In this document: in pieces, positions 1-64,000 of the stretch
Numbering within the stretch: the first letter of the stretch is position 1
Layout: the number at the start of each line of letters is the position of its first letter
From: Isosphaeraceae bacterium
GTDB lineage: Bacteria > Planctomycetota > Planctomycetia > Isosphaerales > Isosphaeraceae
Assembly: GCA_021324445.1 (NCBI GenBank)
Contig: JAJPJC010000540.1
Coordinates: 1-64,000, forward strand
Length of the DNA stretch: 64,000 bases
Direction: 5' to 3'
The notes under the pieces: generated by a model
Database searches by the model: none
The model's input: only the letters and a program-made list of their open reading frames with translations
What the model was told of the DNA's origin: nothing
Position numbers and translations under genes: made by a program

Positions 1-248
1 GCGACCTGGCGGAACCAGAGCGTCCGGGCCAACCCGGTGTCATGGTAGGAGTGGGGCTCGAGGTCGACCAGGTAGGGTTCGGGGCCGTCGACCCGGAGCA
101 CCTTGTCGGCGGAGGCGGTCAAGGTGGTGATGTCCGAGTCGATGACCGTGACCGGCCCGTGCGGGCCGTCCGCGAAGCGTTGCACGCAGGCGGCGGGATC
201 CTCCCAGACCAGTTCTTTGGCCGAGACGTCGAGGCGGTTGGAAGCCAT
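1..248 (-). CDS. Rpn/YhgA-like (PD-(D/E)XK-type) family protein, N-terminal part
   Basis: The gene runs off the left edge, so only about 82 N-terminal residues are visible, starting at the ATG at 248. The text begins MASNRLDVSAKELVWEDP and continues through VTVIDSD to a segment rich in LVDLEPHSYHD and TLWFRQV. This resembles the N-terminus of planctomycete proteins related to the Rpn / YhgA-like putative transposase-nuclease group, where an acidic residue in the YLV(D/N)(L/I)E region belongs to the nuclease core. Family assignment is from memory of the pattern, and the catalytic lysine region is outside the window, so function remains tentative. It lies 130 bases downstream of the HigA-like gene on the same strand. 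Confidence 0.5.
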   Translation of the reverse strand, partial: MASNRLDVSAKELVWEDPAACVQRFADGPHGPVTVIDSDITTLTASADKVLRVDGPEPYLVDLEPHSYHDTGLARTLWFRQV

Positions 249-377
249 GAGAACACTCGATTTCTCTTCAGGTCCGAACGCCGACAGGCCACTGGCTCCG
301 GCCCGACCCCTCGCGTGCCGCGACCCCTCGAGCGCCCGGAACGGTCCGACTCGCCACGATCACTTCACGTCTGGGAA

Positions 378-773
378 TCAGGATCGGCTTGTCCGACGAA
401 CCGCCCCAGTCGGCTTGCCAACGCTCGACGTGATCATAGGACCCGACATCCCAGCGACTTCCAACAGGCCGGACGGATTATGGCGAAACACCTGGATCAG
501 CCTCAAGGCCGCCTGCGACGGCTTGCGCTGGCCCTGTTCCCAGCTCTGGATGGTCTTGGTCGAGACGTTGAGCAGCCGGGCGAACCCGGCTTGGGACATG
601 CCGCCCGCGAGTTGGAGCTCGGCCAGTTCCTCCGCTCCGACCTCCGGCGGCGGGTCCGGCAGTTCGAGGGTGGTGGTCTTCAAGGTGATCTCGCCCTTCG
701 CGTGGCGGATCGCTTCTTCCAGGCCCTTGCGGATCCGTTCCGCAACTGGGAGCCGCTTCCGCTGGTCCTTCAT
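378..773 (-). CDS. HigA-like XRE-family antitoxin/transcriptional regulator (orphan)
   Basis: A 131-residue protein with a Cro/C1-type helix-turn-helix in its middle: residues about 58-95 contain MSQAGFARLLNVSTKTIQSW followed by EQGQRKPSQAALRLI, the usual arrangement in HigA2/MqsA-like antitoxins that bind their own promoter. The N-terminal half (KRLPVAERIRKGLEEAIRHAKGE) matches the short helical arm seen in such antitoxins. A HigB/RelE toxin would normally sit immediately upstream, but only 16 bases separate this gene from the stop of the kinase reading frame, and nothing toxin-like follows. The last 25 or so residues look unrelated to the family. It is probably a solitary antitoxin or a freestanding regulator. 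Confidence 0.7.
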   Translation of the reverse strand: MKDQRKRLPVAERIRKGLEEAIRHAKGEITLKTTTLELPDPPPEVGAEELAELQLAGGMSQAGFARLLNVSTKTIQSWEQGQRKPSQAALRLIQVFRHNPSGLLEVAGMSGPMITSSVGKPTGAVRRTSRS

Positions 774-789
774 CTTGATTCACGCCTCC

Positions 790-2046
790 CTAGCTCGCTG
801 AGACTGTTCTTTGAGAATCCGGACGAGTTGCCGATGTCGGCTCGGCAGGCGAACCGCCGGCGGCATCCGCCGGCGAATCGATCTCGGGCAGGCCCTCGAA
901 CAAGACCGCGCCGTCGGGGTCGGTTACCTTGATCCTGCGAAAGCGCACCTGTGCGCGCCAGGACCCGAGTCCGATCCAGCCGTGATCGAGAGTCGGGTGC
1001 GAGTCCTGGAACATGAGATTATTACCAAAGTAACATTTGACCGATTTACCACGCACCTCGATCTTGACCGGGTACCATCTGCCGTCCTGGAGTTCGTCCT
1101 TATTCCATACCCAGTTATTCTTCCTTTTGTCCCAATCCCTTGACCATCTGCCGTCGACGACCGAAGCGATCTCGTGAGCACCGTTGTAGCCGCTATACAG
1201 GCATCTTGTCTTGTGGTTCAAGTGGTGGAAGAGGATGGTGAACCTCTGGCCCTGCCCCTCGGTGTGTCTGGTATCTTTCTTCACCTCCAAGGATAGGTCA
1301 TAATGTGACCAATTCCGGTCGCCAAACACGAGTTCAGCGTTCCTTGCCAGGCTCGTCTGGACCAGGTCACCGCCCTGTCTCGTCCATGTGCCACGGATCA
1401 CCTGCGCCTGCCTCTCCTCCGGGGAACGCAAGACAACCTGGCGCAGGGCACCGATTCCCAAGCCGCCGGTTCCCCTAGCCTCGGCGAGACGTTCCAGACG
1501 GACTCGGACCTGCTCCACGCCGTCCGCCTTGAGGGTCAAGACCTCGGAGAACGTCCTGAACCCATCGGACCTGACTTCAACCTGGTGTTGACCCGGAACG
1601 CGTCGGATCTCCACGGGCTCAGTCACTCCCGGCCAGCGGAAGGCGACCTTTTCGCCATCGATGAAGATTTCGGAATCCTTCGGGACGCCCTCCAGCACGA
1701 GCACACCGTCCGGCGTCTTGAGCCTCAACACGACGCCGAGCCACGCGCCCAAGAAGCTGAGCACCAACACCCCAGCGGCCACCGCTGGCCGCACCCCGGG
1801 CGATCGTCGCCTCACGAGGACGGCCGGCGCCACGTCGGGAACCGGGTCCTTCTCACGAACGCCGATCGGGCTTTCCCACGCCAGCCCGGCCCGGCTCGAC
1901 GCCACCGTCTCCGGCAGCGCGGTGGCTCGAACGGGCGTGCTCAAGGCCGATTGGATCGGCGTGTGGGCCACTTCGGCGGCGGTCTTCCCCACAGCCTCCG
2001 GCCGTGCGGGCAAAGACAGCTCCGGCTTCGATCCCATCGCCCCCAC
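790..2046 (-). CDS. C-terminal part of Ser/Thr kinase (membrane segment, PEGA-like, DUF1080/LamG-like sensor), out of frame
   Basis: This reading frame is the continuation of the kinase at 1853-3175 after a one-base shift. It carries a proline-rich juxtamembrane stretch, one transmembrane helix (AAGVLVLSFLGAWLGVVLRL), a PEGA-like beta domain (DSEIFIDGEKV, VPGQHQVEVRSDGF) and then about 190 residues resembling the 3-keto-disaccharide hydrolase/DUF1080 or LamG jelly-roll fold (WSHYDLSLEVK, DGRWYPVKIEVRGKSVKCYF, GWIGLGSWRAQVRFR). In related kinases this part lies outside the membrane and is thought to sense a ligand. The nominal ATG at 2046 is an internal methionine, not a natural start. Unless the shift is read through or is a sequence error, this half is not made as part of the kinase. 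Confidence 0.7.
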   Translation of the reverse strand: MGAMGSKPELSLPARPEAVGKTAAEVAHTPIQSALSTPVRATALPETVASSRAGLAWESPIGVREKDPVPDVAPAVLVRRRSPGVRPAVAAGVLVLSFLGAWLGVVLRLKTPDGVLVLEGVPKDSEIFIDGEKVAFRWPGVTEPVEIRRVPGQHQVEVRSDGFRTFSEVLTLKADGVEQVRVRLERLAEARGTGGLGIGALRQVVLRSPEERQAQVIRGTWTRQGGDLVQTSLARNAELVFGDRNWSHYDLSLEVKKDTRHTEGQGQRFTILFHHLNHKTRCLYSGYNGAHEIASVVDGRWSRDWDKRKNNWVWNKDELQDGRWYPVKIEVRGKSVKCYFGNNLMFQDSHPTLDHGWIGLGSWRAQVRFRRIKVTDPDGAVLFEGLPEIDSPADAAGGSPAEPTSATRPDSQRTVSAS

Positions 2047-3175
2047 GTTCCCCGCCTTGAAGAACGGCTTGAGCGCCTGAGCGACCTCGCCGGGGGGTCT
2101 GAAATCGCCTCTTCGGCTCCTTGGCCATCATCTTGGCGACCAGGGCGGCCAGCTCCACCGGCACCTCGGGCCGGACCAGGTTCAGCGGCCCGGCATCCAT
2201 CGAGAAGTGCGCCTGGTAGAGGTCCCAGAGGTTGTCGCCCCCGAAGGGCGGCCGACCGGCCAGGAGGTAGTAGAGCGTGCAGCCCAGGCTGTAGATGTCC
2301 GCCCGGATGTCGGCTGACTGGGCATCGCGGATCTGCTCGGGCGCGATGTAATCCGGCGTGCCCAGCATCTGGCCCTCGCGGGTCAGGCCCCCCTCGGCCT
2401 GGCCCTCGCTGGTCACCTTGGCCAAGCCGAAGTCCAGCACCTTCACGATTGCCTTCTTCCCCGCGCGGGCGAGCATGAGGTTGCTGGGCTTGATGTCGCG
2501 GTGGACCATGCCGTGCTCGTGCGCGTGCTGGAGGCCCAGCGCCGCCTGGTGCACGTAGCTGCACGCGTTGGCCACCGGCAGCGGTCCCTTGGCCTTGACC
2601 ATCTTGGCCAGGTCGAGGCCCTCGACGTACTCCATGGCCAGCACGAGGCTCTCGCCCAGCCGCAGCGCCGAGTAGGCGGTGACGATGTTGGTATGGTGCA
2701 GCTTGGCAGCCGAGCGGATCTCGCGGAGGAAGCGGTCGACGACCCCTTGGCGGGTGATGAGGTGGCTGCCGACGACCTTGAGCACCTCCTTGCGCCCCAT
2801 GAGCTGATTCTCCGCCAAGTAGACCACGCCCATGCCGCCGCGGCCCAGCTCGCGGAGGATTTCATAATCGGGATGGTCGGCCAGGCCCGGGGGCATCGTG
2901 CTGGCTGGGGGCGGGGCCTGGGCGCTGGGGCCGGCAGGCAGCATCGAGAGGCCGTCGGTCGAGGAGACGATCGGGGAGGGCGCCTCGGGCCGGGCCTGGA
3001 CATCGCGGAGCCGGCCCAGGAAGCTGTCGGAGGTCAGCTCGGCGACCCGGCGTCGGCAGGCCGGGCACGACTCCAGGTGCTGGTTGACCGCTTCGGCCGA
3101 GGCGTCGTCGAGTCGGCCCAGGCCATAGGACGAGAGGGTCTGGTCGGTCGGGTGGACGGCGTGAGAGGCGTTCAT
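1853..3175 (-). CDS. Serine/threonine protein kinase, N-terminal and catalytic part (frameshifted)
   Basis: The first 50 residues hold a zinc-finger-like motif (HLESCPACRRRV) common in planctomycete kinases and anti-sigma proteins. The catalytic domain follows: glycine loop GRGGMGVVYLAEN, ATP-binding Lys in KEVLKVV, catalytic loop HRDIKPSN, DFGLAK, and activation-segment end GTPDYIAPEQ. The domain is complete to about residue 355 (KEPKRRFQTP). From there the frame turns into Arg/Gly-rich nonsense, while the plausible continuation (GEVAQALKPFF...) is in the frame of 790-2046. A sixth G at 2092-2097 causes the shift; with five, one protein of about 790 residues would result. The role would be a transmembrane signalling kinase. 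A real mutation, a sequencing error and slippage are all possible. Confidence 0.85.
   Translation of the reverse strand: MNASHAVHPTDQTLSSYGLGRLDDASAEAVNQHLESCPACRRRVAELTSDSFLGRLRDVQARPEAPSPIVSSTDGLSMLPAGPSAQAPPPASTMPPGLADHPDYEILRELGRGGMGVVYLAENQLMGRKEVLKVVGSHLITRQGVVDRFLREIRSAAKLHHTNIVTAYSALRLGESLVLAMEYVEGLDLAKMVKAKGPLPVANACSYVHQAALGLQHAHEHGMVHRDIKPSNLMLARAGKKAIVKVLDFGLAKVTSEGQAEGGLTREGQMLGTPDYIAPEQIRDAQSADIRADIYSLGCTLYYLLAGRPPFGGDNLWDLYQAHFSMDAGPLNLVRPEVPVELAALVAKMMAKEPKRRFQTPRRGRSGAQAVLQGGERGGDGIEAGAVFARTAGGCGEDRRRSGPHADPIGLEHARSSHRAAGDGGVEPGRAGVGKPDRRS
2092..2097 (-). other. Frameshift site in kinase gene (run of six G on + strand)
   Basis: On the coding strand the run reads ACCCCCCGGCGAGG. 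Dropping one C restores the codons for Q-T-P-G-E-V-A-Q-A-L and joins the kinase domain to its membrane and sensor part in a single frame. The position falls exactly where the kinase domain ends and the juxtamembrane linker starts. Confidence 0.8.
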
Positions 3176-3727
3176 GGGATTGGTCTCCGGCTTCGAGCCC
3201 GAGTCGTCATCGATGGGTCAATCGCACACTATGCAGTTGAAAGGCGCCTCATTGCCAGGACCTGTCGCGAAAACGCGGATTTTTCTCACGAGCTCATCGA
3301 TCGGCTTGCGGCGCCGGCGGAGTCGTCAGCCGCAAGTGGTTCCCGAAGTGGGGGATCGGTCGAGCTTTCCCGTGCTCGCCTCGCGGTTGACGACTCGCTC
3401 CAAGGGGCTGGAGCGCCGCGCCCCAGCCGGCAGTCGGCCTGGCCCACGGTTCAGTCGCCGGGATGCTTCTTCACCATCGCCGCGCCGCAAGCTGAGTGCA
3501 ACAGGTTGTGATTAGATGCGTGCAAGGAGAAGACCAGCGCGCGATCTGTCCCGTCGGAGTCGATGACGGTGACGATTCGGACCGGCTGCCGCCGACGTTG
3601 CCGCAGCCTGGCGCGCGATCCCTGCCGTCGGAGTCGATTACAAAGGGCGTTTTCCAATCGGATGGCCCCCACGTCCAAGCGCTGCTTGGTTGGTTGACTC
3701 GGTTGTTCGCTTGAGATTGGTTCTGCC
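3176..3727. other. Intergenic region with a 31-base imperfect direct repeat
   Basis: This gap lies between the divergent kinase and pseudouridine synthase genes and should hold both promoters, though I see no convincing -35/-10 pair. It contains two copies of a 31-base sequence at 3537-3567 and 3611-3641 (74 bases apart) differing at about four positions. Read on the minus strand they encode VIDSDGTDRA and VIDSDGRDRA, which recalls the VTVIDSD segment of the Rpn-like gene at the start of the window, so it may be a worn gene fragment. The open frames here have no recognisable domain. Confidence 0.5.
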
Positions 3728-4375
3728 GTGGCCGCTCGCACCATCGCGCTGTTCAAGCCTTACGACGTCCTGAGCCAGTTCCGTGACGCCGGAGGTCGTC
3801 CCACGCTCGCGGCGTTCGTCGCGATTCCGGGGGTTTATCCGGTCGGCCGGCTCGATCGGGACAGCGAGGGATTGCTCCTCCTGACCGACGACGGCCGGTT
3901 GGCCCATCGCCTCACGGATCCCCGCTTCGAGCATCCCAAGACGTATCTCGTCCAGGTCGAGCGGATTCCCGATGCGGCGGCGCTGGAGTCGTTGCGCCGG
4001 GGCGTCGTCCTGAGCGACGGCCTGACCCGGCCGGCCGAGGTCGAGCTCCTGGGCCAGCCACCTGAGCTGCCGGAGCGCGCGGTGCCGATCCGGTTCCGCA
4101 AGACGGTGCCGACCGCCTGGCTGCGGCTGACGATCCGTGAGGGTCGCAACCGCCAGGTCCGGCGCATGACCGCCGCCGTCGGCCATCCCTGCTTGCGACT
4201 GGTCCGCGTCGCCATCGGCCCGATCGAGCTCGGCAGCCTCGCCCCAGGCCATTGGCGCGAGCTGACCGAGGCGGAAGCGATCGCCCTGAAGGCGATCCTC
4301 GACCAGCCGGCAGGCAGGTCCCGACGTCGACATCCTCGTCGCAATCCCAGACAACGCCAGCGGCCCCGATCTTGA
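3728..4375 (+). CDS. rluE: 23S rRNA pseudouridine synthase, RsuA/RluE family
   Basis: The 215-residue protein has the RsuA/RluB/E/F catalytic signature GRLDRDSEGLLLLTDDG near residue 40, in which the second Asp attacks the target uridine, plus KTYLVQVE, TIREGRNRQVRRM and VRVAIGPIELGSL typical of the family. It lacks the N-terminal S4 domain and starts ALFKPYDVLSQF, as RluE does; E. coli RluE (217 residues) modifies U2457 in 23S rRNA. The start is a GTG at 3728. The last 20 residues are Arg-rich and unlike the family. It converges with the ABC permease gene, whose stop is only 2 bases beyond its own. RluE is the closest match, but RsuA-family specificity is hard to predict. Confidence 0.85.
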   Translation: MAARTIALFKPYDVLSQFRDAGGRPTLAAFVAIPGVYPVGRLDRDSEGLLLLTDDGRLAHRLTDPRFEHPKTYLVQVERIPDAAALESLRRGVVLSDGLTRPAEVELLGQPPELPERAVPIRFRKTVPTAWLRLTIREGRNRQVRRMTAAVGHPCLRLVRVAIGPIELGSLAPGHWRELTEAEAIALKAILDQPAGRSRRRHPRRNPRQRQRPRS

Positions 4376-4377
4376 CC

Positions 4378-5169
4378 CTACTCCAGCCGGCCCAGGCCCT
4401 TGGCCCGGCTCCACTCGAACATCGTGCTGAAGAACAAGATCGACAGGGTGAGATAGAGAAGGTTCAGGCCGAAGCTGAGCCAGAGCGTCGCGAGCGGCAT
4501 CGGCGCGCCCCTGAGGATCTGTCGCATGCCCTCGAAGACATAGGTCATCGGCAGGGCCGAGGAGACCACCTGGGCCCAGCCCGGCAGGGCGCTGACCGGA
4601 TAGAACACGGCACTGAACGGAGCCAGCGCGAAGCCGACGATCCAGGCCAGGCCCTGGAGCCGCCGACCGAAATAGATGATCAGCGCCGAGGCCGTGAATC
4701 CCATGAACCAGCCCGACATCATCAGCGAAAACAAGAACGGCAGGAGCATCCAGCCGACCTCGAAGATGCTCAACCGATAGAGCAGCCACACGCCGCCAAT
4801 GCCCACGATCAACGTCAAGATATTCTTGAGCAGCCCCAGGGCGACCAGGCTGACCGACCACTCCCAGACATTCAGCGGAGTCGCGAAGAGGTTGCTCATG
4901 TTCTGGTTCCAGAACTCCTCCAGCAGGTTGACCGAGATCTCGTAATTGGCCCGCCAGACGACCTGCCAGAAGACGACGCCCGTGAGCACGATCAGCGCCA
5001 GGCGCGGGACCTCGCCGCCGGACGACTCGACCCATCGGGTCGTCAAGCCCCAGATGAGCAGGTCCACGACCGGCCAGTAGATCGCCTCCGCCCAGCTCTC
5101 AAGCGTGCGCGGGGCCAGGTAGAGATGCCGCAGGATCATGGCGGTGATTCGGCCCAGACTCAGCGTCAT
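4378..5169 (-). CDS. ABC-2 type transporter permease
   Basis: A 263-residue membrane protein with about six hydrophobic segments (e.g. LALIVLTGVVFWQVVWRAN, NILTLIVGIGGVWLLYRL, GFALAPFSAVFYPVSALPGW), the layout of ABC-2 permeases that form the membrane part of export systems. ALAPFSAVFYPVSALPGWAQ corresponds to the conserved ABC-2 signature region. An upstream extension of the open frame to 5418 overlaps the ATPase gene and has non-membrane, Arg/Ser-rich composition, so I chose the ATG at 5169 (MTLSLGRITAMILRHLY). This start lies one base after the stop of the ATPase gene, so the pair is one transcription unit. The substrate cannot be told from sequence; polysaccharide, lipid or drug export are all possible. 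Confidence 0.88.
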   Translation of the reverse strand: MTLSLGRITAMILRHLYLAPRTLESWAEAIYWPVVDLLIWGLTTRWVESSGGEVPRLALIVLTGVVFWQVVWRANYEISVNLLEEFWNQNMSNLFATPLNVWEWSVSLVALGLLKNILTLIVGIGGVWLLYRLSIFEVGWMLLPFLFSLMMSGWFMGFTASALIIYFGRRLQGLAWIVGFALAPFSAVFYPVSALPGWAQVVSSALPMTYVFEGMRQILRGAPMPLATLWLSFGLNLLYLTLSILFFSTMFEWSRAKGLGRLE

Positions 5170-5170
5170 C

Positions 5171-6157
5171 TCAGGATTCCTCCTCTCGAGCCGGCTGCCG
5201 CGTCCGCGCGCCCATGGCCGTGCCGGCCAGCTTGAGGAAGTAATCCTCGAGCGTCGGTTTGCGCAAGGTGATCTCGCGGTAACGGACGCCGGCCTGGGCG
5301 AGGCTGGCCAGGAAGTCGGCGAGGTGAGACTCGTCGATTTCGACCTCGACCGTGCCGTCGTCGCGCGCGCTGGCCAAGCCGGCAGCCTCGACGTGGCCCA
5401 GGAGCCGGTCGAGGCCATGGGTGACGCGGAGCCGCACCCGGGTCATCGCGGCCGACGCCGCCAGCTCCTCGGGGTGCCCGCTGGCGGCGATCCGGCCGCG
5501 GTCGAGGAAGATGACCCGGTCACAGAGCTGCGCCACCTCGTCCATATTGTGCGAGGTGAAGACAATCGAGACCCCCTCCTCATCGCGCTGGCTGCGGACG
5601 AAGGCGCGGACCTCGACGGCGATATCCGGATCGAGCGAGGCCGTCGGCTCGTCCAGCAGGGCCACCCGGGGCCGGGCCAGGAACGCCTTGGCCAGCATCA
5701 CCCGCGTCGCCTGGCCGGCCGAGAGACTCTCCATCGACCGCCGGCGCAGGTCCCAGACCCCGAATCGCTCCAGCAACTCCCGGATCCGGCTCGCCCGCTC
5801 GCCGGCCCGCAGGCCGTACAACCGGGCGAAAACGTCCAGGTTCTCGATGACCGTCAGCCGGCGGGGCAACCGCGAGTAGGCGCTGGCAAAACCCACCTGT
5901 GCGAGGATGGTGGCGCGGGCCGCCCGCAACGACTGGCCAAAGTAGGAGATCTCTCCCGAGGTCGGCCGCAACGTGCTCAAGAGCATCTGGATGGTCGTCG
6001 TCTTGCCGGCGCCATTGGGCCCCAGCAGGCCGAGGATCTCGCGCCGCCCCAACGCGAACGAGAGTCGATCGACGGCGGTCGTCGGCGGTCGCCCGGGATA
6101 GACCTTCGTCAGCTCACTCACCACCAGCACGGGATCGCGAATGAGGGAAGAGTTCAC
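5171..6157 (-). CDS. ABC transporter ATP-binding protein
   Basis: This is the nucleotide-binding subunit for the permease at 4378-5169. It shows Walker A GPNGAGKTTT, a Q-loop region, signature LSAGQ, Walker B VALLDEPTASLDPD and H-loop TSHNMDEV; the C-terminal 90 residues form a small regulatory region typical of the DrrA/NatA-like class. The open frame extends upstream to a TTG at 6199, but that codon lies inside the palindromic repeat array, so I prefer the GTG at 6157 (VNSSLIRDPVLVVSELTKVYPG); a GTG a few codons further in is also possible. The gene begins just downstream of the repeats and is followed by the permease after one base, so both subunits are made together. Confidence 0.9.
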   Translation of the reverse strand: MNSSLIRDPVLVVSELTKVYPGRPPTTAVDRLSFALGRREILGLLGPNGAGKTTTIQMLLSTLRPTSGEISYFGQSLRAARATILAQVGFASAYSRLPRRLTVIENLDVFARLYGLRAGERASRIRELLERFGVWDLRRRSMESLSAGQATRVMLAKAFLARPRVALLDEPTASLDPDIAVEVRAFVRSQRDEEGVSIVFTSHNMDEVAQLCDRVIFLDRGRIAASGHPEELAASAAMTRVRLRVTHGLDRLLGHVEAAGLASARDDGTVEVEIDESHLADFLASLAQAGVRYREITLRKPTLEDYFLKLAGTAMGARTRQPAREEES

Positions 6158-6188
6158 CTGGGAGAACACCTGAAAGTGGCCCGTGTCG

Positions 6189-6309
6189 GTCAGGCTCAAG
6201 CCTGACCTACGGGGGTCAGTGTCAGGCTCAAGCCTGACCTACGGGGGTCAGTGTCAGGCTCAAGCCTGACCTACGGCGGTCAGTGTCAGGCTCAAGCCTG
6301 ACCTACGAG
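6189..6309. repeat. Four tandem copies of a 32-base palindromic repeat
   Basis: Copies start at 6189, 6221, 6253 and 6285; the last is cut short. Each contains GTCAGGCT-ca-AGCCTGAC, an 8-base inverted repeat able to form a tight hairpin, followed by CTACGGGGG or CTACGGCGG. The same core occurs at 31628-31677 and, in variant form, at 39610-39658. The array sits between two minus-strand genes, directly before the ABC ATPase gene. There are no unique spacers, so it is not a CRISPR. It looks like a small dispersed palindromic element that has multiplied locally. Confidence 0.9.
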
Positions 6310-6338
6310 AACGGCGTTCCCCAATGCCCGATCCCCCT

Positions 6339-8309
6339 TCAGACAATCCCGGCGGCGGTCGGGTTCGCCCCGGCCGGTGGACCCTCCGGCTGCGACCAAT
6401 CGTGCACGGGACGGTTCGTCGCCACCGAGGAGTCAGCGGGCGCCGTGGCCGGGAGATCGAGCTGGGACGCCGGATTCGGATCATGGCCTTCGGCCAGATG
6501 CACCAGCTCGGCGAAGATCCCGCCGCGCTGGACCAGCTCGGCGTAGGTGCCGATCTCGGCGATCCGGCCCTCGTCGAAGACGAGGATGCGGTCGGCCTTG
6601 CGCAGGGTGGTCAGACGGTGAGCGACCAGGATGACGGTGCGGTCGGCGCGGGCGGCGTCGATGGCATTCTGCACCCGTCGCTCACTCTGGTTATCCAGCG
6701 CGGAGGTCCCCTCGTCGAGGATCAGGATCGGCGGGTTCTTGAGGAAGATCCGGGCCAGGGCAATCCGCTGTCTCTGGCCTCCGGAGAGGTTCTGGCCCCG
6801 CTCGGCCACCGGAGCCTTGTATCCGCCCGGCATCTTCATGATCTCTTGATGGATGCACGCCAGCTTCGCGGCATGTCGGATTGACCTGGCGGTCGCTTGC
6901 GGGCAGCCATAGGCGATGTTCTGGGCGATGGTCCCCGCGAAGACAAACGGGTTCTGGCCGACATAACCGATCAGCTCGCCAATCGTCTGGCGGGAGATGC
7001 GCGCCAGGGGGACTCCGCCCAGGGTCGCCTGGCCCGCGCAGGGGTGGGCCAGCCGCATCAGGGTCCGGAGCCAGGTGGTCTTGCCGCCGCCGGTGCGGCC
7101 GGCCACGCCGATGGTCTCACCGTGGCGAACGGTGACCGTCAGGCCGTTGAGCGCGCGCCGCGACGGCCGGCCGGCGGTGGGGAACTCGACCTGGAGGTCC
7201 TCGGAGACGAACAGGGGCTCGCCCAGCACCAGCCGCGGCTGGCCCGGCTCGACGGTGCGGAACGACTGGTCCATCGGCACCGACAAGAGACCCAGCAGGT
7301 CGCCGACCCGCAGACTGCTCTCGTGGGCCTCGTCGAGGAAGCGGTGGATCTCGCTCAAGGGAGTCATGACGCTGAGGAACAACATGGAGAACATCATGAT
7401 CTCGCCGGACTCGAGCCGGCCCTGGGTGAAGAGGTAGACCGCGAAGCCGAGGACCAGGACGTGGAAGAACCCCTCGTTGATGGCCTTGCCGGAGCCGAAC
7501 AGCGACATCTCGAAGTGATGCCTCAACTCCTTGGCGCGACGGCGCTCGGCCGCCTGGGCGACGCGACGGACTTCCTGGCGGTGGGTATGCGCGGCCCGAA
7601 CGTAATCGATCCCGCCGAGTTGCTCGACCACGGTACCGTCCATGCGCTCGCGGGTGCGGAGCAGATCGATGCGCACCCCTTTCTGGGTGAGGATCTGCCA
7701 GAGCGTCAGGCCGAGTGAGACCGGGATCACCCCCATCATCGCCAGGCCGACCCTGGGATCCCGCCACAGCGCGGCCCCCAGGGCGAAGCCCCCCGTCAAC
7801 AGCGCGGGCACGAAATCGAGGAAGGCGATCCGCAGGAACCGCACCAGCCCCTCGACGCTGCGATTGATCCGCCCGTAGAGCCCGCCGATGCGGTCCTGCG
7901 CCAGGACGGTCAAGTCGACCTTCATCAAGTGGGCGACGACGCGCACATACGTGTCCTTATCGATGCGCGTACAGGTATTCTCGACCAGGTAGCGCCGCAG
8001 GACATTCATCGCCTCGCGGACCAAATAGACGCCGCCGATGAAGGCCAGCCAGCGCGCAGCGACCTGCATCAGCGCCTGCGGGCTCAAGTCGGGATGCTTC
8101 TTGGGATTGGCCGCGTCGATGAGCTGGCCCACACCCACCGCGACCGCGGTATTGGACACGCTGGCCAGGCTCATGATCAGCAGCGCCCCGCCCAGGGCCA
8201 GCCGGTGTCGCCAGGAGACCAGCCTCCAAACCTGGCGGCCTCGCTGAGCGATCAGGCAGAACTCCAGCGCGATCCCCCGCAGCCCCTCGAGCTTTCTCCG
8301 CCTTTTCAT
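6339..8309 (-). CDS. ABC exporter half-transporter (fused membrane and ATPase domains)
   Basis: The 656-residue protein has an N-terminal six-helix membrane domain of the ABC exporter type 1 fold (helices from about residue 35 to 320, e.g. LALGGALLIMSLASV, VGLAMMGVIPVSLGLTL) and a C-terminal ATPase domain: Walker A AGRTGGGKTTW, Q-loop YVGQNPF, signature NLSGGQRQRIALARI, Walker B PILILDEGTSALD and H-loop VAHRLTTL. Start ATG at 8309 follows AGAGG at good distance. Such proteins work as dimers exporting lipids, peptides or drugs; nothing here shows the cargo. It ends about 30 bases before the repeat array and is on the same strand as the next ABC genes, but the array argues against tight coupling. 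Confidence 0.92.
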   Translation of the reverse strand: MKRRRKLEGLRGIALEFCLIAQRGRQVWRLVSWRHRLALGGALLIMSLASVSNTAVAVGVGQLIDAANPKKHPDLSPQALMQVAARWLAFIGGVYLVREAMNVLRRYLVENTCTRIDKDTYVRVVAHLMKVDLTVLAQDRIGGLYGRINRSVEGLVRFLRIAFLDFVPALLTGGFALGAALWRDPRVGLAMMGVIPVSLGLTLWQILTQKGVRIDLLRTRERMDGTVVEQLGGIDYVRAAHTHRQEVRRVAQAAERRRAKELRHHFEMSLFGSGKAINEGFFHVLVLGFAVYLFTQGRLESGEIMMFSMLFLSVMTPLSEIHRFLDEAHESSLRVGDLLGLLSVPMDQSFRTVEPGQPRLVLGEPLFVSEDLQVEFPTAGRPSRRALNGLTVTVRHGETIGVAGRTGGGKTTWLRTLMRLAHPCAGQATLGGVPLARISRQTIGELIGYVGQNPFVFAGTIAQNIAYGCPQATARSIRHAAKLACIHQEIMKMPGGYKAPVAERGQNLSGGQRQRIALARIFLKNPPILILDEGTSALDNQSERRVQNAIDAARADRTVILVAHRLTTLRKADRILVFDEGRIAEIGTYAELVQRGGIFAELVHLAEGHDPNPASQLDLPATAPADSSVATNRPVHDWSQPEGPPAGANPTAAGIV

Positions 8310-9649
8310 GCCGCGCCTCTTGACAGACCCATTCGCGTCCTGGACAATCTTCCCCGTGGCCGTCGAGACCCTCTCTGACGAGCCTCGAGTGAACTTGGGC
8401 CGAGCCGGCGACCGCCGGACGATCTCGATCCCTTCGCCTGCCGGAGTGAGCTGGGGCCGTCGCCAGGATGGCTCCGGGATCCCCGGCCGTTAAACCCAAC
8501 ACTGGATCATCACCTGGATCGGTTCACGCCGCGCCGGAAGGCCCAGCCCCTTTCGGAGTGACCGCGACCGTGGTCTCCATGGATCTTCGCGCCCGCCCAC
8601 ACCGCACAAATTAGGACGGCCCGCGACACCCACGAAATCTGACAGAAAAACCTCCCCGACGCTTCGCAAGATCCGGCCCTTTCTCCGTATCTAGATCCAG
8701 TCGTCCCTCGCATCCGGAGGACTGTGAGATGAGGCAATCCGGGAGAACGACGGAATTGAAAGAAACTAACCAATCTCCGCGAGTCTGAGCCGCACCTTTC
8801 GGCAGGGGCTTCGGAGTAGCGCAGTGCGAGGTCCTGACCCCCATCGCTCCACTGGTCCAGATCGCGGGAATTCGTCTGTCCAAACTCTGGAACAATGCCG
8901 CTGACCAACACGAGACGATATCCAAGAGTACGTGTCTTGGCACCCACGATGAGAACACCGACCTTCGAATTCTCGTCTCCTGACGACCGGCCGCCGTTCG
9001 GCACACCGATTGCTGTGAACGTCCCGGTTGCGCTTGCCGGGAAGCCGCGGCTAATCCCATCGATCGGCGGGTGATCTGAGTCGTCCTTCACGCATCCCGG
9101 TTCGCCAGAGTCATCGACCAGAGATCAACGACGCGCCCGACTTCAGATCAGACGCTCCTTGGGATTGCGATTCGGCGCCGCCTGGACGTCGACGACGATC
9201 CCACACGATATTCCTCAGAATCCCCCGCGAGGGAGGGTGTACCTCAGATGGCGAAGAATGACACCGTGAGCCCTGCAACGCCCAGTTCGCGTGCCGTGAT
9301 CCCGACTGCGGGCGACCGCCTGAGCGGCGGTCGAAACGAACGGCCGGCCAGCCGCTTCGAGCGGCCCGAGCCGACCCCAACATCCGGCCATGAGGAGGTT
9401 CTCGTAGTCGATGACCGCGCCGCCCTCCGCCCAGCCCAAGTCGTTGAGAGCAAGCTGACGCGGTTGCTCCAGGAAGCGCCTCTCCCGGTGAGCCACCTCC
9501 AGATGAGGGGCTTATTGAGTACGCGATGAATGCATCTGAGCATCGCCCCGCAGCATCCGTCTCCCCCCTGGCTTGGCCCAACCCAGGGGGAAAATGAGCA
9601 TATCTCTCCCGGCTGCGCCGCGAAGCTAGCATCAAGTCATGATACCAAT
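8310..9649. other. Long region without recognisable genes (possible decayed sequence)
   Basis: About 1.3 kb separates the ABC exporter from the glucan synthase stop. Base composition looks less GC-rich than in neighbouring genes and codon-position bias is weak. Two open frames on the minus strand (8510-9091 and 9111-9635) have no recognised domain; the first contains a protein-like stretch (VPNGGRSSGDENSKVGVLIVG) that might be a gene remnant. No RNA gene or transposase is visible. It may hold the promoter of the ABC exporter near 8310-8400 on the minus strand. Confidence 0.5.
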
Positions 9650-12600
9650 CTAACGACCGGCGCTGGCGGCGTCCGAATCCGGGGCGCCGGCGGGTCCGAT
9701 GAGCGCCCGGACCTCATGGATGCGCCCATCGTCGGCCAGTGGGATGATCGGCTCGGCCTGAAGCTGGTCGTCGAGCCAGATCCGCACGGCGCCCGATTCG
9801 AGCCCGTGGGGATTCTCGACGGCGATCCGGTAGGTTGCCGAGCGAAAGTGGTAACGGATTTCAAAGCGGGGCCAGTCGGGCGGGATCCGGGGATCGAGTT
9901 GGAGCCGATCCCCGCGGCGGTGCAGCCCCAGGACTGCCTCGAGGATGGTCATGTAGAGCCAGGCGGCCGAGCCGGTGTACCAGGTCCAGCCCCCGCGGCC
10001 GACGTGGGGCGCGCGGCTGTAGACGTCGCCCGCGACGACGTAGGGCTCGACCTTGTAGCGGTCGACACCCTGGAGGTCGGCGGCGTGGCGGATCGGGTTG
10101 AGCAGCTCGAGCAGCGCGATGGCGGCCTGGCCCTGGCCCAGGCGCGCGACCGCACGGACGACCCAGGCGGCTGCGTGGGTGTACTGGCCGCCGTTCTCGC
10201 GGATCCCGGGCAGGTAACCCTTGATGTAGCCGGGGTCCATGGGCTCGTCGTCGAACGGGGGGGTGAACAATCGGATCAGCCGCCCCTGGCGATCGACGAG
10301 GTGCTCGTCGACCGCGTGCATCGCCCGGCGGGCGCGCGCCGGCTCGGCGGCCCCGCAGAGCACAGCCCACGACTGCACGATTGAGTCGATCTTGCAGGCT
10401 TCGTTCTCAGCCGAGCCCAGCGGGGTGCCGTCGTCGAAGTACGCACGGCGATACCAGGCGCCGTCCCAGGCGTGGGCCTCGGCCGCCGCGCGCAGCGCTT
10501 CGGCGCGACGGCGCAGGGCGGCGGCGCGAGTCGCATGGCCGCGGGCCTCGACCAGCTCGGCGAACGCGTTCAAGACGGCGATCTCGAACCACGCCATCCA
10601 GACACTCTCGCCCTGGCCCTGGCTGCCGACACGGTTCATGCCGTCGTTCCAGTCGCCGTGGCCGATCAACGGCAGGCCATGGCGGCCGGTGCCGGTCCGA
10701 TCGACGCGATCGAGGGCCCGGAGGCAATGGTCCAACAGCGTGCCGGCTTGGTCGGCGACGGCGGGAAGGCCGTAGTCGTCGTCCTGCCCGGGCTTCAGGG
10801 GCGGCGCATCGAGGTAAGGGACCGACTGGTCGAGGATCGACTCATCGCCGGTCGTCGTGACGTAATAGCTGGTGACCAGCGGCAGCCAGAGCGGGTCGTC
10901 GGCGATCCGGGTGCGGATGCCCCGGCCGCTGGGCGGGTGCCACCAGTGTTGGACGTCCCCCTCGGTGAACTGGCGCGCGGCCGCGCGGAGGAGGTGGGCC
11001 CGGGTCTGTTCCGGCGCGGCGTGGACCAGCGCCATGACGTCCTGGAGCTGGTCGCGAAACCCATACGCGCCCCCCGATTGGTAGAACCCCGAACGCGCCC
11101 AGTAACGGCAGGCCAGCACCTGGTAGAGCAACCAGCGGTTGGCCAGCAGGTCGAGCGCGGGGTCTGGGGTGCGGACCTGGACGGTTTCGAGCAGGCCGTC
11201 CCAGCGGGCCTGGACCTCCTGGAGCGCGCGGGCGGCCCGACCCGGCTCGCGGTAGCGCCGCAACAGGTCGCGCGCCGCGTCGAGGCTGTCGGCCTCGCCC
11301 AACAGGAAGAGGATCTCGGTCCCGGCGCCGGGGTCGAGCTCGAAGATGACCTGGAGCGCGGCGCAGGGATCGAGGGCGCCGCCCGTGCGGCCGGAGAGCT
11401 CCAGCCGCTTCAACGCGGATGGGTTGGCCGCCGAGCCGTGCCGGCCCAGGAAGCTGAGGCGGTCGGCCGTCAGGGTCCTGGGGCGGCGGTCGACGTCGGC
11501 GAAGGCCACGCGACCGGCGAAGTCGGTGCGGAACGCATTGCGTGCCAGCAGGGCCCCGGTCTCCGCGTCGACCTCGGTGACCACGTGCATGGCCGATCCG
11601 TCCCGGTTCAGGCCCAGCACCCACTCGGCGTAGTAGGTCGCCGAGAGCCGGCGCGGCCGGTCGGTGGCGTTGCGGATCCGCAAGCGGATCAGCTTGATCG
11701 GATCGTCGAGCGGAACGAACAGCGTCAGCTCATGGTTGACCCCGTGAGCATTCCGCTCAAAGATCGTGTAGCCCTGGCCGTGGCGGACCAAGGTCGGTTG
11801 GCCCGAGGGGACCGGCAGCGGGGTCGGGGACCAGACCTCGCCCGTCGCCTCATCACGGAGGTAGACGACCTCGCCCGGCGGGTCGGCCACGGGGTCGTTG
11901 CTCCAGGGGGTCAGGCGGTTCGACTGGCTATTGGCCGCCCAGGTAAAGCCGGATCCGGCCTCGGAGACCACGAAGCCGAAACCGGGGTTGGCGACGACGT
12001 TGACCCAGGGAGCCGGGGGGAGCCGGGGGTGCGCGACGGCCTGGTGGTGGACCGGCGGACCGTTGCGGCCGCGGTCCGGCGGGGGTGGGCCCTGCACGAA
12101 CACGCAGTATTCCCGGCCGTCGGGGGTGAAGCCGCCGAGCCCATTGAAGAAGAGCAGGCCCTCGGGCAGGCCCACCGGCTCGTCGACCCAACCCCCCGGC
12201 TCGCGCGATAGCGTCAAGCGGCCGGGCAGGGGGGCGTAGCGCTCGGTCCGGTCGAGCTGGCTGGCCAGCGAGCCGCGCTCGCCGACCAGGACGACGCGGG
12301 CGGCGGCCTGCAGCAGCACCACCTCGTCCGCGTTCATCTGCGCCGCCTTGCGCACGAAGACCCCGCCGGGGTGGTCGAGCCGCTCGAGACTGCCGGCGGC
12401 GCGGACCACCTCCAGGAGCTGGTGGTTCAGCTCGTCCAGGTAGGTCCCCGACTCCTCGTCCAGCAAGACCAGGTCGAACTCCAGCCCGCGGAGCCGGAGG
12501 TACTGGTGGGCACACAGGAGCTGGCGGGCCAGGGGCAGCTGGTCGACCGCCGCGATCCGGACCAGGACGATCGGCCGATCGCCGGAGATGCCGAAGCGCC

Positions 12601-15600
12601 ACAGCGCCTCCTGGCCCAGATGGTTGCGCGCCAGCACCGCGGGGTCGGCCCGCAGCGCCTCGCCGGCAAAGACGAGGTGCGCGACCAGGCGCTGGAACAG
12701 GTGGACATCCTCACCGGAGCGGTCGTGGTGGCGATGCTCGACCTGGATGTGGGCCCAGGCCAGCTCGAAGGCGCGCGTCGCGGCGCCCGGATCGTGGAAC
12801 TGGTCGGCCAGGGCTATCGCCTCGGCGCGCGATTCGGCGAAGGCCGTGGTCAGGGCCATCACGGCCGAGCCGCCCGGTTCGATCCGGAATCGGCGGCGGA
12901 GGCACAGGACCGGGTCGAGCACCGGGCCGACCGTGCCGGAGAGGACCGAGCCGGCCTCCAGCGCCGCCGGGTTGGCCGGGCTGCGCCCCCGGCCGAGGAA
13001 CCGGGCGCGATCGGTCTCGTACTGGATCTCACCCACGGCCGCGCTGCCCCGGGCCGAGCGGTCCACCGCCGCGACCTGCACGGCCCAGAGCGCCGCCTCG
13101 CCGGCCGAGCGATTGCGGCGGCGGCACAACAGGGCCTCGGGACCGGGGAGCCACTCCGTCTCCAGGAACAGCTTGGCGAAGGCGGGGTGGCTGAGGTCGG
13201 TACCCCGAGGGGCCAGCACCACCTCGGCGGAGCTGGTCAGCTCCAGCTCGCGCGGACTGGAATCGTGGTTGATCAGGCTGACCCGGCGGACCTCGGCGCG
13301 ATGCTCGGGCGAGACGATCACCTCCAGGACCGTCTCGATCCCCAGGTCGCGGCGCCGGAAGGTCGCCTTGTCGGCGGCGAAGACGACCTCATAGGACTCC
13401 GGGGGCCGGCAGACCGGCTGGAAGCCGGCCGACCAGACGACGCCGCGCCCAAGGTCGCGCACGTAGAGGGACTGGCCCCAGGCCTCGCGGGCGGCGTCTT
13501 CGCGCCAACGGGTCATGTCCAGGCCGCGGCAGACGCTGAAACCCGACCCCGCGTTCGTAATCATCACGTGGTATTGCGTGTTGGAGAGCAGGTGGGTCCG
13601 CGGCACCGGCGTCGCCGGGGTCGTCAGCCGGCGGCTCAGCGGCGCGGCCGCCTGGTCGGGGCTCACCGGGGCCGCCGCGGCCCCCAAGGTCGCGCCCCCG
13701 TGCGGAGCCTCGACGACCGGCGCGTCGCCGGGGACCCGCTCCTGCAAGAGCAGGTCGACGGCCCGCACTCGCGCCTCGGCGTGGAACCGCAGCGTCATCA
13801 CGTCGGCCAGCAGGGTGTTGGTCAGGCCCACCAGGCTCATCCCCTGGTGGTGGGCCATGTAGGAGCGCACGACCGCGGAGCGCTGGCCCTTGGGCAGGCG
13901 GTCCGGAGTATAGTCGATCGCCTCGTAGTAGCCGTATTCCCCCTCGGCGCCTTCCCGGGTCAGCCGGCGGAAGTTGGCCAGGGCCTCGCGCGGCGCCAGC
14001 ATCGCGGCCATGGCCGTGGCGTAGGGCGCGACGACCCGATCCTGGTCCAACCCTTGCTTCAGACCCAACCCCGGGGCGCCGAAGGCCTGATACTGGTAGT
14101 CGCCATCGAGGTACTGCGCCGCGAAGCCCGATTCGGAGATCCCCCACGGGAGTCCCAGTTGCTGGCCGTATTCGATCTGGCGCGCCACGGCCGTCTGGGC
14201 GGCCTCGTGCAGCAGGGTACCGGGCAGGCTGCGGAGCATCAGCCGGGGCATCAGGTACTCGAAGAGGGTCCCGCCCCAGGAGATCAAGCCGACCCGTCCG
14301 GCGGCGCGGATGAACAACCGTCCGAGCTGGAACCAGTGGCGGCGCGGGGCCTGGCCGCGCGCCACGGCCAGGTAACTGGTCAAGCAGGACTCCGACGCCA
14401 GCAGATCATAGCAGGCGTTATCCAGCCGCCCTTGCACCAGGTTGTAGCCAATCGCGAAGAGGTGGCGCTCGGGGCGATAGAGCGGGCGGAAGTCCATGGC
14501 CTCGGCCAGGGACTCGGCCGCTGCGGCCAGGCGAGCCAGCCGGTCCAGCAGCTCCGTTCCGGAATCGCGCGCCGCGGCCAGCTCGACCTGCCAGGCCCGG
14601 ACCTGATCCCACAGGCGGCCGGCCCAGCCCGACCCCACCTCGGCCGCCAGCTCATGGGCCCCGCTCTCGAACGCCTCCAACCAGGTGGCCCACTCCTCCA
14701 GTTCGCCCCCCGGGGGTGCCTCGAGCAGGGCCCAAAGCCGCCCAACGGCCGCGCCCGATCGCTCCTCGGCGACCAGCCCCAAGGTGTCGGCCAGCCCGTG
14801 AATCACCGCCGGCCCCAGCCGCGGCGCCGCGGCTTTCTCCCGCAGCCCATGGGCCAGCGTGAGCAAGCAGCCCAGGAGGTTGCCGCTATCCACCGTCGAA
14901 ATGTAACGCGGCGGCAGCGGCTGGAGGGTCTGCGTCTGGTACCAGTTGAAGAAATGGCCCCACTGCTTCTCCAGCCGGTCGAGCGTCGCGAACGTCCGCT
15001 CCAGGCGGTCGACCAGCGTGCTCAGGCTGAGATAACCCAGGTCATGGGCGGCGAGCGTCGACAGCAGCAGGAGCCCCTGGTTGGTCGGCGAGGTGCGGTG
15101 GGCGACGCGGCCGTCGGGAATCTCCTGGAAGTTGTCCGGCGGCAGCCAGTGGTCCTCCTCGCCGACGAAGGTCTCGAAGAAGTGCCAGGTCTTGCGCGCA
15201 ATCCGCCGCAGGGCGCGGCGCTCCGGCTCGGAGAGGGCCGTCCGGACGACCACCTTCGGGCTACTGACGCGGAAGGCCACGTAGGGCGAGAAGAGCCAGG
15301 CGGCCAGGAACGGAGCCGCCACGACCAGCGCGGCCGGGCGGAACGCCAGAACCGCCGCGCCGATCGCCAGCGCCAGGACCGGTGCCGTCCACATGATCGC
15401 GAGGAAGTGCGCCAGGTCGATCCCCAACCGCTGCTCGGTCGAGGCGGCCGTTTCCCACTCCAGTAATCTGCGACGCGTCAGGAACAGGCGCGCGAGCGTG
15501 CGGACCACCGCGTCCAGCAGCAGCACCGCCCGATACGCCAGGAAGACGATCTCCAGCAGGATCTGACCGATCTTCCCCAGCAGGCTCTCGCGCGACTTCC

Positions 15601-18364
15601 GCAACGGCGCCAGCGTCTGGCCCCGGACGCTGCCGATCACGATCGAGAGGACCATCTGGAACAAAGGCAGCCCGAACGTCGCCAGGGCGGTCGCCGTCCA
15701 GAACCAGGGCGAGCCGGGCAAGATCGTCCAGCCCAGCACCAGCAAGGCCAACAGCGCAGGGGGCACCAGGCTGCGGCGGAGGTTGTCCAGCAGCTTCCAC
15801 CGTTCCAGGGCCGGTAAGGGATTGGGCTGCCGCTCTTGGATTTGGGATTTTGGATTCTGGATTTGAGCCGGGCCACTGGCCCCTGACCGCTGCTCAAGCT
15901 CACCGCCCGCGATCGAACTCGGACCACAGACCACGGGGCGCGGCACTCGCCGGCCCAGCCAGGGCAGGAGCTGCCAGTCGCCGCGGACCCAGCGATGCTC
16001 GCGGCGCGCGTAGGCGTGGTACCGCGCCGGGAAATCGTCGAACAGCTCGGTGTCGCTGAGCAGTCCGCAGCGGGCGTAGTTCCCCTCGATCAAGTCATGG
16101 CTGAGGATGCGGTTCTCGGGGAAGGTACAGCCGGTGGCCGCCTCGAACGCATCGACATCGTAGATCCCCTTGCCGGTGAAGCTGCCGACGCCGAAGAGGT
16201 CCATGTAGACATCGGAGGCCGCCGTCGAATAGGGGTCGATGCCGCCCGAGGTGGCCAGCAGAGCAGCGAAGCGCGAGTGGGTGGCCGCCCGCAAGTGGAA
16301 ATCGATCCGCGGCTGGAGGACGCCGTAGCCCGCGACCACCCGGCCCCGGCGCGGGTCGAATCGGGGGCGATTCAGGGGATGGGCCAGCGCGCCGACCAGG
16401 CGGCCGACCGCGTCACGCGGCATCTGGGTGTCGGCGTCCAGCGTGATGACGAACCGGACCCGGGGTTGCTGCGGCGGCTCGGCGCTCAAAACGGTGTAGC
16501 TCGTGTCGCGGGCGCCCCGCAGCAGCCGGTTGAATTCCAGCAGCTTGCCCCGCTTGCGCTCCCACCCCATCCAGCAGTCTTGTGAGGGGTTCCAGAGCCG
16601 TCGGCGATGGAACAGGAAAAAGCGGTCCGGGCCCCCGTTGGCATAGCGTTGATTCAGGTTGCGGATGCGTTCCAGGGCGTCGCGGATCAGGTCCTCGTCC
16701 TGGGGCATCGTCTCGCTGGGGGCATCGGCGAAGTCGGTCAAGAGCGCGAACCGGAGACTCGGGTCAGGGTTGGCCAGGTAGTGGGTCTCCAGCCGCTCGG
16801 CCAGCGTCCCGGCGCTGGAGGCGCGGACAAGCATCGAGGGGATGACGATGAAGGTGGCCTGCTCGGGAGGAATCCCCTCTTTGAAGTCGAGCTTGGGGAG
16901 GACCCGGGGCGGCAGCAGCAGGGTCAGGAGATGATTGACCAGCCCGACGGCCAGGTCGGAAAGCGGCAGGAGCAGGCTGGCCGCGACCAGGGGCAGCCAC
17001 CACGCGGCGGCCCGCGGCCCCAGGCCCACACCCAGGACCAGGACCATCAGGACCGCCAGCAGCATGCCGATCGAGCCGAAGTAGACCAGCCCCGGATGGT
17101 CCAGGACCCATTCGAAGAGACGCTCATCCCAGCCGGGCCGGTACCCGAAGGCGGCCCGGAGCTGGTGCCGGCCGCGGTCGTCGAGAAAGTAGCCGACATG
17201 ATCGCGGGGTTCGCCCAGATCGCGGCTGTCGCGGGCCATGGCGATCGCCTGCCGCGCCACGGCGATCTCGTCGGCGTCCGACCCCCGGGCGATGGTCTCG
17301 ATCGTCCGCCGGTATCGGTCCTTGGTCGCGAAGGCCTGGTGGGGATAGACCCCGGCGGGGTCCTCGTGGAGGATCGCCTCGACGTGGCTGCTCTGCTCGA
17401 AGAACGTGTTCCAATCGATGGCCGAGAGCAAGCGGAGGCCGATCACGCAGTTGCCGACCGTCACCTGGTTGGCGGCCTGGGTGTGATGCTCGCGGCGCAG
17501 GACCTCGTTCGGGTCCGACCCGATGGCCGCCAGCTCGACTTCGAGGCGCTCCAGCGCGGCCATCGCCCCCTCCTGGTCGCGCAAGAGCTGCAACAGCCGC
17601 ACCACGAACGGATCGCTCAGCCCATCGAGGCCGGGGACGATCCGGTTCGCCCCGTCGGTCTCGGAGGCATCGGCCGGGAGATGAGAATGGGCCTGGGCCT
17701 GGACACCGGCCAGAAACTCCGCCGTCCAGCGCTCGGCGCGCCGCCGCTCCTCCCAGCCCCAGACCATCCGCTCGGCCAGACGCCGGAGGTTCTCCAGCAG
17801 GACCAGGCGGAGCATCGTCGGCAAGGCCCACAGCTCGCCGATACTCAGGGGACTGACTTCCTGGAAGGCCCGGACAAACCGGTTGATCCGCGCCTCGTCC
17901 AGCTCGCTGTCGGAGTGGGCGACCAGCGCCAGGGCCAGCGCATGCACCCGCGGATAGCCGGCCAGGGGCGGCACCGACAGCTTGGGCAGGAGCTCGTCGT
18001 AGCCAGGAGGCAGGTCGCGGTGCACCTCGCGCAGCGAGTCGGCGATGATATGGAAATTGTCGACCAGCCATTCCGCGTCGGTGCCCGGCAGCCCGCGCCG
18101 ATCGCCCAGGGCGACGAGCTGGGCGTGAACCCGTTTGAGGACCTGCCGGTTCTGCACGAACCGCCGCAGCAAGGGGCTGCGGGCGCGGCGATGCGGCGCC
18201 AGGGTGCACGCCAGCGCCAGGCGTGCCGCTTGGTCCTCCAGCCCCTGCAAGCCCAGGCGCTGCGCACGGATCGGACCCTCACTCCGCGGGTCGATCAGCA
18301 CGACGGGTCCCGGGTCGACCGCGCGACCCGACGGAGTGGTCAACTCGGTGGACGGTGAATTCAT
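9650..18364 (-). CDS. Cyclic beta-1,2-glucan synthase (NdvB/Cgs type; GT84 + glucoamylase-like + GH94 modules)
   Basis: At 2904 residues it matches Brucella Cgs in size and order of parts. Residues about 425-480 form membrane helices; a GT84-like glycosyltransferase core follows, with ITLDADTQMP near 645 and HRWVRGDWQLLPW near 790 (the QxxRW-type position); more helices lie at about 860-915 and 980-1025. A glucoamylase-like domain contains WLPPDNFQE and AHHQGMSLVGL, and the C-terminal half holds GH94-type modules with the acidic motif GHGDWNDGMNRVG near 2575 and RGGWTWYTGSAAW. In known enzymes the GT domain makes linear beta-1,2-glucan from UDP-glucose at the inner membrane and the GH94 part sets chain length. 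Start ATG at 18364; upstream open frame is not protein-like. No export partner (NdvA) is adjacent. Confidence 0.93.
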   Translation of the reverse strand: MNSPSTELTTPSGRAVDPGPVVLIDPRSEGPIRAQRLGLQGLEDQAARLALACTLAPHRRARSPLLRRFVQNRQVLKRVHAQLVALGDRRGLPGTDAEWLVDNFHIIADSLREVHRDLPPGYDELLPKLSVPPLAGYPRVHALALALVAHSDSELDEARINRFVRAFQEVSPLSIGELWALPTMLRLVLLENLRRLAERMVWGWEERRRAERWTAEFLAGVQAQAHSHLPADASETDGANRIVPGLDGLSDPFVVRLLQLLRDQEGAMAALERLEVELAAIGSDPNEVLRREHHTQAANQVTVGNCVIGLRLLSAIDWNTFFEQSSHVEAILHEDPAGVYPHQAFATKDRYRRTIETIARGSDADEIAVARQAIAMARDSRDLGEPRDHVGYFLDDRGRHQLRAAFGYRPGWDERLFEWVLDHPGLVYFGSIGMLLAVLMVLVLGVGLGPRAAAWWLPLVAASLLLPLSDLAVGLVNHLLTLLLPPRVLPKLDFKEGIPPEQATFIVIPSMLVRASSAGTLAERLETHYLANPDPSLRFALLTDFADAPSETMPQDEDLIRDALERIRNLNQRYANGGPDRFFLFHRRRLWNPSQDCWMGWERKRGKLLEFNRLLRGARDTSYTVLSAEPPQQPRVRFVITLDADTQMPRDAVGRLVGALAHPLNRPRFDPRRGRVVAGYGVLQPRIDFHLRAATHSRFAALLATSGGIDPYSTAASDVYMDLFGVGSFTGKGIYDVDAFEAATGCTFPENRILSHDLIEGNYARCGLLSDTELFDDFPARYHAYARREHRWVRGDWQLLPWLGRRVPRPVVCGPSSIAGGELEQRSGASGPAQIQNPKSQIQERQPNPLPALERWKLLDNLRRSLVPPALLALLVLGWTILPGSPWFWTATALATFGLPLFQMVLSIVIGSVRGQTLAPLRKSRESLLGKIGQILLEIVFLAYRAVLLLDAVVRTLARLFLTRRRLLEWETAASTEQRLGIDLAHFLAIMWTAPVLALAIGAAVLAFRPAALVVAAPFLAAWLFSPYVAFRVSSPKVVVRTALSEPERRALRRIARKTWHFFETFVGEEDHWLPPDNFQEIPDGRVAHRTSPTNQGLLLLSTLAAHDLGYLSLSTLVDRLERTFATLDRLEKQWGHFFNWYQTQTLQPLPPRYISTVDSGNLLGCLLTLAHGLREKAAAPRLGPAVIHGLADTLGLVAEERSGAAVGRLWALLEAPPGGELEEWATWLEAFESGAHELAAEVGSGWAGRLWDQVRAWQVELAAARDSGTELLDRLARLAAAAESLAEAMDFRPLYRPERHLFAIGYNLVQGRLDNACYDLLASESCLTSYLAVARGQAPRRHWFQLGRLFIRAAGRVGLISWGGTLFEYLMPRLMLRSLPGTLLHEAAQTAVARQIEYGQQLGLPWGISESGFAAQYLDGDYQYQAFGAPGLGLKQGLDQDRVVAPYATAMAAMLAPREALANFRRLTREGAEGEYGYYEAIDYTPDRLPKGQRSAVVRSYMAHHQGMSLVGLTNTLLADVMTLRFHAEARVRAVDLLLQERVPGDAPVVEAPHGGATLGAAAAPVSPDQAAAPLSRRLTTPATPVPRTHLLSNTQYHVMITNAGSGFSVCRGLDMTRWREDAAREAWGQSLYVRDLGRGVVWSAGFQPVCRPPESYEVVFAADKATFRRRDLGIETVLEVIVSPEHRAEVRRVSLINHDSSPRELELTSSAEVVLAPRGTDLSHPAFAKLFLETEWLPGPEALLCRRRNRSAGEAALWAVQVAAVDRSARGSAAVGEIQYETDRARFLGRGRSPANPAALEAGSVLSGTVGPVLDPVLCLRRRFRIEPGGSAVMALTTAFAESRAEAIALADQFHDPGAATRAFELAWAHIQVEHRHHDRSGEDVHLFQRLVAHLVFAGEALRADPAVLARNHLGQEALWRFGISGDRPIVLVRIAAVDQLPLARQLLCAHQYLRLRGLEFDLVLLDEESGTYLDELNHQLLEVVRAAGSLERLDHPGGVFVRKAAQMNADEVVLLQAAARVVLVGERGSLASQLDRTERYAPLPGRLTLSREPGGWVDEPVGLPEGLLFFNGLGGFTPDGREYCVFVQGPPPPDRGRNGPPVHHQAVAHPRLPPAPWVNVVANPGFGFVVSEAGSGFTWAANSQSNRLTPWSNDPVADPPGEVVYLRDEATGEVWSPTPLPVPSGQPTLVRHGQGYTIFERNAHGVNHELTLFVPLDDPIKLIRLRIRNATDRPRRLSATYYAEWVLGLNRDGSAMHVVTEVDAETGALLARNAFRTDFAGRVAFADVDRRPRTLTADRLSFLGRHGSAANPSALKRLELSGRTGGALDPCAALQVIFELDPGAGTEILFLLGEADSLDAARDLLRRYREPGRAARALQEVQARWDGLLETVQVRTPDPALDLLANRWLLYQVLACRYWARSGFYQSGGAYGFRDQLQDVMALVHAAPEQTRAHLLRAAARQFTEGDVQHWWHPPSGRGIRTRIADDPLWLPLVTSYYVTTTGDESILDQSVPYLDAPPLKPGQDDDYGLPAVADQAGTLLDHCLRALDRVDRTGTGRHGLPLIGHGDWNDGMNRVGSQGQGESVWMAWFEIAVLNAFAELVEARGHATRAAALRRRAEALRAAAEAHAWDGAWYRRAYFDDGTPLGSAENEACKIDSIVQSWAVLCGAAEPARARRAMHAVDEHLVDRQGRLIRLFTPPFDDEPMDPGYIKGYLPGIRENGGQYTHAAAWVVRAVARLGQGQAAIALLELLNPIRHAADLQGVDRYKVEPYVVAGDVYSRAPHVGRGGWTWYTGSAAWLYMTILEAVLGLHRRGDRLQLDPRIPPDWPRFEIRYHFRSATYRIAVENPHGLESGAVRIWLDDQLQAEPIIPLADDGRIHEVRALIGPAGAPDSDAASAGR
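15833..15894 (-). repeat. Short repeat inserted in frame in the glucan synthase gene
   Basis: On the minus strand this stretch contains tandem variants of AATCCAAAATC plus the palindrome GGGCCAGTGGCCC. It is translated as GPAQIQNPKSQIQERQ near residue 830, between the GT84 core and the next membrane helices. The AT-rich wording differs sharply from the flanking GC-rich codons, and such strings normally occur between genes. The gene stays open through it. Confidence 0.65.
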
Positions 18365-18821
18365 GCCCTGGACGTTCCCTTGCCGGCGCGACCCGGTTGC
18401 CCAGTCCGACCGGATCGGGCAGGTCGGCCCCCCGACGCGGCGGCCGGTCCCTCGTGCGGGCCGGCACCACCCGACCCGCTCCCGGGAACCCAAACGGCCT
18501 GTGAACGACGCCGAGCCGCTCGTGCTCAAACCGGCGCCTCGCCTGGACCGTGCCGGCCCGATGGTGCCGCACGATGATTCTAGGGCATTGCCCTGTCAAA
18601 CAGAACGGAGTCCTCCTCCGGGGCCGGCGGAGCCGCCCGCGGTCGCCCAGCACTCCGCCCGCTCCGGTTCCACCGCCGGTTGGTCCCCATCCACGCCTGT
18701 CGATCATGATTGATCGCAATTATGTACACAAAATAACATAATTGCTTGCAACGGTGGTACTGTCGCGGCCGAGGGCCAGGGCCACTCGGAGGGTATGGGA
18801 ATACGGCGCTGGGACACTGGG
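18365..18821. other. Intergenic region upstream of the glucan synthase, with AT-rich inverted repeat
   Basis: The stretch separates the glucan synthase start from the small gene at 18822. Its main feature is an AT-rich patch at 18710-18745, containing a perfect inverted repeat, 9-base arms CAATTATGT (18717-18725) and ACATAATTG (18736-18744) with a 10-base loop. In this GC-rich genome it could be an operator or promoter element for the glucan synthase, or a terminator for the 18822-19040 gene. Open frames across the region have unnatural composition. Confidence 0.5.
18717..18744. promoter_or_regulatory. AT-rich 9-base inverted repeat, candidate operator or terminator
   Basis: Arms 18717-18725 and 18736-18744 pair perfectly around a 10-base loop. 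On the minus strand, TTGCAA precedes the patch and TACATA lies within it at a spacing of about 19, so a weak promoter for the glucan synthase is conceivable. It lies about 350 bases upstream of that gene and about 80 bases downstream of the small gene's stop. Which of these it serves cannot be decided by eye. Confidence 0.35.
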
Positions 18822-19040
18822 TTACAAGACGGCGCAGAGGATCCGGATTGTGACGAGATCTCCTTCCTGGCTGTAGTAGAACTGCCGCGAGTTGACCTGG
18901 ATGTGAACGTAGACGCCAGACTGATCGGCGGCCGGGATGTACACGCCATCGCCGGTCGCCGGGATCGTGGCGGGATCGCGTCCTGAGACACGGGCCAGCG
19001 TGACGCCGCGTTGCTCGTCCCAGAATTCCAGCTCGACCAT
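18822..19040 (-). CDS. Small hypothetical protein (72 residues)
   Basis: The protein begins MVELEFWDEQRGVTLARVSG and ends with a beta-rich segment (YVHIQVNSRQFYYSQEGDLVTIRIL). It has no signal peptide or membrane helix and looks like a small beta-sheet domain. The ATG at 19040 has a strong ribosome site, GGAGGAGCGCG, immediately upstream, and amino-acid usage is normal, which is why I accept it as real over the overlapping frames. I do not recognise a named family. It lies alone between the glucan synthase and a secreted protein, all on the minus strand. Confidence 0.65.
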   Translation of the reverse strand: MVELEFWDEQRGVTLARVSGRDPATIPATGDGVYIPAADQSGVYVHIQVNSRQFYYSQEGDLVTIRILCAVL

Positions 19041-19361
19041 CGCGCTCCTCCGGTTGTCGATCGAGAGAGACTGCGAGGAATTTACCCAAGGGGAGCGGTG
19101 AGCCCCACGTCGTGCCTCGGATCACTGGACGCTGGGTCCTCCCGGCGGCAAGGCCAGGGGCGGCCGGCATGGCGTTGCACACGCGAGCCGACGCGGGCCG
19201 ACCCGAGGGCTGCCCCGGCGGGAGCCGAGGCCTGAAGAGGCCGGAGGGGTCCCCCACTTCGCGGCCTCTGAGTTCCACACTCTGACACATTCCCGCTCGA
19301 TTGAAAATAGCGCGCTCTATGCACCCAGCTTTCACTGGCTCGGATCGCACGGCCGCTCCTG
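19041..19361. other. Intergenic region, no gene seen
   Basis: About 320 bases between two minus-strand genes. It includes a small hairpin-capable stretch (GAGGCCTGAAGAGGCCGG around 19230) and a wider GAGGCC...GGCCTC pairing, which may act as a terminator for the secreted protein gene at 19362-19946. The open frames here are Arg/Pro/Ala-rich with no domain. Confidence 0.4.
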
Positions 19362-19946
19362 TCAATCGTGGCCGCTTCCGCCCTGCCGAGTCATGACAAA
19401 GGAGGTGGTGCCGGCCGGCTTGCCGCCCTGATAGCCTTCCCAGGCGCTGGTCACTCGGCCGTCGGGGTGGAATGTGACCTCCAGGCCGTGGATGTGCATG
19501 TCTTTCTTGGGGTTGAGGTTGGTGCCCCCATCGAAGACGAAGATCAGGTGATCGGCCCGGGAATGGACCCGGTCGAGCTTCACCCGCGGCTGGTTGCCGA
19601 CCGCGCAGTAATGGGTCATGCACAGATCCTCGCCATCGAGATGGTAGACCGAGACCATCTCATGACCGGTGCCGGGGAACTGGGTCTCAACCAGGGCGCT
19701 GCCGGCACCCGTCAGCCGATAGGTGACCGTCGGTTCAGGAGCATGTGTGTCTGCGTGCTCCTGCTTGTGGGCCGAGAGGATCTGGCCCTTCCAGGTGCCG
19801 GCCAGGGTCTTGAGCCGGGCGAACGCCGCCTTGGCGTCGACGCCGTCCTTGGCCCCGGCGTCCTCGCCCGCCCTTGCCAGACCGAGGAGACCTCCCAGGA
19901 CAATCGTCATCATCCCTGCCATCCCGATGAGCTTGCGACTGATCAC
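19362..19946 (-). CDS. Secreted lipocalin-like protein (DUF1579-type), function unknown
   Basis: A 194-residue protein with an N-terminal signal peptide (MISRKLIGMAGMMTIVLGGL, cleavage likely after ARAGED or nearby). The mature part starts with LKTLAGTWKGQ, a motif shared by lipocalin-like DUF1579 and nitrobindin-type beta-barrels where a Trp closes the barrel, and continues with alternating strands (TVTYRLTGAGSALVETQFPG, MVSVYHLDGEDLCMTHYC, GLEVTFHPDGRVTSAWEGY). It probably acts in the periplasm binding a small ligand. It is a single gene flanked by long gaps. The family assignment rests on the motif and predicted barrel only. Confidence 0.7.
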   Translation of the reverse strand: MISRKLIGMAGMMTIVLGGLLGLARAGEDAGAKDGVDAKAAFARLKTLAGTWKGQILSAHKQEHADTHAPEPTVTYRLTGAGSALVETQFPGTGHEMVSVYHLDGEDLCMTHYCAVGNQPRVKLDRVHSRADHLIFVFDGGTNLNPKKDMHIHGLEVTFHPDGRVTSAWEGYQGGKPAGTTSFVMTRQGGSGHD

Positions 19947-20510
19947 ATCCGCCCCCTTTGCCTTCAGCTTAGTTCAAGATCAAGACCACGATCGCAGCGC
20001 CGCCTCGGGAAGGCACCTGGACGGCGTCGACCGCGAGCCACACCGCCCGCCCGCGAGGGGTTGTCTGAACGCCTGTCAAGATCGGTCATCAGGAGGGTCA
20101 AACTGAAGAGGACGAGGGAAATCCGGGTGGAAGCGGCCCGGTGGAACAGGGATCCGGCCATGAAGTCGGGACGGACTCCGCGCGGTCGAAACGAGCCAGG
20201 TCAAACCCGTTCGACTCCGATCGAACCGCCCTGGTCCGGAGCTTCGAAAGGCGTGAGAACGCGGGAGTGAGACTTGGAGCGTTGGGAACCAATGCGGGAC
20301 GGTGTGGAACGCCCCGGAGGGCCGGCGGTCAAGAGCCCGGGGTAAAGCCCCTGGAGGACCCGAGACGGCATCCCCCATCGTGGGCTGGTTTCGGGTGGAG
20401 GAGCCCTGTCAGGGCGACAGCAACCCGGGGCGCAATCGTCGCACCGTCGCCCGTCGGGGCTGGGCAGGGGAGGGGCGTCGTCGCTTTTGGTCCAGGGGTT
20501 CCACCCCTGG
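19947..20510. other. Intergenic region with planctomycete-type repeat sequence
   Basis: The half nearer 20510 is a chain of short palindromes: CCCTGTCAGGGCGACAG near 20405 and a 19-base palindrome at 20492-20510. This composition is typical of small dispersed elements, not coding DNA. The half nearer 19947 should contain the promoter of the secreted protein gene on the minus strand; I see no clear -35/-10. Open frames here are spurious. Confidence 0.5.
20492..20510. repeat. 19-base palindrome CCAGGGGT-tcc-ACCCCTGG
   Basis: Arms 20492-20499 and 20503-20510 are perfect complements around a 3-base loop. The next three bases on the minus strand side (20511-20513) are the stop codon of the Tm-1-like gene, so the repeat lies immediately after that gene and may serve as its transcription terminator. 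Confidence 0.7.
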
Positions 20511-21842
20511 CTAAGGACCGCCGCCGTTCCAGGGCGAGGAAAGCCGCTCCCCACCGCCTCCAGGCGGGCCGGCGGGAACGAGGGCTTTCTCATCCTTTTG
20601 TCCGAACGCTCTCAGGAATTCCTCAACCAGGGCCTGCGCGAAGCCGGGGTCATTGATATGGAATGGAAGGCGTCGGATCAAGCGGCCGGGTGCCGGGAGC
20701 ACGGCCGACTCCAGCTCATCGAAGAGCGCGGCGTCGGCCTCAGGGTCATGGAACGGCTGACCGGGCGCATCGATCGCGGAGAGCCCCCCCTCCGGGATGA
20801 GGATGCGGAACGGAGCCCGCGCGCGGTTCAGCTTCGCCGCGATCCAGCGGGCGGCTCGGCGATTCTCCTCAGGGGTCGTTCGCATCAGGGTGACCTGGGC
20901 GTTGTGAACCTGGAGCCGGCGGTTCCGGAACGGTTCGGGCACGGTCGCCAGCGCGCCGAAATTCACCATGTCGAGGGCACCGAGACTCAAGACATAGGGA
21001 ACCTCGGCCCGGAGGATCGCCTCGAAGCGATGGGGTCCGGCCGGCAGGATGCCGCCGACCACTTCATCGGCGACCTCCGTGGTGGTGATGTCCAGGACGC
21101 CCTGGATCAGGCCGGCCTCGACGAGCGCCTCCATCGCGCGGCCGCCCGTGCCGGTGGCGTGGAAGACCAGACAGTCGAAGCCCACGGCTTCGAGCGCCTC
21201 GCGCACGGCCGTCACGCAGGGCGTCGTCACGCCGAACATGGTCAGACCCAGCGCCGGCTTCTCGCCCGAAGTCGGGACCGGGTGTTGAACCATGCCGGCC
21301 ATCGCGGCGGCGGCATTGCCCAGCACCCGGCGCGAGACGGCGTTGAGGCCCGCGATGTCGACGACCGAGTACATCATCGTGATGTCACTGAAGTCGACGT
21401 AAGGGGCGACGTTTCCACTCGCGACCGTCGAGACCATGAGCTTGGGCAGCCCGATCGGCAGCGCCCGCATCGCCGGCGTGATCAGCGCCGTACCACCGCT
21501 GCCGCCGATCCCGATCACCCCGGCCACCCGGCCCAGCTCATGCTCTCGGCGAAGGTACACTCTCAACGCATCGCTCATCGCCGTGATCGCCTGGCCACGG
21601 TCCGCCCCAGAACGCGCCGCGATGCGTCCGGCGGTGGTGGGATGGCTGTCGGCCACGGTGGCCCGGTCCACGTCCGGAGTGGCCACCGGCAGTTCCTTCG
21701 TTCCGACGTCGATCGTCACGACCGCGATTCCGGCCGCCCGCAGACGCTCGGCCACATAGCACAGTTCGTGCCCTTTTGTATCCATCGTGGCGACTGCGTA
21801 GACCGACGACCCGTCAGGGTGTGGCCGAGTCGAAGAAGTCAT
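20511..21842 (-). CDS. Tm-1-like ATP-binding domain protein (UPF0261 family)
   Basis: The 443-residue protein follows the UPF0261/Tm-1 pattern: VYAVATMDTKGHELCYVAERLR at the start, ITIDVGTKE-like VVTIDVGTKELP, a glycine-rich nucleotide-binding loop GVIGIGGSGGTALITPAMR, ASGNVAPYVDFSDITMMYSV, and the second-half region GLTMFGVTTPCV with FHATGTGGRAMEALVEAG. Plant Tm-1 binds ATP and a viral replicase through this fold; the bacterial role is unknown. Its start (ATG at 21842) overlaps the stop of the sigma-factor remnant upstream by an ATGA. The last 25 residues (GPPGGGGERLSSPWNGGG) are not family-like and read into repeat sequence, whose border provides the stop codon. Confidence 0.85.
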   Translation of the reverse strand: MTSSTRPHPDGSSVYAVATMDTKGHELCYVAERLRAAGIAVVTIDVGTKELPVATPDVDRATVADSHPTTAGRIAARSGADRGQAITAMSDALRVYLRREHELGRVAGVIGIGGSGGTALITPAMRALPIGLPKLMVSTVASGNVAPYVDFSDITMMYSVVDIAGLNAVSRRVLGNAAAAMAGMVQHPVPTSGEKPALGLTMFGVTTPCVTAVREALEAVGFDCLVFHATGTGGRAMEALVEAGLIQGVLDITTTEVADEVVGGILPAGPHRFEAILRAEVPYVLSLGALDMVNFGALATVPEPFRNRRLQVHNAQVTLMRTTPEENRRAARWIAAKLNRARAPFRILIPEGGLSAIDAPGQPFHDPEADAALFDELESAVLPAPGRLIRRLPFHINDPGFAQALVEEFLRAFGQKDEKALVPAGPPGGGGERLSSPWNGGGP

Positions 21843-22042
21843 TCTGAGTGCTGCTCGTGTTCGTATTCAGGAAGGTCGTAACGCGGATACCAGTACCCAT
21901 CGCAGAGCGCCGCCGGTGCCGCGCGGGCTGCCGTTGACGGGCCGTCGCGCACGGCCAGGACCTGGCTCCAGCAGGTGGTCTGGAATTGCTGGCGGCCGGG
22001 CGTGGCGCGAGTCAGACCCAGCCGAGTGTCATCCATCATCAC
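21839..22042 (-). pseudogene. Remnant of a planctomycete-type ECF RNA polymerase sigma factor
   Basis: The 67-residue frame contains FQTTCWSQVLAVRDG, then AARAAPAALCDGYWYPRY. This is very close to the N-terminal region-2 signature of the large planctomycete ECF sigma-factor group (F.TT.W..VLAAR... ALA.LC..YWYPLYAY.RR.G). After YWYPRYD the similarity stops and the frame ends in LPEYEHEQHSE, so only region 2 start is left; regions 2.2 to 4 are gone. It cannot work as a sigma factor. Its stop overlaps the start of the Tm-1-like gene, so it may now serve only as a leader reading frame. Confidence 0.7.
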
Positions 22043-22175
22043 AATAGTAATGGATCACAATCCCGAGCGAAAGGCCGATGAGCGGGAGAACTCGCTTCAG
22101 CCAACCACGATGGTCGGATTTCGCCTGAGGACGGGACTCGAGCGGGGAGCGGGACCAGCGAGTCAACCGGACGAT

Positions 22176-23192
22176 TCAGGCGACCACGCCGCACTTCAGC
22201 CATCGTTCCAGCCGAGCCAGTCCTTCGGCAATGCTCACGCGGGGCTCGTAGCCGAGATCGCGGCGGGCGGCATCGATGTTGAACCAGTGGGTTGTCGACA
22301 GCTGCCGTGCCAGGAACCGCGTCATGGGGGGCTCCTCCCGGCGGCCTGTGAGCCGATAGGCGGCCTCGAGCAGGCCCGCCGCCGCCAGCGCCAGCGGCCG
22401 CGCGATCGACCGCCGCACCGGACCCATGTTCGCCGCCCCGAGGAGCCGATCGATCATGTCCCAGAGCGGGATCGTCTCCCCCTGGGTGATGAAGTACGCC
22501 TTGCCGGCGATGGATGAGCCGGGCTCGAGCCGATCGGCGGCCAGCAGGTGCGCTTCGGCGGCATTGTCGATGTAAATCGGGTCGATGAGCGGGTTGCGGC
22601 GGCCGATGCGACGGAGCCGGCCGCTCCGGGCCCGCGCGATGATCCGGGGGAGGAGGTTGTTGTCGCCGGGTCCCCAGATCAAGTGCGGGCGCAGCGAGAG
22701 GGTGGCCAGCTCGGGGGAGTTCGCCCGCAGGACGCTCTGCTCAGCCAGCGCCTTGGTCTTGGGGTAGGCGGCCTCGAACCGGCTCGAATAGGGGGCCGAC
22801 TCGTCGACCCCCTCCAGGTCCCGGCCGTTGAACACCACGCTCGGCGAGCTCGTGAAAATGATCCGGCGCGAGCCGGCGGCCCGGCAGGCCGCAATCACAT
22901 TCTGGGTCCCCTGGACATTGGTCTGATGATACTCCCACTCCGGACCCCAGATCCCCGCCCTGGCCGCCGTATGGAAGACGGTGTCGCAGCCCTCGACGGC
23001 TCGGATCACGGACTCCAGCTCGGCGATATCCCCCTGGCACTCCTCGACGCCGAGCTGCCGGAGATGGGGATACGCGCGCCGAGCCATGCTGCGGACCGAG
23101 AGACCCCGCTGTCTCAACAGCCGGATCACGGCCGTGCCCAGGAAACCACCACCACCGGTGACCAGCACCGTGCCGAGCCCCGCGCCGGTCAC
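22176..23192 (-). CDS. oleD: OleD-type NAD(P)-dependent 2-alkyl-3-oxoalkanoate reductase
   Basis: An extended short-chain dehydrogenase of about 338 residues: dinucleotide loop LVTGGGGFLGTAV, IFTSSPSVVFNG, catalytic YPKTK and LRPHLIWGPGDNN, with DPIYIDNAAEAH. OleD reduces the beta-keto acid made by OleA to a 2-alkyl-3-hydroxy acid. The open frame extends to 23477, but that part overlaps the oleC end and is Arg/Pro-rich. The GTG at 23192 is preceded by GGAGG at five bases and overlaps the oleC stop as GTGA, so translation is coupled. It is the last gene of the oleABCD unit. Its position with three other ole genes makes the assignment firm, although similar 3-beta-hydroxysteroid dehydrogenases exist. 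Confidence 0.88.
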   Translation of the reverse strand: MTGAGLGTVLVTGGGGFLGTAVIRLLRQRGLSVRSMARRAYPHLRQLGVEECQGDIAELESVIRAVEGCDTVFHTAARAGIWGPEWEYHQTNVQGTQNVIAACRAAGSRRIIFTSSPSVVFNGRDLEGVDESAPYSSRFEAAYPKTKALAEQSVLRANSPELATLSLRPHLIWGPGDNNLLPRIIARARSGRLRRIGRRNPLIDPIYIDNAAEAHLLAADRLEPGSSIAGKAYFITQGETIPLWDMIDRLLGAANMGPVRRSIARPLALAAAGLLEAAYRLTGRREEPPMTRFLARQLSTTHWFNIDAARRDLGYEPRVSIAEGLARLERWLKCGVVA

Positions 23193-24889
23193 GAGCACCT
23201 CCGCGCCGCCCAGACGGCGAGCTGCTCGCGGAAGATCTTGGAGTTGTGGCGGATATCGACGGGGAAGGCCCGGTGGAACAGGATCGTGCGGATCCGCCGG
23301 GTCTGGGTGAATCCGGCGGCTCGTTCGAGCAGCTCGCTGCGGACGCGGTCCCGTTCCCCGCGCGCCAGCCGCCGGACGGGCTCGATGCAGATCACCGGAA
23401 TCCTCTCGCCCCCTCGGTTCACCCCCACGAGTGCCGAGCGGAAGACCGCGGGATGAGTGTTGAAGATTGCCTCGCAAGGGATGGTGAAGAGGGTCTGGTC
23501 GTCCAGGATGACCCGGTGCGACTTGCGCCCGCAGAACCAGAGCCTCCCCTGGTCGTCGCGATAGCCCACGTCGCCCATGCGGTGATACAGGAGAGATCGC
23601 TCCGGATCGAGGATCTTGGCCAGTCGAGTGGCCTCGGGGCGGCCGAAGTATTCACGCGTGACGATCGGCCCGGAGACGACGATCTCGCCGATCGTGCCAT
23701 CCGGTACCACCAGGTCGTCGGACCAGGTCGGGATGGGATCATCGCAAATGCGGATGATCCGCACGTCAATCCCGTCGACCGGCCGGCCGACGCAGACCCC
23801 CGCGCCGGCGTCGGTCGCCGCTCGCGTCTGGCCCAGGACCTCGCTGCTGCCCATCGAGGCGACCGGCAGGGCTTCGGTGGCCCCGTAGGTCGGATAGACC
23901 TCCGCCGGTGCCACCAGCCGGCCAGCCAGGCGTTCCAGGATGGCCGCGGAGACGGGCGCACCCGCCGAGACGACCCGTTTCAAGCTCGGCAGCCGTGTGA
24001 GCGATGCCGGATCTCCTCGTCCGAGCTGGCGAAGCAAGGCGGGGGAGCCGAACAGGTTGGTCGCGCCGAAGTCCTCGATCGCCTCGACGATCCTGGCAGG
24101 ATCGGCCCGCGCCGGCCGGGTCGGGTCCATGTCCGGAACGATCGCCGTCATCCCCAGCGCGGGCGCGAAGAGGGCGAACAGGGGGAACGTGCAGAGATCG
24201 ATCTCGCCGGGCTCGATCCCGAAGAGATCCCGGATCAGCTCGACCTGCGCGTGGAGGATGCCGTGAGTGTAAACCGCCCCCTTGGGCGGGCCCGTGCTGC
24301 CGCTGGTGAACAGGATCGCCGCCATCTCATCGGCCGGGATGGACTCGGGGTCGAGAGACGGGTGCTGTCCGAGACACCGCGCCTGCCGACCCGCGCGCCG
24401 AACGTCATCGAGCGTTTTCAGACCGATCCCCATCCGGCCCGGCGCGACCAGGATGAGCTGCCGCACCGTATCGCGTCCCCAACCCCAGGTCCACTGTGCC
24501 CAGAGCGCCTTGCGGATGCCGATGAACACCGCTGGCGCCGCCTCGCGACAGCATTGGCCCAGGTTGCGCAGGCCCATCCCCGGATCGATCAAGACGGGCA
24601 CGATCCCCGCCTTGAACAGCGCGAAGACCAGCGCGAACAAGTCAAGGCTTGGAGGAACCATCACGACGGCCCGGCTCCCGCGGCCGATCCCGATCGCCCT
24701 CAAGCCGCACGCGAGCTCATCGCTGTCCCGGTCGAGCTGGAGGTAAGTCAGGTGCGTATAGCGAACGCGGCCGGAAGCCGCACGCCCCGCCGGGACGACA
24801 ACGGCCGGGGTGTAGGGCTGCCGGCGTGCCATGACACTCAAGTGGCTGGCGATATTCGACGTCTCGGCGACTGTAGGCGTTCGACTCAA
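23189..24889 (-). CDS. oleC: OleC-type beta-lactone synthetase (AMP-dependent ligase)
   Basis: The 567-residue protein is an AMP-dependent synthetase-family enzyme: P-loop AILFTSGSTGPPKGAVYTHG, substrate-pocket region YPTYGATEALP, YHRMGDVGYRDDQGRLWFCGRKS and C-terminal lysine region IRHNSKIFR. OleC activates the beta-hydroxy acid with ATP and closes it to a beta-lactone rather than making a CoA ester. The TTG at 24889 overlaps the oleB stop as TTGA and has GGGAG eight bases before; the longer frame to 25030 overlaps oleB and is unlikely. It sits between oleB and oleD with overlapping ends. Alone it could be called a fatty-acyl-AMP ligase; the neighbours decide. Confidence 0.88.
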   Translation of the reverse strand: MSRTPTVAETSNIASHLSVMARRQPYTPAVVVPAGRAASGRVRYTHLTYLQLDRDSDELACGLRAIGIGRGSRAVVMVPPSLDLFALVFALFKAGIVPVLIDPGMGLRNLGQCCREAAPAVFIGIRKALWAQWTWGWGRDTVRQLILVAPGRMGIGLKTLDDVRRAGRQARCLGQHPSLDPESIPADEMAAILFTSGSTGPPKGAVYTHGILHAQVELIRDLFGIEPGEIDLCTFPLFALFAPALGMTAIVPDMDPTRPARADPARIVEAIEDFGATNLFGSPALLRQLGRGDPASLTRLPSLKRVVSAGAPVSAAILERLAGRLVAPAEVYPTYGATEALPVASMGSSEVLGQTRAATDAGAGVCVGRPVDGIDVRIIRICDDPIPTWSDDLVVPDGTIGEIVVSGPIVTREYFGRPEATRLAKILDPERSLLYHRMGDVGYRDDQGRLWFCGRKSHRVILDDQTLFTIPCEAIFNTHPAVFRSALVGVNRGGERIPVICIEPVRRLARGERDRVRSELLERAAGFTQTRRIRTILFHRAFPVDIRHNSKIFREQLAVWAARRCS

Positions 24890-25815
24890 CCGACCGGCTC
24901 CCGAATCAAAGGATGGGCCGCGAGGAACGACCGCACCAGGCCGTTGATGGCGTCTCGTTGATCCTCGAAGACCAGGTGTCCAGCCCGGGGAAAGCGATGG
25001 ACCTCGGCCGCCGGGAACCGCCGCACCCACTCGTCCAGGACCGGGCCGTCGAAGACGAAATCCCTCATCCCCCAGAGAATCAGCATCGGGATCGCATTCA
25101 GCAGGCCGAGGCGGTCCTGGACCCAGGAGATCAGCTCATAGCTACGGTCTCCGGGTCGCAACGGGATATCCTGGACGAACCGGTGGATGGCGATCCGATG
25201 GGCCCACGAATCATAGGGAGCGGCATACGCGTCGCGCTCGGCTCGCGACAGCCGGCGTTCCTGGCATCCGATCCAGGTGGTGCCGCGGACGAACAGGTTG
25301 AGGCCCCGCACCAGCCAACCGCCCAGCACCCTGTCGCGGAAGAGTGAGAGCACCCAGGGGAACGACTTCCCCGCAGGCTTATGGAATGCCGCCGTGTTGG
25401 CGACGACCAGCCGCGCGATCCGCTCCGGATGCCGCGCCGCGTAGGTCAGCCCGATGATGCCTCCCCAATCGTGCAGGACCAGGGTCAGCTCGCGATCGAG
25501 GCCCAGGCGATCGAGCAAGAGTTCGAGATCGTCGACCCGGCTGGCCAGCGTGTAATCATACCGTGAATCATCGGGCTTGTCGGAGCGCCCGCAGCCAATC
25601 TGGTCGGGCACAATCACGCGATACGAGTCGGACAGTGCCTCGATCAGATGCCGGTAAAGGAACGACCAGGTCGGGTTGCCGTGGAGCAGAACCACCGGCT
25701 CGCCCGAGCCCTCGTCGATGAAGTGGAGGCGCAGGCCCGCGCGGTCGAGATCCCGCCCGGGGTGGTCGGCCAGGAATTGCTGCAAGACAGGATTCCTCGT
25801 CGCGGTCGTTCTCAT
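24886..25815 (-). CDS. oleB: OleB-type beta-lactone decarboxylase (haloalkane-dehalogenase fold)
   Basis: An alpha/beta hydrolase of 309 residues close to haloalkane dehalogenases: oxyanion/halide-pocket motif HGNPTWSFLYRHL, nucleophile elbow VLHDWGGIIG with Asp as nucleophile, and catalytic His in AGHLVFEDQ. In olefin biosynthesis this Asp opens the beta-lactone and releases CO2 and the cis-olefin. Start ATG at 25815 lies seven bases after the oleA stop. The reading frame ends as the oleC TTG begins, so all three are translated together. A true dehalogenase is an alternative if it were alone, but its setting between oleA and oleC supports OleB. Confidence 0.88.
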   Translation of the reverse strand: MRTTATRNPVLQQFLADHPGRDLDRAGLRLHFIDEGSGEPVVLLHGNPTWSFLYRHLIEALSDSYRVIVPDQIGCGRSDKPDDSRYDYTLASRVDDLELLLDRLGLDRELTLVLHDWGGIIGLTYAARHPERIARLVVANTAAFHKPAGKSFPWVLSLFRDRVLGGWLVRGLNLFVRGTTWIGCQERRLSRAERDAYAAPYDSWAHRIAIHRFVQDIPLRPGDRSYELISWVQDRLGLLNAIPMLILWGMRDFVFDGPVLDEWVRRFPAAEVHRFPRAGHLVFEDQRDAINGLVRSFLAAHPLIREPVG

Positions 25816-25822
25816 GGCGTGG

Positions 25823-26875
25823 CTACCACTCCAGTCCCAGCATCATGCAATTGAGCCCGCTGCCGATCCCGAGGAAGGCGACCCGGTCGCCGGGTTGGAG
25901 GAATCCCCGATCCTCGGCCAGCCCGGCGGTCAAGGGGAGCGAGACGGTGCCCATGTTGCCCAGGTAGGGATACGTGGGGAAATCCTTCGACTCCGGGATG
26001 CCCAGCAGCTTGAGGATCGTGTCGCGGTGCGAGGCCCCCACCTGGTGGCAGATGACCTTGTCCACCTGCTCAGCGGACCAGTCCATCCGGTTCAAGAACG
26101 CCCGCCAGGTCTGCGCGCCCAGCTCGACTCCGTGTGCCAGCACAGCCGCCGAATCCGTCGCGGTGAACTGGTGGAATTCCTGGGAGTCGCCGGGATGCGC
26201 CGCCTCGATACCCCAGCGGCAAAGGCCGTGGAACTGCGGGGCGGTCCGCCAGGCGCCGCCGATGAGCTTCCGTCCCGGGCGCGCCGCGAACGAGCCGTCG
26301 GTCAGCAACACGGCCACGGCCCCGGATCCGCCGGTGAGCGTCGCCAGCGACAGCCTGAAGAAATCCATGCTCCGCTTCTGGAGCAACTGCTCGATCACGA
26401 TCTCGTTGATCGCGCGCGAGGCCTCGCAGGCCACCACCATCCCCGCCCGGATCTGGCCGAACTCGATCCGGTTGGCGATCTCCACCATGCCGTTGAGCAC
26501 GCCCAGACAGGCGTTGCTCACATCGTAGACCGCGGCCTCGGGATTCACTCCGATGCCCGCGGCCACCCGGCACGCCGTCGCCGGCTCGAAATACTCGCGG
26601 CAGACCGCGCCGTAAATCAAGGCGTCGAGCTGATCCGCCCGCACGGTCGAGGCCTCCAGGGCGCGGCCGGCGGCGGCGATCGCCCCGTCCGAGAGGCGAT
26701 GACCGTCCTCCCACCACCGCCGCTCCGCGATCCCCGTCAGCGCCTCGAGCTGCCCCTCGGTCAGGTGCAACACCGCGTAGAGATCCTTCAGCCGCCGCTC
26801 GATTTCGACCGACGACACGACCACAGGAGCGATCTCGTACCCAATCGAATCGATGTAAACCTTCGAATAGATCAT
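25823..26875 (-). CDS. oleA: OleA, thiolase-fold acyl-CoA condensing enzyme
   Basis: The 350-residue protein is a KASIII-like thiolase: active Cys in DVSNACLGVLNG, His in VICHQVGASHRD and Asn in YLGNMGTVSLP, the Cys-His-Asn triad of OleA. It also keeps the acidic residue in CREYFEPATA that in Xanthomonas OleA reaches into the partner's active site and activates the second substrate. OleA joins two acyl-CoAs head to head, giving a 2-alkyl-3-keto acid. It is the first gene of oleABCD, facing away from cysK across a 280-base gap that must hold its promoter. A KASIII function in fatty acid synthesis is less likely given the neighbours. Confidence 0.92.
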   Translation of the reverse strand: MIYSKVYIDSIGYEIAPVVVSSVEIERRLKDLYAVLHLTEGQLEALTGIAERRWWEDGHRLSDGAIAAAGRALEASTVRADQLDALIYGAVCREYFEPATACRVAAGIGVNPEAAVYDVSNACLGVLNGMVEIANRIEFGQIRAGMVVACEASRAINEIVIEQLLQKRSMDFFRLSLATLTGGSGAVAVLLTDGSFAARPGRKLIGGAWRTAPQFHGLCRWGIEAAHPGDSQEFHQFTATDSAAVLAHGVELGAQTWRAFLNRMDWSAEQVDKVICHQVGASHRDTILKLLGIPESKDFPTYPYLGNMGTVSLPLTAGLAEDRGFLQPGDRVAFLGIGSGLNCMMLGLEW

Positions 26876-27091
26876 CGGCGAAGCAGCATCCCAGGTATGG
26901 CCGAAGGCCGGAAGAGGGTCTCTCCCCGGCCGTGATCATCCGAGTCGTTGACCTCAACTCGATCCGGAAGGATTCTGAGACCAACCCGGCGCGCCATCAA
27001 GGGGATTCCCCCCGGCCGGTGCGTGGGCGTGCACGCCGCCACGCATCCAGATGCACTCTTGAGACGGGCGGGCTGATCGGACGATCGAGCC

Positions 27092-27120
27092 TTGTTCCCG
27101 CAGCGATCCTCGACTAGAAT
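27092..27120 (+). promoter_or_regulatory. Candidate sigma-70-type promoter for cysK
   Basis: TTGTTC at 27092-27097, 17 bases, then TAGAAT at 27115-27120. A start of transcription near 27127 would leave a leader of about 29 bases before the cysK ATG at 27156, which has GGAGGGAG as its ribosome site. Confidence 0.45.
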
Positions 27121-27155
27121 CTTGGCCTGGTATGGGTTTCAGGAGGGAGCGAATC

Positions 27156-28127
27156 ATGTCGACGGCCGGGACCAATGGCTTTCGCGGACGAATCTACGAG
27201 GATATCACGGAGACGATTGGCAACACGCCGCTGATCCGACTGCGTCGCGTGACGCGCGGCTGTCAGGCCGACGTGGTGGCGAAGCTGGAGAACTTCAACC
27301 CGCTGTGGTCGGTGAAGGACCGGATCGGTGTCTCGATGATCAACGCGGCCGAAGCGGAGGGCCGGATTACGAAGGACACCGTGGTCATCGAGCCGACCAG
27401 CGGCAATACGGGGATCGCCCTGGCGTTTACCTGTGCGGCCCGCGGCTATCGCCTGATCGTGACCATGCCCGAGAGCATGAGCCTGGAGCGGAGGCGGCTG
27501 CTCAAGGCCTTCGGTGCCGAGATCGTGCTGACGCCCGCCGCCGAGGGGATGCCCGGGGCGGTCCGCAGGGCCGAAGAACTCGTCAAGAACACGCCCAATG
27601 CCTTCATGCCCCAGCAGTTCAAGAACCCCGCCAACCCCGCCATCCACCGCCGCACGACCGCCGAGGAGATCTGGCGCGACACCGACGGCAAGGTCGACAT
27701 TGTGGTCAGCGGGATCGGCACCGGCGGCACGATCACCGGCTGCGGCGAGGTCCTGAAAAGCCGCAAGCCTTCGGTGCGGATGATCGCGGTCGAGCCGGTC
27801 AACTCGCCGGTGATCACCCAGATGCGGAAGAAGGAGCCGTTGCGGCCGGGTCCGCACAAGCTCCAGGGCCTCGGCGCCGGCTTCATCCCCGAGGTGCTCA
27901 ACACCTCGATCATCGACGACGTGGTGACCGTCCGCGATGAGGATTCGTTCGAGATGACCCGCCGGATGGCTCGCGAAGAGGGCATGCTCTGCGGCATCTC
28001 CAGCGGCGCGGCCGTCGTCGGGGCGATTCAGGTCGCTTCGCGACCTGAGAATGCCGGCAAATTGCTCGTCGTCGTGCTCCCCGACCTCGGCGAACGCTAC
28101 CTCTCGACACCGCTGTTCCCCGAGTGA
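27156..28127 (+). CDS. cysK: Cysteine synthase A (O-acetylserine sulfhydrylase)
   Basis: A 323-residue PLP enzyme of the fold-type II group. The Schiff-base lysine is in LWSVKDRIG near residue 45, the substrate loop PTSGNTGI follows, and the phosphate-binding loop [11 protein letters not shown] and C-terminal GISSGAAV (the serine that contacts the PLP nitrogen) are present. It makes cysteine from O-acetylserine and sulfide. I use the ATG at 27156 because GGAGGGAG stands 7 bases before it; the ATG 24 bases upstream lacks this. Only 37 bases separate it from the JAMM peptidase gene, which suggests joint expression and a possible link to protein-carried sulfur. Confidence 0.93.
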
Positions 28128-28164
28128 CCGCGACCTCCCGTTTTTGCCTGGCGACTCGACAGCC

Positions 28165-28623
28165 TTGGAAGAGCCTGCTCCCCCCACCAGTGACCCGGTT
28201 GTCCTGGAGATCCCGCGCGACCTGCACGACGCGATGGTGGCGCATTGCCTGCGCGAGGCGCCGCAGGAGTGCTGCGGCATCCTGGGCGGTCTCGCGCCGC
28301 GGGTCTCATCGTTCCACCCCCTGCGCAACGCCGCGGCCAGCGAGACGCGCTACGACGCCGACCCGCGCGACTTGATCGACGCGGTCGTGGCGCTGCGCCA
28401 GCGCGGGGCGGAGATCCTCGCAATCTACCACTCCCACCCTCGCTGGCCGGCCGTCCCCAGCCGGACAGACCTCCAGGAGAACCATTACGGACCCGTGCCG
28501 CGGATCATCGTCTCGCTGATGGGCGCGGCGCCGGAGGTTCACGTCTGGCGGCTCGATCCCGACTCGTACCAGGAGCTCGCCTGGCGGATCGTTGAACCGC
28601 AGCGCCCGGGCGCCGGGGCTTGA
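28165..28623 (+). CDS. JAMM/MPN metalloprotease (Mec+-like)
   Basis: The frame carries a complete JAB1/MPN metal site: Glu in EAPQECCGILGG, then HSHPRWPAVPSRTD, which fits HxHx7SxxD with zinc-binding His-His-Asp. Bacterial members such as Mycobacterium Mec+ cut cysteine off the CysO thiocarboxylate carrier, and others process ThiS/MoaD-like proteins. No ATG is available before the conserved part, so a TTG start is needed; 28165 or 28144 are candidates and neither has a strong ribosome site. It lies just after cysK, matching the mec+-cysO-cysM idea, but no small ubiquitin-like carrier is found nearby. About 152 residues, a normal size for the family. Confidence 0.82.
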   Translation: MEEPAPPTSDPVVLEIPRDLHDAMVAHCLREAPQECCGILGGLAPRVSSFHPLRNAAASETRYDADPRDLIDAVVALRQRGAEILAIYHSHPRWPAVPSRTDLQENHYGPVPRIIVSLMGAAPEVHVWRLDPDSYQELAWRIVEPQRPGAGA

Positions 28624-28625
28624 GG

Positions 28626-28654
28626 TTGCGAGCCCGCTCGACCCGGAATAGACT
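28626..28654 (+). promoter_or_regulatory. Candidate promoter for ndk
   Basis: TTGCGA at 28626-28631, 17-base spacer, TAGACT at 28649-28654, directly after the JAMM gene stop. It would give a leader of about 40 bases before the ndk start at 28704. Only the pattern supports it. Confidence 0.3.
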
Positions 28655-28703
28655 ACACAAATCGCGTAAGATCATCACTATCCGGAAAATGACCTGGATT
28701 TCC

Positions 28704-29159
28704 ATGCAACGAACCCTGATCATCTTCAAGCCTGATTGCCTTCAGCGCCGGCTGGTCGGATCGATCCTCCAGCGCTGTGAAGCCAAGGGACTGCGGATCG
28801 TCGCGCTGAAGCTGATCCGCGTCGACCGTGCCATGGCCGAGCGGCACTACGCCGAGCACCAGGGGAAGCCGTTCTTCGAGGGCCTGATCGCATTCATCAC
28901 CAGCGCGCCGGTGATCGTGGGGGTGCTGGAGGGGAACGAAGCCATCGCGGTGCTGCGGAACCTGCTGGGTGCGACCAACGGCGTGGTCGCCGCGCCGGGG
29001 ACCATCCGCGGTGATTTCTCGATCAGCAAGCAGAACAACCTGGTCCACGGTAGCGACAGCCCCGAGTCGGCGGCGCGCGAGCTGGCCCTCTGGTTTCGCC
29101 CGGAGGAGCTGGTCGACTACACGATCGCAGGCGAGGAGTGGGTCTCCGCCGGGTCGTAA
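28704..29159 (+). CDS. ndk: Nucleoside diphosphate kinase
   Basis: The protein is about 151 residues, normal for Ndk. MQRTLIIFKPDCLQRRLVG matches the conserved start, AEHQGKPFFEGLIAFITSAPV and LLGATNGVVAAPGTIRGDF the middle, and NLVHGSDSPESA contains the catalytic His that carries phosphate from ATP to other nucleoside diphosphates. The ATG at 28704 aligns with the family start; an ATG five codons earlier (28689) is also possible. It is followed after 27 bases by a small membrane protein gene and then ligA on the same strand. Confidence 0.94.
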   Translation: MQRTLIIFKPDCLQRRLVGSILQRCEAKGLRIVALKLIRVDRAMAERHYAEHQGKPFFEGLIAFITSAPVIVGVLEGNEAIAVLRNLLGATNGVVAAPGTIRGDFSISKQNNLVHGSDSPESAARELALWFRPEELVDYTIAGEEWVSAGS

Positions 29160-29186
29160 CGGGCAACGGCCGGGAAGGGGATCGTC

Positions 29187-29492
29187 ATGGCCGGGCCGCC
29201 ACGGAGAGAGGTCTTCTCCAATCCCTTTTTCGTGATCCTGCTCGGCACCAGCACGCTGTTCGTGCTGACGGCCCTGGGATACCTGGTGAGCCCGTACGTG
29301 CTCATGCCAGACCCGGCGCGGCGGCAACCCGGCGCGGCCTCGCGCGCGCTGGCCGACTGGCTCGACCGCAATGGCCCGCTGACCCTGGCCATCGAGTTCC
29401 TCGTGATGCTGCTGGCCGGGATCCTGGCGATGGCCACGGACCCGTGGTTCGCGCCGCGGTCGAAGTCGAAGCAGCGCCAAGACCCGTCGTGA
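29187..29492 (+). CDS. Small membrane protein, unknown function
   Basis: The 101-residue protein has two hydrophobic helices, FFVILLGTSTLFVLTALGYL near residue 13 and LTLAIEFLVMLLAGILAM near residue 65, joined by a 30-residue loop rich in Pro and Arg, and ends in a basic tail. Start ATG at 29187 has GGGAAGGGGATCG before it. It lies between ndk and ligA with gaps of 27 and 18 bases, so it is very probably made from the same transcript. I recognise no family. The topology suggests both ends in the cytoplasm. Confidence 0.72.
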   Translation: MAGPPRREVFSNPFFVILLGTSTLFVLTALGYLVSPYVLMPDPARRQPGAASRALADWLDRNGPLTLAIEFLVMLLAGILAMATDPWFAPRSKSKQRQDPS

Positions 29493-31535
<2,043 letters not shown>

Positions 31536-31567
31536 CGCGGTGCGGCCGTGCTGCACTGACCTCTCCG

Positions 31568-31596
31568 TTGCTCGAGTCGGCCGTTTCGCGTAAATT
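31568..31596 (+). promoter_or_regulatory. Candidate promoter for the acyl-activating enzyme gene
   Basis: TTGCTC at 31568-31573, 17-base spacer, TAAATT at 31591-31596. A transcript from here would carry both palindromic repeats at 31628-31677 in its leader before the ATG at 31715. Confidence 0.35.
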
Positions 31597-31627
31597 AGTC
31601 TGTGGGGCGACCATCCGTCATCTCGTC

Positions 31628-31677
31628 GGTCAGGCTTGAGCCTGACAGGACCGAAACGTCAGGCTCAAGCCTGACCT
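31628..31677. repeat. Two copies of the GTCAGGCT...AGCCTGAC palindrome, in opposite orientation
   Basis: The first copy (31629-31646) reads GTCAGGCTtgAGCCTGAC and the second (31658-31675) GTCAGGCTcaAGCCTGAC, that is the reverse complement of the first. They share the core with the array at 6189-6309 and include the CTAC flank after the second copy. Placed in the leader of 31715-33439 they could form a hairpin. Confidence 0.85.
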
Positions 31678-31714
31678 ACTTCGGTGCCGGGGTCGGACCC
31701 AAGGAGCTGCTCTC

Positions 31715-33439
31715 ATGAGCACCGTCGTGGCAAACGCTCAGGAGGTTGGCCGGGATTCGGGCCCATTCGCGCCGAGGTGCCCGCTGCCGCCGTTGCCCGC
31801 GGCCTGGCGTTCGCTCCCCCGCGCGTTGGTCCACGAGGTCCGCGCCCACCCCTGGCGGGTCGCGATTAGCGATAGTACCGGCGCCACCTTGACCTACGGG
31901 CAGACGTTCCTGCGTGCCCTGGTGCTGGGCCGGGTCCTGGCGCGGACCTGGAGCGAGGCCGCGCATCTCGGGCTGATGGTCCCCCCCACGGTCCCCGCCG
32001 CGGTGGCCAACCTGGCCGTCTCGCTCTGGGGCAAGGTCCCGGTGAATCTCAACTACAGCGCCAGCCAGGCGGTCGTCGATTCCTCGGTCGACCAGTGCGG
32101 GATCACGCACGTGGTGACCTCGGCCAAGGTGCTGGACAAGTTCAAGATCGTGCCCAAGGGTCAGTTGATCCTGCTGGAGGAGATCCCCCAGCAGGTCCGG
32201 CTGACCGATAAGCTCTGGGCCGCGGCAGTGGCCAAGCTGGTGCCGATCGGGGCCCTGGGCGGCTTCGTGCCGGGACTGCGCGATGACCGGCTGGATGCGG
32301 AGGCCACGGTCATCTTCACGTCGGGCTCGACCGGCGACCCCAAGGGGGTCGTCCTGTCGCACCGCAATATCCTGAGCAATGCCTACCAGATCGAGCAGCA
32401 GGTCCACCTCAAGCCTGACGACGTCCTGCTGGGAATCCTCCCCTTCTTCCACTCGTTCGGCTTTACGGTCACGATCTGGACGGCGCTGGTCCTGGGGAAG
32501 AAGGTGGTCTACCACTTCAACCCCCTGGATGCACGGACAATCGGCAAGCTGTGCGCGGAGCACAAGGCGACGCTGCTGGTGGGGACGCCGTCGTTCACGC
32601 GCTACTACCTCAAGGGGTGCGAGCCCGGCCAGTTCCGGACGCTCACCCACCTGATCCTGGGGGCCGAGAAGCTCAAGCCCGAACTGGCCCGCGACATCCA
32701 GCAACGGCTGGGAATCCAGCCGCTGGAAGGCTACGGCTGTACGGAACTCTCGCCGGTCGTCGCCGTGAATGTGCCGCAGGAGGTCGAGCTCCCCGGAGGA
32801 AGGAAGGTGTACGGCAATCGACCGGGCACGGTCGGTCTGCCGTTGCCCGGTACCGCGATCAAGACGATGGATCCGGAGACCGGCGCGGACTTGCCCCCGG
32901 GCGCGGAGGGCGTCCTCGCCGTGAAGGGGCCGCAGGTCATGGTCGGCTACCTGAACCGGCCTGAGGCCACGGCCCAGGTGATCCGCGACGGCTGGTATAA
33001 TACCGGGGACCTGGGCATGGTCGACGCCGATGGGTTCCTCCGGATCACCGACCGCATGAGCCGGTTCTCCAAGATCGCCGGGGAGATGGTCCCGCATCTG
33101 AGTGTGGAGGCAGCAATCCTGGAGATCACGGGGGTCGATGAGCAGCACGTGGCGGTCCTGGGACTCCCCGATCCCAAGCATGGCGAGCGGCTGGTGGTCG
33201 TGTATAGCGACCTGGGCATGGCGCCGGCGCAGGTCCAGCATCGGCTCGCATCCGGACCGCTCCCCAAGCTCTGGGTGCCGGCCGTCAAGGATTTCCTCCA
33301 TGTCGCCGCGATCCCGATCACCGCAACCGGCAAGGTGGACCTGCGGCGCGTGCGCGAGCTGGCCCTGGACCATCAGCGGGCCGGCAGCGAGTCGACACCG
33401 GCGGAGGAGAGTCACGACGCCGGTTCCGGGGCGGGATGA
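31715..33439 (+). CDS. Acyl-CoA/acyl-ACP synthetase, AMP-dependent (Aas C-terminal-like)
   Basis: The 574-residue enzyme has the adenylate-forming motifs: VIFTSGSTGDPKGVVLSHRN (ATP loop), PFFHSFGFTVTIW, EGYGCTELSPVVAVN, GWYNTGDLGMVDADGFLRITDR and the C-terminal catalytic lysine in ITATGKVDLRRV. The wording PFFHSFGFTVT and EGYGCTE is closest to the synthetase half of the two-domain Aas protein (2-acylglycerophosphoethanolamine acyltransferase/acyl-ACP synthetase), here without the acyltransferase half. It probably activates free fatty acids for membrane lipid repair or recycling. The start ATG at 31715 is preceded by AAGGAGCTGCTC. It is a single gene behind the palindrome pair. Confidence 0.88.
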   Translation: MSTVVANAQEVGRDSGPFAPRCPLPPLPAAWRSLPRALVHEVRAHPWRVAISDSTGATLTYGQTFLRALVLGRVLARTWSEAAHLGLMVPPTVPAAVANLAVSLWGKVPVNLNYSASQAVVDSSVDQCGITHVVTSAKVLDKFKIVPKGQLILLEEIPQQVRLTDKLWAAAVAKLVPIGALGGFVPGLRDDRLDAEATVIFTSGSTGDPKGVVLSHRNILSNAYQIEQQVHLKPDDVLLGILPFFHSFGFTVTIWTALVLGKKVVYHFNPLDARTIGKLCAEHKATLLVGTPSFTRYYLKGCEPGQFRTLTHLILGAEKLKPELARDIQQRLGIQPLEGYGCTELSPVVAVNVPQEVELPGGRKVYGNRPGTVGLPLPGTAIKTMDPETGADLPPGAEGVLAVKGPQVMVGYLNRPEATAQVIRDGWYNTGDLGMVDADGFLRITDRMSRFSKIAGEMVPHLSVEAAILEITGVDEQHVAVLGLPDPKHGERLVVVYSDLGMAPAQVQHRLASGPLPKLWVPAVKDFLHVAAIPITATGKVDLRRVRELALDHQRAGSESTPAEESHDAGSGAG

Positions 33440-33571
33440 GGGCACCGGGCGGCCCCGGCTCGGACCGATTCCCGAACGCCGGCGCGAGTCAAAATCCCCG
33501 CTGCCGGGTTTATTCCAGGAGGCGTTTCGATTAAAAAGGAGTGGTGGAATCGCAAGTCGAGGGAGAACCCG

Positions 33572-34897
33572 ATGGCGGTGGTGATCCGGGTCACGTCAGG
33601 CCCCCACTCCGGTCAGGAATACTTGATCGACCGCCGACAGACGTTCATGGTGGGCCGGTCATCGCGCGTCCACTTCCCCATGACCAAGGATTTGCTGCTG
33701 TCCCGCGAGCATTTCCGGATCGAGAACCAGCCGCCGCTCTGCCACCTGATTGATTTGAAGAGTACCAACGGGACCAAGGTCAATGGCCTGCGGGTCGAGC
33801 GAGTGCTGCTCCGCGAGGGGGACGTGATTACCGCCGGCGAGAGCTCGTTCCTGGTCCACTTCGCCGAGTCCACCGAGGGCGCGCCGTCCCAGGCGACCTG
33901 CGCGGGTTGTGGAAAGCGCGGTTCGATCGAGGACGATGGGGAGCCGCTGCCGGATGGCGATCGATCCAGCGCCGACGCGTCCGGGCTCTGGCTCTGCGGC
34001 GATTGCCGGGCGCGGCGGTTGAAGTTCCCCAAGACCGATCCGGACTACCTGATCGAGGAAAGGATCGGCGGCGGCGGCATGGGGGAAGTCTTCCGCGCCC
34101 GGCAGCTTTCCAAGGGCCGGCCGGTGGCCATCAAGATGATGAGCTCCAACAGCGCCGTCGGCGAGAAGGCCAACGGCTATTTCCGCCGGGAGATCGAAGT
34201 CCTGCGCGACCTGCTGATGCCCGGCGGCCAGTGTCATCCCAGCATCGTGGCCTTCTACGAGCTCTACGAGATCGATTGCCAGTACCAGCTCGTGATGGAG
34301 TACGTCGACGGTCAGAATGCGCTGGAATGGACCCGGGCGCTGAAGGGGCCCATGCCCATCCATGCCGCCGCGCAGATTGGCCGGCACCTGCTCTCGGCAT
34401 TGGACTACGCGCATTCCAAGGGGTATGTGCATCGGGACGTGAAGCCGTCGAACTTGCTGGTGATGGGTCCGCCGCACCGCCCGCGCGTGAAGCTATCGGA
34501 CTTTGGCCTGGCCAAGAGCTTCGACGAGACGGAGGGCTTCACCACCTTGACCCGCCAGGGCGATATCGGCGGCTCGATCGGCTTCATCTCGCCCGACCAC
34601 ATCCGCGACTTCCGCGACGTCCGCGAGCCCGCCGACATTTACAGCGCCGGCGCCACGCTCTTCTACCTGCTGACCAACCGCTATCCTTATCTGGGCTTCG
34701 ACCCGCGGCAGGCGGGTTCTTACGAGATCATCCTCCAGCATCCGCCCGTCCCGTTGCGCGCCTTCCGCCCCGACGCCCCCGAAGGGCTGGAGCGCGTGCT
34801 GCTCAAGGCCCTGCAAAAACAGCCGCGCGACCGCTGGAAGTCAGCCCAGGCCATGGCTGAGGCCCTCCGACCTTTCCTCTTTCCGTCGACTGGATGA
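33572..34897 (+). CDS. FHA-domain Ser/Thr protein kinase with internal zinc-ribbon
   Basis: Residues 1-95 form a forkhead-associated domain (MVGRSSRVHFPM, LLSREHFRIE, LIDLKSTNGTKVNG) that binds phosphothreonine. Between it and the kinase are two Cys pairs (CAGCGKRGS and LCGDCRARR) fitting a small zinc-binding site. The kinase domain starts near residue 155: ERIGGGGMGEVFRARQL, Lys in VAIKMMSS, HRDVKPSNLLV, DFGLAKSF and GSIGFISPDHIRD, where SPDH replaces the usual APE. No membrane helix is present, so the protein is cytoplasmic, unlike the kinase at 1853-3175. Start ATG at 33572 with GGGAGAACC before it. A PP2C phosphatase at 48229 could oppose such kinases. Confidence 0.92.
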   Translation: MAVVIRVTSGPHSGQEYLIDRRQTFMVGRSSRVHFPMTKDLLLSREHFRIENQPPLCHLIDLKSTNGTKVNGLRVERVLLREGDVITAGESSFLVHFAESTEGAPSQATCAGCGKRGSIEDDGEPLPDGDRSSADASGLWLCGDCRARRLKFPKTDPDYLIEERIGGGGMGEVFRARQLSKGRPVAIKMMSSNSAVGEKANGYFRREIEVLRDLLMPGGQCHPSIVAFYELYEIDCQYQLVMEYVDGQNALEWTRALKGPMPIHAAAQIGRHLLSALDYAHSKGYVHRDVKPSNLLVMGPPHRPRVKLSDFGLAKSFDETEGFTTLTRQGDIGGSIGFISPDHIRDFRDVREPADIYSAGATLFYLLTNRYPYLGFDPRQAGSYEIILQHPPVPLRAFRPDAPEGLERVLLKALQKQPRDRWKSAQAMAEALRPFLFPSTG

Positions 34898-34980
34898 GCT
34901 CTCAAGCCGCTTGTCGATGCCGTTTGTTTCGCGCCGGCCGGTTGAGTATCATGGAATCCGCAGTTGACTTCGACCCTGGG

Positions 34981-35553
34981 TCAGAGAGTCCAATGACATG
35001 GACGCACGCGCCCAGCTCGAGCCGCTCCTGGAGGGCCTGTCGGAGGACCGGCTCCGCCAGTTGATCGATTTCGCCCGATTCCTCCTGACCGAGCCGGAGC
35101 GCCAAGACTGGCGAGGGTTTGGCCAGGAACAACTCGCTCGGGCGTACGGTCCGGATGAGCCGGAATCCACCGAGGCGGACCTCCAGCCGAGTCCGCGGCC
35201 GTGACCCCGGGCGATGTCGTCCTGATCCCGCTGGCCCAGTTCGCGGGAGGCTCGACCAAACTCCGGCCCGCGCTGCCGCTCGCATTGCTCCCCGGCCCTT
35301 GGATTCCCCGCTCACGCCGGACGTCTTCCTCCGATAGGCTGGCGCCGGCCCGATATTCTGCTCGGGCGCGTTCGATGACCGCCTGGAATTTCGGGCTCAG
35401 ACTCAGGGCCAGCGATTCCAAATCAGCGTCCTCCAGGGGGACGAGCACTGCGATGGCATGGCCGCCCTCGGTCAAGACCAATGGGTCCTGCTCGAGCTCG
35501 CGGGCGTATTGTCCCAGCGAGTTCGTCGCCTGGCTGACTTCGGTCCTTTTCAT
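34981..35553 (-). CDS. Phd/YefM-like antitoxin with lost stop codon (orphan)
   Basis: The first 84 or so residues fit Phd-type antitoxins: MKRTEVSQATNSLGQYAREL, then PLVLTEGGHAIAVLVPLEDADLE and a helical segment SPKFQAVIERARAEYRAG...SEEDVRRERGI. Such antitoxins bind DNA as dimers and wrap a toxin with the C-terminal tail. After RGI (about position 35300) the frame runs on for another 100 residues through the antisense of the MazF fragment, giving Gly/Pro/Ser-rich filler, so the original end of the gene has been cut away. No partner toxin is next to it on this strand. Confidence 0.6.
   Translation of the reverse strand: MKRTEVSQATNSLGQYARELEQDPLVLTEGGHAIAVLVPLEDADLESLALSLSPKFQAVIERARAEYRAGASLSEEDVRRERGIQGPGSNASGSAGRSLVEPPANWASGIRTTSPGVTAADSAGGPPRWIPAHPDRTPERVVPGQTLASLGAPARSGGIGRNRSTGGAGPPTGPPGAARAGRVRPCHWTL
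34998..35204 (+). CDS. Small antitoxin-like protein (DUF2281-like)
   Basis: The 68-residue protein starts MDARAQLEPLLEGLSEDRLR and has a helix QLIDFARFLLTEPERQDWRG with the (L)xx(L/I)xDFAxFL pattern shared by DUF2281-type antitoxin proteins. It is acidic and short, as antitoxins are. Its stop overlaps the GTG start of a MazF-like fragment as GTGA, the usual coupling of antitoxin and toxin. The toxin is broken, so this gene stands as a leftover that may still be expressed. Start ATG at 34998; ribosome site is weak (AGAGAGTCC). Confidence 0.65.
   Translation: MDARAQLEPLLEGLSEDRLRQLIDFARFLLTEPERQDWRGFGQEQLARAYGPDEPESTEADLQPSPRP
35201..35300 (+). pseudogene. 5' fragment of a MazF/PemK-type toxin gene
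   Basis: From the GTG at 35201 the frame reads MTPGDVVLIPLAQFAGGSTK and then LRPALPLALLPGPW, the first beta strands and RPAL motif of the PemK/MazF family that cut mRNA. After LLPGPW (near 35300) the sequence turns into unrelated Arg/Ser-rich text and antisense of the Phd-like gene, so about 75 residues including the rest of the active site are missing. It overlaps the antitoxin gene by GTGA. The breakpoint is probably a deletion that fused the toxin with the Phd gene end. Confidence 0.7.
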
Positions 35554-35683
35554 AGCTCTTGGTCCTCACCGCCCCGACCAAAGCGGTGGCGGAGCCGGCC
35601 GCGCCCGGCTAAAATCATCTTAAGGCAGGTGGTCCCTCTGGGCAAATCGTGCTGGCTTCGCGTCGCGTCGAGGGTTTCGAGCC

Positions 35684-36532
35684 TTGGAGCAACTGAGGAC
35701 CGTGGCGATCATCGGTGTCGGGCTGATCGGGGGTTCGATCGGCCTGGCGCTGCGCACGCGGAAGCTTGCCTCCGAGGTGGTGGGGGTGGGGCGTGATGCG
35801 GCGCGGCTGGACCAGGCGGTCCGGCTGGGGACGATCGACCGGGGGACGACCGAGCTGAGCGAGGGAGTGGCGGGCGCGTCGGTCGTGGTCATCTGCACGC
35901 CGGTCGACCGCGTGGCCGAGGATGTGCGGCGGTCGACGGAGGCGGCGCCGGCCGGCGTCCTGGTGACCGACGCCGGCAGCGCGAAGCGGCAAATCGTCGA
36001 GGCCGTGGAGCGCCACCCGCGCAGCGGAGCGGTCTTCGTCGGTGCCCACCCGGTCGCCGGCTCGGAGCGCCGGGGCGCGGCCCACGCCCGGGCCAATCTC
36101 TTCGACGGCCGCCCGTGCGTCTTGACCCCTACGCCGCGAACCCGCGCCGACCGCCTGCGCCGCGCCCGGGACTTCTGGTCGGCCCTCGGCTGCCGCGTGC
36201 TCGAGATGGGGCCAGCCGAGCACGATGAGATCCTGGCCTATACCAGCCATCTGCCCCACGCGCTGGCCGCGGCACTCGCGGGGACCGTCCCCGTCGAGTG
36301 GCTTCCCCTGGCCGCGGGCGCCTATCGCGACGGCACACGGGTCGCGGCGGCCGATACCAGCCTCTGGACCGCCATCTTTCGCGAAAACCGCGGACCCCTG
36401 CTCAAAGCCCTGGACTCCTTGCAAGATCGCCTCGCCGGCTTCAAGTATGCCCTGATGACCGACGACGAAGAGAGCATCCGCCACTGGTGGGAACAGGCCC
36501 GGCAGCGCCGAGACCTGTTCTCGAGTGGCTAG
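35684..36532 (+). CDS. tyrA: Prephenate dehydrogenase family protein
   Basis: The 282-residue protein begins with a Rossmann loop VAIIGVGLIGGSIGLAL and continues with VVVICTPVD, TDAGSAKRQIV, the prephenate-site FVGAHPVAGSERRGAAHA and a C-terminal helical domain with YTSHLPHALAAALAG, all hallmarks of TyrA. It turns prephenate into 4-hydroxyphenylpyruvate with NAD(P), for tyrosine; arogenate dehydrogenase is a near alternative. The frame opens with TTG at 35684; a GTG at 35702 directly before AIIGVG, with GAGG ahead, is also possible. It has no ACT domain. The stop is within the repeat that starts at 36524. Confidence 0.9.
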   Translation: MEQLRTVAIIGVGLIGGSIGLALRTRKLASEVVGVGRDAARLDQAVRLGTIDRGTTELSEGVAGASVVVICTPVDRVAEDVRRSTEAAPAGVLVTDAGSAKRQIVEAVERHPRSGAVFVGAHPVAGSERRGAAHARANLFDGRPCVLTPTPRTRADRLRRARDFWSALGCRVLEMGPAEHDEILAYTSHLPHALAAALAGTVPVEWLPLAAGAYRDGTRVAAADTSLWTAIFRENRGPLLKALDSLQDRLAGFKYALMTDDEESIRHWWEQARQRRDLFSSG

Positions 36533-36680
36533 TGGCTGGTGGCTGGTGGCCAGTGGGAAAACCGATCAATCCGCCACAATCTTTGAAGCAATCCTCACCA
36601 ACCACTACCCCGAAGACACTCGCGACGCCACCAGCCCCTGCTCAAGTGGTCTTCACGAGCCAGTAGCCACCAGCCACCAC
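36524..36680. repeat. GTGGCT/GGTGGC repeat pair in inverted orientation between tyrA and purL
   Basis: On the left, 36524-36557 is a run of GTGGCTAGTGGCTGGTGGC wording; on the right, 36656-36680 holds the inverted version, GCCAGTAGCCACCAGCC. The two can pair across about 100 bases. The left copy includes the stop codon of tyrA and the right one ends 7 bases before the purL ATG. Such strings are typical of short dispersed repeats in this type of genome. Confidence 0.65.
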
Positions 36681-36687
36681 ACGACCG

Positions 36688-39561
36688 ATGCTCTGGCACC
36701 TTCAGATCAAACCGGCCCCGGGACAAGCGGATCACGTCGGCGAGCGGCTGGCGGTCGAGGCCGCGGAGCTGGGCCTGGGCGGGCCCTGGTCGATCCAGGC
36801 CAGCCGTGGGTTCCTGGTCGAGGGGGAGATCTCGCAGGCCGAACTCGAGCGGGCGGCGCGGGAGGTCCTGATCGATCCGGTCGTGGAGGTCGCGTCGATT
36901 CGTCCCGTGGGGTCGAGAGCCGACGGGGTGGTCCACGTCCTCCCCAGGCCGGGAGTGACCGACCCGGAGGCCGAAAGTGCCCGGGCGCTCCTGACCGATC
37001 TGGGCTACGCCGTCGCGAATGTCCGGACGATCCGGACCTATCGGATCGAGGGACCCGCCAAGACCCTCTCCCGCTTGATCCAGCGCGTGCTGGCCAACGA
37101 TGCGGTCGAGCAGGCCGTCCTCGGCGAACTGCCTTTCGATCGGTTGGGGCAGGGTCAAGTCTACCACTTCCACCGGGTGGAGGTGCCGATCCGCGGACTG
37201 GGCGACGACGCGCTGGTGCAGATCAGCAAGTCGGGTCAGCTCTCACTGAGCCTGGCCGAGATGAGGGCCATCGAAGCGCATTTCCTCGAGCTGGGTCGCG
37301 AGCCGACGGATTGCGAGCTCGAGACCCTGGCTCAGACCTGGAGCGAGCATTGCTCGCACAAGACCTTGAAAGGGCGGATTGCCTTCCAGGGCCGGACGAT
37401 CGACAACCTGCTGAACGAGACGATCTTCCGGGCGACGCGCGAGCTGGCCTGCGACTGGCTGGTGAGTGTCTTCAGCGACAACGCCGGAGTGATCCGGTTC
37501 GACGACGAGCACGATGTCTGCTTCAAGGTCGAGACGCACAACCACCCCTCGGCGATCGATCCCTACGGCGGCTCGAACACCGGGCTGGGAGGCGTGATCC
37601 GCGACGCGCTGGGGACCGGCCTGGGCGCCAAGCCGATCTGCAATACCGACGTCTTCTGCGTGGCCGCGCCCGATCTCGACCCGGATCGGGTCCCACCCGG
37701 AGTGCTCCACCCCAAGCGGGTGCTCAAGGGAGTCGTCGCCGGCGTGCGCGACTATGGAAACCGGATGGGGATTCCGACTGTCAACGGCGCCCTGGCGGTC
37801 GACCCCGGCTACCTGGCCAATCCCCTGGTCTTTTGCGGGACGGTCGGAGTCCTGCCGCGGGGCAAGGCCGCGAAGCATGTCGAGGCGGGCGATCGCATCA
37901 TCGCCCTCGGCGGCCGGACCGGCCGCGACGGCATCCACGGCGCCACGTTCAGCTCGGCGGAGCTGACGGCCCAGAGCGAGAGCCTCTCCGGCGGCGCCGT
38001 CCAGATCGGCAACGCGATCACCGAGAAGATGGTGCTCGACGTGATCCTCCAGGCCCGCGACCAGGGGTTGTTCCACGCGATCACCGACTGCGGCGCCGGG
38101 GGCTTCAGCTCGGCGGTCGGCGAGATGGGCGCGGCGCTCGGCGCCGAGGTCGAGCTGAGCCGCGCGCCGTTGAAGTACCCGGGGCTCTCCTACACCGAGA
38201 TCTGGATCTCCGAGGCCCAGGAGCGCATGGTTCTGGCGGTTCCACCCGACAAGTGGCCGGCGCTGGAGGCCCTCTGCCGGAGCGAGGGCGTCGAGGCGAC
38301 CGACCTGGGCGAGTTCGTCGACTCCGGCCGGTTGATCCTCCGCTACCGGGGCGAGCGGGTCGCCGAGCTGTCGATGGAGTTCCTCCACGACGGGCGGCCG
38401 ACCGTCGTTCGCGCCGCGACCTGGACGCCCGCCCCGGACCGGCCGCTGGAGGCCCCGGACCGGCGTGAGTTCACCGGCGACTTGATCCGGCTCCTGCAAC
38501 ACGGAGACGTTTGCAGCAAGGAGTGGATCGTCCGGCAGTACGACCACGAAGTCCAAGCCCGCACCGTGATCAAGCCGATGGTCGGGGCCGGCGACGACGG
38601 GCCCGGCGACGCCGCGGTCGTGCTCCCGGTCCGCGGGTCGACCCGAGGGCTGGCCGTGGCCTGCGGGATCAATCCCCGCTGGGGCCGGCTCGATCCCTAC
38701 GCCATGGCCGCCTGTGTCGTCGACGAGGCGGTCCGGAACTGCACCGCGGTCGGCGCGGATCCGGAGCGGATTGCGATCCTGGACAATTTCTGCTGGGGCA
38801 ATACCGAGCGGCCGGAGACACTCGGCGCGCTGGTGCGGGCGGCGCAGGCCTGTCACGACGTGTCCCTGGCCTACCGCACGCCGTTCATCTCGGGCAAGGA
38901 CAGCCTCAATAACGAATTCGTGCACGATGGCCGGAGCCTGGCAATCCCCCCGACGCTCCTGATCAGTGCCATCGGCATCGTCCCGGACGTCCGGTCGTGC
39001 GTGACGATGGATCTGAAGGAAGCCGGCAACCGGCTGTATCTTCTGGGGATGACGCGCCACGAGCTGGGAGGCTCGCTCTGGTCGGAGGTGCACGGGCGGC
39101 CCGGCGGCCGCGTCCCCCGGGTCGACCTTGCCCAGGCACCGCGCCTCTTCGGCGCGGTCCACCAGGCCATTGGTCGCGGACTGATCCGCAGCTGCCACGA
39201 TCTCAGCGAGGGCGGCCTGGCGGTCGCCCTGGCGGAGATGGCCCTGGCCGGCGGACTGGGCGCCCGGGTGACGCTCGCCGACGTCCCGCACGATCCGGAC
39301 GAGATGGATGATTTCGTCCGGCTCTTCGCGGAATCGCCCACTCGGTTCCTGCTGGAAGCACGGCCCGAGGCCGGCGCGGAGCTCGAGGCGCACCTCGGCG
39401 GATTCCCGCTGGGTCGGCTCGGAGAGGTGACCGCTGGCAACGGGGAGCGAGGACAACCCTCGCCCCGCTTGATCATCCAGGGGATCGATGGCCGGGTGGT
39501 CGTCGATGCCGCCGTCGACGAGTTGAAAGCTGCCTGGCAAGGTCCATTGCGCTGGCCCTGA
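36688..39561 (+). CDS. purL: Phosphoribosylformylglycinamidine synthase, PurS-PurL fusion
   Basis: At 957 residues this is longer than stand-alone small PurL (about 740). The first 190 residues resemble one or two PurS units (VVHVLPRPGVTDPEAESARA, YRIEGPAKTLSRLIQRVLAN), while PurL proper begins near 200 with EMRAIEAHFLELGREPTDCE and TWSEHCSHKTLKG. The ATP/Mg sites (FKVETHNHPSAIDPYGGSNTG, TDCGAGGFSSAVGEMG) and the second AIRS-like half (RSCHDLSEGGLAVALAEM) are intact. It makes FGAM from FGAR with ammonia from PurQ, in purine synthesis. The glutaminase PurQ is encoded separately at 40576. It probably replaces the usual three-part PurS/PurL/PurQ complex by two chains. Confidence 0.95.
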   Translation: MLWHLQIKPAPGQADHVGERLAVEAAELGLGGPWSIQASRGFLVEGEISQAELERAAREVLIDPVVEVASIRPVGSRADGVVHVLPRPGVTDPEAESARALLTDLGYAVANVRTIRTYRIEGPAKTLSRLIQRVLANDAVEQAVLGELPFDRLGQGQVYHFHRVEVPIRGLGDDALVQISKSGQLSLSLAEMRAIEAHFLELGREPTDCELETLAQTWSEHCSHKTLKGRIAFQGRTIDNLLNETIFRATRELACDWLVSVFSDNAGVIRFDDEHDVCFKVETHNHPSAIDPYGGSNTGLGGVIRDALGTGLGAKPICNTDVFCVAAPDLDPDRVPPGVLHPKRVLKGVVAGVRDYGNRMGIPTVNGALAVDPGYLANPLVFCGTVGVLPRGKAAKHVEAGDRIIALGGRTGRDGIHGATFSSAELTAQSESLSGGAVQIGNAITEKMVLDVILQARDQGLFHAITDCGAGGFSSAVGEMGAALGAEVELSRAPLKYPGLSYTEIWISEAQERMVLAVPPDKWPALEALCRSEGVEATDLGEFVDSGRLILRYRGERVAELSMEFLHDGRPTVVRAATWTPAPDRPLEAPDRREFTGDLIRLLQHGDVCSKEWIVRQYDHEVQARTVIKPMVGAGDDGPGDAAVVLPVRGSTRGLAVACGINPRWGRLDPYAMAACVVDEAVRNCTAVGADPERIAILDNFCWGNTERPETLGALVRAAQACHDVSLAYRTPFISGKDSLNNEFVHDGRSLAIPPTLLISAIGIVPDVRSCVTMDLKEAGNRLYLLGMTRHELGGSLWSEVHGRPGGRVPRVDLAQAPRLFGAVHQAIGRGLIRSCHDLSEGGLAVALAEMALAGGLGARVTLADVPHDPDEMDDFVRLFAESPTRFLLEARPEAGAELEAHLGGFPLGRLGEVTAGNGERGQPSPRLIIQGIDGRVVVDAAVDELKAAWQGPLRWP

Positions 39562-39609
39562 CCGGGCGCCGGCCGGCCGATCGCCGCGGGAGGGCATCTT
39601 CGTTCGTGG

Positions 39610-39658
39610 GTCAGGCTTTCAGCCTGACTCTTCTGGCACGTCAGGCTTTCCGCCTGAC
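39610..39658. repeat. Two variant GTCAGGC...GCCTGAC palindromes
   Basis: Copies at 39610-39628 and 39640-39658 have 7-base arms GTCAGGC/GCCTGAC with loops tttca and tttcc. They belong to the same family as the copies at 6189 and 31628, but with a different loop. They are located between purL and the NYN gene, upstream of its start. Confidence 0.8.
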
Positions 39659-39704
39659 CTCCATTCTTGATGGCGGATTAACAACCAATCTCATGAAGGA
39701 CTTG

Positions 39705-40538
39705 ATGATGCTGCGATTCGTGACCTTCGTGGACGGCTCGAACCTGGATGGTGTCCTAAAACATCTGAATCTGCGTGTGGATGACTACGGCGCGTTTTAT
39801 CGGCACGCCTTCGAGCAGAGCGTGCACTACTGGGGCCGGACGTTCGCCGAGGGGGCGCGCTGGCCCACCGCCCAGCACTCACGGATCTACTGGTACGTCG
39901 TGGGCAAGATGGACGAGTGGGACCTCAACGACCCCAAGGCGGAGGCGCGGCTGCGGACCCGCTTCGAGATGAACCCGCGGCTGCGCGACGCCTACATCGA
40001 GGACGCCAGCCGCCGCAATCCCGACCTGCCGATGGAGCGCCGCATCGATGAGGCCTGGAACCTCTGCTTCGCCGAGACCCGCGAATGGTACGAGGGCAAG
40101 CGGCGCGCCCTCGAGCGGAAGAAGCGGTTCTACCACGGCGTGCAGGCCGCGACCGACTTCGTCGAGATCCGCCAGGAGGGCCACTGGAAAGTCGACCTGC
40201 TCCATCACACGGTCAACGAGAAGGGGCTCGACACCAGCCTGGCCGTCGACATGGTCGCGCTCCAGGACACCTACGACATCGCGCTGTTGATCTCGGGGGA
40301 CGCCGACGGCATCCCGGGGATCAACTACGTCAAGAGCCGGTCCAAGCACGTCGGGGTCGCCGAATTCCGCCGGGGCTCCCCGGCCGATTTCCCGGCCAAG
40401 GGGACCTCGTCGCGGCTGAAGATCGCCGCCGACTTCGTGGTGCAGGTGTATGAGTCCGAGCTGCTGCGGCGGAACCTGGCCTACCGCTCCGAGTCGGATT
40501 ACGGCTCGCAGTTTGGATCGGCCGACTCCTCCTATTGA
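39705..40538 (+). CDS. NYN-domain (LabA/DUF88-like) nuclease-type protein
   Basis: The protein has a PIN-like NYN fold: first acidic motif FVTFVDGSNLDG at the N-terminus, KVDLLHHTVN...LAVDMVALQD in the middle and LLISGDADGIPGINYVKSRS near residue 225, which together place the Asp residues expected for a metal-dependent RNase. A charged helical insertion (residues about 85-145) is unusual. The start is ATG at 39705 or 39708, both after GAAGGA; the long frame to 39606 is in repeat DNA. It lies 143 bases after purL and 37 before purQ, so it is probably co-expressed with purQ. The role, perhaps RNA turnover or regulation, is unknown. Confidence 0.85.
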   Translation: MMLRFVTFVDGSNLDGVLKHLNLRVDDYGAFYRHAFEQSVHYWGRTFAEGARWPTAQHSRIYWYVVGKMDEWDLNDPKAEARLRTRFEMNPRLRDAYIEDASRRNPDLPMERRIDEAWNLCFAETREWYEGKRRALERKKRFYHGVQAATDFVEIRQEGHWKVDLLHHTVNEKGLDTSLAVDMVALQDTYDIALLISGDADGIPGINYVKSRSKHVGVAEFRRGSPADFPAKGTSSRLKIAADFVVQVYESELLRRNLAYRSESDYGSQFGSADSSY

Positions 40539-40575
40539 CGGAGGACGCTCCCTCCCTCACCCAAGACCTTCGACC

Positions 40576-41355
40576 ATGACCAGACCTCATGCGATCGTCC
40601 TGCGGGCGCCGGGTACCAACTGCGACGAGGAGACGGCCGCCGCCTGGGAACGGGCGGGGGCCGTCGCCGAGACCTGGCACGTCGGCCGGCTGATCGAGGC
40701 GCCTCAGGAGCTCGATCGGTTCCAGATCCTGACGATCCCGGGCGGCTTCTCCTACGGCGACGACCTGGGCGCCGGCCGGATCCTGGCCGTCCGGCTGGGG
40801 ACCGCCCTGGGCGAGGCCCTGCGGCGGTTCCACGACCGGGGCGGACTGATCCTGGGCATCTGCAACGGTTTCCAGGTCCTGGTGCGCAGCGGCTTGCTGC
40901 CCGGGGGAGCCGCCCCCGGCCCCGCCACCCTCGCACGCAACGAGTCGGGGCGGTTCGAGGCCCGATGGATCCGGCTCGCGCCGCGTCCGGGCCGCTCGCC
41001 GTTCGTCGTGTCCGAAGATTCGATCGAGCTCCCGGTGGCCCATGGCGAAGGCCGGTTCATCACGGCCGACGTGACCGATCTCGACCGCCTCCAGGCGGCC
41101 GGTCAGGTCGTGCTGGCGTACAGCGATGACGAGGGTCGCCCGACCCAGGCGTATCCGGCCAATCCCAACGGCTCGGCCGGGGCCGTGGCCGGTGTCTGCG
41201 ACCCCACGGGGCGCATCTTCGGCTTGATGCCGCATCCCGAGCGCTTTATCGACCCCTGGCACCATCCCCGCTGGACGCGTCGCGGCACCGGGCTGGCACC
41301 CGGTGGCGACGGCCTGCGGATCTTCGCCGGTGCCGTGCAGTTCCTCGCGGGGTGA
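40576..41355 (+). CDS. purQ: Phosphoribosylformylglycinamidine synthase glutaminase subunit PurQ
   Basis: A class I glutamine amidotransferase of 259 residues. It starts with AIVLRAPGTNCDEETAAAWE, followed by ILTIPGGFSYGDDLGAGRI, the nucleophile Cys in ILGICNGFQVL and the His-Glu pair in GLMPHPERF. It supplies ammonia from glutamine to PurL. The ATG at 40576 is the family start; the open frame ahead overlaps the NYN gene. It is separated from purL by the NYN gene, an unusual order. The insert region (PAGPATLARNESGRFEARW) is as in larger PurQ proteins. Confidence 0.94.
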   Translation: MTRPHAIVLRAPGTNCDEETAAAWERAGAVAETWHVGRLIEAPQELDRFQILTIPGGFSYGDDLGAGRILAVRLGTALGEALRRFHDRGGLILGICNGFQVLVRSGLLPGGAAPGPATLARNESGRFEARWIRLAPRPGRSPFVVSEDSIELPVAHGEGRFITADVTDLDRLQAAGQVVLAYSDDEGRPTQAYPANPNGSAGAVAGVCDPTGRIFGLMPHPERFIDPWHHPRWTRRGTGLAPGGDGLRIFAGAVQFLAG

Positions 41356-41430
41356 GCACGACTTCGAGGGAACCTACCGAGTTCGGGAAGCGACTGGAGA
41401 GAAACCCCTGGAACAGGGAGATTGCCGCCG

Positions 41431-41838
41431 ATGGCCCATACGCTGACGATCGACGTTCCCGAAACGGTCTACCACAGCCTGGAACGGTGGGCCGCTCATC
41501 ACGGGACCACTCCCGAAGCCCTGGCCCGGGATTGGGTTGCTCGCCGGGTCATCGAACTGGAGAACGATCCCTTGCTGCGCTGGGCGGGTGCGATCGATTC
41601 CGATGTCGCCGATGTCGCCGAACGTCATGATCGGTATCTCGGCCAGGCCCTCCGCCAAGAAGTCCGGGATGATCCGCGAGGATCCGTCGGTTCGCTGACA
41701 CCTCGGGATGGGCCGCTTGGCTCGGGAAGCGAGAGCCCGTTCATGCCTTGGCGGTCTCCCTGGTCACCCAGGCCCGCGGTGATGGACGCCGCCTCGTCAC
41801 GACGAATTATGTCCTCAACGAACTCGTTGCCCTGTTGA
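41431..41838 (+). CDS. VapB-like antitoxin with run-on C-terminus
   Basis: The first 85 residues form an antitoxin-like protein: MAHTLTIDVPETVYHSLERW, then helices with TTPEALARDWVARRVIELENDP and ERHDRYLGQALRQEVRDD. This fits small planctomycete/cyanobacterial antitoxins paired with PIN toxins. The frame should end soon after EVRDD; instead a 10-base duplication (GATCCGCGAG before GATCCG, 41670-41685) removed the stop, so another 40-odd residues of toxin DNA are read in the wrong frame. Removing the ten bases gives ...EVRDDPSVR-stop overlapping the toxin ATG. DNA-binding and toxin-binding parts may still fold. Confidence 0.7.
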   Translation: MAHTLTIDVPETVYHSLERWAAHHGTTPEALARDWVARRVIELENDPLLRWAGAIDSDVADVAERHDRYLGQALRQEVRDDPRGSVGSLTPRDGPLGSGSESPFMPWRSPWSPRPAVMDAASSRRIMSSTNSLPC

Positions 41839-42095
41839 CCAGTCCGTTGCGAATGCCTCGCGGCTAACAAATCCAGCTCGTGACCGATCTGCGCGCCGCC
41901 ACCTGGGTCGATATCATCCACATCGACTCCGCGCTCGATTTGGCGGCATGGGCCTTGTGGCTGTCGCGACCCGATAAGGATTGGAGTTTGGTCGACTGTG
42001 CCAGCTTCGTGATCATGCCACGCCAAGGCTTGACCGAAAGCCTGACGGCTGATCACCATTTCGACCAAGCCGGCTTCATCCGATTGCTGAAGTAG
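41669..42095 (+). pseudogene. PIN-domain (VapC-type) toxin, inactivated twice
   Basis: Read with corrections the product is MIRRFADTSGWAAWL...TTNYVLNELVALLTSPLRM...WSLVDCASFVIM...LTADHHFDQAGFIRLLK, a PIN-domain RNase with acidic residues in FADTS, LNEL and LVDCAS. Two lesions stop it: a 10-base duplication after the first codons puts the start out of frame, and codon TAA at 41865-41867 interrupts the middle (SPLRMPRG-stop-QIQLVTDL), where a Lys codon is expected. The 3' part remains open as a 71-codon frame at 41880-42095, but no ribosome site precedes it. Pairs with the antitoxin at 41431. Confidence 0.8.
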
Positions 42096-42278
42096 GGTGT
42101 GCCCAATCAATCGGTTGATCCGACGCAGGATCGGTCCGGCTGCAGCGTCGGCGGATGGGGAGGCTGCCTGGACGGCAGTGCCCCATTGCAAACGGCGGTA
42201 AGCCGCCGACAATCGGCATGTGGTCCGCGACCGGATCGGGACAAACCTCGGGACGAGTCGATACAGGGAGCTCCGGGC

Positions 42279-44195
42279 ATGATCTCGCGAAGCGCGCGCC
42301 GCGTTGCCGTGGTTGTTGTCAGCCAGGTCCTGTGCTGGAGCGGGATCGCCGAGCAGCCCCTGCGTGCCCAGGGACCGCAACCGGCGAAACGAATCGCTGA
42401 GTTCGGCGTGGTCGTCGAGAAGAACGTGATGATCCCGATGCGCGACGGCGTCCGCCTGGCCGCCGACCTCTATCGGCCCGCGCGGAACGGCCAGCCGGTA
42501 GCCGGCCGGTTCCCAGCCGTCTTGACCCGGACTCCCTATGACAAGAACACGAGCAAGACCGAGGGCCACTACTACGCCGAGCGCGGGTATGTCGTGGTCG
42601 CCAACGACGTCCGGGGCCGTTATGCCAGCGAGGGGACCTGGCGGCTGATTGCCGACGATCCTCAAGATGGCTACGACGTGGTGGAGTGGATTGCCCGGCA
42701 GGAGTGGTCCAACGGCAAGGTGGGCACCTTCGGGACGAGCTATCCCGGCGGCACCCAGCATGCCCTGGCCGAGATGAACCCACCCCACTTGACGACGATG
42801 ATCCCGATCGACTCGGTGTCAAACTGCGGCGTCAGCGGGATGAGGCACGGAGGCGCCTTCGAGCTGCGGTTCCTGAACTGGATCTTCCAGACCGGCGCGC
42901 CCAATTCCAAGGCCGCGCTGGCCAACCCCGCGCTGCGGCAGGCCCTGGTCGAGAACGGCCGGCGGATCCGCCAGCACGCCGACAGCCTGCCCGTCCGGCC
43001 CGGAACGACCCCGCTGCGGGTCGTGCCCGAATACGAGGCCTGGCTGGTGGAAGCGATGCGGAGCGGGCCCGAATCGCCGTTCTGGCACATCAAGGGGATG
43101 TCGGTCGTGGACCACATCCGTGACTACGCCGACGTGCCCGTGCTGCACATCACGGGCTGGTACGACTCCTGGGCACGCCAGGTCACCATGAACTACGTGG
43201 CGCTGGCGAAGACGAAGAAATCGCCCCAACGCCTGGTGATCGGCCCCTGGGTCCACGGTGGCCAGACCGCCCACGTGGCCGGTGAGGTCGAGTTCAGTCC
43301 GGAGGCCGGCATCGACTTGCTGGGCTTCCGACTGCGCTGGTACGACCGTTGGCTCCGCGGCGAAACGAACGGCGTGGACGACGACGCGCCGGTGTTGCTC
43401 TATATCATGGGGACCGGTGATGACCGCCGCTCCTCGGCCGGCCGGCTCCGGCATGGCGGCTCCTGGCGCGCCGAGCGCGAATGGCCCCTGGCCCGAGCCA
43501 AGCCGACAGCGTTTTATCTCCACGCCGAAGGCGCGCTCTCGACCGCAGCTCCCTCGCTCGGTACCAGCAGCACAACCTACACCTTCGATCCGCGCCACCC
43601 GGTGCCGACGATCGGCGGCAACATCTCGTCGAACCAGGGTTTGATGACCAACGGCGGCTACGATCAGCGGCCCCGCGACGACACCCACGCCGCCGGCAAC
43701 CGCCTGCCCCTGTCGGAGCGCCGCGACGTGCTGGTCTTCCGCACCGGACCCTTGGAGGCCAACGTCGAAGTTACCGGTACGGTCGAGGTCAAGCTCTGGG
43801 TCGGCTCGAGCGCGCCCGACACCGACTTCACCGCCAAGCTGATCGACGAGATCCCGCCCAATCCGGATTACCCGCTGGGGTTCGACCTCAACATCGGCGA
43901 CTCGATCCTGCGGACGCGCTACCGCGAAGGGCTGGATCACCAGGCTCCGCCGCTGAAGCCCGGCGCGATCGTACCGATCACGATCACGCTCTATCCGACC
44001 GCAAATGTGTTCAAGCGGGGACACCGCATCCGCGTCGATGTTTCGAGCAGCAATTATCCGCGGTTCGACGTCAACCCGAACACCGGCGACCCGCTGGGTG
44101 AGTACCGCCGCAGGGTCCCGGCTGAGAACACTGTTTATCACAGCGCGCTCCACCCTTCAGTCGTGGTCTTGCCCGTGGTGGCGGGATCGCCGTGA
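42279..44195 (+). CDS. CocE/NonD-family serine hydrolase (X-Pro dipeptidyl-peptidase-like), secreted
   Basis: The 638-residue protein has a signal peptide (RRVAVVVVSQVLCWSGIAEQ) and the CocE/NonD fold. IPMRDGVRLAADLYRP starts the alpha/beta domain, VGTFGTSYPGGTQ holds the nucleophile Ser, ITGWYDSW lies near the acidic residue and GPWVHGG gives the His; a C-terminal jelly-roll domain follows (DVLVFRTGPLEANVEVTGTVEVKLWV ... HRIRVDVSSSNYPRFDVN). Relatives cleave esters, amides or X-Pro peptides; the substrate here is unknown. Start ATG at 42279 follows AGGGAGCTCC; the frame before it is not protein-like. It acts outside the cytoplasm. No neighbour points to a pathway. Confidence 0.9.
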   Translation: MISRSARRVAVVVVSQVLCWSGIAEQPLRAQGPQPAKRIAEFGVVVEKNVMIPMRDGVRLAADLYRPARNGQPVAGRFPAVLTRTPYDKNTSKTEGHYYAERGYVVVANDVRGRYASEGTWRLIADDPQDGYDVVEWIARQEWSNGKVGTFGTSYPGGTQHALAEMNPPHLTTMIPIDSVSNCGVSGMRHGGAFELRFLNWIFQTGAPNSKAALANPALRQALVENGRRIRQHADSLPVRPGTTPLRVVPEYEAWLVEAMRSGPESPFWHIKGMSVVDHIRDYADVPVLHITGWYDSWARQVTMNYVALAKTKKSPQRLVIGPWVHGGQTAHVAGEVEFSPEAGIDLLGFRLRWYDRWLRGETNGVDDDAPVLLYIMGTGDDRRSSAGRLRHGGSWRAEREWPLARAKPTAFYLHAEGALSTAAPSLGTSSTTYTFDPRHPVPTIGGNISSNQGLMTNGGYDQRPRDDTHAAGNRLPLSERRDVLVFRTGPLEANVEVTGTVEVKLWVGSSAPDTDFTAKLIDEIPPNPDYPLGFDLNIGDSILRTRYREGLDHQAPPLKPGAIVPITITLYPTANVFKRGHRIRVDVSSSNYPRFDVNPNTGDPLGEYRRRVPAENTVYHSALHPSVVVLPVVAGSP

Positions 44196-44439
44196 GTGAT
44201 CGCGCGGAACGGCGAAACGATGGACTTTGTGCACCGGCCTCGTCCGACGAAGGGCGCTCTGTAAACGGAGAATGGCCACAGCGATGCTTTGCCCCGGCGC
44301 GCTCGACCCGCAGGAAGGGCGCGAACTTCCGCATCGTGCATCTTGCGCAATCGATACACTCGCCAGGCTATTTCAATTGCGTTGTCCTTCTGGTTAACTG
44401 GTGGCGGTCCGAATGACTCCCTCACACAGGAGAGACTCC

Positions 44440-44904
44440 ATGCCAGCCACAGCGACCCGGAACCAAGGCAAAGCGATGTTCGTCAAGGAGCTGCTCCTCG
44501 ATAACCCGTACGCCAACGCCCAGGATGTGGTCGAGGCCTGGCAAGCCGCGGGCATGGAGGGCACCATCAGCGCCAGCCTCGTGAGCAAGGTGCGCTCCGA
44601 GAGCGGGCTGGCGGGGAACCTGAGCGGCCGTCGCCGGCGGAAGACCAGGACCGCCAAGGCTGCGGCCGCCGGCTCCACGCGCACCGGCAAACGGCGTGGA
44701 AGACCGCCCAAGCAGGCCGCCGATGAGGCCAACGGGATGAGCCAGGTCCAGACCCGGCGCCGGAAAATCACGTTCGACGACCTGGAAGTGGATTTCGATC
44801 GGCTCTTGCTCAAGGTGGTCAGCCAGGGCGATCTCACCCCGGTCGAGGATGCACTCCGGCGGGCTCGACGGCTGCTCTATGAGGAATCTTCCTCGAAGGC
44901 TTGA
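44440..44904 (+). CDS. Conserved planctomycete-type hypothetical protein with AT-hook-like linker
   Basis: The product is 154 residues. The N-terminal part (MPATATRNQGKAMFVKELLL, then AQDVVEAWQAAGMEGTISASLVSKVR) looks like a winged-helix or small helical DNA-binding unit; a basic linker with GRRRRKTRTAK and KRRGRPPKQ (the AT-hook core GRP) follows; the C-terminus has FDDLEVDFDRLLLKVVSQGDLTPVEDALRRARRLLYEE. I have seen the same layout in related genomes but know no function. The ATG at 44440 is chosen because AGGAGAGACTCC precedes it. The basic middle suggests a nucleoid-associated or regulatory role; this is inference. Confidence 0.72.
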   Translation: MPATATRNQGKAMFVKELLLDNPYANAQDVVEAWQAAGMEGTISASLVSKVRSESGLAGNLSGRRRRKTRTAKAAAAGSTRTGKRRGRPPKQAADEANGMSQVQTRRRKITFDDLEVDFDRLLLKVVSQGDLTPVEDALRRARRLLYEESSSKA

Positions 44905-45064
44905 TCAATCCACGGCCGCCAGTGGATCACTCGCAGTCGACTCTCTCGGTTGAAGTCGTGTCCGGTGGATCGCCGGAGCAAGAATCGAGAATCGGGCCTG
45001 GACGCAAGGCTTCCGGTGGTTTAATGTACAGACCGACGGAGAAAGCGGCCAATGGGAGGAGACG

Positions 45065-45360
45065 ATGATGCCCGAGACCATCTCCAAGCCCCAGGTCCAG
45101 TGCGAGGTTTCCGAAGGATTGATGGGGGCGGACATCACGGTCACCATCGTGGATGCCTTCGGGCGGGAGCAGTAGATCTACGTCCTGCCCACCAGGTGAA
45201 CTGGGAGGGGGACGTTCCCTATCTCCCGGTTGGGATCATCAACATCGATCGGCGGAACCGGCGGGTCCTCGTCGAGCTGCCCACCGCGGCCGATTCCGGC
45301 GCGAATCGGATGTGGATGCCGTTTGAGAAGTTCCTGGTGGCGAAGGGAGCCCGTGCATGA
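45065..45360 (+). pseudogene. Broken small hypothetical gene (nonsense codon plus one-base deletion)
   Basis: From ATG 45065 or 45068 the frame reads MPETISKPQVQCEVSEGLMG...TIVDAFGREQ and then meets TAG at 45173. The matching C-terminal half, VNWEGDVPYLPVGIINIDRR...VLVELPTAADSGANRMWMPF...EKFLVAKGARA, is in another frame to 45360. Changing TAG to TAC and adding one C in CTGCCCACC near 45187 would join them as ...REQYIYVLPHQVNWEG... into one protein of about 98 residues. It is a conserved small planctomycete-type protein of unknown role, here non-functional unless the reads are wrong. Confidence 0.65.
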
Positions 45361-45464
45361 TCCTCTCCGACGGGCAGCTACACGCCGCGCTCGCTGGACT
45401 CGACAGGGAGTTATCGGATTCGTTAATCTCCGGGGATGGAATGGGAAATCCTCTACTTCAGTGA
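45357..45464 (+). pseudogene. Very short open frame, possible fragment
   Basis: A 35-codon frame starting MILSDGQLHAALAGLDREL overlaps the end of the previous gene (ATGA) and the start of the HigB remnant. The first residues recall the N-terminus of dCTP deaminases (MILSDxxIxxAL), but nothing else of that family is present. It may be a cut-down remnant or chance. Confidence 0.25.
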
Positions 45465-45664
45465 GGATCTCCAGCGGGAGATCATGGAACTCCCGGCGGG
45501 CATTCTGGCGCGTTATGTTCGTCTGCACTCTGCCGATCCAGCGGATCATGATGCTCCACGTCTTCGTCAAGAAGTCCGAGAAGACGCCGAAGAAGGAGCT
45601 GAACATCGCCCGAACGCGAGCGAAAGAGGTGCAGAGGCATGATGACGCACGACGAGATGGTTAA
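45436..45664 (+). pseudogene. HigB/RelE-type toxin with internal deletion and frameshift
   Basis: The first part, MEWEILYFSEDLQREIMELPAGILARYVRL, is a normal HigB/phage Gp49-like start. Near 45520 the frame changes: the expected C-terminal region (CTLPIQRIMMLHVFVKKSEK, TPKKELNIARTRAKEVQR) continues in a different frame to 45664. About 40 residues, the central strands with the FELR-type motif, are missing, so a deletion joined the two ends out of frame. RelE-fold toxins cut mRNA on the ribosome; this one cannot. It overlaps the start of the intact antitoxin gene. Confidence 0.8.
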
Positions 45665-45944
45665 GAAGATCCTCAGCGATCCAAACGTCAAGGCCGAGTA
45701 CGACGCCTTGGAGGAAGAATTTGCCCTGCTCGATGAACTGCTGGCGGCGCGGCACCGGGCCGGATTAACCCAGGCGGACGTGGCGCGGAGGATGGGGACC
45801 AAGACCCTGGCTGTCGCGCGCCTGGAAGCGGGAGGTGGGGACAAGCGACATTCACCATCGGTCGCCACGCTGCGGAAGTTCGCGGAAGCGGTGGGATGCC
45901 GGCTGGAGATCCGGCTGCGGCCCAAGGAGGGCTCACCCGACTGA
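45639..45944 (+). CDS. HigA-type XRE antitoxin
   Basis: The 101-residue protein has the helix-turn-helix RHRAGLTQADVARRMGTKTL with AVARLEAGGGDKRHSPSVAT and LRKFAEAVGCRLEIRLRPKE, the layout of HigA antitoxins downstream of HigB. It looks complete. The ATG at 45639 or 45642 lies inside the end of the toxin remnant, the usual overlap in higBA. It stops one base before the end of asnB, which runs the other way. It may still act as a DNA-binding regulator without a toxin to neutralise. Confidence 0.85.
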   Translation: MMTHDEMVKKILSDPNVKAEYDALEEEFALLDELLAARHRAGLTQADVARRMGTKTLAVARLEAGGGDKRHSPSVATLRKFAEAVGCRLEIRLRPKEGSPD

Positions 45945-45945
45945 T

Positions 45946-47961
45946 TCACCGCGCCGGGGCCGCCTGTGGCGCCGGGGCCACAGCAACCCCGAGGTCCAGG
46001 CTGGCGACTTCCTGTTCCCGCATCCGCGACGGGGTCCAGACCGGCAGGTCGCAGAGGCCGCCGCCGAGGAACGTGTGGTGCCAGAGCTGGGTCGCCACCA
46101 CGCTGGTCAGGGTCAGGTCCATGATGATCCGCTTGGGGGTGATCCGCGGCAATCGCACCTGAGCTGCGCGCTCGCGTGCCACGCCCTCGGGATCGAACCA
46201 GCCGGTGGAGCGGAGCGACTCGGGACTCAGGAGCTGATCAACCCAGTGGGGGCGGTCCCGATCGAGCAATGCCTCGGACCGGCTGGCGCGGAACATCGTC
46301 TTGGGGCGGTTGGCGATCCGGGGCGGGAGCGTCCGCGCGGCCACCTGGCGCAGCAGCCACTTGTCGGTCCGGCCGCGCAGCTTGTACTCTGGGGCGATCG
46401 AGGCGCAAAAGGCGATCACATCCTCGTCCAGCATCGGGTACCGCGCCTCGACCGAGGAGTTCATCGCCACCCGGTCCCCCTTGGCCATCAGCAGCAGGCC
46501 GGGCAGCATCACCTTGTAACCGACGTACAGCGACTGGTTCAGCGGATGCCAGCGGGTGAAGCGGTCGTGGGTGAGATCCAGATCGTCATAGGCCCAATGA
46601 CCGGCCAGGCGGTCCCAGAGGTCGCTCGAGTACACGAATGACCGGGCCTGGGCCAGGAGGTCGTAGACGTCCTGCTGGGCCGTGCGCACACCCCGGATGC
46701 CGAACCGCGGCGGGACGTGAGCCGGGTTGCCCCCCATCGCGGCCAGGACCAGGTTGCGGACCGTCGCGTTGACGGAGTCCAGCGACCAGCGCTGGAACCA
46801 CTGGCGGATCTGCTGGACCTTGAACCAGGCGTAGCCGGCCAGGGCCTCGTCGGCGCCCTCGCCGGTCAGCACGACCTTGAACCCCTGGGCGTGCACCGCA
46901 CGGGCCAGCTGCATCAGGCAGCCGCAGGAGGTGTCCATGACCGGCCCTTCGGCGGCGCGGATCAGCTCGGGGTAGGCCGCGACGAGATCCCTGCGGTTCA
47001 TGGTCACGGTCGTCAGCCGCGAGCCGAGGGCCTGGGCCGACTCGGTCGCGTGCGACCGCTCGTCCGGGCCGGCCCGATCCAGGCCGATCGTGAACGACGG
47101 CACGGCGGCACCGCGCTGGCGCGAGCTCAGGCCCAGGACGACCGTCGAATCGAGTCCGCCGCTGATGTAGCTGACGACCGGCACATCCCCGCGGAGCCGC
47201 CGCTCGACGGCCTGACGCATCAGCGCTTCCAGCTCGTCGATCAGCGGGGTCGGGTCGTCCAGGCGCCGCTCCTGCCCCGCATCGGGGAAGCCCAGGTCCC
47301 AGTATTGCTTCCGCTCGACCCGGCCATCCGCAACACGGAGGTAATGGCCCGGCGGGATCGAGGTGATCCCCTCGAAGTAGGTCCGCGTCGTGCCGCCACA
47401 GAAGGTGGTGAAGAACAGGTCGATCCCCTTGGGGTCGGGCCGCGACGCCACCAGGCCCGACGCCAGCAGAGCCTTCATCTCCGAGCCCCACAGGAGCCAG
47501 CCGTCGGCCTGGGCATAATACAGCGGGCAGATCCCCACGCGGTCGCGACCGAGGATCAACGTCCGGTTCTTCCGGTCCCAGAGCGCGACGGCGAACTGGC
47601 CGCGCGCCTTGGCGAAGACGTCCTCGCCCCGGTCCTCATACAGATGGACCCACAGCTCGGTGTCGCACCGCGTCGCCAGCCGATGCCCCCGCGCCGTCAG
47701 CTCGGCCTGGAGCTCAGGGTATTCGAACAGCTCGCCATTTTGCGTCACCCAGATCGAGCCATCCTCGTTGCGGATCGGCTGCCGACCTCCCGCCAGGTCG
47801 ACGATCGACAGCCGCCGCGCCCCCATCGCCAATCCCGGCTCGACATGAATCTGTTCGTCATCCGGACCGCGATGAGCGATCGCGCCGGTCATCGCCAGCA
47901 GCCGGGAGACCGGGAACTCGCGCCGGCCGTTCAGATCGATCGCACCCGCGATACCGCACAT
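45946..47961 (-). CDS. asnB: Asparagine synthase (glutamine-hydrolysing)
   Basis: The product starts MCGIAGAIDLNG, so the N-terminal Cys needed for glutamine hydrolysis is exposed after Met removal; IAHRGPDDEQIH, LSIVDLAGGRQPI and QNGELFEYPEL complete the glutaminase domain. The synthetase half has the PP-loop VSYISGGLDSTVVLG, VVLTGEGADEALAGY and the C-terminal LRGRTDKWLLRQVA. At 671 residues it is the AsnB/AsnO type with a longer C-terminus. The start at 47961 is fixed by the catalytic Cys; the frame upstream is spurious. It makes Asn, or amidates another carboxylate in a secondary pathway. The last 30 residues are Ala/Pro-rich. Confidence 0.93.
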   Translation of the reverse strand: MCGIAGAIDLNGRREFPVSRLLAMTGAIAHRGPDDEQIHVEPGLAMGARRLSIVDLAGGRQPIRNEDGSIWVTQNGELFEYPELQAELTARGHRLATRCDTELWVHLYEDRGEDVFAKARGQFAVALWDRKNRTLILGRDRVGICPLYYAQADGWLLWGSEMKALLASGLVASRPDPKGIDLFFTTFCGGTTRTYFEGITSIPPGHYLRVADGRVERKQYWDLGFPDAGQERRLDDPTPLIDELEALMRQAVERRLRGDVPVVSYISGGLDSTVVLGLSSRQRGAAVPSFTIGLDRAGPDERSHATESAQALGSRLTTVTMNRRDLVAAYPELIRAAEGPVMDTSCGCLMQLARAVHAQGFKVVLTGEGADEALAGYAWFKVQQIRQWFQRWSLDSVNATVRNLVLAAMGGNPAHVPPRFGIRGVRTAQQDVYDLLAQARSFVYSSDLWDRLAGHWAYDDLDLTHDRFTRWHPLNQSLYVGYKVMLPGLLLMAKGDRVAMNSSVEARYPMLDEDVIAFCASIAPEYKLRGRTDKWLLRQVAARTLPPRIANRPKTMFRASRSEALLDRDRPHWVDQLLSPESLRSTGWFDPEGVARERAAQVRLPRITPKRIIMDLTLTSVVATQLWHHTFLGGGLCDLPVWTPSRMREQEVASLDLGVAVAPAPQAAPAR

Positions 47962-48155
47962 CTCAAAGCCCTTTTCACCAAACCACTTCGGTCGGAAGGC
48001 CCCTGCGGCCCTCGCCCATCCCATCCCCCGGCGATCCTGGTCGCCGGCAAGCCCCGATCCACTATAACATGCCGCGTCCCACGACGACGAGCGCCCCAGC
48101 TCCGACCCCGCGCCCAGCGATGGGCACGACCCACACAGTCTCGGAGGATCTGGCC

Positions 48156-48184
48156 TTGACCTGACACTCGGTGTATTCTTTAGC
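48156..48184 (+). promoter_or_regulatory. Candidate promoter for the PP2C gene
   Basis: TTGACC at 48156-48161, 17-base spacer, TTTAGC at 48179-48184. Transcription would start around 48191, giving a leader of about 40 bases to the ATG at 48229. The -35 match is good, the -10 is weak. Confidence 0.35.
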
Positions 48185-48228
48185 CATTGTGCCGCCCACC
48201 TTGCTGCATCATCGGGGAGGCCGTCACG

Positions 48229-49254
48229 ATGTCCCAGCCCTTCGAGATCGCCACGTCCGAGTACGAATTCGTGATCTCGCCGTCGGCACGGGAGACCAGT
48301 CAGCCGAAACCGGCGACCACGAATGTGCGCGCCGATTTTGGCGCGATCTCACACACGGGGAAGGTCCGGTCTCGGAACGAGGACCATTTCCTGGTCTCCC
48401 GCGTCAGTCGCAAGCAGGAGATCCTCCTGACCAACCTTCCCGGGGACCACCTGCCGGAACAGACCGGCGACGACGGTTACTTGTTCATCGTGGCCGACGG
48501 CATGGGCGGAATGGCCGCCGGGGAAGTCGCCAGCCGGCTAGCGATCAGCACGAGCCTGAAGCTGTTCCAGCGGTCCGAGAAGTGGGGTTTCCGGGTCAAC
48601 CAGCGCGAGGCGCGCTCGTTTTTCGACCAGATCAGTCGCGACCTTCAGGAGATCGACAAGACGCTCACCGAGCAGAGCGAGTCCGACCGCCGGCTGCTGG
48701 GGATGGGCACGACGATGACGGTGGCCTACAGCATGGGCGTCGACCTCTTCATCGTCCACCTGGGCGACTCGCGGGCTTATCTCGCGCGCCGGGGCGCGTT
48801 GCAGCAGTTGACCAAGGACCACACCGTGGCACAGGCGATGGCCGATGCCGGTTACATCGCGCCGGAGGCGGTCCGCCATCATGTGAAACGGAACGCCTTG
48901 ACCAACTTCCTCGGCGGTCATCACGGCAAGGTCAAGGCGGACCTCCGCTGGCTTCGCCTGGCCGACGGCGACCTCCTGCTGCTGTGCAGCGATGGGCTCA
49001 CCGAGATGGTCGACGACGCGACAATCGCCCGGATCCTCGGCGACCACGCCGCGCCGTGCGACGCGGCCCAATCCCTGCTCGATGCCGCCCTCAAGGGCGG
49101 CGGCAAGGATAACGTGACCATCATCGTGGCACGCTACTCGATCAGCACCCCGGAGCCCGGGCTCGGCGGGAAAACCCGCGAATTCTCGACCAAGCTTGAT
49201 CCGACCTCGCCATCGATCGTGCCCTGTGCTCCCGCTTCGGGCCATCGCCCCTGA
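48229..49254 (+). CDS. PP2C-family Ser/Thr protein phosphatase
   Basis: The 341-residue protein has the PP2C metal-site motifs in order: RSRNEDHFLV, FIVADGMGGMAAGEVAS, FIVHLGDSRAYLAR, LLLCSDGLTEMVDD and GGGKDNVTIIVARY. The Asp residues of these bind two metal ions that activate water. It lacks membrane helices and is cytoplasmic; the N-terminal 35 residues and C-terminal 40 are flexible. It likely reverses the action of kinases such as 33572-34897. Start ATG at 48229 has GGGGAGG eight bases upstream. It converges with the RluD-type gene, 8 bases apart. Confidence 0.93.
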   Translation: MSQPFEIATSEYEFVISPSARETSQPKPATTNVRADFGAISHTGKVRSRNEDHFLVSRVSRKQEILLTNLPGDHLPEQTGDDGYLFIVADGMGGMAAGEVASRLAISTSLKLFQRSEKWGFRVNQREARSFFDQISRDLQEIDKTLTEQSESDRRLLGMGTTMTVAYSMGVDLFIVHLGDSRAYLARRGALQQLTKDHTVAQAMADAGYIAPEAVRHHVKRNALTNFLGGHHGKVKADLRWLRLADGDLLLLCSDGLTEMVDDATIARILGDHAAPCDAAQSLLDAALKGGGKDNVTIIVARYSISTPEPGLGGKTREFSTKLDPTSPSIVPCAPASGHRP

Positions 49255-49262
49255 CGGGTTAT

Positions 49263-50147
49263 CTATCGCCCGAACCGAACGCGCACGGCCGCGATCCAGT
49301 CGGCGAGGTTCGCGGGCACGGGAGCCTCGACGCGCAGGCCGATCCCCGTGATGGGATGGATGAAGCCCAGGGCCTCGGCATGCAAGGCCTGGCGCGAGAA
49401 GGGCGCGGGGAATGGCCGGCGGCTCGCCGGGCGGTAGACCGGATCGCTGACAACCGGGTGTCCCACCGCGGCGAGATGGATGCGGATCTGGTGGGTCCGG
49501 CCCGTCTCGAGCCGGCAGGCCACCAGGCTCGCCAGGGCTCCAAAGTGTTCGACCACCTCGTAGTGAGTGACCGCGCGTACGCCCTGGCCGGCGGTCGGGG
49601 CCACGCCGCGACGGCCGTCGCCCCGATCGGCCACCAGCGGGAGCTCGATCGTCCCGCGCTCCGGCCGCAGCGCTCCTTCGACGACCGCCAGGTACCGTCG
49701 TTCGATGGCATGGGCGCGAAACAACGCCTGGAACGGTCGCAACGCCTGGGGCGAACACACCAGCAGGATCACGCCTGAAGTATCCCGATCCAGCCGGTGC
49801 ACGATGCCGACATACGGGCGCGCTCGGCCCCGGGTCCGGGCCAGATAGCGACCGGCGCGTTCCAGCAACGTATCCGGCTCGCGCGCCGGCGTCGGCTGAG
49901 TTAACAGTCCGGCGGGCTTATCCACGATCAGGATGGAGCGATCCTGATACAAGACCGCGATCTGCCGGGCCGCGGTCCCGGGCCTGGGCCGGCTGGGATG
50001 ATACTCCAGCGGCGTGTCGGGAGCGACGACCTGCCCCGGCTCGAAACACGTCTGCCCGGCCACGTCCACCTGCCCGCGCCGCACGGCCTCCTGCGCCGCC
50101 CGGCGCGACAACCCGAACCGCTGGGATGCCAACTTGTCCAGTCGCAT
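49263..50147 (-). CDS. RluD-type pseudouridine synthase with S4 domain
   Basis: The protein begins with an S4 RNA-binding domain (MRLDKLASQRFGLSRRAAQE, VRRGQVDVAG) and continues with the RluA/C/D catalytic domain: LIVDKPAGLLTQPT, the catalytic Asp in IVHRLDRDTSGVILL, and LETGRTHQIRIHLAAVGHPVVSD-type substrate loop. At 294 residues it is a little short for RluD. The start ATG at 50147 has GAGGGGTCTC before it, while the longer frames lack a ribosome site. It changes uridines in 23S rRNA; whether it acts as RluD or RluC cannot be told. A second pseudouridine synthase is at 3728. Confidence 0.9.
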   Translation of the reverse strand: MRLDKLASQRFGLSRRAAQEAVRRGQVDVAGQTCFEPGQVVAPDTPLEYHPSRPRPGTAARQIAVLYQDRSILIVDKPAGLLTQPTPAREPDTLLERAGRYLARTRGRARPYVGIVHRLDRDTSGVILLVCSPQALRPFQALFRAHAIERRYLAVVEGALRPERGTIELPLVADRGDGRRGVAPTAGQGVRAVTHYEVVEHFGALASLVACRLETGRTHQIRIHLAAVGHPVVSDPVYRPASRRPFPAPFSRQALHAEALGFIHPITGIGLRVEAPVPANLADWIAAVRVRFGR

Positions 50148-50594
50148 GAGACCCCTCACGCGCGAGAAAAGGGGAAGAACGAGGGACATCGGCAAACGAT
50201 TTTCGAGGCCTCCGAGTGGAACGCGGCGCGGGTCCTGGTGCGGTTTGGCTGGGAACCTCGGTCCGGCCGATGGGGTCAGGTCCGCAGGCCGGCGCGGCCG
50301 CCCCATCCCAGCCGTCCGCAGCCTGAGCAATGGCGTTTTCTTCAAAATGCGCGGAATCATTGGGCCGCAGCCGGGGATTCGGCCGATTCCATAATCGAGT
50401 CAAGCACCCGACGACCGCGCCGGAAGGATGATCGCAGCGGACCGGACCGGACCGGAACGGGGTCGAAGCGACCCGCTGGCCGGCCCCTGCGGGATCGATC
50501 GGAATCGGCGAGCCGAGTCGGGCGGGCGGGACCAGGAATGGACTCCCCGACGGCGGTTATACCTCCCTCGACGGATGGGTTAGAGGGGCCGCCG
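50148..50594. other. Intergenic region with short GACCG tandem
   Basis: The stretch lies between two divergent genes. It contains GACCG in three tandem copies plus GAACG (50441-50460) and otherwise no gene-like frame. Promoters for both genes should lie here; I see no clear -35/-10 pair. Confidence 0.4.
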
Positions 50595-51149
50595 ATGAAG
50601 CCAAGGAGGGTGGAGACAATGGGGTTGCCCCGCAAGGAATCGCCGCGAGGGTCCACGAGGCGGCGCGTGGCGTTCTGGTCGGCGCTGGCCATGGGCGGGA
50701 TGCTGCCCTCGGTCGGCTGCCAGGTGGAATACGCGGGCATGACGTTGCCCTCGGGCCGCTATATGCACGACGACGTCCAGTACTTCCCGACCGGTCCCGA
50801 CTTCCCCTGGGCGAACACCCAGGCGGCGACGCAACGGGCGCGGATGCGGGCCATGGGGATCGAGCCGCCGCCGCCGCCCGGCGCGATTCCCCAGGCCATG
50901 GGCGCCGAGTCGGGGGCCCAGCTCGGGGCCGGACGGCCCACGGATGTGAACGTCACCCCGGCGCCGCCGGTGCCCGGTTTGCCCGGGGGTCCAGTCCCCA
51001 TGGGCCCCGGACCGGCCGCCGTTCCCGCACCGGGTCCCGCGGTGGTACCCGTCCAGCCGGCCCCAGGCGGCGTTCCCGCGCCCGGAGGCGGCGCAGGCCT
51101 GGGCGGCGCCACCAATCCCCCGCCGCCGGTCAATCCGCCCGGCCCCTGA
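50595..51149 (+). CDS. Proline-rich lipoprotein, unknown function
   Basis: The protein has a basic start, a hydrophobic stretch (VAFWSALAMGGMLPSVGC) ending in the lipobox LPSVGC, so it should be lipidated on that Cys and anchored in a membrane. After a short conserved part (MTLPSGRYMHDDVQYFPTGP and AATQRARMRAMGIEPPPPP) the rest is a Pro/Gly/Ala low-complexity tail. Two ATG codons are possible: 50595 (GAGGGG before) and 50619 (AGGAGGGTGGAGACA before); the second gives a more usual signal peptide length. It may be a cell-envelope structural protein. About 184 residues. Confidence 0.75.
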   Translation: MKPRRVETMGLPRKESPRGSTRRRVAFWSALAMGGMLPSVGCQVEYAGMTLPSGRYMHDDVQYFPTGPDFPWANTQAATQRARMRAMGIEPPPPPGAIPQAMGAESGAQLGAGRPTDVNVTPAPPVPGLPGGPVPMGPGPAAVPAPGPAVVPVQPAPGGVPAPGGGAGLGGATNPPPPVNPPGP

Positions 51150-51338
51150 TGGAATGGGAAGCAACCTCCGAGTCCCCGGTTCTCCCGGTTGGGGCAGACC
51201 GTGGCGTCGGCCCCAACCCCTGCGCAGCGCAACGGATCTCGCTGGGCTGCCCACAGGCTCGCACCATTGACTTGGCCGCAAGCCAGTCCTACCTTACACC
51301 AAGGCGAACCGTCCAGCTCTCGCGGGGTCACCACCAAG

Positions 51339-51671
51339 ATGAGCCCGATCGTCGGACAGATCACGTTGGGGATCTATGCCGTGCTCCTGGCCCTCGGCGG
51401 GCTGATCGGCTATTTCAAGGCTGGCAGCCGGCCCTCGCTCATCGCCGGCTTGCTCAGCTCGGCCGCCGCCTTCACGGCTCTGGGCCTCTCCATCGGCGAC
51501 AGCCGGTGGGGGGTCCCGTTCGGACTCCTGCTCTCGATCGTCCTGTTCATCCTCTTCGCGTATCGCTACGCGGTCAAGACCGGCAAGTTCATGCCCAGCG
51601 GCCTCCTGGCTGTCCTGAGCCTGATTGTGCTGGCTGTCCTGTTCCTGGTCATGGACTGGAGCGGCTCGTAG
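51339..51671 (+). CDS. TMEM14-family small membrane protein
   Basis: A 110-residue protein with four short hydrophobic helices: ITLGIYAVLLALGGLIGYF, PSLIAGLLSSAAAFTALGL, WGVPFGLLLSIVLFILFAY and SGLLAVLSLIVLAVLFLVM. The motif GYFKAGSRPSLIAGL is typical of the TMEM14/UPF0136 family, which in eukaryotes is found in mitochondria and plastids and in plants is linked to fatty-acid export (FAX). Function in bacteria is unknown. ATG at 51339 is at the natural start; upstream frame is not protein-like. It converges with the PDZ gene. Confidence 0.85.
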   Translation: MSPIVGQITLGIYAVLLALGGLIGYFKAGSRPSLIAGLLSSAAAFTALGLSIGDSRWGVPFGLLLSIVLFILFAYRYAVKTGKFMPSGLLAVLSLIVLAVLFLVMDWSGS

Positions 51672-51719
51672 GTCGTCGCAGGACCGGCATCGCCGGTCCT
51701 CCGACGACGACTTCTCCGT

Positions 51720-52589
51720 TCAGGGAATTTGGGCCGTGATCGTGTGGTCCTTGCCATCCTGCACGGTCCGAACGTTCATCTTCAGGGTGTTCTGGGGTGC
51801 CGCATTGGCGATGATCCAGGCCAGGTTGCCCCGCTCTTCGGTGAGGTAGCCGTTGATCGAGTGGATCACGTCGCCAGCATGGAGGCCGGCCTTCTCCGCG
51901 GGTGTCCCGGGGTAGACGTTCGTCACCTTGATGCCCCGCTTGCCCCCGGGCTCGGCCACCGGCTCCTCGTTGATCCCCAGGTAGCGCCCTTGATTGACCA
52001 CCGTCGGCGCCACATAGGCCGAGGAATAGCCATAGCCCCCCGCCGGCGTGAGATAGCTGGTCCCATAGTATGGGTAACCATATCCATAACCATAGTAAGG
52101 ATAGGCATAACCCCCGTAACCATAGCCGGGATAGCCATAGCCGTAGCCGCCGTAACCCAGGCCGTAACCCCCGTAGCCCAGGCCGTAGCCCAAGCCATAG
52201 CCGCCGAGGCCCAGGCCGTAGCCGTAGTAGGGGTAGCCAAAGCCCAGGCCGTAGCCGCCGTAGCCGTAGTAGGGGTAGCCAAAGCCCAGGCCGTAGCCAT
52301 AGAAGCCCGGGAAGAAGCCGAAACCACCATAGCCAAGACCCCTATAGCCAAGACCACCATGGTGGTATCCGCCGAAGCCGCCCATGTGACCGCCGTAGCC
52401 GCCCATGTGGCCGCCGCCGAAGCCGCCCATGTGGCCGCCACCACCGAAACCGCCGCCGCCGTGCCCGCCGCCGCCGCCACCGCCCCCACCGTGGGCCATG
52501 GCCGATGTCCCGGAGAAGACCCAGATCCCCAACGCCAGGGCCAGGACCGTCAAGGGGAGGCTCCCACCGCTCCGCACTCTCGAAATCAT
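51720..52589 (-). CDS. Secreted Gly/Tyr-rich protein with C-terminal PDZ domain
   Basis: The protein starts with a signal peptide (LPLTVLALALGIWVFSGTSA). Residues about 32-180 are almost only Gly, Tyr, Phe, Leu, Pro and His, built of HMGGFGG and YGLGYGG/YPYYGYG units in imperfect tandem. The last 90 residues form a PDZ-like domain (YLGINEEP, GIKVTNVYPGTPAEKAGLHAGDVIHSINGY, LKMNVRTVQDGKDHTITAQI) as in HtrA-type proteins, but no protease part is present. It is exported and probably acts in the envelope; the low-complexity part may self-associate. Start ATG at 52589 with AGGAGCACACCC before it. The repeats make this stretch prone to length change. Confidence 0.85.
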   Translation of the reverse strand: MISRVRSGGSLPLTVLALALGIWVFSGTSAMAHGGGGGGGGGHGGGGFGGGGHMGGFGGGHMGGYGGHMGGFGGYHHGGLGYRGLGYGGFGFFPGFYGYGLGFGYPYYGYGGYGLGFGYPYYGYGLGLGGYGLGYGLGYGGYGLGYGGYGYGYPGYGYGGYAYPYYGYGYGYPYYGTSYLTPAGGYGYSSAYVAPTVVNQGRYLGINEEPVAEPGGKRGIKVTNVYPGTPAEKAGLHAGDVIHSINGYLTEERGNLAWIIANAAPQNTLKMNVRTVQDGKDHTITAQIP

Positions 52590-53062
52590 GGGTGTGCTCC
52601 TGAAAGTCGTGGGATCCGCGTTCGCGGTTCGACTCGCTCTCGAGCCGAGGCCGGGAGGGAACGCCCGACCTGCCGGAACCGCGGTCCCCTATCCATTCTA
52701 CGAGCACCATTGCCGGATTGGTCCACCCGTCGCGTTCGATTTGCGCCGGCGGCCCAGAACCCCCGGGCATGGCGGGAAGCTTTCGAGCAAAGTTGGGTGA
52801 TCTGCCGACGACGGGACCAGGGACTTCGGTCCAGCCCAAGCACTCACGAAATCAATCTGTCCCGATCGCGAAGGCCAGGACAGGATGCATGCTTCACGCC
52901 CGCGGGGATGGGGGACTGGAGAAAAGGCCCTGGGAATCGCGACCGTTGTTGCCGGGGAGATTCCTTTGGTAGAGTGACCGGAGTGGAAACTCCTGGACCG
53001 ATCGATCGATCGATCTCCGCGGGCTCCGCGGTGGATCTCGATTCCCTGGGCAGGACCTCCCC
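52590..53062. other. Intergenic region between divergent PDZ and nitrilase genes
   Basis: No gene-like frame. A weak plus-strand promoter guess is TTGTTG near 52946 with TAGAGT at 52970, spacing 18, about 90 bases before the nitrilase start. The remainder is ordinary GC-rich sequence without repeats that I can see. Confidence 0.35.
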
Positions 53063-54019
53063 GTGCGAGACATCCGCGTCGCTGCCGCGCAGTTCGAGCA
53101 TCGCAACCACGACAAGTCCTACAATCTCTCCCGGATCAAGGCCCTCACCCGCCGGGCCGTGGACCAGGGGGCCGAGATCGTCAGCTTCCACGAGTGCTCG
53201 ATCCCAGGATATACCTTCCTCCAGCACTTGAGCCGCGACGAGCTGAAGGCGATCGCCGAGCCAGTCCCCGGCGGCCCGTCCGTCCGCGCGCTGGAAGCCA
53301 TCGCCCGCGACCATCACGCCGTGGTCATGGCCGGGCTGGTCGAGTCCGATCGCGAGCGCCTGCACAATTGCTACGTGACCGTCGGCCCGCGGGGATTCCT
53401 CACGAAGTTCCGAAAGCTCCATACGTTCATCAATCGCTGCCTGAGTCCGGGTGACTCCTATAACGTCATCGACCTGGACGGCATCCGGGCTGGCTTCCTG
53501 ATCTGCTACGACAACAACCTGCCGGAGAACGTGCGGATCACGACCATGATGGGTGCGGAGGTCATCTTCATGCCCCACGTGACCGGCTGCCTGCCGTCGA
53601 CAATGCCAGGGCGAGGCACGGTCGATCGGGCGTTGTGGGAAAACCGCCACCGCGACCCGGCGCGGCTGCGCCTGGAGTTCCAGGGGCCCAAGGGGCGGGG
53701 CTGGCTCATGCGATGGTTGCCGGCGCGGGCGTGGGAGAATGGGGTCTACGCCGTCTTCAGCAATGCCGTCGGGGTCGACGAGGACACGATCAAGCCGGGC
53801 CTGGCCATGATCCTCGACCCCTTCGGCGAAGTCCTGATCGAGAGCCAGGCGCTGGGCGATGACGTGGTGGTGGCCCTGCTGACCCCGGAGAAGCTCGAGC
53901 AGTCGTCGGGCCGGCGCTACCTGAGAGCCCGTCGCCCCGACCTTTATGAGAAGCTGATCGAGCCGCCGCCCCCGGGACAGGAGCCGATCACCGAGCCGGG
54001 GTGGGACGTGGCACGGTAG
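53063..54019 (+). CDS. Nitrilase-superfamily amidohydrolase
   Basis: The 318-residue protein has the carbon-nitrogen hydrolase triad: Glu in VSFHECSIPGY, Lys in TKFRKLHTF and Cys in GFLICYDNNLPE. VRDIRVAAAQFEHR is a standard first strand, and GAEVIFMPHVTG and FSNAVGVDEDTIKPGLAMILDPFGEVL complete the alpha-beta-beta-alpha fold. Such enzymes cut amides or nitriles (carbamoylputrescine, omega-amides, aliphatic amides). An insert of about 40 residues after PHVTG (LPSTMPGRGTVDRALWENRH) covers the active site and could set specificity. Start is GTG at 53063 after AGGACCTCC. The substrate is unknown and no pathway partner is nearby. Confidence 0.88.
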   Translation: MRDIRVAAAQFEHRNHDKSYNLSRIKALTRRAVDQGAEIVSFHECSIPGYTFLQHLSRDELKAIAEPVPGGPSVRALEAIARDHHAVVMAGLVESDRERLHNCYVTVGPRGFLTKFRKLHTFINRCLSPGDSYNVIDLDGIRAGFLICYDNNLPENVRITTMMGAEVIFMPHVTGCLPSTMPGRGTVDRALWENRHRDPARLRLEFQGPKGRGWLMRWLPARAWENGVYAVFSNAVGVDEDTIKPGLAMILDPFGEVLIESQALGDDVVVALLTPEKLEQSSGRRYLRARRPDLYEKLIEPPPPGQEPITEPGWDVAR

Positions 54020-54040
54020 CGGTGCGGTCAGAGCGGGCTT

Positions 54041-54391
54041 GTGGTGGCAAGCGCTGGATGCGACAGTGGATCGGGAGGCCGCACGCCGGGGCGATCGACC
54101 GGCGGGCTCCACTCTGAGTCGGCCTCGGAGCTGGCCTCGCGGGAGCTTGATGAGTCCCTGGGGGGCCTGGAGCGCATCGCGCTCTGGGGTCACCTCCTGG
54201 TCTGCTGTTCCTGCCGCCGCTTCCGCGTCCAGATCCGATTGATCCGGACGGCGCTCCGGCTCCGGGACCAGCGACCCATCGATTCGCACGCCGGCGATGG
54301 GCTCTGTGTCGAGGCACGCCACCGCGTCGCCTGGACGATCGCCGAAGCTCCACTCGACGAGACCGGCAATCACGATCACGATCGCGCGTGA
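54041..54391 (+). CDS. Putative small anti-sigma-factor-like protein with zinc-finger motif
   Basis: The central part, SELASRELDESLGGLERIAL, followed by WGHLLVCCSCRRFRVQIRLI, resembles planctomycete/proteobacterial mini anti-sigma proteins (SR..SE..D..L...ER..L..HL..C..CRRF..Q). The His-x3-Cys-x2-Cys spacing fits a zinc-binding anti-sigma (zf-HC2-like) module. The start is unclear: a GTG at 54041 is the first in frame, with a disordered Gly/Ser-rich head of about 30 residues. The C-terminal 40 residues are less convincing. No sigma-factor gene is adjacent, so it may be an orphan or partial gene. Confidence 0.45.
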   Translation: MVASAGCDSGSGGRTPGRSTGGLHSESASELASRELDESLGGLERIALWGHLLVCCSCRRFRVQIRLIRTALRLRDQRPIDSHAGDGLCVEARHRVAWTIAEAPLDETGNHDHDRA

Positions 54392-54419
54392 TCGATGGTC
54401 CATCCTGGAAGCGACGAGT

Positions 54420-55310
54420 TCACCGCTTGGGATCGAGGTTCTGGTTCAACTCGTCTGCGGTAACTCGGGAGTCGACGCCTTCCGGCGGCACATCGACCTT
54501 GGCCGTCCAGAGGATCGCATTGAGGACCAGCTTGCGGAAGTTGGGATCGCCCCAGTTCTTGTGGGTGTGGGCGCCGGTGAACCCGAAGCCGCGGCCGCCG
54601 TCGGGGCGCTCCACCGCCCAGGCGAGGACCTCGTCGCGGCCCTTGGCTGCCACGATGTGCGCCTTCGGCCCCCGCGGCGATGCCGAGGCACCCTCCCGGG
54701 TCCGGTCGTCGGGCTTGGCGACCAGGAGCGGCGTGACGCCCCTCATCTCCGGGCGGAAGCGGATGTTGAAGTACCACTCGTCCCGGATGTCGAACGGCCG
54801 GACGCCCCGCGTGATCGGGTGTTCGGGAACACTGGTGAAGTTCGCGGTCCAGTGCGGGTTGGTCGAAAAGCCGCTCTCATAATAACCGCCGATCCATTCG
54901 AGGAACTTCTCCCCCGGCTTCCCCTTGGGCACCTCGACGGCGTAGTGCAGGCAGACCAGCCCCACCCCCTTGTCCATCAACTTCTGGATCGTCTCCAGGC
55001 GGTCCTGCTGGATCATGGGATGACGTTCGCCGCCATCCATGAAGAAGACCAGCGTGCGGGCGCCCTCGAAGACCGACTCGTCCTGGGGCCATCCCCCTGT
55101 GACGACCACCGGCTCGACCCCCGGCACCAGCGCCAGGCACCTGGCCAGCAGCTTGCAGCCGGCGTTGAACTCATGGTCGCCCGGGCCATGGCTGGGCCGG
55201 CCGGCAAGCAGCACGATCTTGGCCGTGTCCGCCGCGTGCGCCACCCCGGCCGCGAAGACCAACCCGACGGCCACGAGCGCAGGGACCAGGAACTCGATTC
55301 GCTTCGTCAT
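54420..55310 (-). CDS. ThuA-like domain protein, secreted
   Basis: A 296-residue protein with a signal peptide (RIEFLVPALVAVGLVFAAGV) and a ThuA-like class I glutaminase-type fold: KIVLLAGRPSHGPGDHEFNAG, ARTLVFFMDGGERHPM, GVGLVCLHYAVEVPKG and GFTGAHTHKNWGDPNFRKLVL. ThuA-type proteins act in trehalose or other sugar degradation (3-keto sugars), often next to Gfo/Idh oxidoreductases, as here. The ATG at 55310 follows GAGGAGATCTCC. It is downstream of Gfo/Idh and SUMF1-type genes on the same strand, with an inverted repeat in between. Confidence 0.88.
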   Translation of the reverse strand: MTKRIEFLVPALVAVGLVFAAGVAHAADTAKIVLLAGRPSHGPGDHEFNAGCKLLARCLALVPGVEPVVVTGGWPQDESVFEGARTLVFFMDGGERHPMIQQDRLETIQKLMDKGVGLVCLHYAVEVPKGKPGEKFLEWIGGYYESGFSTNPHWTANFTSVPEHPITRGVRPFDIRDEWYFNIRFRPEMRGVTPLLVAKPDDRTREGASASPRGPKAHIVAAKGRDEVLAWAVERPDGGRGFGFTGAHTHKNWGDPNFRKLVLNAILWTAKVDVPPEGVDSRVTADELNQNLDPKR

Positions 55311-55375
55311 CGGAGATCTCCTCTTCGTCGGCTGATGGTCCGAGGCCAGGGATGAGTCGATCTGGACGTGGGGCT

Positions 55376-55422
55376 GGAGTCCCGCCTTCAGGCGGAAAGC
55401 GACCGGCTGAAGCCGGGACTCC
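55376..55422. repeat. Inverted repeat GGAGTCCCG...CGGGACTCC between Gfo/Idh and ThuA genes
   Basis: The outer arms at 55376-55384 and 55414-55422 are 9-base perfect complements; inside lie CCTTCAGGCGG and CCGGCTGAAG, which also pair in part. It lies just after the Gfo/Idh stop and about 65 bases ahead of the ThuA start. It looks like another dispersed palindromic element and could weaken transcription into ThuA. Confidence 0.7.
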
Positions 55423-55433
55423 AACAGGTCCAG

Positions 55434-56732
55434 TCAGATCAGCTCGGTCACCCCCGGCTTGGGCACGGCGGGCTCTTCCATCGGTCCCCAGGCCAGGGGG
55501 GTCTTGGGGTAGGTGTCGCGCTTGGAGTTCAGCGCCTGCTCCCAGGAGACGGCCTTGCCGGTGTAGGCCGAATCCCGCCCCATGATGGCCGTCAAGGTAC
55601 TCTCGGCCACCTGCTTCAGCTCGTTGATCGGCCTGCGCGCGGCGATGCTCTCGAGCAGGTCGATGTGCTCCTGGACGTAGGGGTCGACCTCGTTGCGAAT
55701 CCGCAGCGACGCCAGTCCCGGACCCTGGAACCGGTACGTCTTCGGCTCGAGGTGAACGCGCCCCTTGGTGCCGACGAGATGTTCCGAGACGCTGTTGGCG
55801 CAGCCGTCGATCTGCCGGCACATGCTCAGGACGTGGACGCCGTTGGGGAACTCGTAATCGACCGCGAAATGGTCGTAGCTCTGGCCGCGCTCCGGCTCGC
55901 TGATCACCTGACGGCCCCCCATGCCGACGGCGCGGATCGGGTGGGCACCGAGGGCCCAGCAGGCCACGTCGAGGTTGTGCACGTGCTGCTCGACGATGTG
56001 ATCGCCACAGAGCCACAGGAAGTGGTACCAGTTGCGGATCTGGTACTCGGTGTCGCTCCAGCCGGGCTGGCGCTTGCGCGCCCAGATGCTCGACTGATTC
56101 CAGTAGACTCGGGCGGTCAACAGCTCGCCCAGGGCCCCGTCGTGGATCCTCTTGAGGCTCTCGATGTAGCCGGCCTGGTGCCGCCGCTGCGTGCCGGCGA
56201 CGACCGACAGCCCTTTCTTCTTGGCCTCCTCATAGGCGGCCAGCACCTTGCGGATGCCGGGCCCGTCGACGGCGACCGGCTTCTCGGTGAAGAGCTGCTT
56301 GCCGGCCTGGATTGTGGCCTCGATGTGCAGGGGCCGGAACCCGGGGGGGGTTGCCAGCATCACCAGGTCGCAGCAATCGATCACCTTCTGGTAGGCGTCG
56401 AACCCGACAAAGCAACGGTCATCCGTGACGTCGAGCTTCTCCTTGGAATTGGCGTTGCGCCCGAGGTATTCGCGGCAGTCCTTGAGGTGGTCCGCGAAGA
56501 CGTCACCCAAGGCATACAACTTGATGTTGTGGCTGGTGCCGGCCGCCTCGCAGATGTTGTCGGCCGCGCCACGACCCCGGCCGCCGCAGCCGACCAGGCC
56601 GACCTTGATCGTGTCGCTGCCGGCGGCGTGGGCGTTGGCCAGCAGGCCCAGGCCGGCCGCCGCCGCGGTCGAGCCCTTCAAGAAATCACGGCGCGAGGCG
56701 GACGATGGCTTCGAAGGCGATGGCTCGGTCAT
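55434..56732 (-). CDS. Gfo/Idh/MocA-family oxidoreductase with Tat signal
   Basis: The 432-residue protein starts with a twin-arginine signal (SASRRDFLKGSTAAAAGLGL). A Rossmann domain follows (TIKVGLVGCGGRGRGAADNI), then LFTEKPVAVDGPGIRKVLA, in which EKP with its Lys is the family's catalytic signature, and a C-terminal alpha/beta domain with DHIVEQHVHNLDVACWALG. Such planctomycete enzymes act on sugars in the periplasm with bound NAD(P), typically oxidising to 3-keto sugars. ATG at 56732 lies 29 bases after the SUMF1-type gene. Cofactor is carried across folded, which fits the Tat signal. Confidence 0.92.
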   Translation of the reverse strand: MTEPSPSKPSSASRRDFLKGSTAAAAGLGLLANAHAAGSDTIKVGLVGCGGRGRGAADNICEAAGTSHNIKLYALGDVFADHLKDCREYLGRNANSKEKLDVTDDRCFVGFDAYQKVIDCCDLVMLATPPGFRPLHIEATIQAGKQLFTEKPVAVDGPGIRKVLAAYEEAKKKGLSVVAGTQRRHQAGYIESLKRIHDGALGELLTARVYWNQSSIWARKRQPGWSDTEYQIRNWYHFLWLCGDHIVEQHVHNLDVACWALGAHPIRAVGMGGRQVISEPERGQSYDHFAVDYEFPNGVHVLSMCRQIDGCANSVSEHLVGTKGRVHLEPKTYRFQGPGLASLRIRNEVDPYVQEHIDLLESIAARRPINELKQVAESTLTAIMGRDSAYTGKAVSWEQALNSKRDTYPKTPLAWGPMEEPAVPKPGVTELI

Positions 56733-56760
56733 GATGGTTGCTCCTCGGTACGGAAACGGA

Positions 56761-57816
56761 TCAACGAGTCCCTTTGCCCTTGACCACCTGCGACTTGAGG
56801 CCCTTGAGGTTCTCCTGCTCCTCCAGCGGCCGGACGATGCGGAAGCCGACGAAGGTGGCATCCGTATGCCACCAGATGCTCTGGGGCCGTTGCGGGTCCT
56901 GGGTACTCCATTCTTTGTCGGAGGCCCGTCGCGCGGCGCTGCGGAGCTTCTCCGGGTCGTCGTCCCACGAGCCGCCCCGGACGACATACGGATACTCCCG
57001 GGCGTCGGGCAGGATCACCGGCCCGAGGGCCGGCGCGTCCTGGCGGGACCGCTTGTAGGCGTCGGCGAGGTAGTGGTCCAGGCACCACTCCGCGACGTTG
57101 CCGTGCATGTCATAGAGGCCCCAGGGGTTGGGCTTCTTCTTGCCGATCTTCATCGGCTTCTCGGCATTGTTGACGTCCCAGGCGTACTCCGCCAGCGGGG
57201 CGGGATCGTCGCCCCAGGAGTAGGCCGTCTTGGTCCCGGCGCGGCAGGCATACTCCCATTCGGCCTCGGTCGGCAGCCGGTAGATCTTCCCGGTCTTGGC
57301 CGAGAGCCACCGGCAGTATTCCATCGCCGCGTGGTGGGTGATGCAGATGACCGGCTGGCCGTTGCGCCCGAAGCCGAAGGTCTCATCGGCATAGGGAGGA
57401 GTCGGCCGGGTCACGGCGTCGGCGTTCTTCTCCGACTCGGGCTGCTGGGCGAGGTTGACGTTCTCGCGCTGCTTCTTCTTCAGGTCCAGCGCGAAGGCGA
57501 ACTGGTCGTACTCCTCCCAGGTGACTTCGTATTTCCCCATCCAGAACGGGGCGATGCGGACAGGGTGCTGCGGACCTTCGTCCTCGCCCCGCTTGTCCTC
57601 ACCCGGGGGACTGCCCATCGTGAAGGTCCCGCCGGGGATCGGGACCATCTCAAATTTGACATCGGTCCCGGGGATTGTCTCCGTATACACCTTCATGGAG
57701 TCGGCCGATTCCCTGGGCGGCTCACTCGGCGGTGCGGACCACGCCGGCCGGGTCAGCGCGAGTCCGATCGCCGCGACGGCGAGGGCCAGGCCAATTGTCT
57801 GCGAGAAGCGGTTCAC
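56761..57816 (-). CDS. SUMF1/FGE-family secreted protein, probably not a sulfatase activator
   Basis: The 351-residue protein has a signal peptide (IGLALAVAAIGLALTRPAWS) and the formylglycine-generating-enzyme fold: VPIPGGTFTMGSPPGE, MGKYEVTWEEYDQF, RLPTEAEWEYACRAG, YDMHGNVAEWCLDHY and YVVRGGSWDDDPEKLRSAARR. The Cys pair that binds copper in true FGE is absent from the C-terminal part, which contains no Cys at all, so it probably does not make formylglycine. The start is a GTG at 57816 with GGAG before it. It is first in a minus-strand set with Gfo/Idh and ThuA genes; all three are exported. Confidence 0.88.
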   Translation of the reverse strand: MNRFSQTIGLALAVAAIGLALTRPAWSAPPSEPPRESADSMKVYTETIPGTDVKFEMVPIPGGTFTMGSPPGEDKRGEDEGPQHPVRIAPFWMGKYEVTWEEYDQFAFALDLKKKQRENVNLAQQPESEKNADAVTRPTPPYADETFGFGRNGQPVICITHHAAMEYCRWLSAKTGKIYRLPTEAEWEYACRAGTKTAYSWGDDPAPLAEYAWDVNNAEKPMKIGKKKPNPWGLYDMHGNVAEWCLDHYLADAYKRSRQDAPALGPVILPDAREYPYVVRGGSWDDDPEKLRSAARRASDKEWSTQDPQRPQSIWWHTDATFVGFRIVRPLEEQENLKGLKSQVVKGKGTR

Positions 57817-57907
57817 CTTTGGTATGCTCCACTGGAGGGAGGTCGTCTGCTCAGCTCAGAGGCCGGATCGCTCGCGACCTGTCCCGTTCCGCGACCCGGG
57901 GGTGATC

Positions 57908-58963
57908 ATGCGTGCGACGTTGATCGTGTGGCTGTGGGCGTTGGTGGCGTTGGCCGGAAACCCGGGGCAGGCTTCCGGATCGGGTGGGCCCTTGGTGCGT
58001 TTCGAGTTCGAGGAAACGCACATGGCCAGCCCGTTTCACCTCGTTTTATACTCGACCGACGCCGCCGCCGCCAGACGCGCCTCCCGTGCGGCCTTCGATC
58101 GGATCGCGGCCTTGAACGCCGTGCTGAGCGATTACGACCCGGAGAGCGAGCTCTGCCGGCTGTCGCGCGGGGCCGGCGGTCCGGCGGTGCGGGTCAGTGC
58201 GGACCTCTTCGACGTGCTCCAGCGATCCAAGGTGATGTGGGAACGATCGGGTGGGGCCTTCGACGTGACGATCGCCCCGGTCGGCCGGCTCTGGCGGCGG
58301 GCACGCCGCGATCGGAAGCTGCCGGATCGGCGACGGCTGGCCGAGGCCCGGCAGCTCGTCGGCTCCGACAAGATGGTGCTCGACCCGGCCGCCCGGACTG
58401 TCCGGCTCGAGCAGCCGGGGATGAAGCTCGACGTCGGCGGGATCGCCAAGGGCTATGCCGCCCAGGCCGCTCTCGAGGTGCTCAAAGCGGCGGGGATTCC
58501 CCGTGCCCTGGTCGGCGGGGCCGGCGACATCGTCGCGGGCGATCCGCCCCCCAATGCCGACGGTTGGACGATCGCCATCGCCCCGCTGGATCCAGCGCGC
58601 GGCGATCGGCCGCCGACCCTCCGGCTCAAGAATGCCGCCGTCTCCACGGCTGGCGACGCCGAGCGGTTCGTCATCATCGACGGCCACCGCTATTCGCACA
58701 TCATCAACCCGGCAACCGGCCTGGGGCATGAGGACCGCGCCAGCGTCACCGTGGTCGCCCCCGACGGCGCCACCGCCGACGCGCTGGAAACCACCGTCTA
58801 TCTGCTGGGACCGGAACGGGGGCTGAAGCTCGTCGACGAGACCCCCGGCGCCGCCGCCCTCTTCCGGCGCCTGACCCCCGATGGCGTCAAGACCTTCGAG
58901 TCCTCGCGGTTCAAGGACCTGCCCAAGGTTCGGGTCTCCGAGACGTCGAGACGCGCCGGCTGA
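57908..58963 (+). CDS. apbE: FAD:protein FMN transferase (ApbE)
   Basis: The product has a signal peptide (LIVWLWALVALAGNPGQASG) and the ApbE fold: FDVTIAPVGRLW, LDVGGIAKGYAAQAALEVL, LVGGAGDIVAGD, VSTAGDAERFVIIDGHRYSH followed by IINPATG, and ADALETTVYLLG. The His-Ile-Ile-(N/D)P-x-TG motif and the Ala-Asp-Ala region bind Mg and FAD. It attaches FMN to a Thr in partner proteins (such as NqrB/C or RnfG) in the periplasm. ATG at 57908 is taken as start; about 90 bases separate it from the divergent SUMF1-type gene. No flavoprotein target gene is in the window. Confidence 0.93.
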   Translation: MRATLIVWLWALVALAGNPGQASGSGGPLVRFEFEETHMASPFHLVLYSTDAAAARRASRAAFDRIAALNAVLSDYDPESELCRLSRGAGGPAVRVSADLFDVLQRSKVMWERSGGAFDVTIAPVGRLWRRARRDRKLPDRRRLAEARQLVGSDKMVLDPAARTVRLEQPGMKLDVGGIAKGYAAQAALEVLKAAGIPRALVGGAGDIVAGDPPPNADGWTIAIAPLDPARGDRPPTLRLKNAAVSTAGDAERFVIIDGHRYSHIINPATGLGHEDRASVTVVAPDGATADALETTVYLLGPERGLKLVDETPGAAALFRRLTPDGVKTFESSRFKDLPKVRVSETSRRAG

Positions 58964-59113
58964 CGAGCGCGGGGACCTGGTCCCGTGACCGGCCGGGAGT
59001 GGGCGGGTCAGAACCGGAGGGCGGCCCCGACCGGCCGCCGCGGCCCTGACCCGGAGTGGAGTGTCGCAGCGAAACCGGCGCGCCCGGTCGCTCATCCTCC
59101 TGGCTGCGGCTGG

Positions 59114-59491
59114 CTACCTCTCCGCCGCAGCCGCCTTCTTTTTGCCGAACTTGACTTCGATCTTCGAGGCGACGTGCTTCTCGTGGGTCACCTTGACATT
59201 GACCCCTTTCTTGCCGGCGTCCTGGAACTTCTTCACGAGGCCGTCGAGCTTCTCCAGGGCCTCCGTATCGAGCTTCCGCTCCCCCCTCTTCGTGACCCAC
59301 TCCGTCTCCTCGGTGGTCTTGATCACGACCTCCTTGTCGGTGTCCTTCTCCACGACGGTCAACTTCTTGCCCTCGACGTCAACCTTGGTGAGGACGCCGA
59401 GCAGCTCATCGGCGATGACGGTCCCGACGACCAACACCATCGCGACGAAACCCGTGACGCACGTGAGCAGGAATCCGCGGCGGTTCTTCAT
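59114..59491 (-). CDS. Small secreted protein, unknown function
   Basis: A 125-residue protein with a signal anchor or signal peptide (FLLTCVTGFVAMVLVVGTV) and a soluble part of beta strands followed by a Lys-rich helix: DELLGVLTKVDVEGKKLTVVEK, DKEVVIKTTEETEWV, LEKLDGLVKKFQDAGKKGVNVKVTHE. Strand pattern and charge suggest a small beta-barrel like those in DUF5666- or OB-type exported proteins, but I recognise no family. The ATG at 59491 is used (MKNRRGFLL); one codon triplet earlier another ATG exists (59500). It faces the ApbE gene end. Confidence 0.7.
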   Translation of the reverse strand: MKNRRGFLLTCVTGFVAMVLVVGTVIADELLGVLTKVDVEGKKLTVVEKDTDKEVVIKTTEETEWVTKRGERKLDTEALEKLDGLVKKFQDAGKKGVNVKVTHEKHVASKIEVKFGKKKAAAAER

Positions 59492-59500
59492 GGTGTCCAC

Positions 59501-59846
59501 CGTTTCAATCCGCCCCAGCCGCCGGCCGCCGGCTCCTCCGCGCCGGAAGAGCAGTCAGGACAGCCCGAACCCCGGCCAGGGTCCAGACATTATGAACATG
59601 TACCGGCGCCGGAAGTAGGGGCTACTCCCCGCGTTTACGATTCTTAACAATCGGGCGCCGCCAGCGGGTCAGTGGAGGATGTGTGGGAGCGAACACTGCA
59701 CGGTCTAGAGCGCATAACAGACGGATTGCGTACGCGTCGCCGACCTGGTCCTGATACCAGCCCGACGCGCCAGCGAGGGAAGAGCCGATCCCCTCGCTGG
59801 CGCGTCGGGCTGGTGTGGCGCGGGCGCAGCGCACGCGTGAGGCGCT
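59501..59846. other. Intergenic region dominated by a long inverted repeat
   Basis: The part up to about 59700 is plain sequence upstream of the small secreted gene. The remainder is nested palindromic DNA (59704-59850): outer arms CTAGAGCGC and GCGCTCTAG enclose the 23-base arms at 59757-59813. It ends at the stop codon of aroA. No protein-coding frame is credible. Confidence 0.6.
59757..59813. repeat. Perfect 23-base inverted repeat (hairpin) next to the aroA stop
   Basis: Left arm 59757-59779 and right arm 59791-59813 are exact reverse complements, centred on an 11-base loop. The core CCCGACGCGCCAGCGAGGG is a motif I know as common in planctomycete intergenic DNA. Its place 34 bases beyond the aroA stop fits a transcription terminator, but there is no T-run. 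Confidence 0.85.
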
Positions 59847-61154
59847 CTAGGCAGAAGATTCCGACCGGATTCGCTCCAGATCGTCCCAGAATTCAGGGTA
59901 GGTCTTGGCGACACAGCCCGGCTCGAGGATGGTGACGCCGGGGATCCGCAGACCGGCGATGGCGAAGGACATGGCCATGCGGTGGTCGTTGTACGTGGCG
60001 ATCCGCGCCCCGCGGAGCCGGTCGGGCGGAGGGGGATTGATGATCAGGCCGTCGGGAAGCTCGTCCACGGCCGCGCCCAGCTTGCGCAGCTCGGCGGCCA
60101 GGGCGGCGATCCGGTCAGTCTCCTTGTGGCGGATGTGGGCCACGTTGCGGATGCGCGTGACTCCGGCGGCGAAGAGCGCGACCACGGCGAGGGTCATCAC
60201 GGTGTCCGAGATCGCGTTCATATCGACGTCGACCGCGCGGAGCGGGCCGCCGGTGACAGTGGTCTGCTCCGGCGCGCGCACGACCGAGCAGCCCATGTCT
60301 TCGAGGATCTCCACGAATGCCAGGTCGCCCTGGAGGCTGGACTCGCCCAGTCCCGCGACGGTGACCGTCCCCCCCGTCACGGCCGCCACGGCGAAGAGGT
60401 AGCTGGCGGCCGAGGCATCCGGCTCGATGGCGAAGTCACGGCCGCGGTAGTGGGCCGGCAACACGTCGAAGCGGCGAAACTTGCGATTGCCCACGGTCAC
60501 GCCGAAGGCCGCCATCACGGCCAGGGTCATGGCCACATACGGCTGGGAGACCAGGACCCCCTGGACCTCGACCGTGGTCCGATTCCGGGAATAGGGAAGG
60601 GCCATGAGCAGGCCGCTGACGAACTGGCTGGAGACATCCCCCTTGACAAAGGCGTAGCCGCCGTCCAGCCCGCTGGCCCGGAGGGTCACCGGGGGGCAGC
60701 CCGTGCCCAGGTCGGACCGGGCCTCGGCACCCAGGCCATTGAGCGCCGCCAGCAGATCGGCCACCGGCCGCTGCCGCATCCGCGGACTGCCGTCGAGGTG
60801 GAAGGTCCCCTCCCCGGTGGCCAGCATCGCCGTCAGGAACCGCAGGCTGGTGCCCGAGTTCGCCACCTGGAGCGCGGCCGATCGCGCCGGGATCGTGCCG
60901 CCGCAGCCCGGGACGCGGAGGATCGCCGCGGCCGGGTCATGCTCGACCGCAATCCCCACCGCCCGCAGGGCCGCGACCATCACCTGGGTATCCTCGCAAT
61001 CCAGGGCACCGGTCAGGACGCTGGGACCGTCGGCCATCGCGGCCACGATCAGCGCGCGGTTTGTCAGACTCTTCGACCCGGGCACGCGCACTCGCGCCCG
61101 GGGCGGCCGACCGTTCCAGGGAGCAATCGTGAGCTCTTGGGGATAATCAGCCAT
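59847..61154 (-). CDS. aroA: 3-phosphoshikimate 1-carboxyvinyltransferase (EPSP synthase)
   Basis: The 435-residue enzyme carries VPGSKSLTNRALIVAAMADG (shikimate phosphate and PEP contacts), VANSGTSLRFLTAML, FVKGDVSSQFVSGLLMA, the PEP-binding HIRHKETDRIAALAAEL and YNDHRMAMSFAIAGL near the end. It joins shikimate-3-phosphate and PEP, the sixth step in the chorismate pathway; tyrA at 35684 uses the later product. The NSGTS and GSKSLTNR motifs follow the common class. Start ATG at 61154 overlaps the last 8 bases of the deacetylase gene, so the two are co-transcribed. Full length with no odd features. Confidence 0.96.
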   Translation of the reverse strand: MADYPQELTIAPWNGRPPRARVRVPGSKSLTNRALIVAAMADGPSVLTGALDCEDTQVMVAALRAVGIAVEHDPAAAILRVPGCGGTIPARSAALQVANSGTSLRFLTAMLATGEGTFHLDGSPRMRQRPVADLLAALNGLGAEARSDLGTGCPPVTLRASGLDGGYAFVKGDVSSQFVSGLLMALPYSRNRTTVEVQGVLVSQPYVAMTLAVMAAFGVTVGNRKFRRFDVLPAHYRGRDFAIEPDASAASYLFAVAAVTGGTVTVAGLGESSLQGDLAFVEILEDMGCSVVRAPEQTTVTGGPLRAVDVDMNAISDTVMTLAVVALFAAGVTRIRNVAHIRHKETDRIAALAAELRKLGAAVDELPDGLIINPPPPDRLRGARIATYNDHRMAMSFAIAGLRIPGVTILEPGCVAKTYPEFWDDLERIRSESSA

Positions 61155-62403
61155 CGCGGCACCGAGCGGTTTGAGGGCCCCGAGGGGAAGATGTGGCCAG
61201 CGATCGATCCGGAATCGGGAATCGGGAATCTGCGATTCGTCTCGGGTTGCGCACCAGGGCCGCCGGTAGGGAAACCGGATCGACCGTGCAGGCCAGCCGT
61301 TGGCTGCGCCGCGGTGTCACGGCGAGGCGCGGGCCCCGCTCGGTCTCCGCTAGGGTGAAGTATCCCCCGGTCGCGCACTTGACCGCGAAACCGGCCGCGC
61401 CGGCGAGCTGGAAACGGAGGGATTCCCGGGGTCCGGCCTCCAGGCTCCGGGCGGTCACCAGGCCGGTGCCGGCGGCGGGCTGCGAGAGGAACAAGCCGTT
61501 GGGTGCGCGGAGGGCGAACCAGCCTGCGGCGAGGGGGGCCACGCCGAACGGGAGGCGCGGGGGGTGTTCCGAAAGGTCCAGGGCGATCTCGTCGCGCCCC
61601 TCCGGATCGAGAGCCAAGGGATGTCCGCCGTCGGCAGCCAGCACGACCCGGGAACGAACCAGGGCGGCGGTGCGGACCTGGGGAATCTCGTCGAGCCGGA
61701 CGAACCGGTAACCCTTCCGCTTGAGCTGGGGCACCATCTCTTTGGTCATGCGCATGGTCTGGTTTCGCGCGCGCAGGAACTCGTCCTCCGAGCTGTCGTG
61801 CATGAGGATGATGCCCCGGCCGACGCGGTCGACCGCGTCCACATAGCGGCGGGCGGCCTCCTCGGGGGGGACACCTCGGCGCCAGCACTCCCAGTCCTCG
61901 GCGACAATGTCCCAGTTGACCGGTCCGACGACGTGGGGGAACTTGCCGCTGGCATTGAGGATCCCGGCGACGATCGACTCCGGCCGGTCGCGGAAGACCC
62001 CTGGTGCCACCTCCACCGTCTGCCGCCAGTTGCCGTACGGGGCGCGGAGGTAGATCATCGGTCCGCTCACGAGCGGTCGCAGCAACGCGTCGGCGCGTTC
62101 GACCTCGCCCACGACGTCCCCCCCCGATTCGGCCAGGGCGACCAGCCCGGGGTGGGAGTACGTGTGGTTGCCGAGGAGGTGGCCCCACCCGTTGAGGGCG
62201 ACGACCGAGTCGCGGTGGAGCTCGATCTGCCGTCCCACGACGAAGAAGGTAGCCCGGACCCCCTCGTCGCGGAGGTACTGGCCCAGCTCCCGCGTGTGCG
62301 GCCCCGGCCCGGCCCCCGGGGACTCGCCCGGCCCGTCGTCGTAGGTCAGGCAGACGGTCCCCCGCGGCAGTCGGTCCGCCTTCAGATCCTCGTCAAAGAA
62401 CAC
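61147..62403 (-). CDS. Polysaccharide deacetylase (NodB) with C-terminal fascin-like beta-trefoil region
   Basis: The first 210 residues are a NodB deacetylase: LTYDDGP (metal/catalytic Asp pair), GNHTYSHPG (metal His), IYLRAPYGNW and GIILMHDS. The second part (about 230-385) is a repeated beta pattern, AAGWFALRAPNGLFLS, FAVKCATGGYFTLAE, that resembles fascin-like beta-trefoil or lectin units that can bind sugar. The last 30 residues (RIADSRFPIPDRS) look like translated repeat DNA. Start is GTG at 62403 with AGAGAGGAGCG before it. It lies between a GT2 gene and aroA, so it may modify a cell-surface glycan. No signal peptide is evident, so the site of action is unclear. Confidence 0.85.
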   Translation of the reverse strand: MFFDEDLKADRLPRGTVCLTYDDGPGESPGAGPGPHTRELGQYLRDEGVRATFFVVGRQIELHRDSVVALNGWGHLLGNHTYSHPGLVALAESGGDVVGEVERADALLRPLVSGPMIYLRAPYGNWRQTVEVAPGVFRDRPESIVAGILNASGKFPHVVGPVNWDIVAEDWECWRRGVPPEEAARRYVDAVDRVGRGIILMHDSSEDEFLRARNQTMRMTKEMVPQLKRKGYRFVRLDEIPQVRTAALVRSRVVLAADGGHPLALDPEGRDEIALDLSEHPPRLPFGVAPLAAGWFALRAPNGLFLSQPAAGTGLVTARSLEAGPRESLRFQLAGAAGFAVKCATGGYFTLAETERGPRLAVTPRRSQRLACTVDPVSLPAALVRNPRRIADSRFPIPDRSLATSSPRGPQTARCRDG

Positions 62404-62444
62404 GGACGCTCCTCTCTGGGCTGCGCGGCTGCCGGCGCGCCCGG

Positions 62445-63353
62445 TCACGACACGTACCGGCGGGCCTTCGAGGTCCTCTGGGGGCGGTCCAGGAGCCGCA
62501 GGCCCTGCTCCACCGCGGGGGGGACGACCCGGCGCCTGGGGAGCAGCCTGGGGAGTCCCGCCAGGGCCGCCCCGAAGCCGCGGAGCGAGCAGTGGTCGCG
62601 GGGCACGGTCCGGGCCATCCACCAGGTCCGCTTCACGGCACTGGTCCACGGGCGGCGCAGCCAGAGGAACCAGAGGCTGTTCCGAATCCCCTGCCAGCGC
62701 CGGGCGTGGCTGTCCCTTGTGGCCGAAGGGTAATGGTGCACGATCAGCTCGGGGACGTAGCAGATCCAGTAGCCGCGCGCGGCCAGTTCCACGGCGACCC
62801 ACTCCTCCTCGCCGTTGAGGAACACCAGGGGATCGAATCCGCCGACTTCCAGGAAGGCCGAGCGGCGGAACACCGAGACCCCCGCCATGAACCCCAGCAG
62901 CGGCGGACCGGGCATCCCGTCTTCCCGGGGCAGGGGACTGCGCTCCAACTCCTGGCAGATTGGGTCTTCGGTCTCCTCGGGCCCGACCAGCGTCCGGCCC
63001 ATGACCACGGCGAGCTTCGGCTGCGCATCCAGGAGATCGGCCGCGCGGCGGAGCATGCCGGGGTCCCACCACGTGTCGTCGTCGCAGAAGGCGACATACG
63101 GCGTCTCGACGAGTCCCACGCCGAGGTTGCGGCCCGCCGCCCCGAGGTTGGTCCCCGCCTCCACCACCGCGACGTCCGCTTCCCCGAACCGAGAGCGGAC
63201 CGCCGCCGCCGTCCCGTCGGTGGAGGCGTTGTCCACGACCACGATCTTGGGCTTCTCGGGCAGTTCCGTCAGCCGCGCCAAGGTCCGGAGCGTCTCGTCG
63301 CGCCGGTTGTACGTGATCATCACGACCGAGACACGCGGGTCGCAGCTCTCCAT
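62445..63353 (-). CDS. Family 2 glycosyltransferase
   Basis: The 302-residue protein has a GT-A fold: VSVVMITYNRRDETLRTL, IVVVDNASTDGTAAAV (nucleotide-sugar Asp), GTNLGAAGRNLGV, YVAFCDDDTWWDPGM (DxD-type metal site) and GEEEWVAVELAARG for the acceptor side. It transfers a sugar from a nucleotide donor to a glycan, perhaps the one deacetylated by the next gene. Start ATG at 63353 follows AGAGGACCGAGG. The C-terminal part is basic and may touch the membrane; there is no clear transmembrane helix. 41 bases separate it from the deacetylase start. Confidence 0.9.
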   Translation of the reverse strand: MESCDPRVSVVMITYNRRDETLRTLARLTELPEKPKIVVVDNASTDGTAAAVRSRFGEADVAVVEAGTNLGAAGRNLGVGLVETPYVAFCDDDTWWDPGMLRRAADLLDAQPKLAVVMGRTLVGPEETEDPICQELERSPLPREDGMPGPPLLGFMAGVSVFRRSAFLEVGGFDPLVFLNGEEEWVAVELAARGYWICYVPELIVHHYPSATRDSHARRWQGIRNSLWFLWLRRPWTSAVKRTWWMARTVPRDHCSLRGFGAALAGLPRLLPRRRVVPPAVEQGLRLLDRPQRTSKARRYVS

Positions 63354-63820
63354 CCTCGGTCCTCTGGGCTCCCCGAGCCATTGCAGGACTGCCGGCCACG
63401 CTTCGGGCCCGTCTCACTCACCACCCCTGGTCAGGCGGATGGCTTGATCCCTGAAAAGATCGTGCCAAGCGAACGTCAGCCATTCTATCCTGGGCTCAGG
63501 AAAACCGCAGGCTCGGTCTGGGCCGGGGATGCAGTCGCGTGTCCCGAGCGGGTCCCCAGTGGCTTCCCTCCGCCACGGCCCCCGCCCCGCTCGAATGGCC
63601 TGGCCAGGTGGGGCAGCCTCCCGGCCGCCTCTTCTCCGGTGGGACAGCCGCCCCCGGCTGCCAGAAGGTGCGCGCACCGGGTTTCGGGGCGCAACGTACA
63701 TGATGAAAACTCTTTACAAAAAAACGCCAAGACATCTCGCGGGCGCCGGCTGGGCGGATAAGATGTCGGTAGGGAGGGCGCTCGAGGCCCGGGCGGGTGG
63801 GGCGACGGAGGGATCTGGCG
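63354..63820. other. Intergenic region between divergent GT2 and end-of-window genes
   Basis: An AT-rich patch at 63700-63735 (with AAACTCTTTACAAAAAAACG) stands out and could carry the promoter of the plus-strand gene; TAAGAT at 63759 is a possible -10 but no -35 lies at the right distance. Open frames here are not protein-like. Confidence 0.4.
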
Positions 63821-64000
63821 ATGAAGTTGAAGATGGGCAACCGGCGGATCCGGCGGATCGCAACCGCGATCGCGGCGATCCTGTTGAGCCTGCTGGCGGT
63901 CATCTACGCAGGGGTCTCACTGGTGACCGCGGATCGCCTCACCCGGCCGACGAATCACCCCCTGCGGATCGACCCCCACGTTCTGAGCCGCGATGCGCAG
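63821..64000 (+). CDS. N-terminal part of an exported/membrane-anchored protein, possibly alpha/beta hydrolase
   Basis: Only 60 residues are in the window. After a basic start (MKLKMGNRRIRRIA) comes one hydrophobic helix (TAIAAILLSLLAVIYAGVSL) and then ADRLTRPTNHPLRIDPHVLS. The phrase (A/S)xRLTRPxxxPLxxDP is typical of the lead-in of planctomycete alpha/beta hydrolases of the YqkD/CocE-like kind, but the catalytic part is outside. Start ATG at 63821 has GGAGGGATCTGGCG before it, which is strong. Confidence 0.65.
   Translation, partial: MKLKMGNRRIRRIATAIAAILLSLLAVIYAGVSLVTADRLTRPTNHPLRIDPHVLSRDAQ

Follow-up and report, generated by a model that had tools for sequence, protein, structure and literature searches.

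An outer DUF1080 domain is typical of single-span kinases in Planctomycetota, and among the domains confined to the periplasmic side of such kinases it occurs most often, according to an excerpt of PMC11032199. The kinase locus described here shares the layout of those receptors, namely a cytoplasmic kinase, one membrane helix and a DUF1080-like outer domain, but it differs from those in the excerpt by an additional N-terminal zf-HC2 domain, by a PEGA domain and by a broken reading frame. The best solved relative is mycobacterial PknB (PDB 6b2p), which aligns over residues 104–365 of the joined protein. PknB, however, is continuous across the place at which the present frame breaks. Its outer domain is presumably of another kind than that of this kinase. 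In the excerpted part of the GeneTack survey (PMC3711429), lone frame breaks confirmed by BLASTp and Pfam were classed as likely sequencing errors or pseudogene indels. The singletons described there resemble the kinase locus in that a lone break falls on a short homopolymer with homology on both sides, and no distinguishing difference was found in that text. Non-programmed slippage of tRNA-Pro on CCC-C in Escherichia coli, as presented in an excerpt of PMC4519876, also has CCC followed by CG and a +1 shift in common with this locus; in contrast to that case, the kinase site lies deep in the gene and no conservation of it was seen.

The analysed window is a stretch of 64,000 nucleotides, the first 64 kb (1–64000) of contig C411 in a genome of 10.8 Mb assembled into 567 contigs, and the break site lies 2.1 kb from a contig end. 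The features of the locus are as follows.

1853..3175, minus strand: upstream open reading frame of 440 amino acids with ATG at 3175, encoding zf-HC2 and a Ser/Thr kinase with VLK, HRD, DFG and APE, then a 79-residue out-of-frame tail
3053–3136, minus strand: zf-HC2 in the upstream open reading frame (Pfam)
2099–2866, minus strand: Ser/Thr kinase domain (Pfam extent)
2092–1856, minus strand: out-of-frame tail of 79 residues at the end of the upstream open reading frame
2092–2097: G6 run on the plus strand (C6 in the mRNA) within ACC-CCC-CGG, where the frame breaks; the run is one base too long for the frame to continue
790..2091, minus strand: downstream frame of 433 codons (2091–793) plus a stop to 790, encoding the putative last kinase helix, juxtamembrane linker, transmembrane helix, PEGA and a PF06439/DUF1080-like domain
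about 1726–1782, minus strand: membrane helix in the downstream frame (hydrophobicity)
1489–1707, minus strand: PEGA in the downstream frame (Pfam)
925–1392, minus strand: PF06439/DUF1080-like domain in the downstream frame (Pfam)

At the junction of the kinase and sensor frames, the mRNA reads CGA-TTT-CAG-ACC-CCC-CGG-CGA. The sensor frame is free of stops back to 2127 (the preceding stop in that frame is at 2130–2128), and the kinase frame reaches its stop at 1855–1853; the shift is therefore confined to 2127–1855. The GC3 peak leaves the first frame and enters the second between windows 2220–2071 and 2100–1951 (about 2160–2011). When one base is skipped at the C-run, a single protein of 794 residues results, in which the break follows residue 361. 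The initial annotation had described a kinase gene split at a G6 run, from which removal of one G would restore a receptor of 790 residues. The split at this run is confirmed, with minus-strand open reading frames at 3175–1853 and 2046–790 (the latter with GTG at 2046 as its first listed start), and a single frame is indeed restored, although its length is 794 and not 790 residues. The break is present in the assembled sequence and is beyond chance, as the downstream frame encodes homologous domains.

A transmembrane Ser/Thr receptor kinase of Planctomycetota is expected to carry a Pkinase domain with its catalytic motifs, and such a domain was found (PF00069, E = 2e-51), with EVLKVV at 130, HRD at 225, DFG at 248 and APE at 278 all intact. 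In the joined protein, Pfam assigns zf-HC2 to residues 14–41, Pkinase to 104–359, PEGA to 490–562 and PF06439, the DUF1080-like 3-keto-disaccharide hydrolase family, to 595–750, and the sole strong hydrophobic stretch lies at about residues 465–483. The membrane helix and the PEGA-like and DUF1080-like sensor that had been proposed are thus all found, the PF06439 match being marginal (27.8 bits for the fragment against a cut-off of 26.8, and 26.1 for the joined protein). Kinase, membrane helix and outer domain do not share one frame as assembled, and do so only when one base is omitted.

The break had been placed directly after the catalytic domain, and this is contradicted by two comparisons. 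Of the 263 positions of the Pkinase profile, the match extends to 253 here and to 260 in L123, a relative without the break. Solved PknB chains (PDB 6b2p and others) remain aligned as far as residue 365 (query position 263), past the break. These matches together place the last kinase helix downstream of the break, which thus falls within the final part of the catalytic domain, at the start of that helix, and not behind the domain. We take the residues directly after the break, GEVAQALKPFF, to be this closing helix. The 79-residue tail in the 0 frame has a maximum hydropathy of 0.33, a codon score of -0.11 and no hydrophobic stretch, and it looks non-coding in character. Because the truncated form would lack the last helix and carry this tail, a working soluble kinase is doubtful, and the earlier proposal of a soluble kinase without a sensor is unsupported.

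We observed no stop in the 433 codons of the downstream frame, despite 142 one-step routes to a stop. The probability of such an outcome is 0.09 at 5% neutral divergence, 0.023 at 8% and at most 0.023 beyond that, so the absence of decay asserted at the outset holds. Because no stop was taken over these 142 routes, the break is either young or not real. Among 333 long coding segments, none has a lower codon score than the sensor half, which might be read as decay. This reading was rejected, since codon scores are similarly low in the corresponding halves of L123, L124 and a paralogue on contig C566, and low GC3 is found alike in the unbroken relatives.

A GTG at 2046 and an in-frame ATG at 2037, read from the sequence, could serve as starts of a separate membrane sensor gene, so that the locus would consist of two real adjacent genes, the other encoding a soluble kinase. 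This is extremely improbable, as the second frame shows coding periodicity from the break onwards, the last kinase helix likewise starts there, well upstream of 2046, and the relatives have one continuous frame. Moreover, the first frame ends at 1855–1853, far inside the second, so stop–start coupling would be unavailable.

If the frameshift were programmed, the break and its slippery site would be expected to recur in homologues. No close orthologue of the sensor half (same sensor, high identity) was found among the 45 family genomes searched, nor among 397 genomes of the class, in which the best-scoring match outside the genome itself has 30% identity. At 12 of the 15 loci with sensor homology, the kinase HRD motif and the sensor lie in the same uninterrupted frame; the remaining three (L032, L148 and L150) gave no HRD motif match, and two of these, L032 and L150, are truncated on their 5' side. 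A comparison of run length in relatives had been suggested, and we read the border codons of L003, L004, L046, L052 and L056, the nearest of the paralogues and relatives. They are ACC-CCT, ACC-CCG, ACG-CCG or ACA-CCG, and neither a six-C run nor a break is present at the kinase border in any of these five. Judged from these homologues, the frame break appears to be a singleton. A nucleotide pattern of the border, run against the 45 family genomes, hit mainly what looked like chance occurrences and was set aside.

The genome encodes a very large set of kinases: a search with this one gave 164 hits at E ≤ 0.001, some genes being hit twice. The closest paralogue (L004:2156–2170; C566, about 11,320) has an outer part that by eye resembles an FGE-sulfatase. 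Its halves, in two frames, share 65% and 70% identity with this kinase, and in the assembly its catalytic core is broken by the loss of one G from a run immediately ahead of HRD. This break cannot be compatible with a working kinase.

Programmed or usefully leaky +1 frameshifting would require that peptidyl-tRNA-Pro slips by one base at CCC-CGG, yielding mostly truncated kinase and few full receptors. The mRNA site is physically able to slip in this way, since the tRNA can re-pair fully along the C-run and a +1 shift is what the downstream frame requires. The excerpt of PMC4519876 describes +1 slipping of up to about 1% at CCC-C in E. coli with the site at the second codon, next to the start, and the work employed CCC-CG itself. 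However, CCC-CGG is an ordinary codon pair, with 176 in-frame cases in the coding segments of 864 kb of this genome and no break within 25 nt of any; the kinase site is excluded from this count, as the hidden Markov model (HMM) of codon usage switches 14 nt upstream of its run. CGG is also the commonest Arg codon (42%), which makes starvation of the A site unlikely. Neither the break nor the slippery run is conserved in the nearest paralogues and relatives read, the 0-frame stop is not near (the tail runs for 79 codons), and the short product would lack the last kinase helix. Programmed or usefully leaky frameshifting is therefore very unlikely, and none of the matches listed in the literature search described bacterial receptor kinases with a programmed break. 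Some trace read-through at CCC-CGG is possible, although nothing marks the site as selected for slippage. That a few ribosomes slip +1 and make trace receptor beside a truncated cytoplasmic kinase, in a ratio that responds to tRNA-Pro modification, is a shade less likely again. Slippage yielding both forms, as had been suggested, is unsupported, given that the run and break are absent from the relatives read and that CCC-CGG is common without a break.

Errors in the assembly are expected to raise the density of frame breaks across the genome. Candidate breaks were called with the codon-usage HMM, at a score P of at least 15, in 864 kb of this genome and in two relatives with low contig numbers, G023 (3 contigs; 400 kb) and G008 (340 kb). 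This gave 14, 6 and 7 candidates, respectively, corresponding to 14/203, 6/91 and 7/66 of all HMM switches (0/4 in 60 kb of G014). A looser first cut, requiring only a distance of at least 30 nt to the old stop, had given 22 breaks in 464 kb of this genome and 5 in 400 kb of G023. This apparent excess was discarded, as many of the candidates were neighbouring genes and the stricter score gave similar densities. An error-ridden assembly was rejected on the similar break densities of this genome, G023 and G008. Homology was checked for some of the switches, with eight joined proteins submitted to Pfam and others inspected by eye; among the eight, one, a CheB protein of G023, clearly has a single domain across the joint.

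Runs of at least six C or G within 25 nt of candidate breaks numbered 9 in the three genomes pooled, where 1.1 were expected. Homopolymer indels, real or artefactual, thus account for a clear share of the breaks in these genomes. Among six-base C/G runs in coding sequence, those within 25 nt of a candidate break were 2 of 259 in this genome, 0 of 203 in G023 and 5 of 119 in G008. Since only two of 259 such runs lie at breaks in the genome itself, its assembly is not grossly error-prone, which favours mutation over error. The enrichment would also suit phase variation, in which slipped-strand mispairing lengthens or shortens the run and switches the receptor on or off within a population, as would a break at a G9 run in a CheB gene of the three-contig relative. 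For the kinase this is highly improbable, as six bases are short (at least seven were taken as the characteristic repeat in the excerpt of PMC3711429), the relatives read have no run at the border, and the six-base runs of the genome so rarely coincide with breaks.

In the G023 gene (L090:12321), a CheB-CheR fusion is broken at this G9 run within the CheB domain, and one Pfam CheB match spans the joint; phase variation is more plausible at this run than at the kinase G6. Two further frame changes were seen in the genome itself. At L121:14224 (C411, about 78,224), the reading frame of a glycosyltransferase-like gene switches at a C6 run, as judged by eye only. At L076:16807 (C58), the frame of a multihaem cytochrome shifts and then runs into a DUF1559 protein, possibly through a deletion or a misjoin.

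From the frame break, the homology on both of its sides, the relatives read, which have neither run nor break, and the lack of decay, we infer the cause of the break and the fate of its product. The receptor-kinase gene is most probably broken by a single, unprogrammed one-base indel in a homopolymer, which would stem from a recent mutation or from an error in the sequence (probability roughly 0.9), consistent with a lone break on a homopolymer, flanked by homology and unshared by relatives. The gene would encode, or would until very recently have encoded, a single transmembrane receptor kinase of 794 residues, a type frequent in Planctomycetota, and would be interrupted in the assembled sequence by expansion of C5 to C6 (mRNA sense). 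This expansion could be an error of base calling or assembly, with the gene itself intact, or a real and recent replication-slippage mutation; we place error slightly ahead. If the mutation is real, the product would be a 440-residue cytoplasmic protein with 79 random residues in place of the last kinase helix, the linker, the membrane helix and the sensor. Such a protein would probably be unfolded or inactive, and the gene a young pseudogene. Of the options in the initial annotation, recent mutation and sequence error are thus likely, and the dual forms made by slippage are unsupported. A regulated switch at the break is unlikely, and nothing points to one.

For annotation, it would be wrong to enter one half as a soluble kinase and the other as an orphan sensor. 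If slippage were shown to give both forms, it would provide a simple means of uncoupling a receptor kinase from its sensor, although nothing here points in that direction. Directly downstream of the kinase, an HTH_3 protein is encoded on the minus strand at 378–773 of the window and is antitoxin-like by look. A coding-like stretch at 1–248, cut by the contig start and with no Pfam match, was also observed.

Follow-up and report, generated by a model that had tools for sequence, protein, structure and literature searches.

A decayed VapBC-like toxin-antitoxin pair in an Isosphaeraceae bacterium, probably broken by small changes and not by a ten-base duplication

The window, meaning the whole stretch of 64,000 nucleotides analysed here, carries in this lineage a decayed type II toxin-antitoxin pair, flanked by purQ on one side and by a peptidase gene of the S15 family on the other. 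By its sequence the pair is made up of an RHH-like antitoxin and a PIN-domain toxin with putative RNase activity. A first-pass annotation had described a broken VapBC-like pair at this place and this was borne out, as the antitoxin is without its stop, while the toxin is missing a usable start and is interrupted by an in-frame TAA. The same annotation explained the damage by a ten-base duplication. Comparison with relatives points instead to one extra base near position 41677, a T to G change at 41680 and a premature stop, a reading to which we give a probability of about three in four. The direction and the order of these changes, like the loss of function, are what we infer from the present sequence, its spacing and the alignments. 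The locus is an ordinary pair of pseudogenes whose type is known, with a history that is corrected relative to the ten-base account.

The toxin frame matched the PIN domain PF01850 with an E-value of 1.6e-7 and 32.4 bits (cut-off 23.6) using a query with one mistyped residue, Ser for Lys, which left the result unaffected. The intact toxin of the nearest relative, L003, scored 39.9 bits. The only solved structures that matched the toxin by sequence were PDB chains of VapC20 of Mycobacterium tuberculosis (E = 2.7e-10; 5wzf and 5wz4, whose PDB name is 23S rRNA-specific endonuclease). VapC20 shares the PIN domain, the DTSxW start of the domain and the acidic residues; however it is distant in sequence, and the window copy has no start codon and an internal stop. 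When aligned to its relatives the window toxin retains all four PIN acidic residues, encoded by the codons at 41697 (D), 41820 (E), 41994 (D) and 42051 (D), and 18/19 of the columns that are invariant among 19 relatives. NCBIfam and PADLOC returned no accepted match. The toxin lacks a start codon and is not open throughout, as there is no ATG, GTG or TTG in its frame between the TGA at 41670 and the conserved FADTSGW, and TAA interrupts it at 41865. Because it has neither a start nor an uninterrupted frame, we regard the toxin as a pseudogene of the VapC-like PIN family and not as a working member. In-frame TGA codons were seen in three other relatives of the toxin (L011, L013 and L048) and decay is therefore not rare in this family.

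As in VapBC type II pairs the antitoxin gene comes first, directly upstream of the toxin. It is homologous to antitoxins found upstream of PIN toxins at many loci, and its N-terminal part shares 63.5% identity with the L003 antitoxin over 74 aa. Pfam matches to FitA-like_RHH/RHH_5 were weak and below the cut-off (15.2 against 27 bits). The frame starts with ATG at 41431 and, with the stop absent at the junction, is open through to the TGA at 41836, so that it now encodes 135 aa and overlaps the toxin in a different frame. The tail past the junction is toxin sequence in the wrong frame; it amounts to about 52 residues and not to the roughly 40 first counted. In one relative, L018, the antitoxin has a TAA two codons past its motif (positions 2960-2990 of L018), yet the frame beyond continues without a stop as far as the usual overlapping one. 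This antitoxin is possibly shortened or decaying.

Table 1. Features of the decayed pair, in window coordinates.
Feature	Position	Strand	Basis or remark
Antitoxin reading frame, with an RHH-like N-terminus and HDRYLGQAL toward the C-terminus	41431..41838	+	Translation, weak Pfam matches, identity to L003
Imperfect period-10 similarity GATCCG-CGAG-GATCCG, first read as a duplication	41671..41686	+	7/10 identity; commonplace in the window
Most likely site of the extra base that relatives lack (antitoxin tail shifted by net +1)	41676..41678	+	38 against 37 nt in 6/7 measurable clade relatives; MAFFT gap opposite 41677
AGGA at the position of the relatives' toxin ATG, one substitution from ATGA, in which toxin ATG and antitoxin TGA would share bases	41679..41682	+	L003 alignment, ATG position in relatives, enumeration, L026
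Toxin frame encoding a PIN domain, start codon missing	41679..42095	+	Pfam PIN, alignment of relatives, VapC20 PDB chains
In-frame stop (TAA), mid-toxin	41865..41867	+	Gln column in nearest relatives
C-terminal fragment of 71 aa from a possible GTG restart	41880..42095	+	Candidate only; no sign of use

Related pairs were sought in 45 genomes of the family, 398 of the class, 392 of the phylum, 95 of the family of genome G279 and in contigs of 84,980 species, and were recovered at 50-67% identity. The search of G279's family gave the same loci as the search of the class, and the phylum draw gave no further close relative apart from the window itself. Viral contigs contained no further close relatives and plasmids only matches of 32-37% identity. 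In the tree the window groups with L003, L044, L051, L047, L052, L053, L049 and L050, all from one class, with weak support (83/53). L003, from genome G003 of the same family, is like the window in gene order and antitoxin motif and its toxin is 67% identical. However, the L003 pair is intact, its genes overlap by eight bases, and it lies at another locus. The two pairs of G279 (L051 and L044) have toxins that are 60% identical and antitoxins that end ...PDVR* within the toxin's FAD codons, and the ...PSVR* of the window may have ended likewise. Unlike the window, both have open toxin frames and a toxin ATG directly before the conserved Phe.

We compared the junctions by the distance from the antitoxin HDxYLGQAL motif to the first conserved Phe of the toxin. 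This spacing was 37 nt in L003, L051, L047, L053, L050 and L052 and 34 nt in L049, with L044 not measurable; over all measured close relatives it ranged from 34 to 52 nt. In the window it is 38 nt, and it becomes 28 nt if ten bases are removed. The frame offset between antitoxin and toxin is 2 in 8/8 clade relatives and 1 in the window. In most relatives the toxin starts with an ATG four codons ahead of the Phe, and the same codon in the window (41679-41681) is AGG. Aligning the window with L003 by MAFFT left a lone one-base gap at 41677 and placed GATGA of L003 opposite GAGGA of the window. Since the gap is of one base and the relatives' ATG falls on the window's AGG, nine of the ten supposedly duplicated bases are the gene's own.

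These observations are consistent with a working ancestor whose genes would have overlapped in the usual way, the toxin starting at an ATG four codons ahead of the conserved Phe. The gain of one base shortly before that start would have shifted the last codons of the antitoxin, and the T to G change at 41680 would have turned the toxin's ATG into AGG. A nonsense change at 41865, probably CAA to TAA, would have interrupted the toxin. Either of the two junction changes may have come first. With the gain as the earlier one, the TGA within ATGA would have terminated the antitoxin, so that the pair could have remained functional and the gain was maybe harmless; L026 shows this ATGA form with an open toxin frame. 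The T to G change alone would in that case have abolished the stop of the antitoxin and the start of the toxin at once. Both signals are restored by just two single substitutions, and one of these gives an ATG at the usual distance, which only 1.3% of shuffled junctions allow. Against this reading, the nearest relative is no direct ancestor, being only 67% identical and at another locus, and the tree around the window is weakly supported. The ancestral start could also have differed. It might have been an ATG next to the Phe, as L051 and L044 have it, or a GTG at 41676.

It is quite possible, though at somewhat less than even odds that are already counted within the figure given above, that the T to G change was the sole lesion at the junction. 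The pair would then have been functional for long with an ATGA overlap and 38-nt spacing, and the TAA would be a separate event. This needs one junction lesion fewer and the exact layout occurs in L026, from an uncultured Acidobacteria, where 38-nt spacing, an ATGA junction and a nine-residue antitoxin tail match the window if 41680 is read as T. L026 nevertheless differs in its open toxin frame, has a toxin only 52% identical, and falls outside the window's clade. All of the clade relatives have the other frame offset, so a one-base gain must nonetheless have happened at some time, here early and without harm.

The sequence GATCCGCGAGGATCCG, in which the ten-base duplication had been read, is present, but at 41671-41686, one base later than claimed. 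Enumeration reproduced the claim that removing ten bases yields an antitoxin ending ...EVRDDPSVR* and a toxin starting MIRRFAD. Both are plausible as the original ends; a single event would account for them, and L051 and L044 have similar antitoxin ends (...EPDVR* and ...GRPDVR*), with their stops at the corresponding position. However, this pair of results is not diagnostic, as 52 different deletions of 1-19 bases, this one among them, and the two single substitutions restore both signals. So many deletions do so because the GCT-GAC codons of the toxin give a TGA in the next frame, in which there is also an ATG at 41669. When the base order of the junction was randomised, and shuffles were kept only if broken likewise, 45% could be rescued by a deletion of 12 bases or fewer and 22% by a deletion of exactly ten. 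The two units, GATCCGCGAG and GATCCGTCGG, are identical at only 7/10 positions, contiguously only over the first six, and the 64 kb window contains 37 six-base repeats at period 10. A ten-base event also needs an ancestor with 28-nt spacing, shorter than in any measured close relative, and the insertion would have reached the clade's 37 nt plus one by chance. We rejected a tandem duplication of ten bases on the spacing and the poor repeat match, and we consider it unlikely that both genes were lost to any single insertion or duplication of that length. A neat indel story drawn from one sequence can fail once relatives are compared.

The first-pass annotation had expected Lys at the position of the TAA. 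This column is Gln in L003 (CAG), in L018, and in L053 and L049 (CAA/CAG), and Lys in four more distant relatives. Judged by these codons the TAA most likely replaced Gln and not Lys, and CAA to TAA is the simplest guess. The TAA had also been taken as a later gain, and the distribution of changes lends this no support. Depending on the outgroup, the private changes upstream of the TAA number 0-2 in the window lineage and 5-9 in L003, and those downstream of it 6-11 and 1-5. Scored against the outgroup majority residue, Fisher p is 0.002-0.06 by outgroup set, with small counts, overlapping outgroup sets and a contrast that comes partly from L003's own changes. This hints at the opposite order, in which the TAA would be older than the loss of the start. 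The end branches are 0.30 for the window and 0.28 for L003, and the decay looks recent because the two are about equally long. Divergence from L003 at codon positions 1-3 is 0.26, 0.18 and 0.545, so that constraint is still visible. Either the loss is recent or the sequence contains errors.

Errors are conceivable since the genome is a draft of 567 contigs with 8.5% contamination, and the rest of the toxin is normally conserved. For the pair to be intact in the organism, however, three separate errors (the extra base, T to G and the nonsense change) would be needed within 200 bases, and the excess of changes after the TAA fits real decay. We think sequencing or assembly error improbable as the whole explanation, a little more so than the ten-base event. 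Another alternative is that the run-on antitoxin, the toxin halves or both were put to new use as an extended regulator or a split toxin, and the low number of private changes in the N-terminal half of the toxin compared with the C-terminal half would fit this. The first half has no start, though, on which ground we judged a split toxin unlikely. No clear ribosome-binding site precedes the GTG of the second half, and the antitoxin tail is only out-of-frame toxin. New use is the least probable of the explanations weighed, and very improbable.

Decayed toxin-antitoxin pairs are common. If the junction was broken as we propose, an ATGA overlap would let one base change disable the signals of both genes, a safe way to lose a toxin. 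That such a junction acts as a general one-hit site, at which one change removes the toxin start and lengthens the antitoxin and never frees the toxin, is a speculation we hold doubtful. If true, decayed overlapping pairs might show the ATGA change as a favoured exit route. A search of the open-access literature with few terms found no report of this junction effect. Pseudogenes of toxin-antitoxin systems have been mapped across mycobacteria (PMC2781298), and a further report describes a type II system that is inactive and has a different role (PMC11826091).

Among the 45 family genomes purQ is present in 43, and we found no syntenic intact copy of the pair. The antitoxin was encoded at 0 of the relatives' purQ loci examined, and no toxin match from the search of the family fell at these loci. 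The S15-family gene (X-Pro dipeptidyl-peptidase type, 42279-44192, + strand) lies 3' of the pair in the window; its relatives are 51-80% identical and lie away from purQ, far from it in complete or near-complete genomes such as G001, G027 and G037. Either this lineage acquired the pair next to purQ or the neighbourhood was rearranged here. Between purL and purQ the window also encodes a NYN-domain protein (39606-40538, + strand; PF01936, 30.6 bits), and a NYN gene is beside purQ in 28/29 of the relatives' loci examined. At these loci the protein is 79-94% identical, against 66-77% for purQ and 47-61% for the end of purL. This putative RNase, conserved above its biosynthetic neighbours, seems worth attention.
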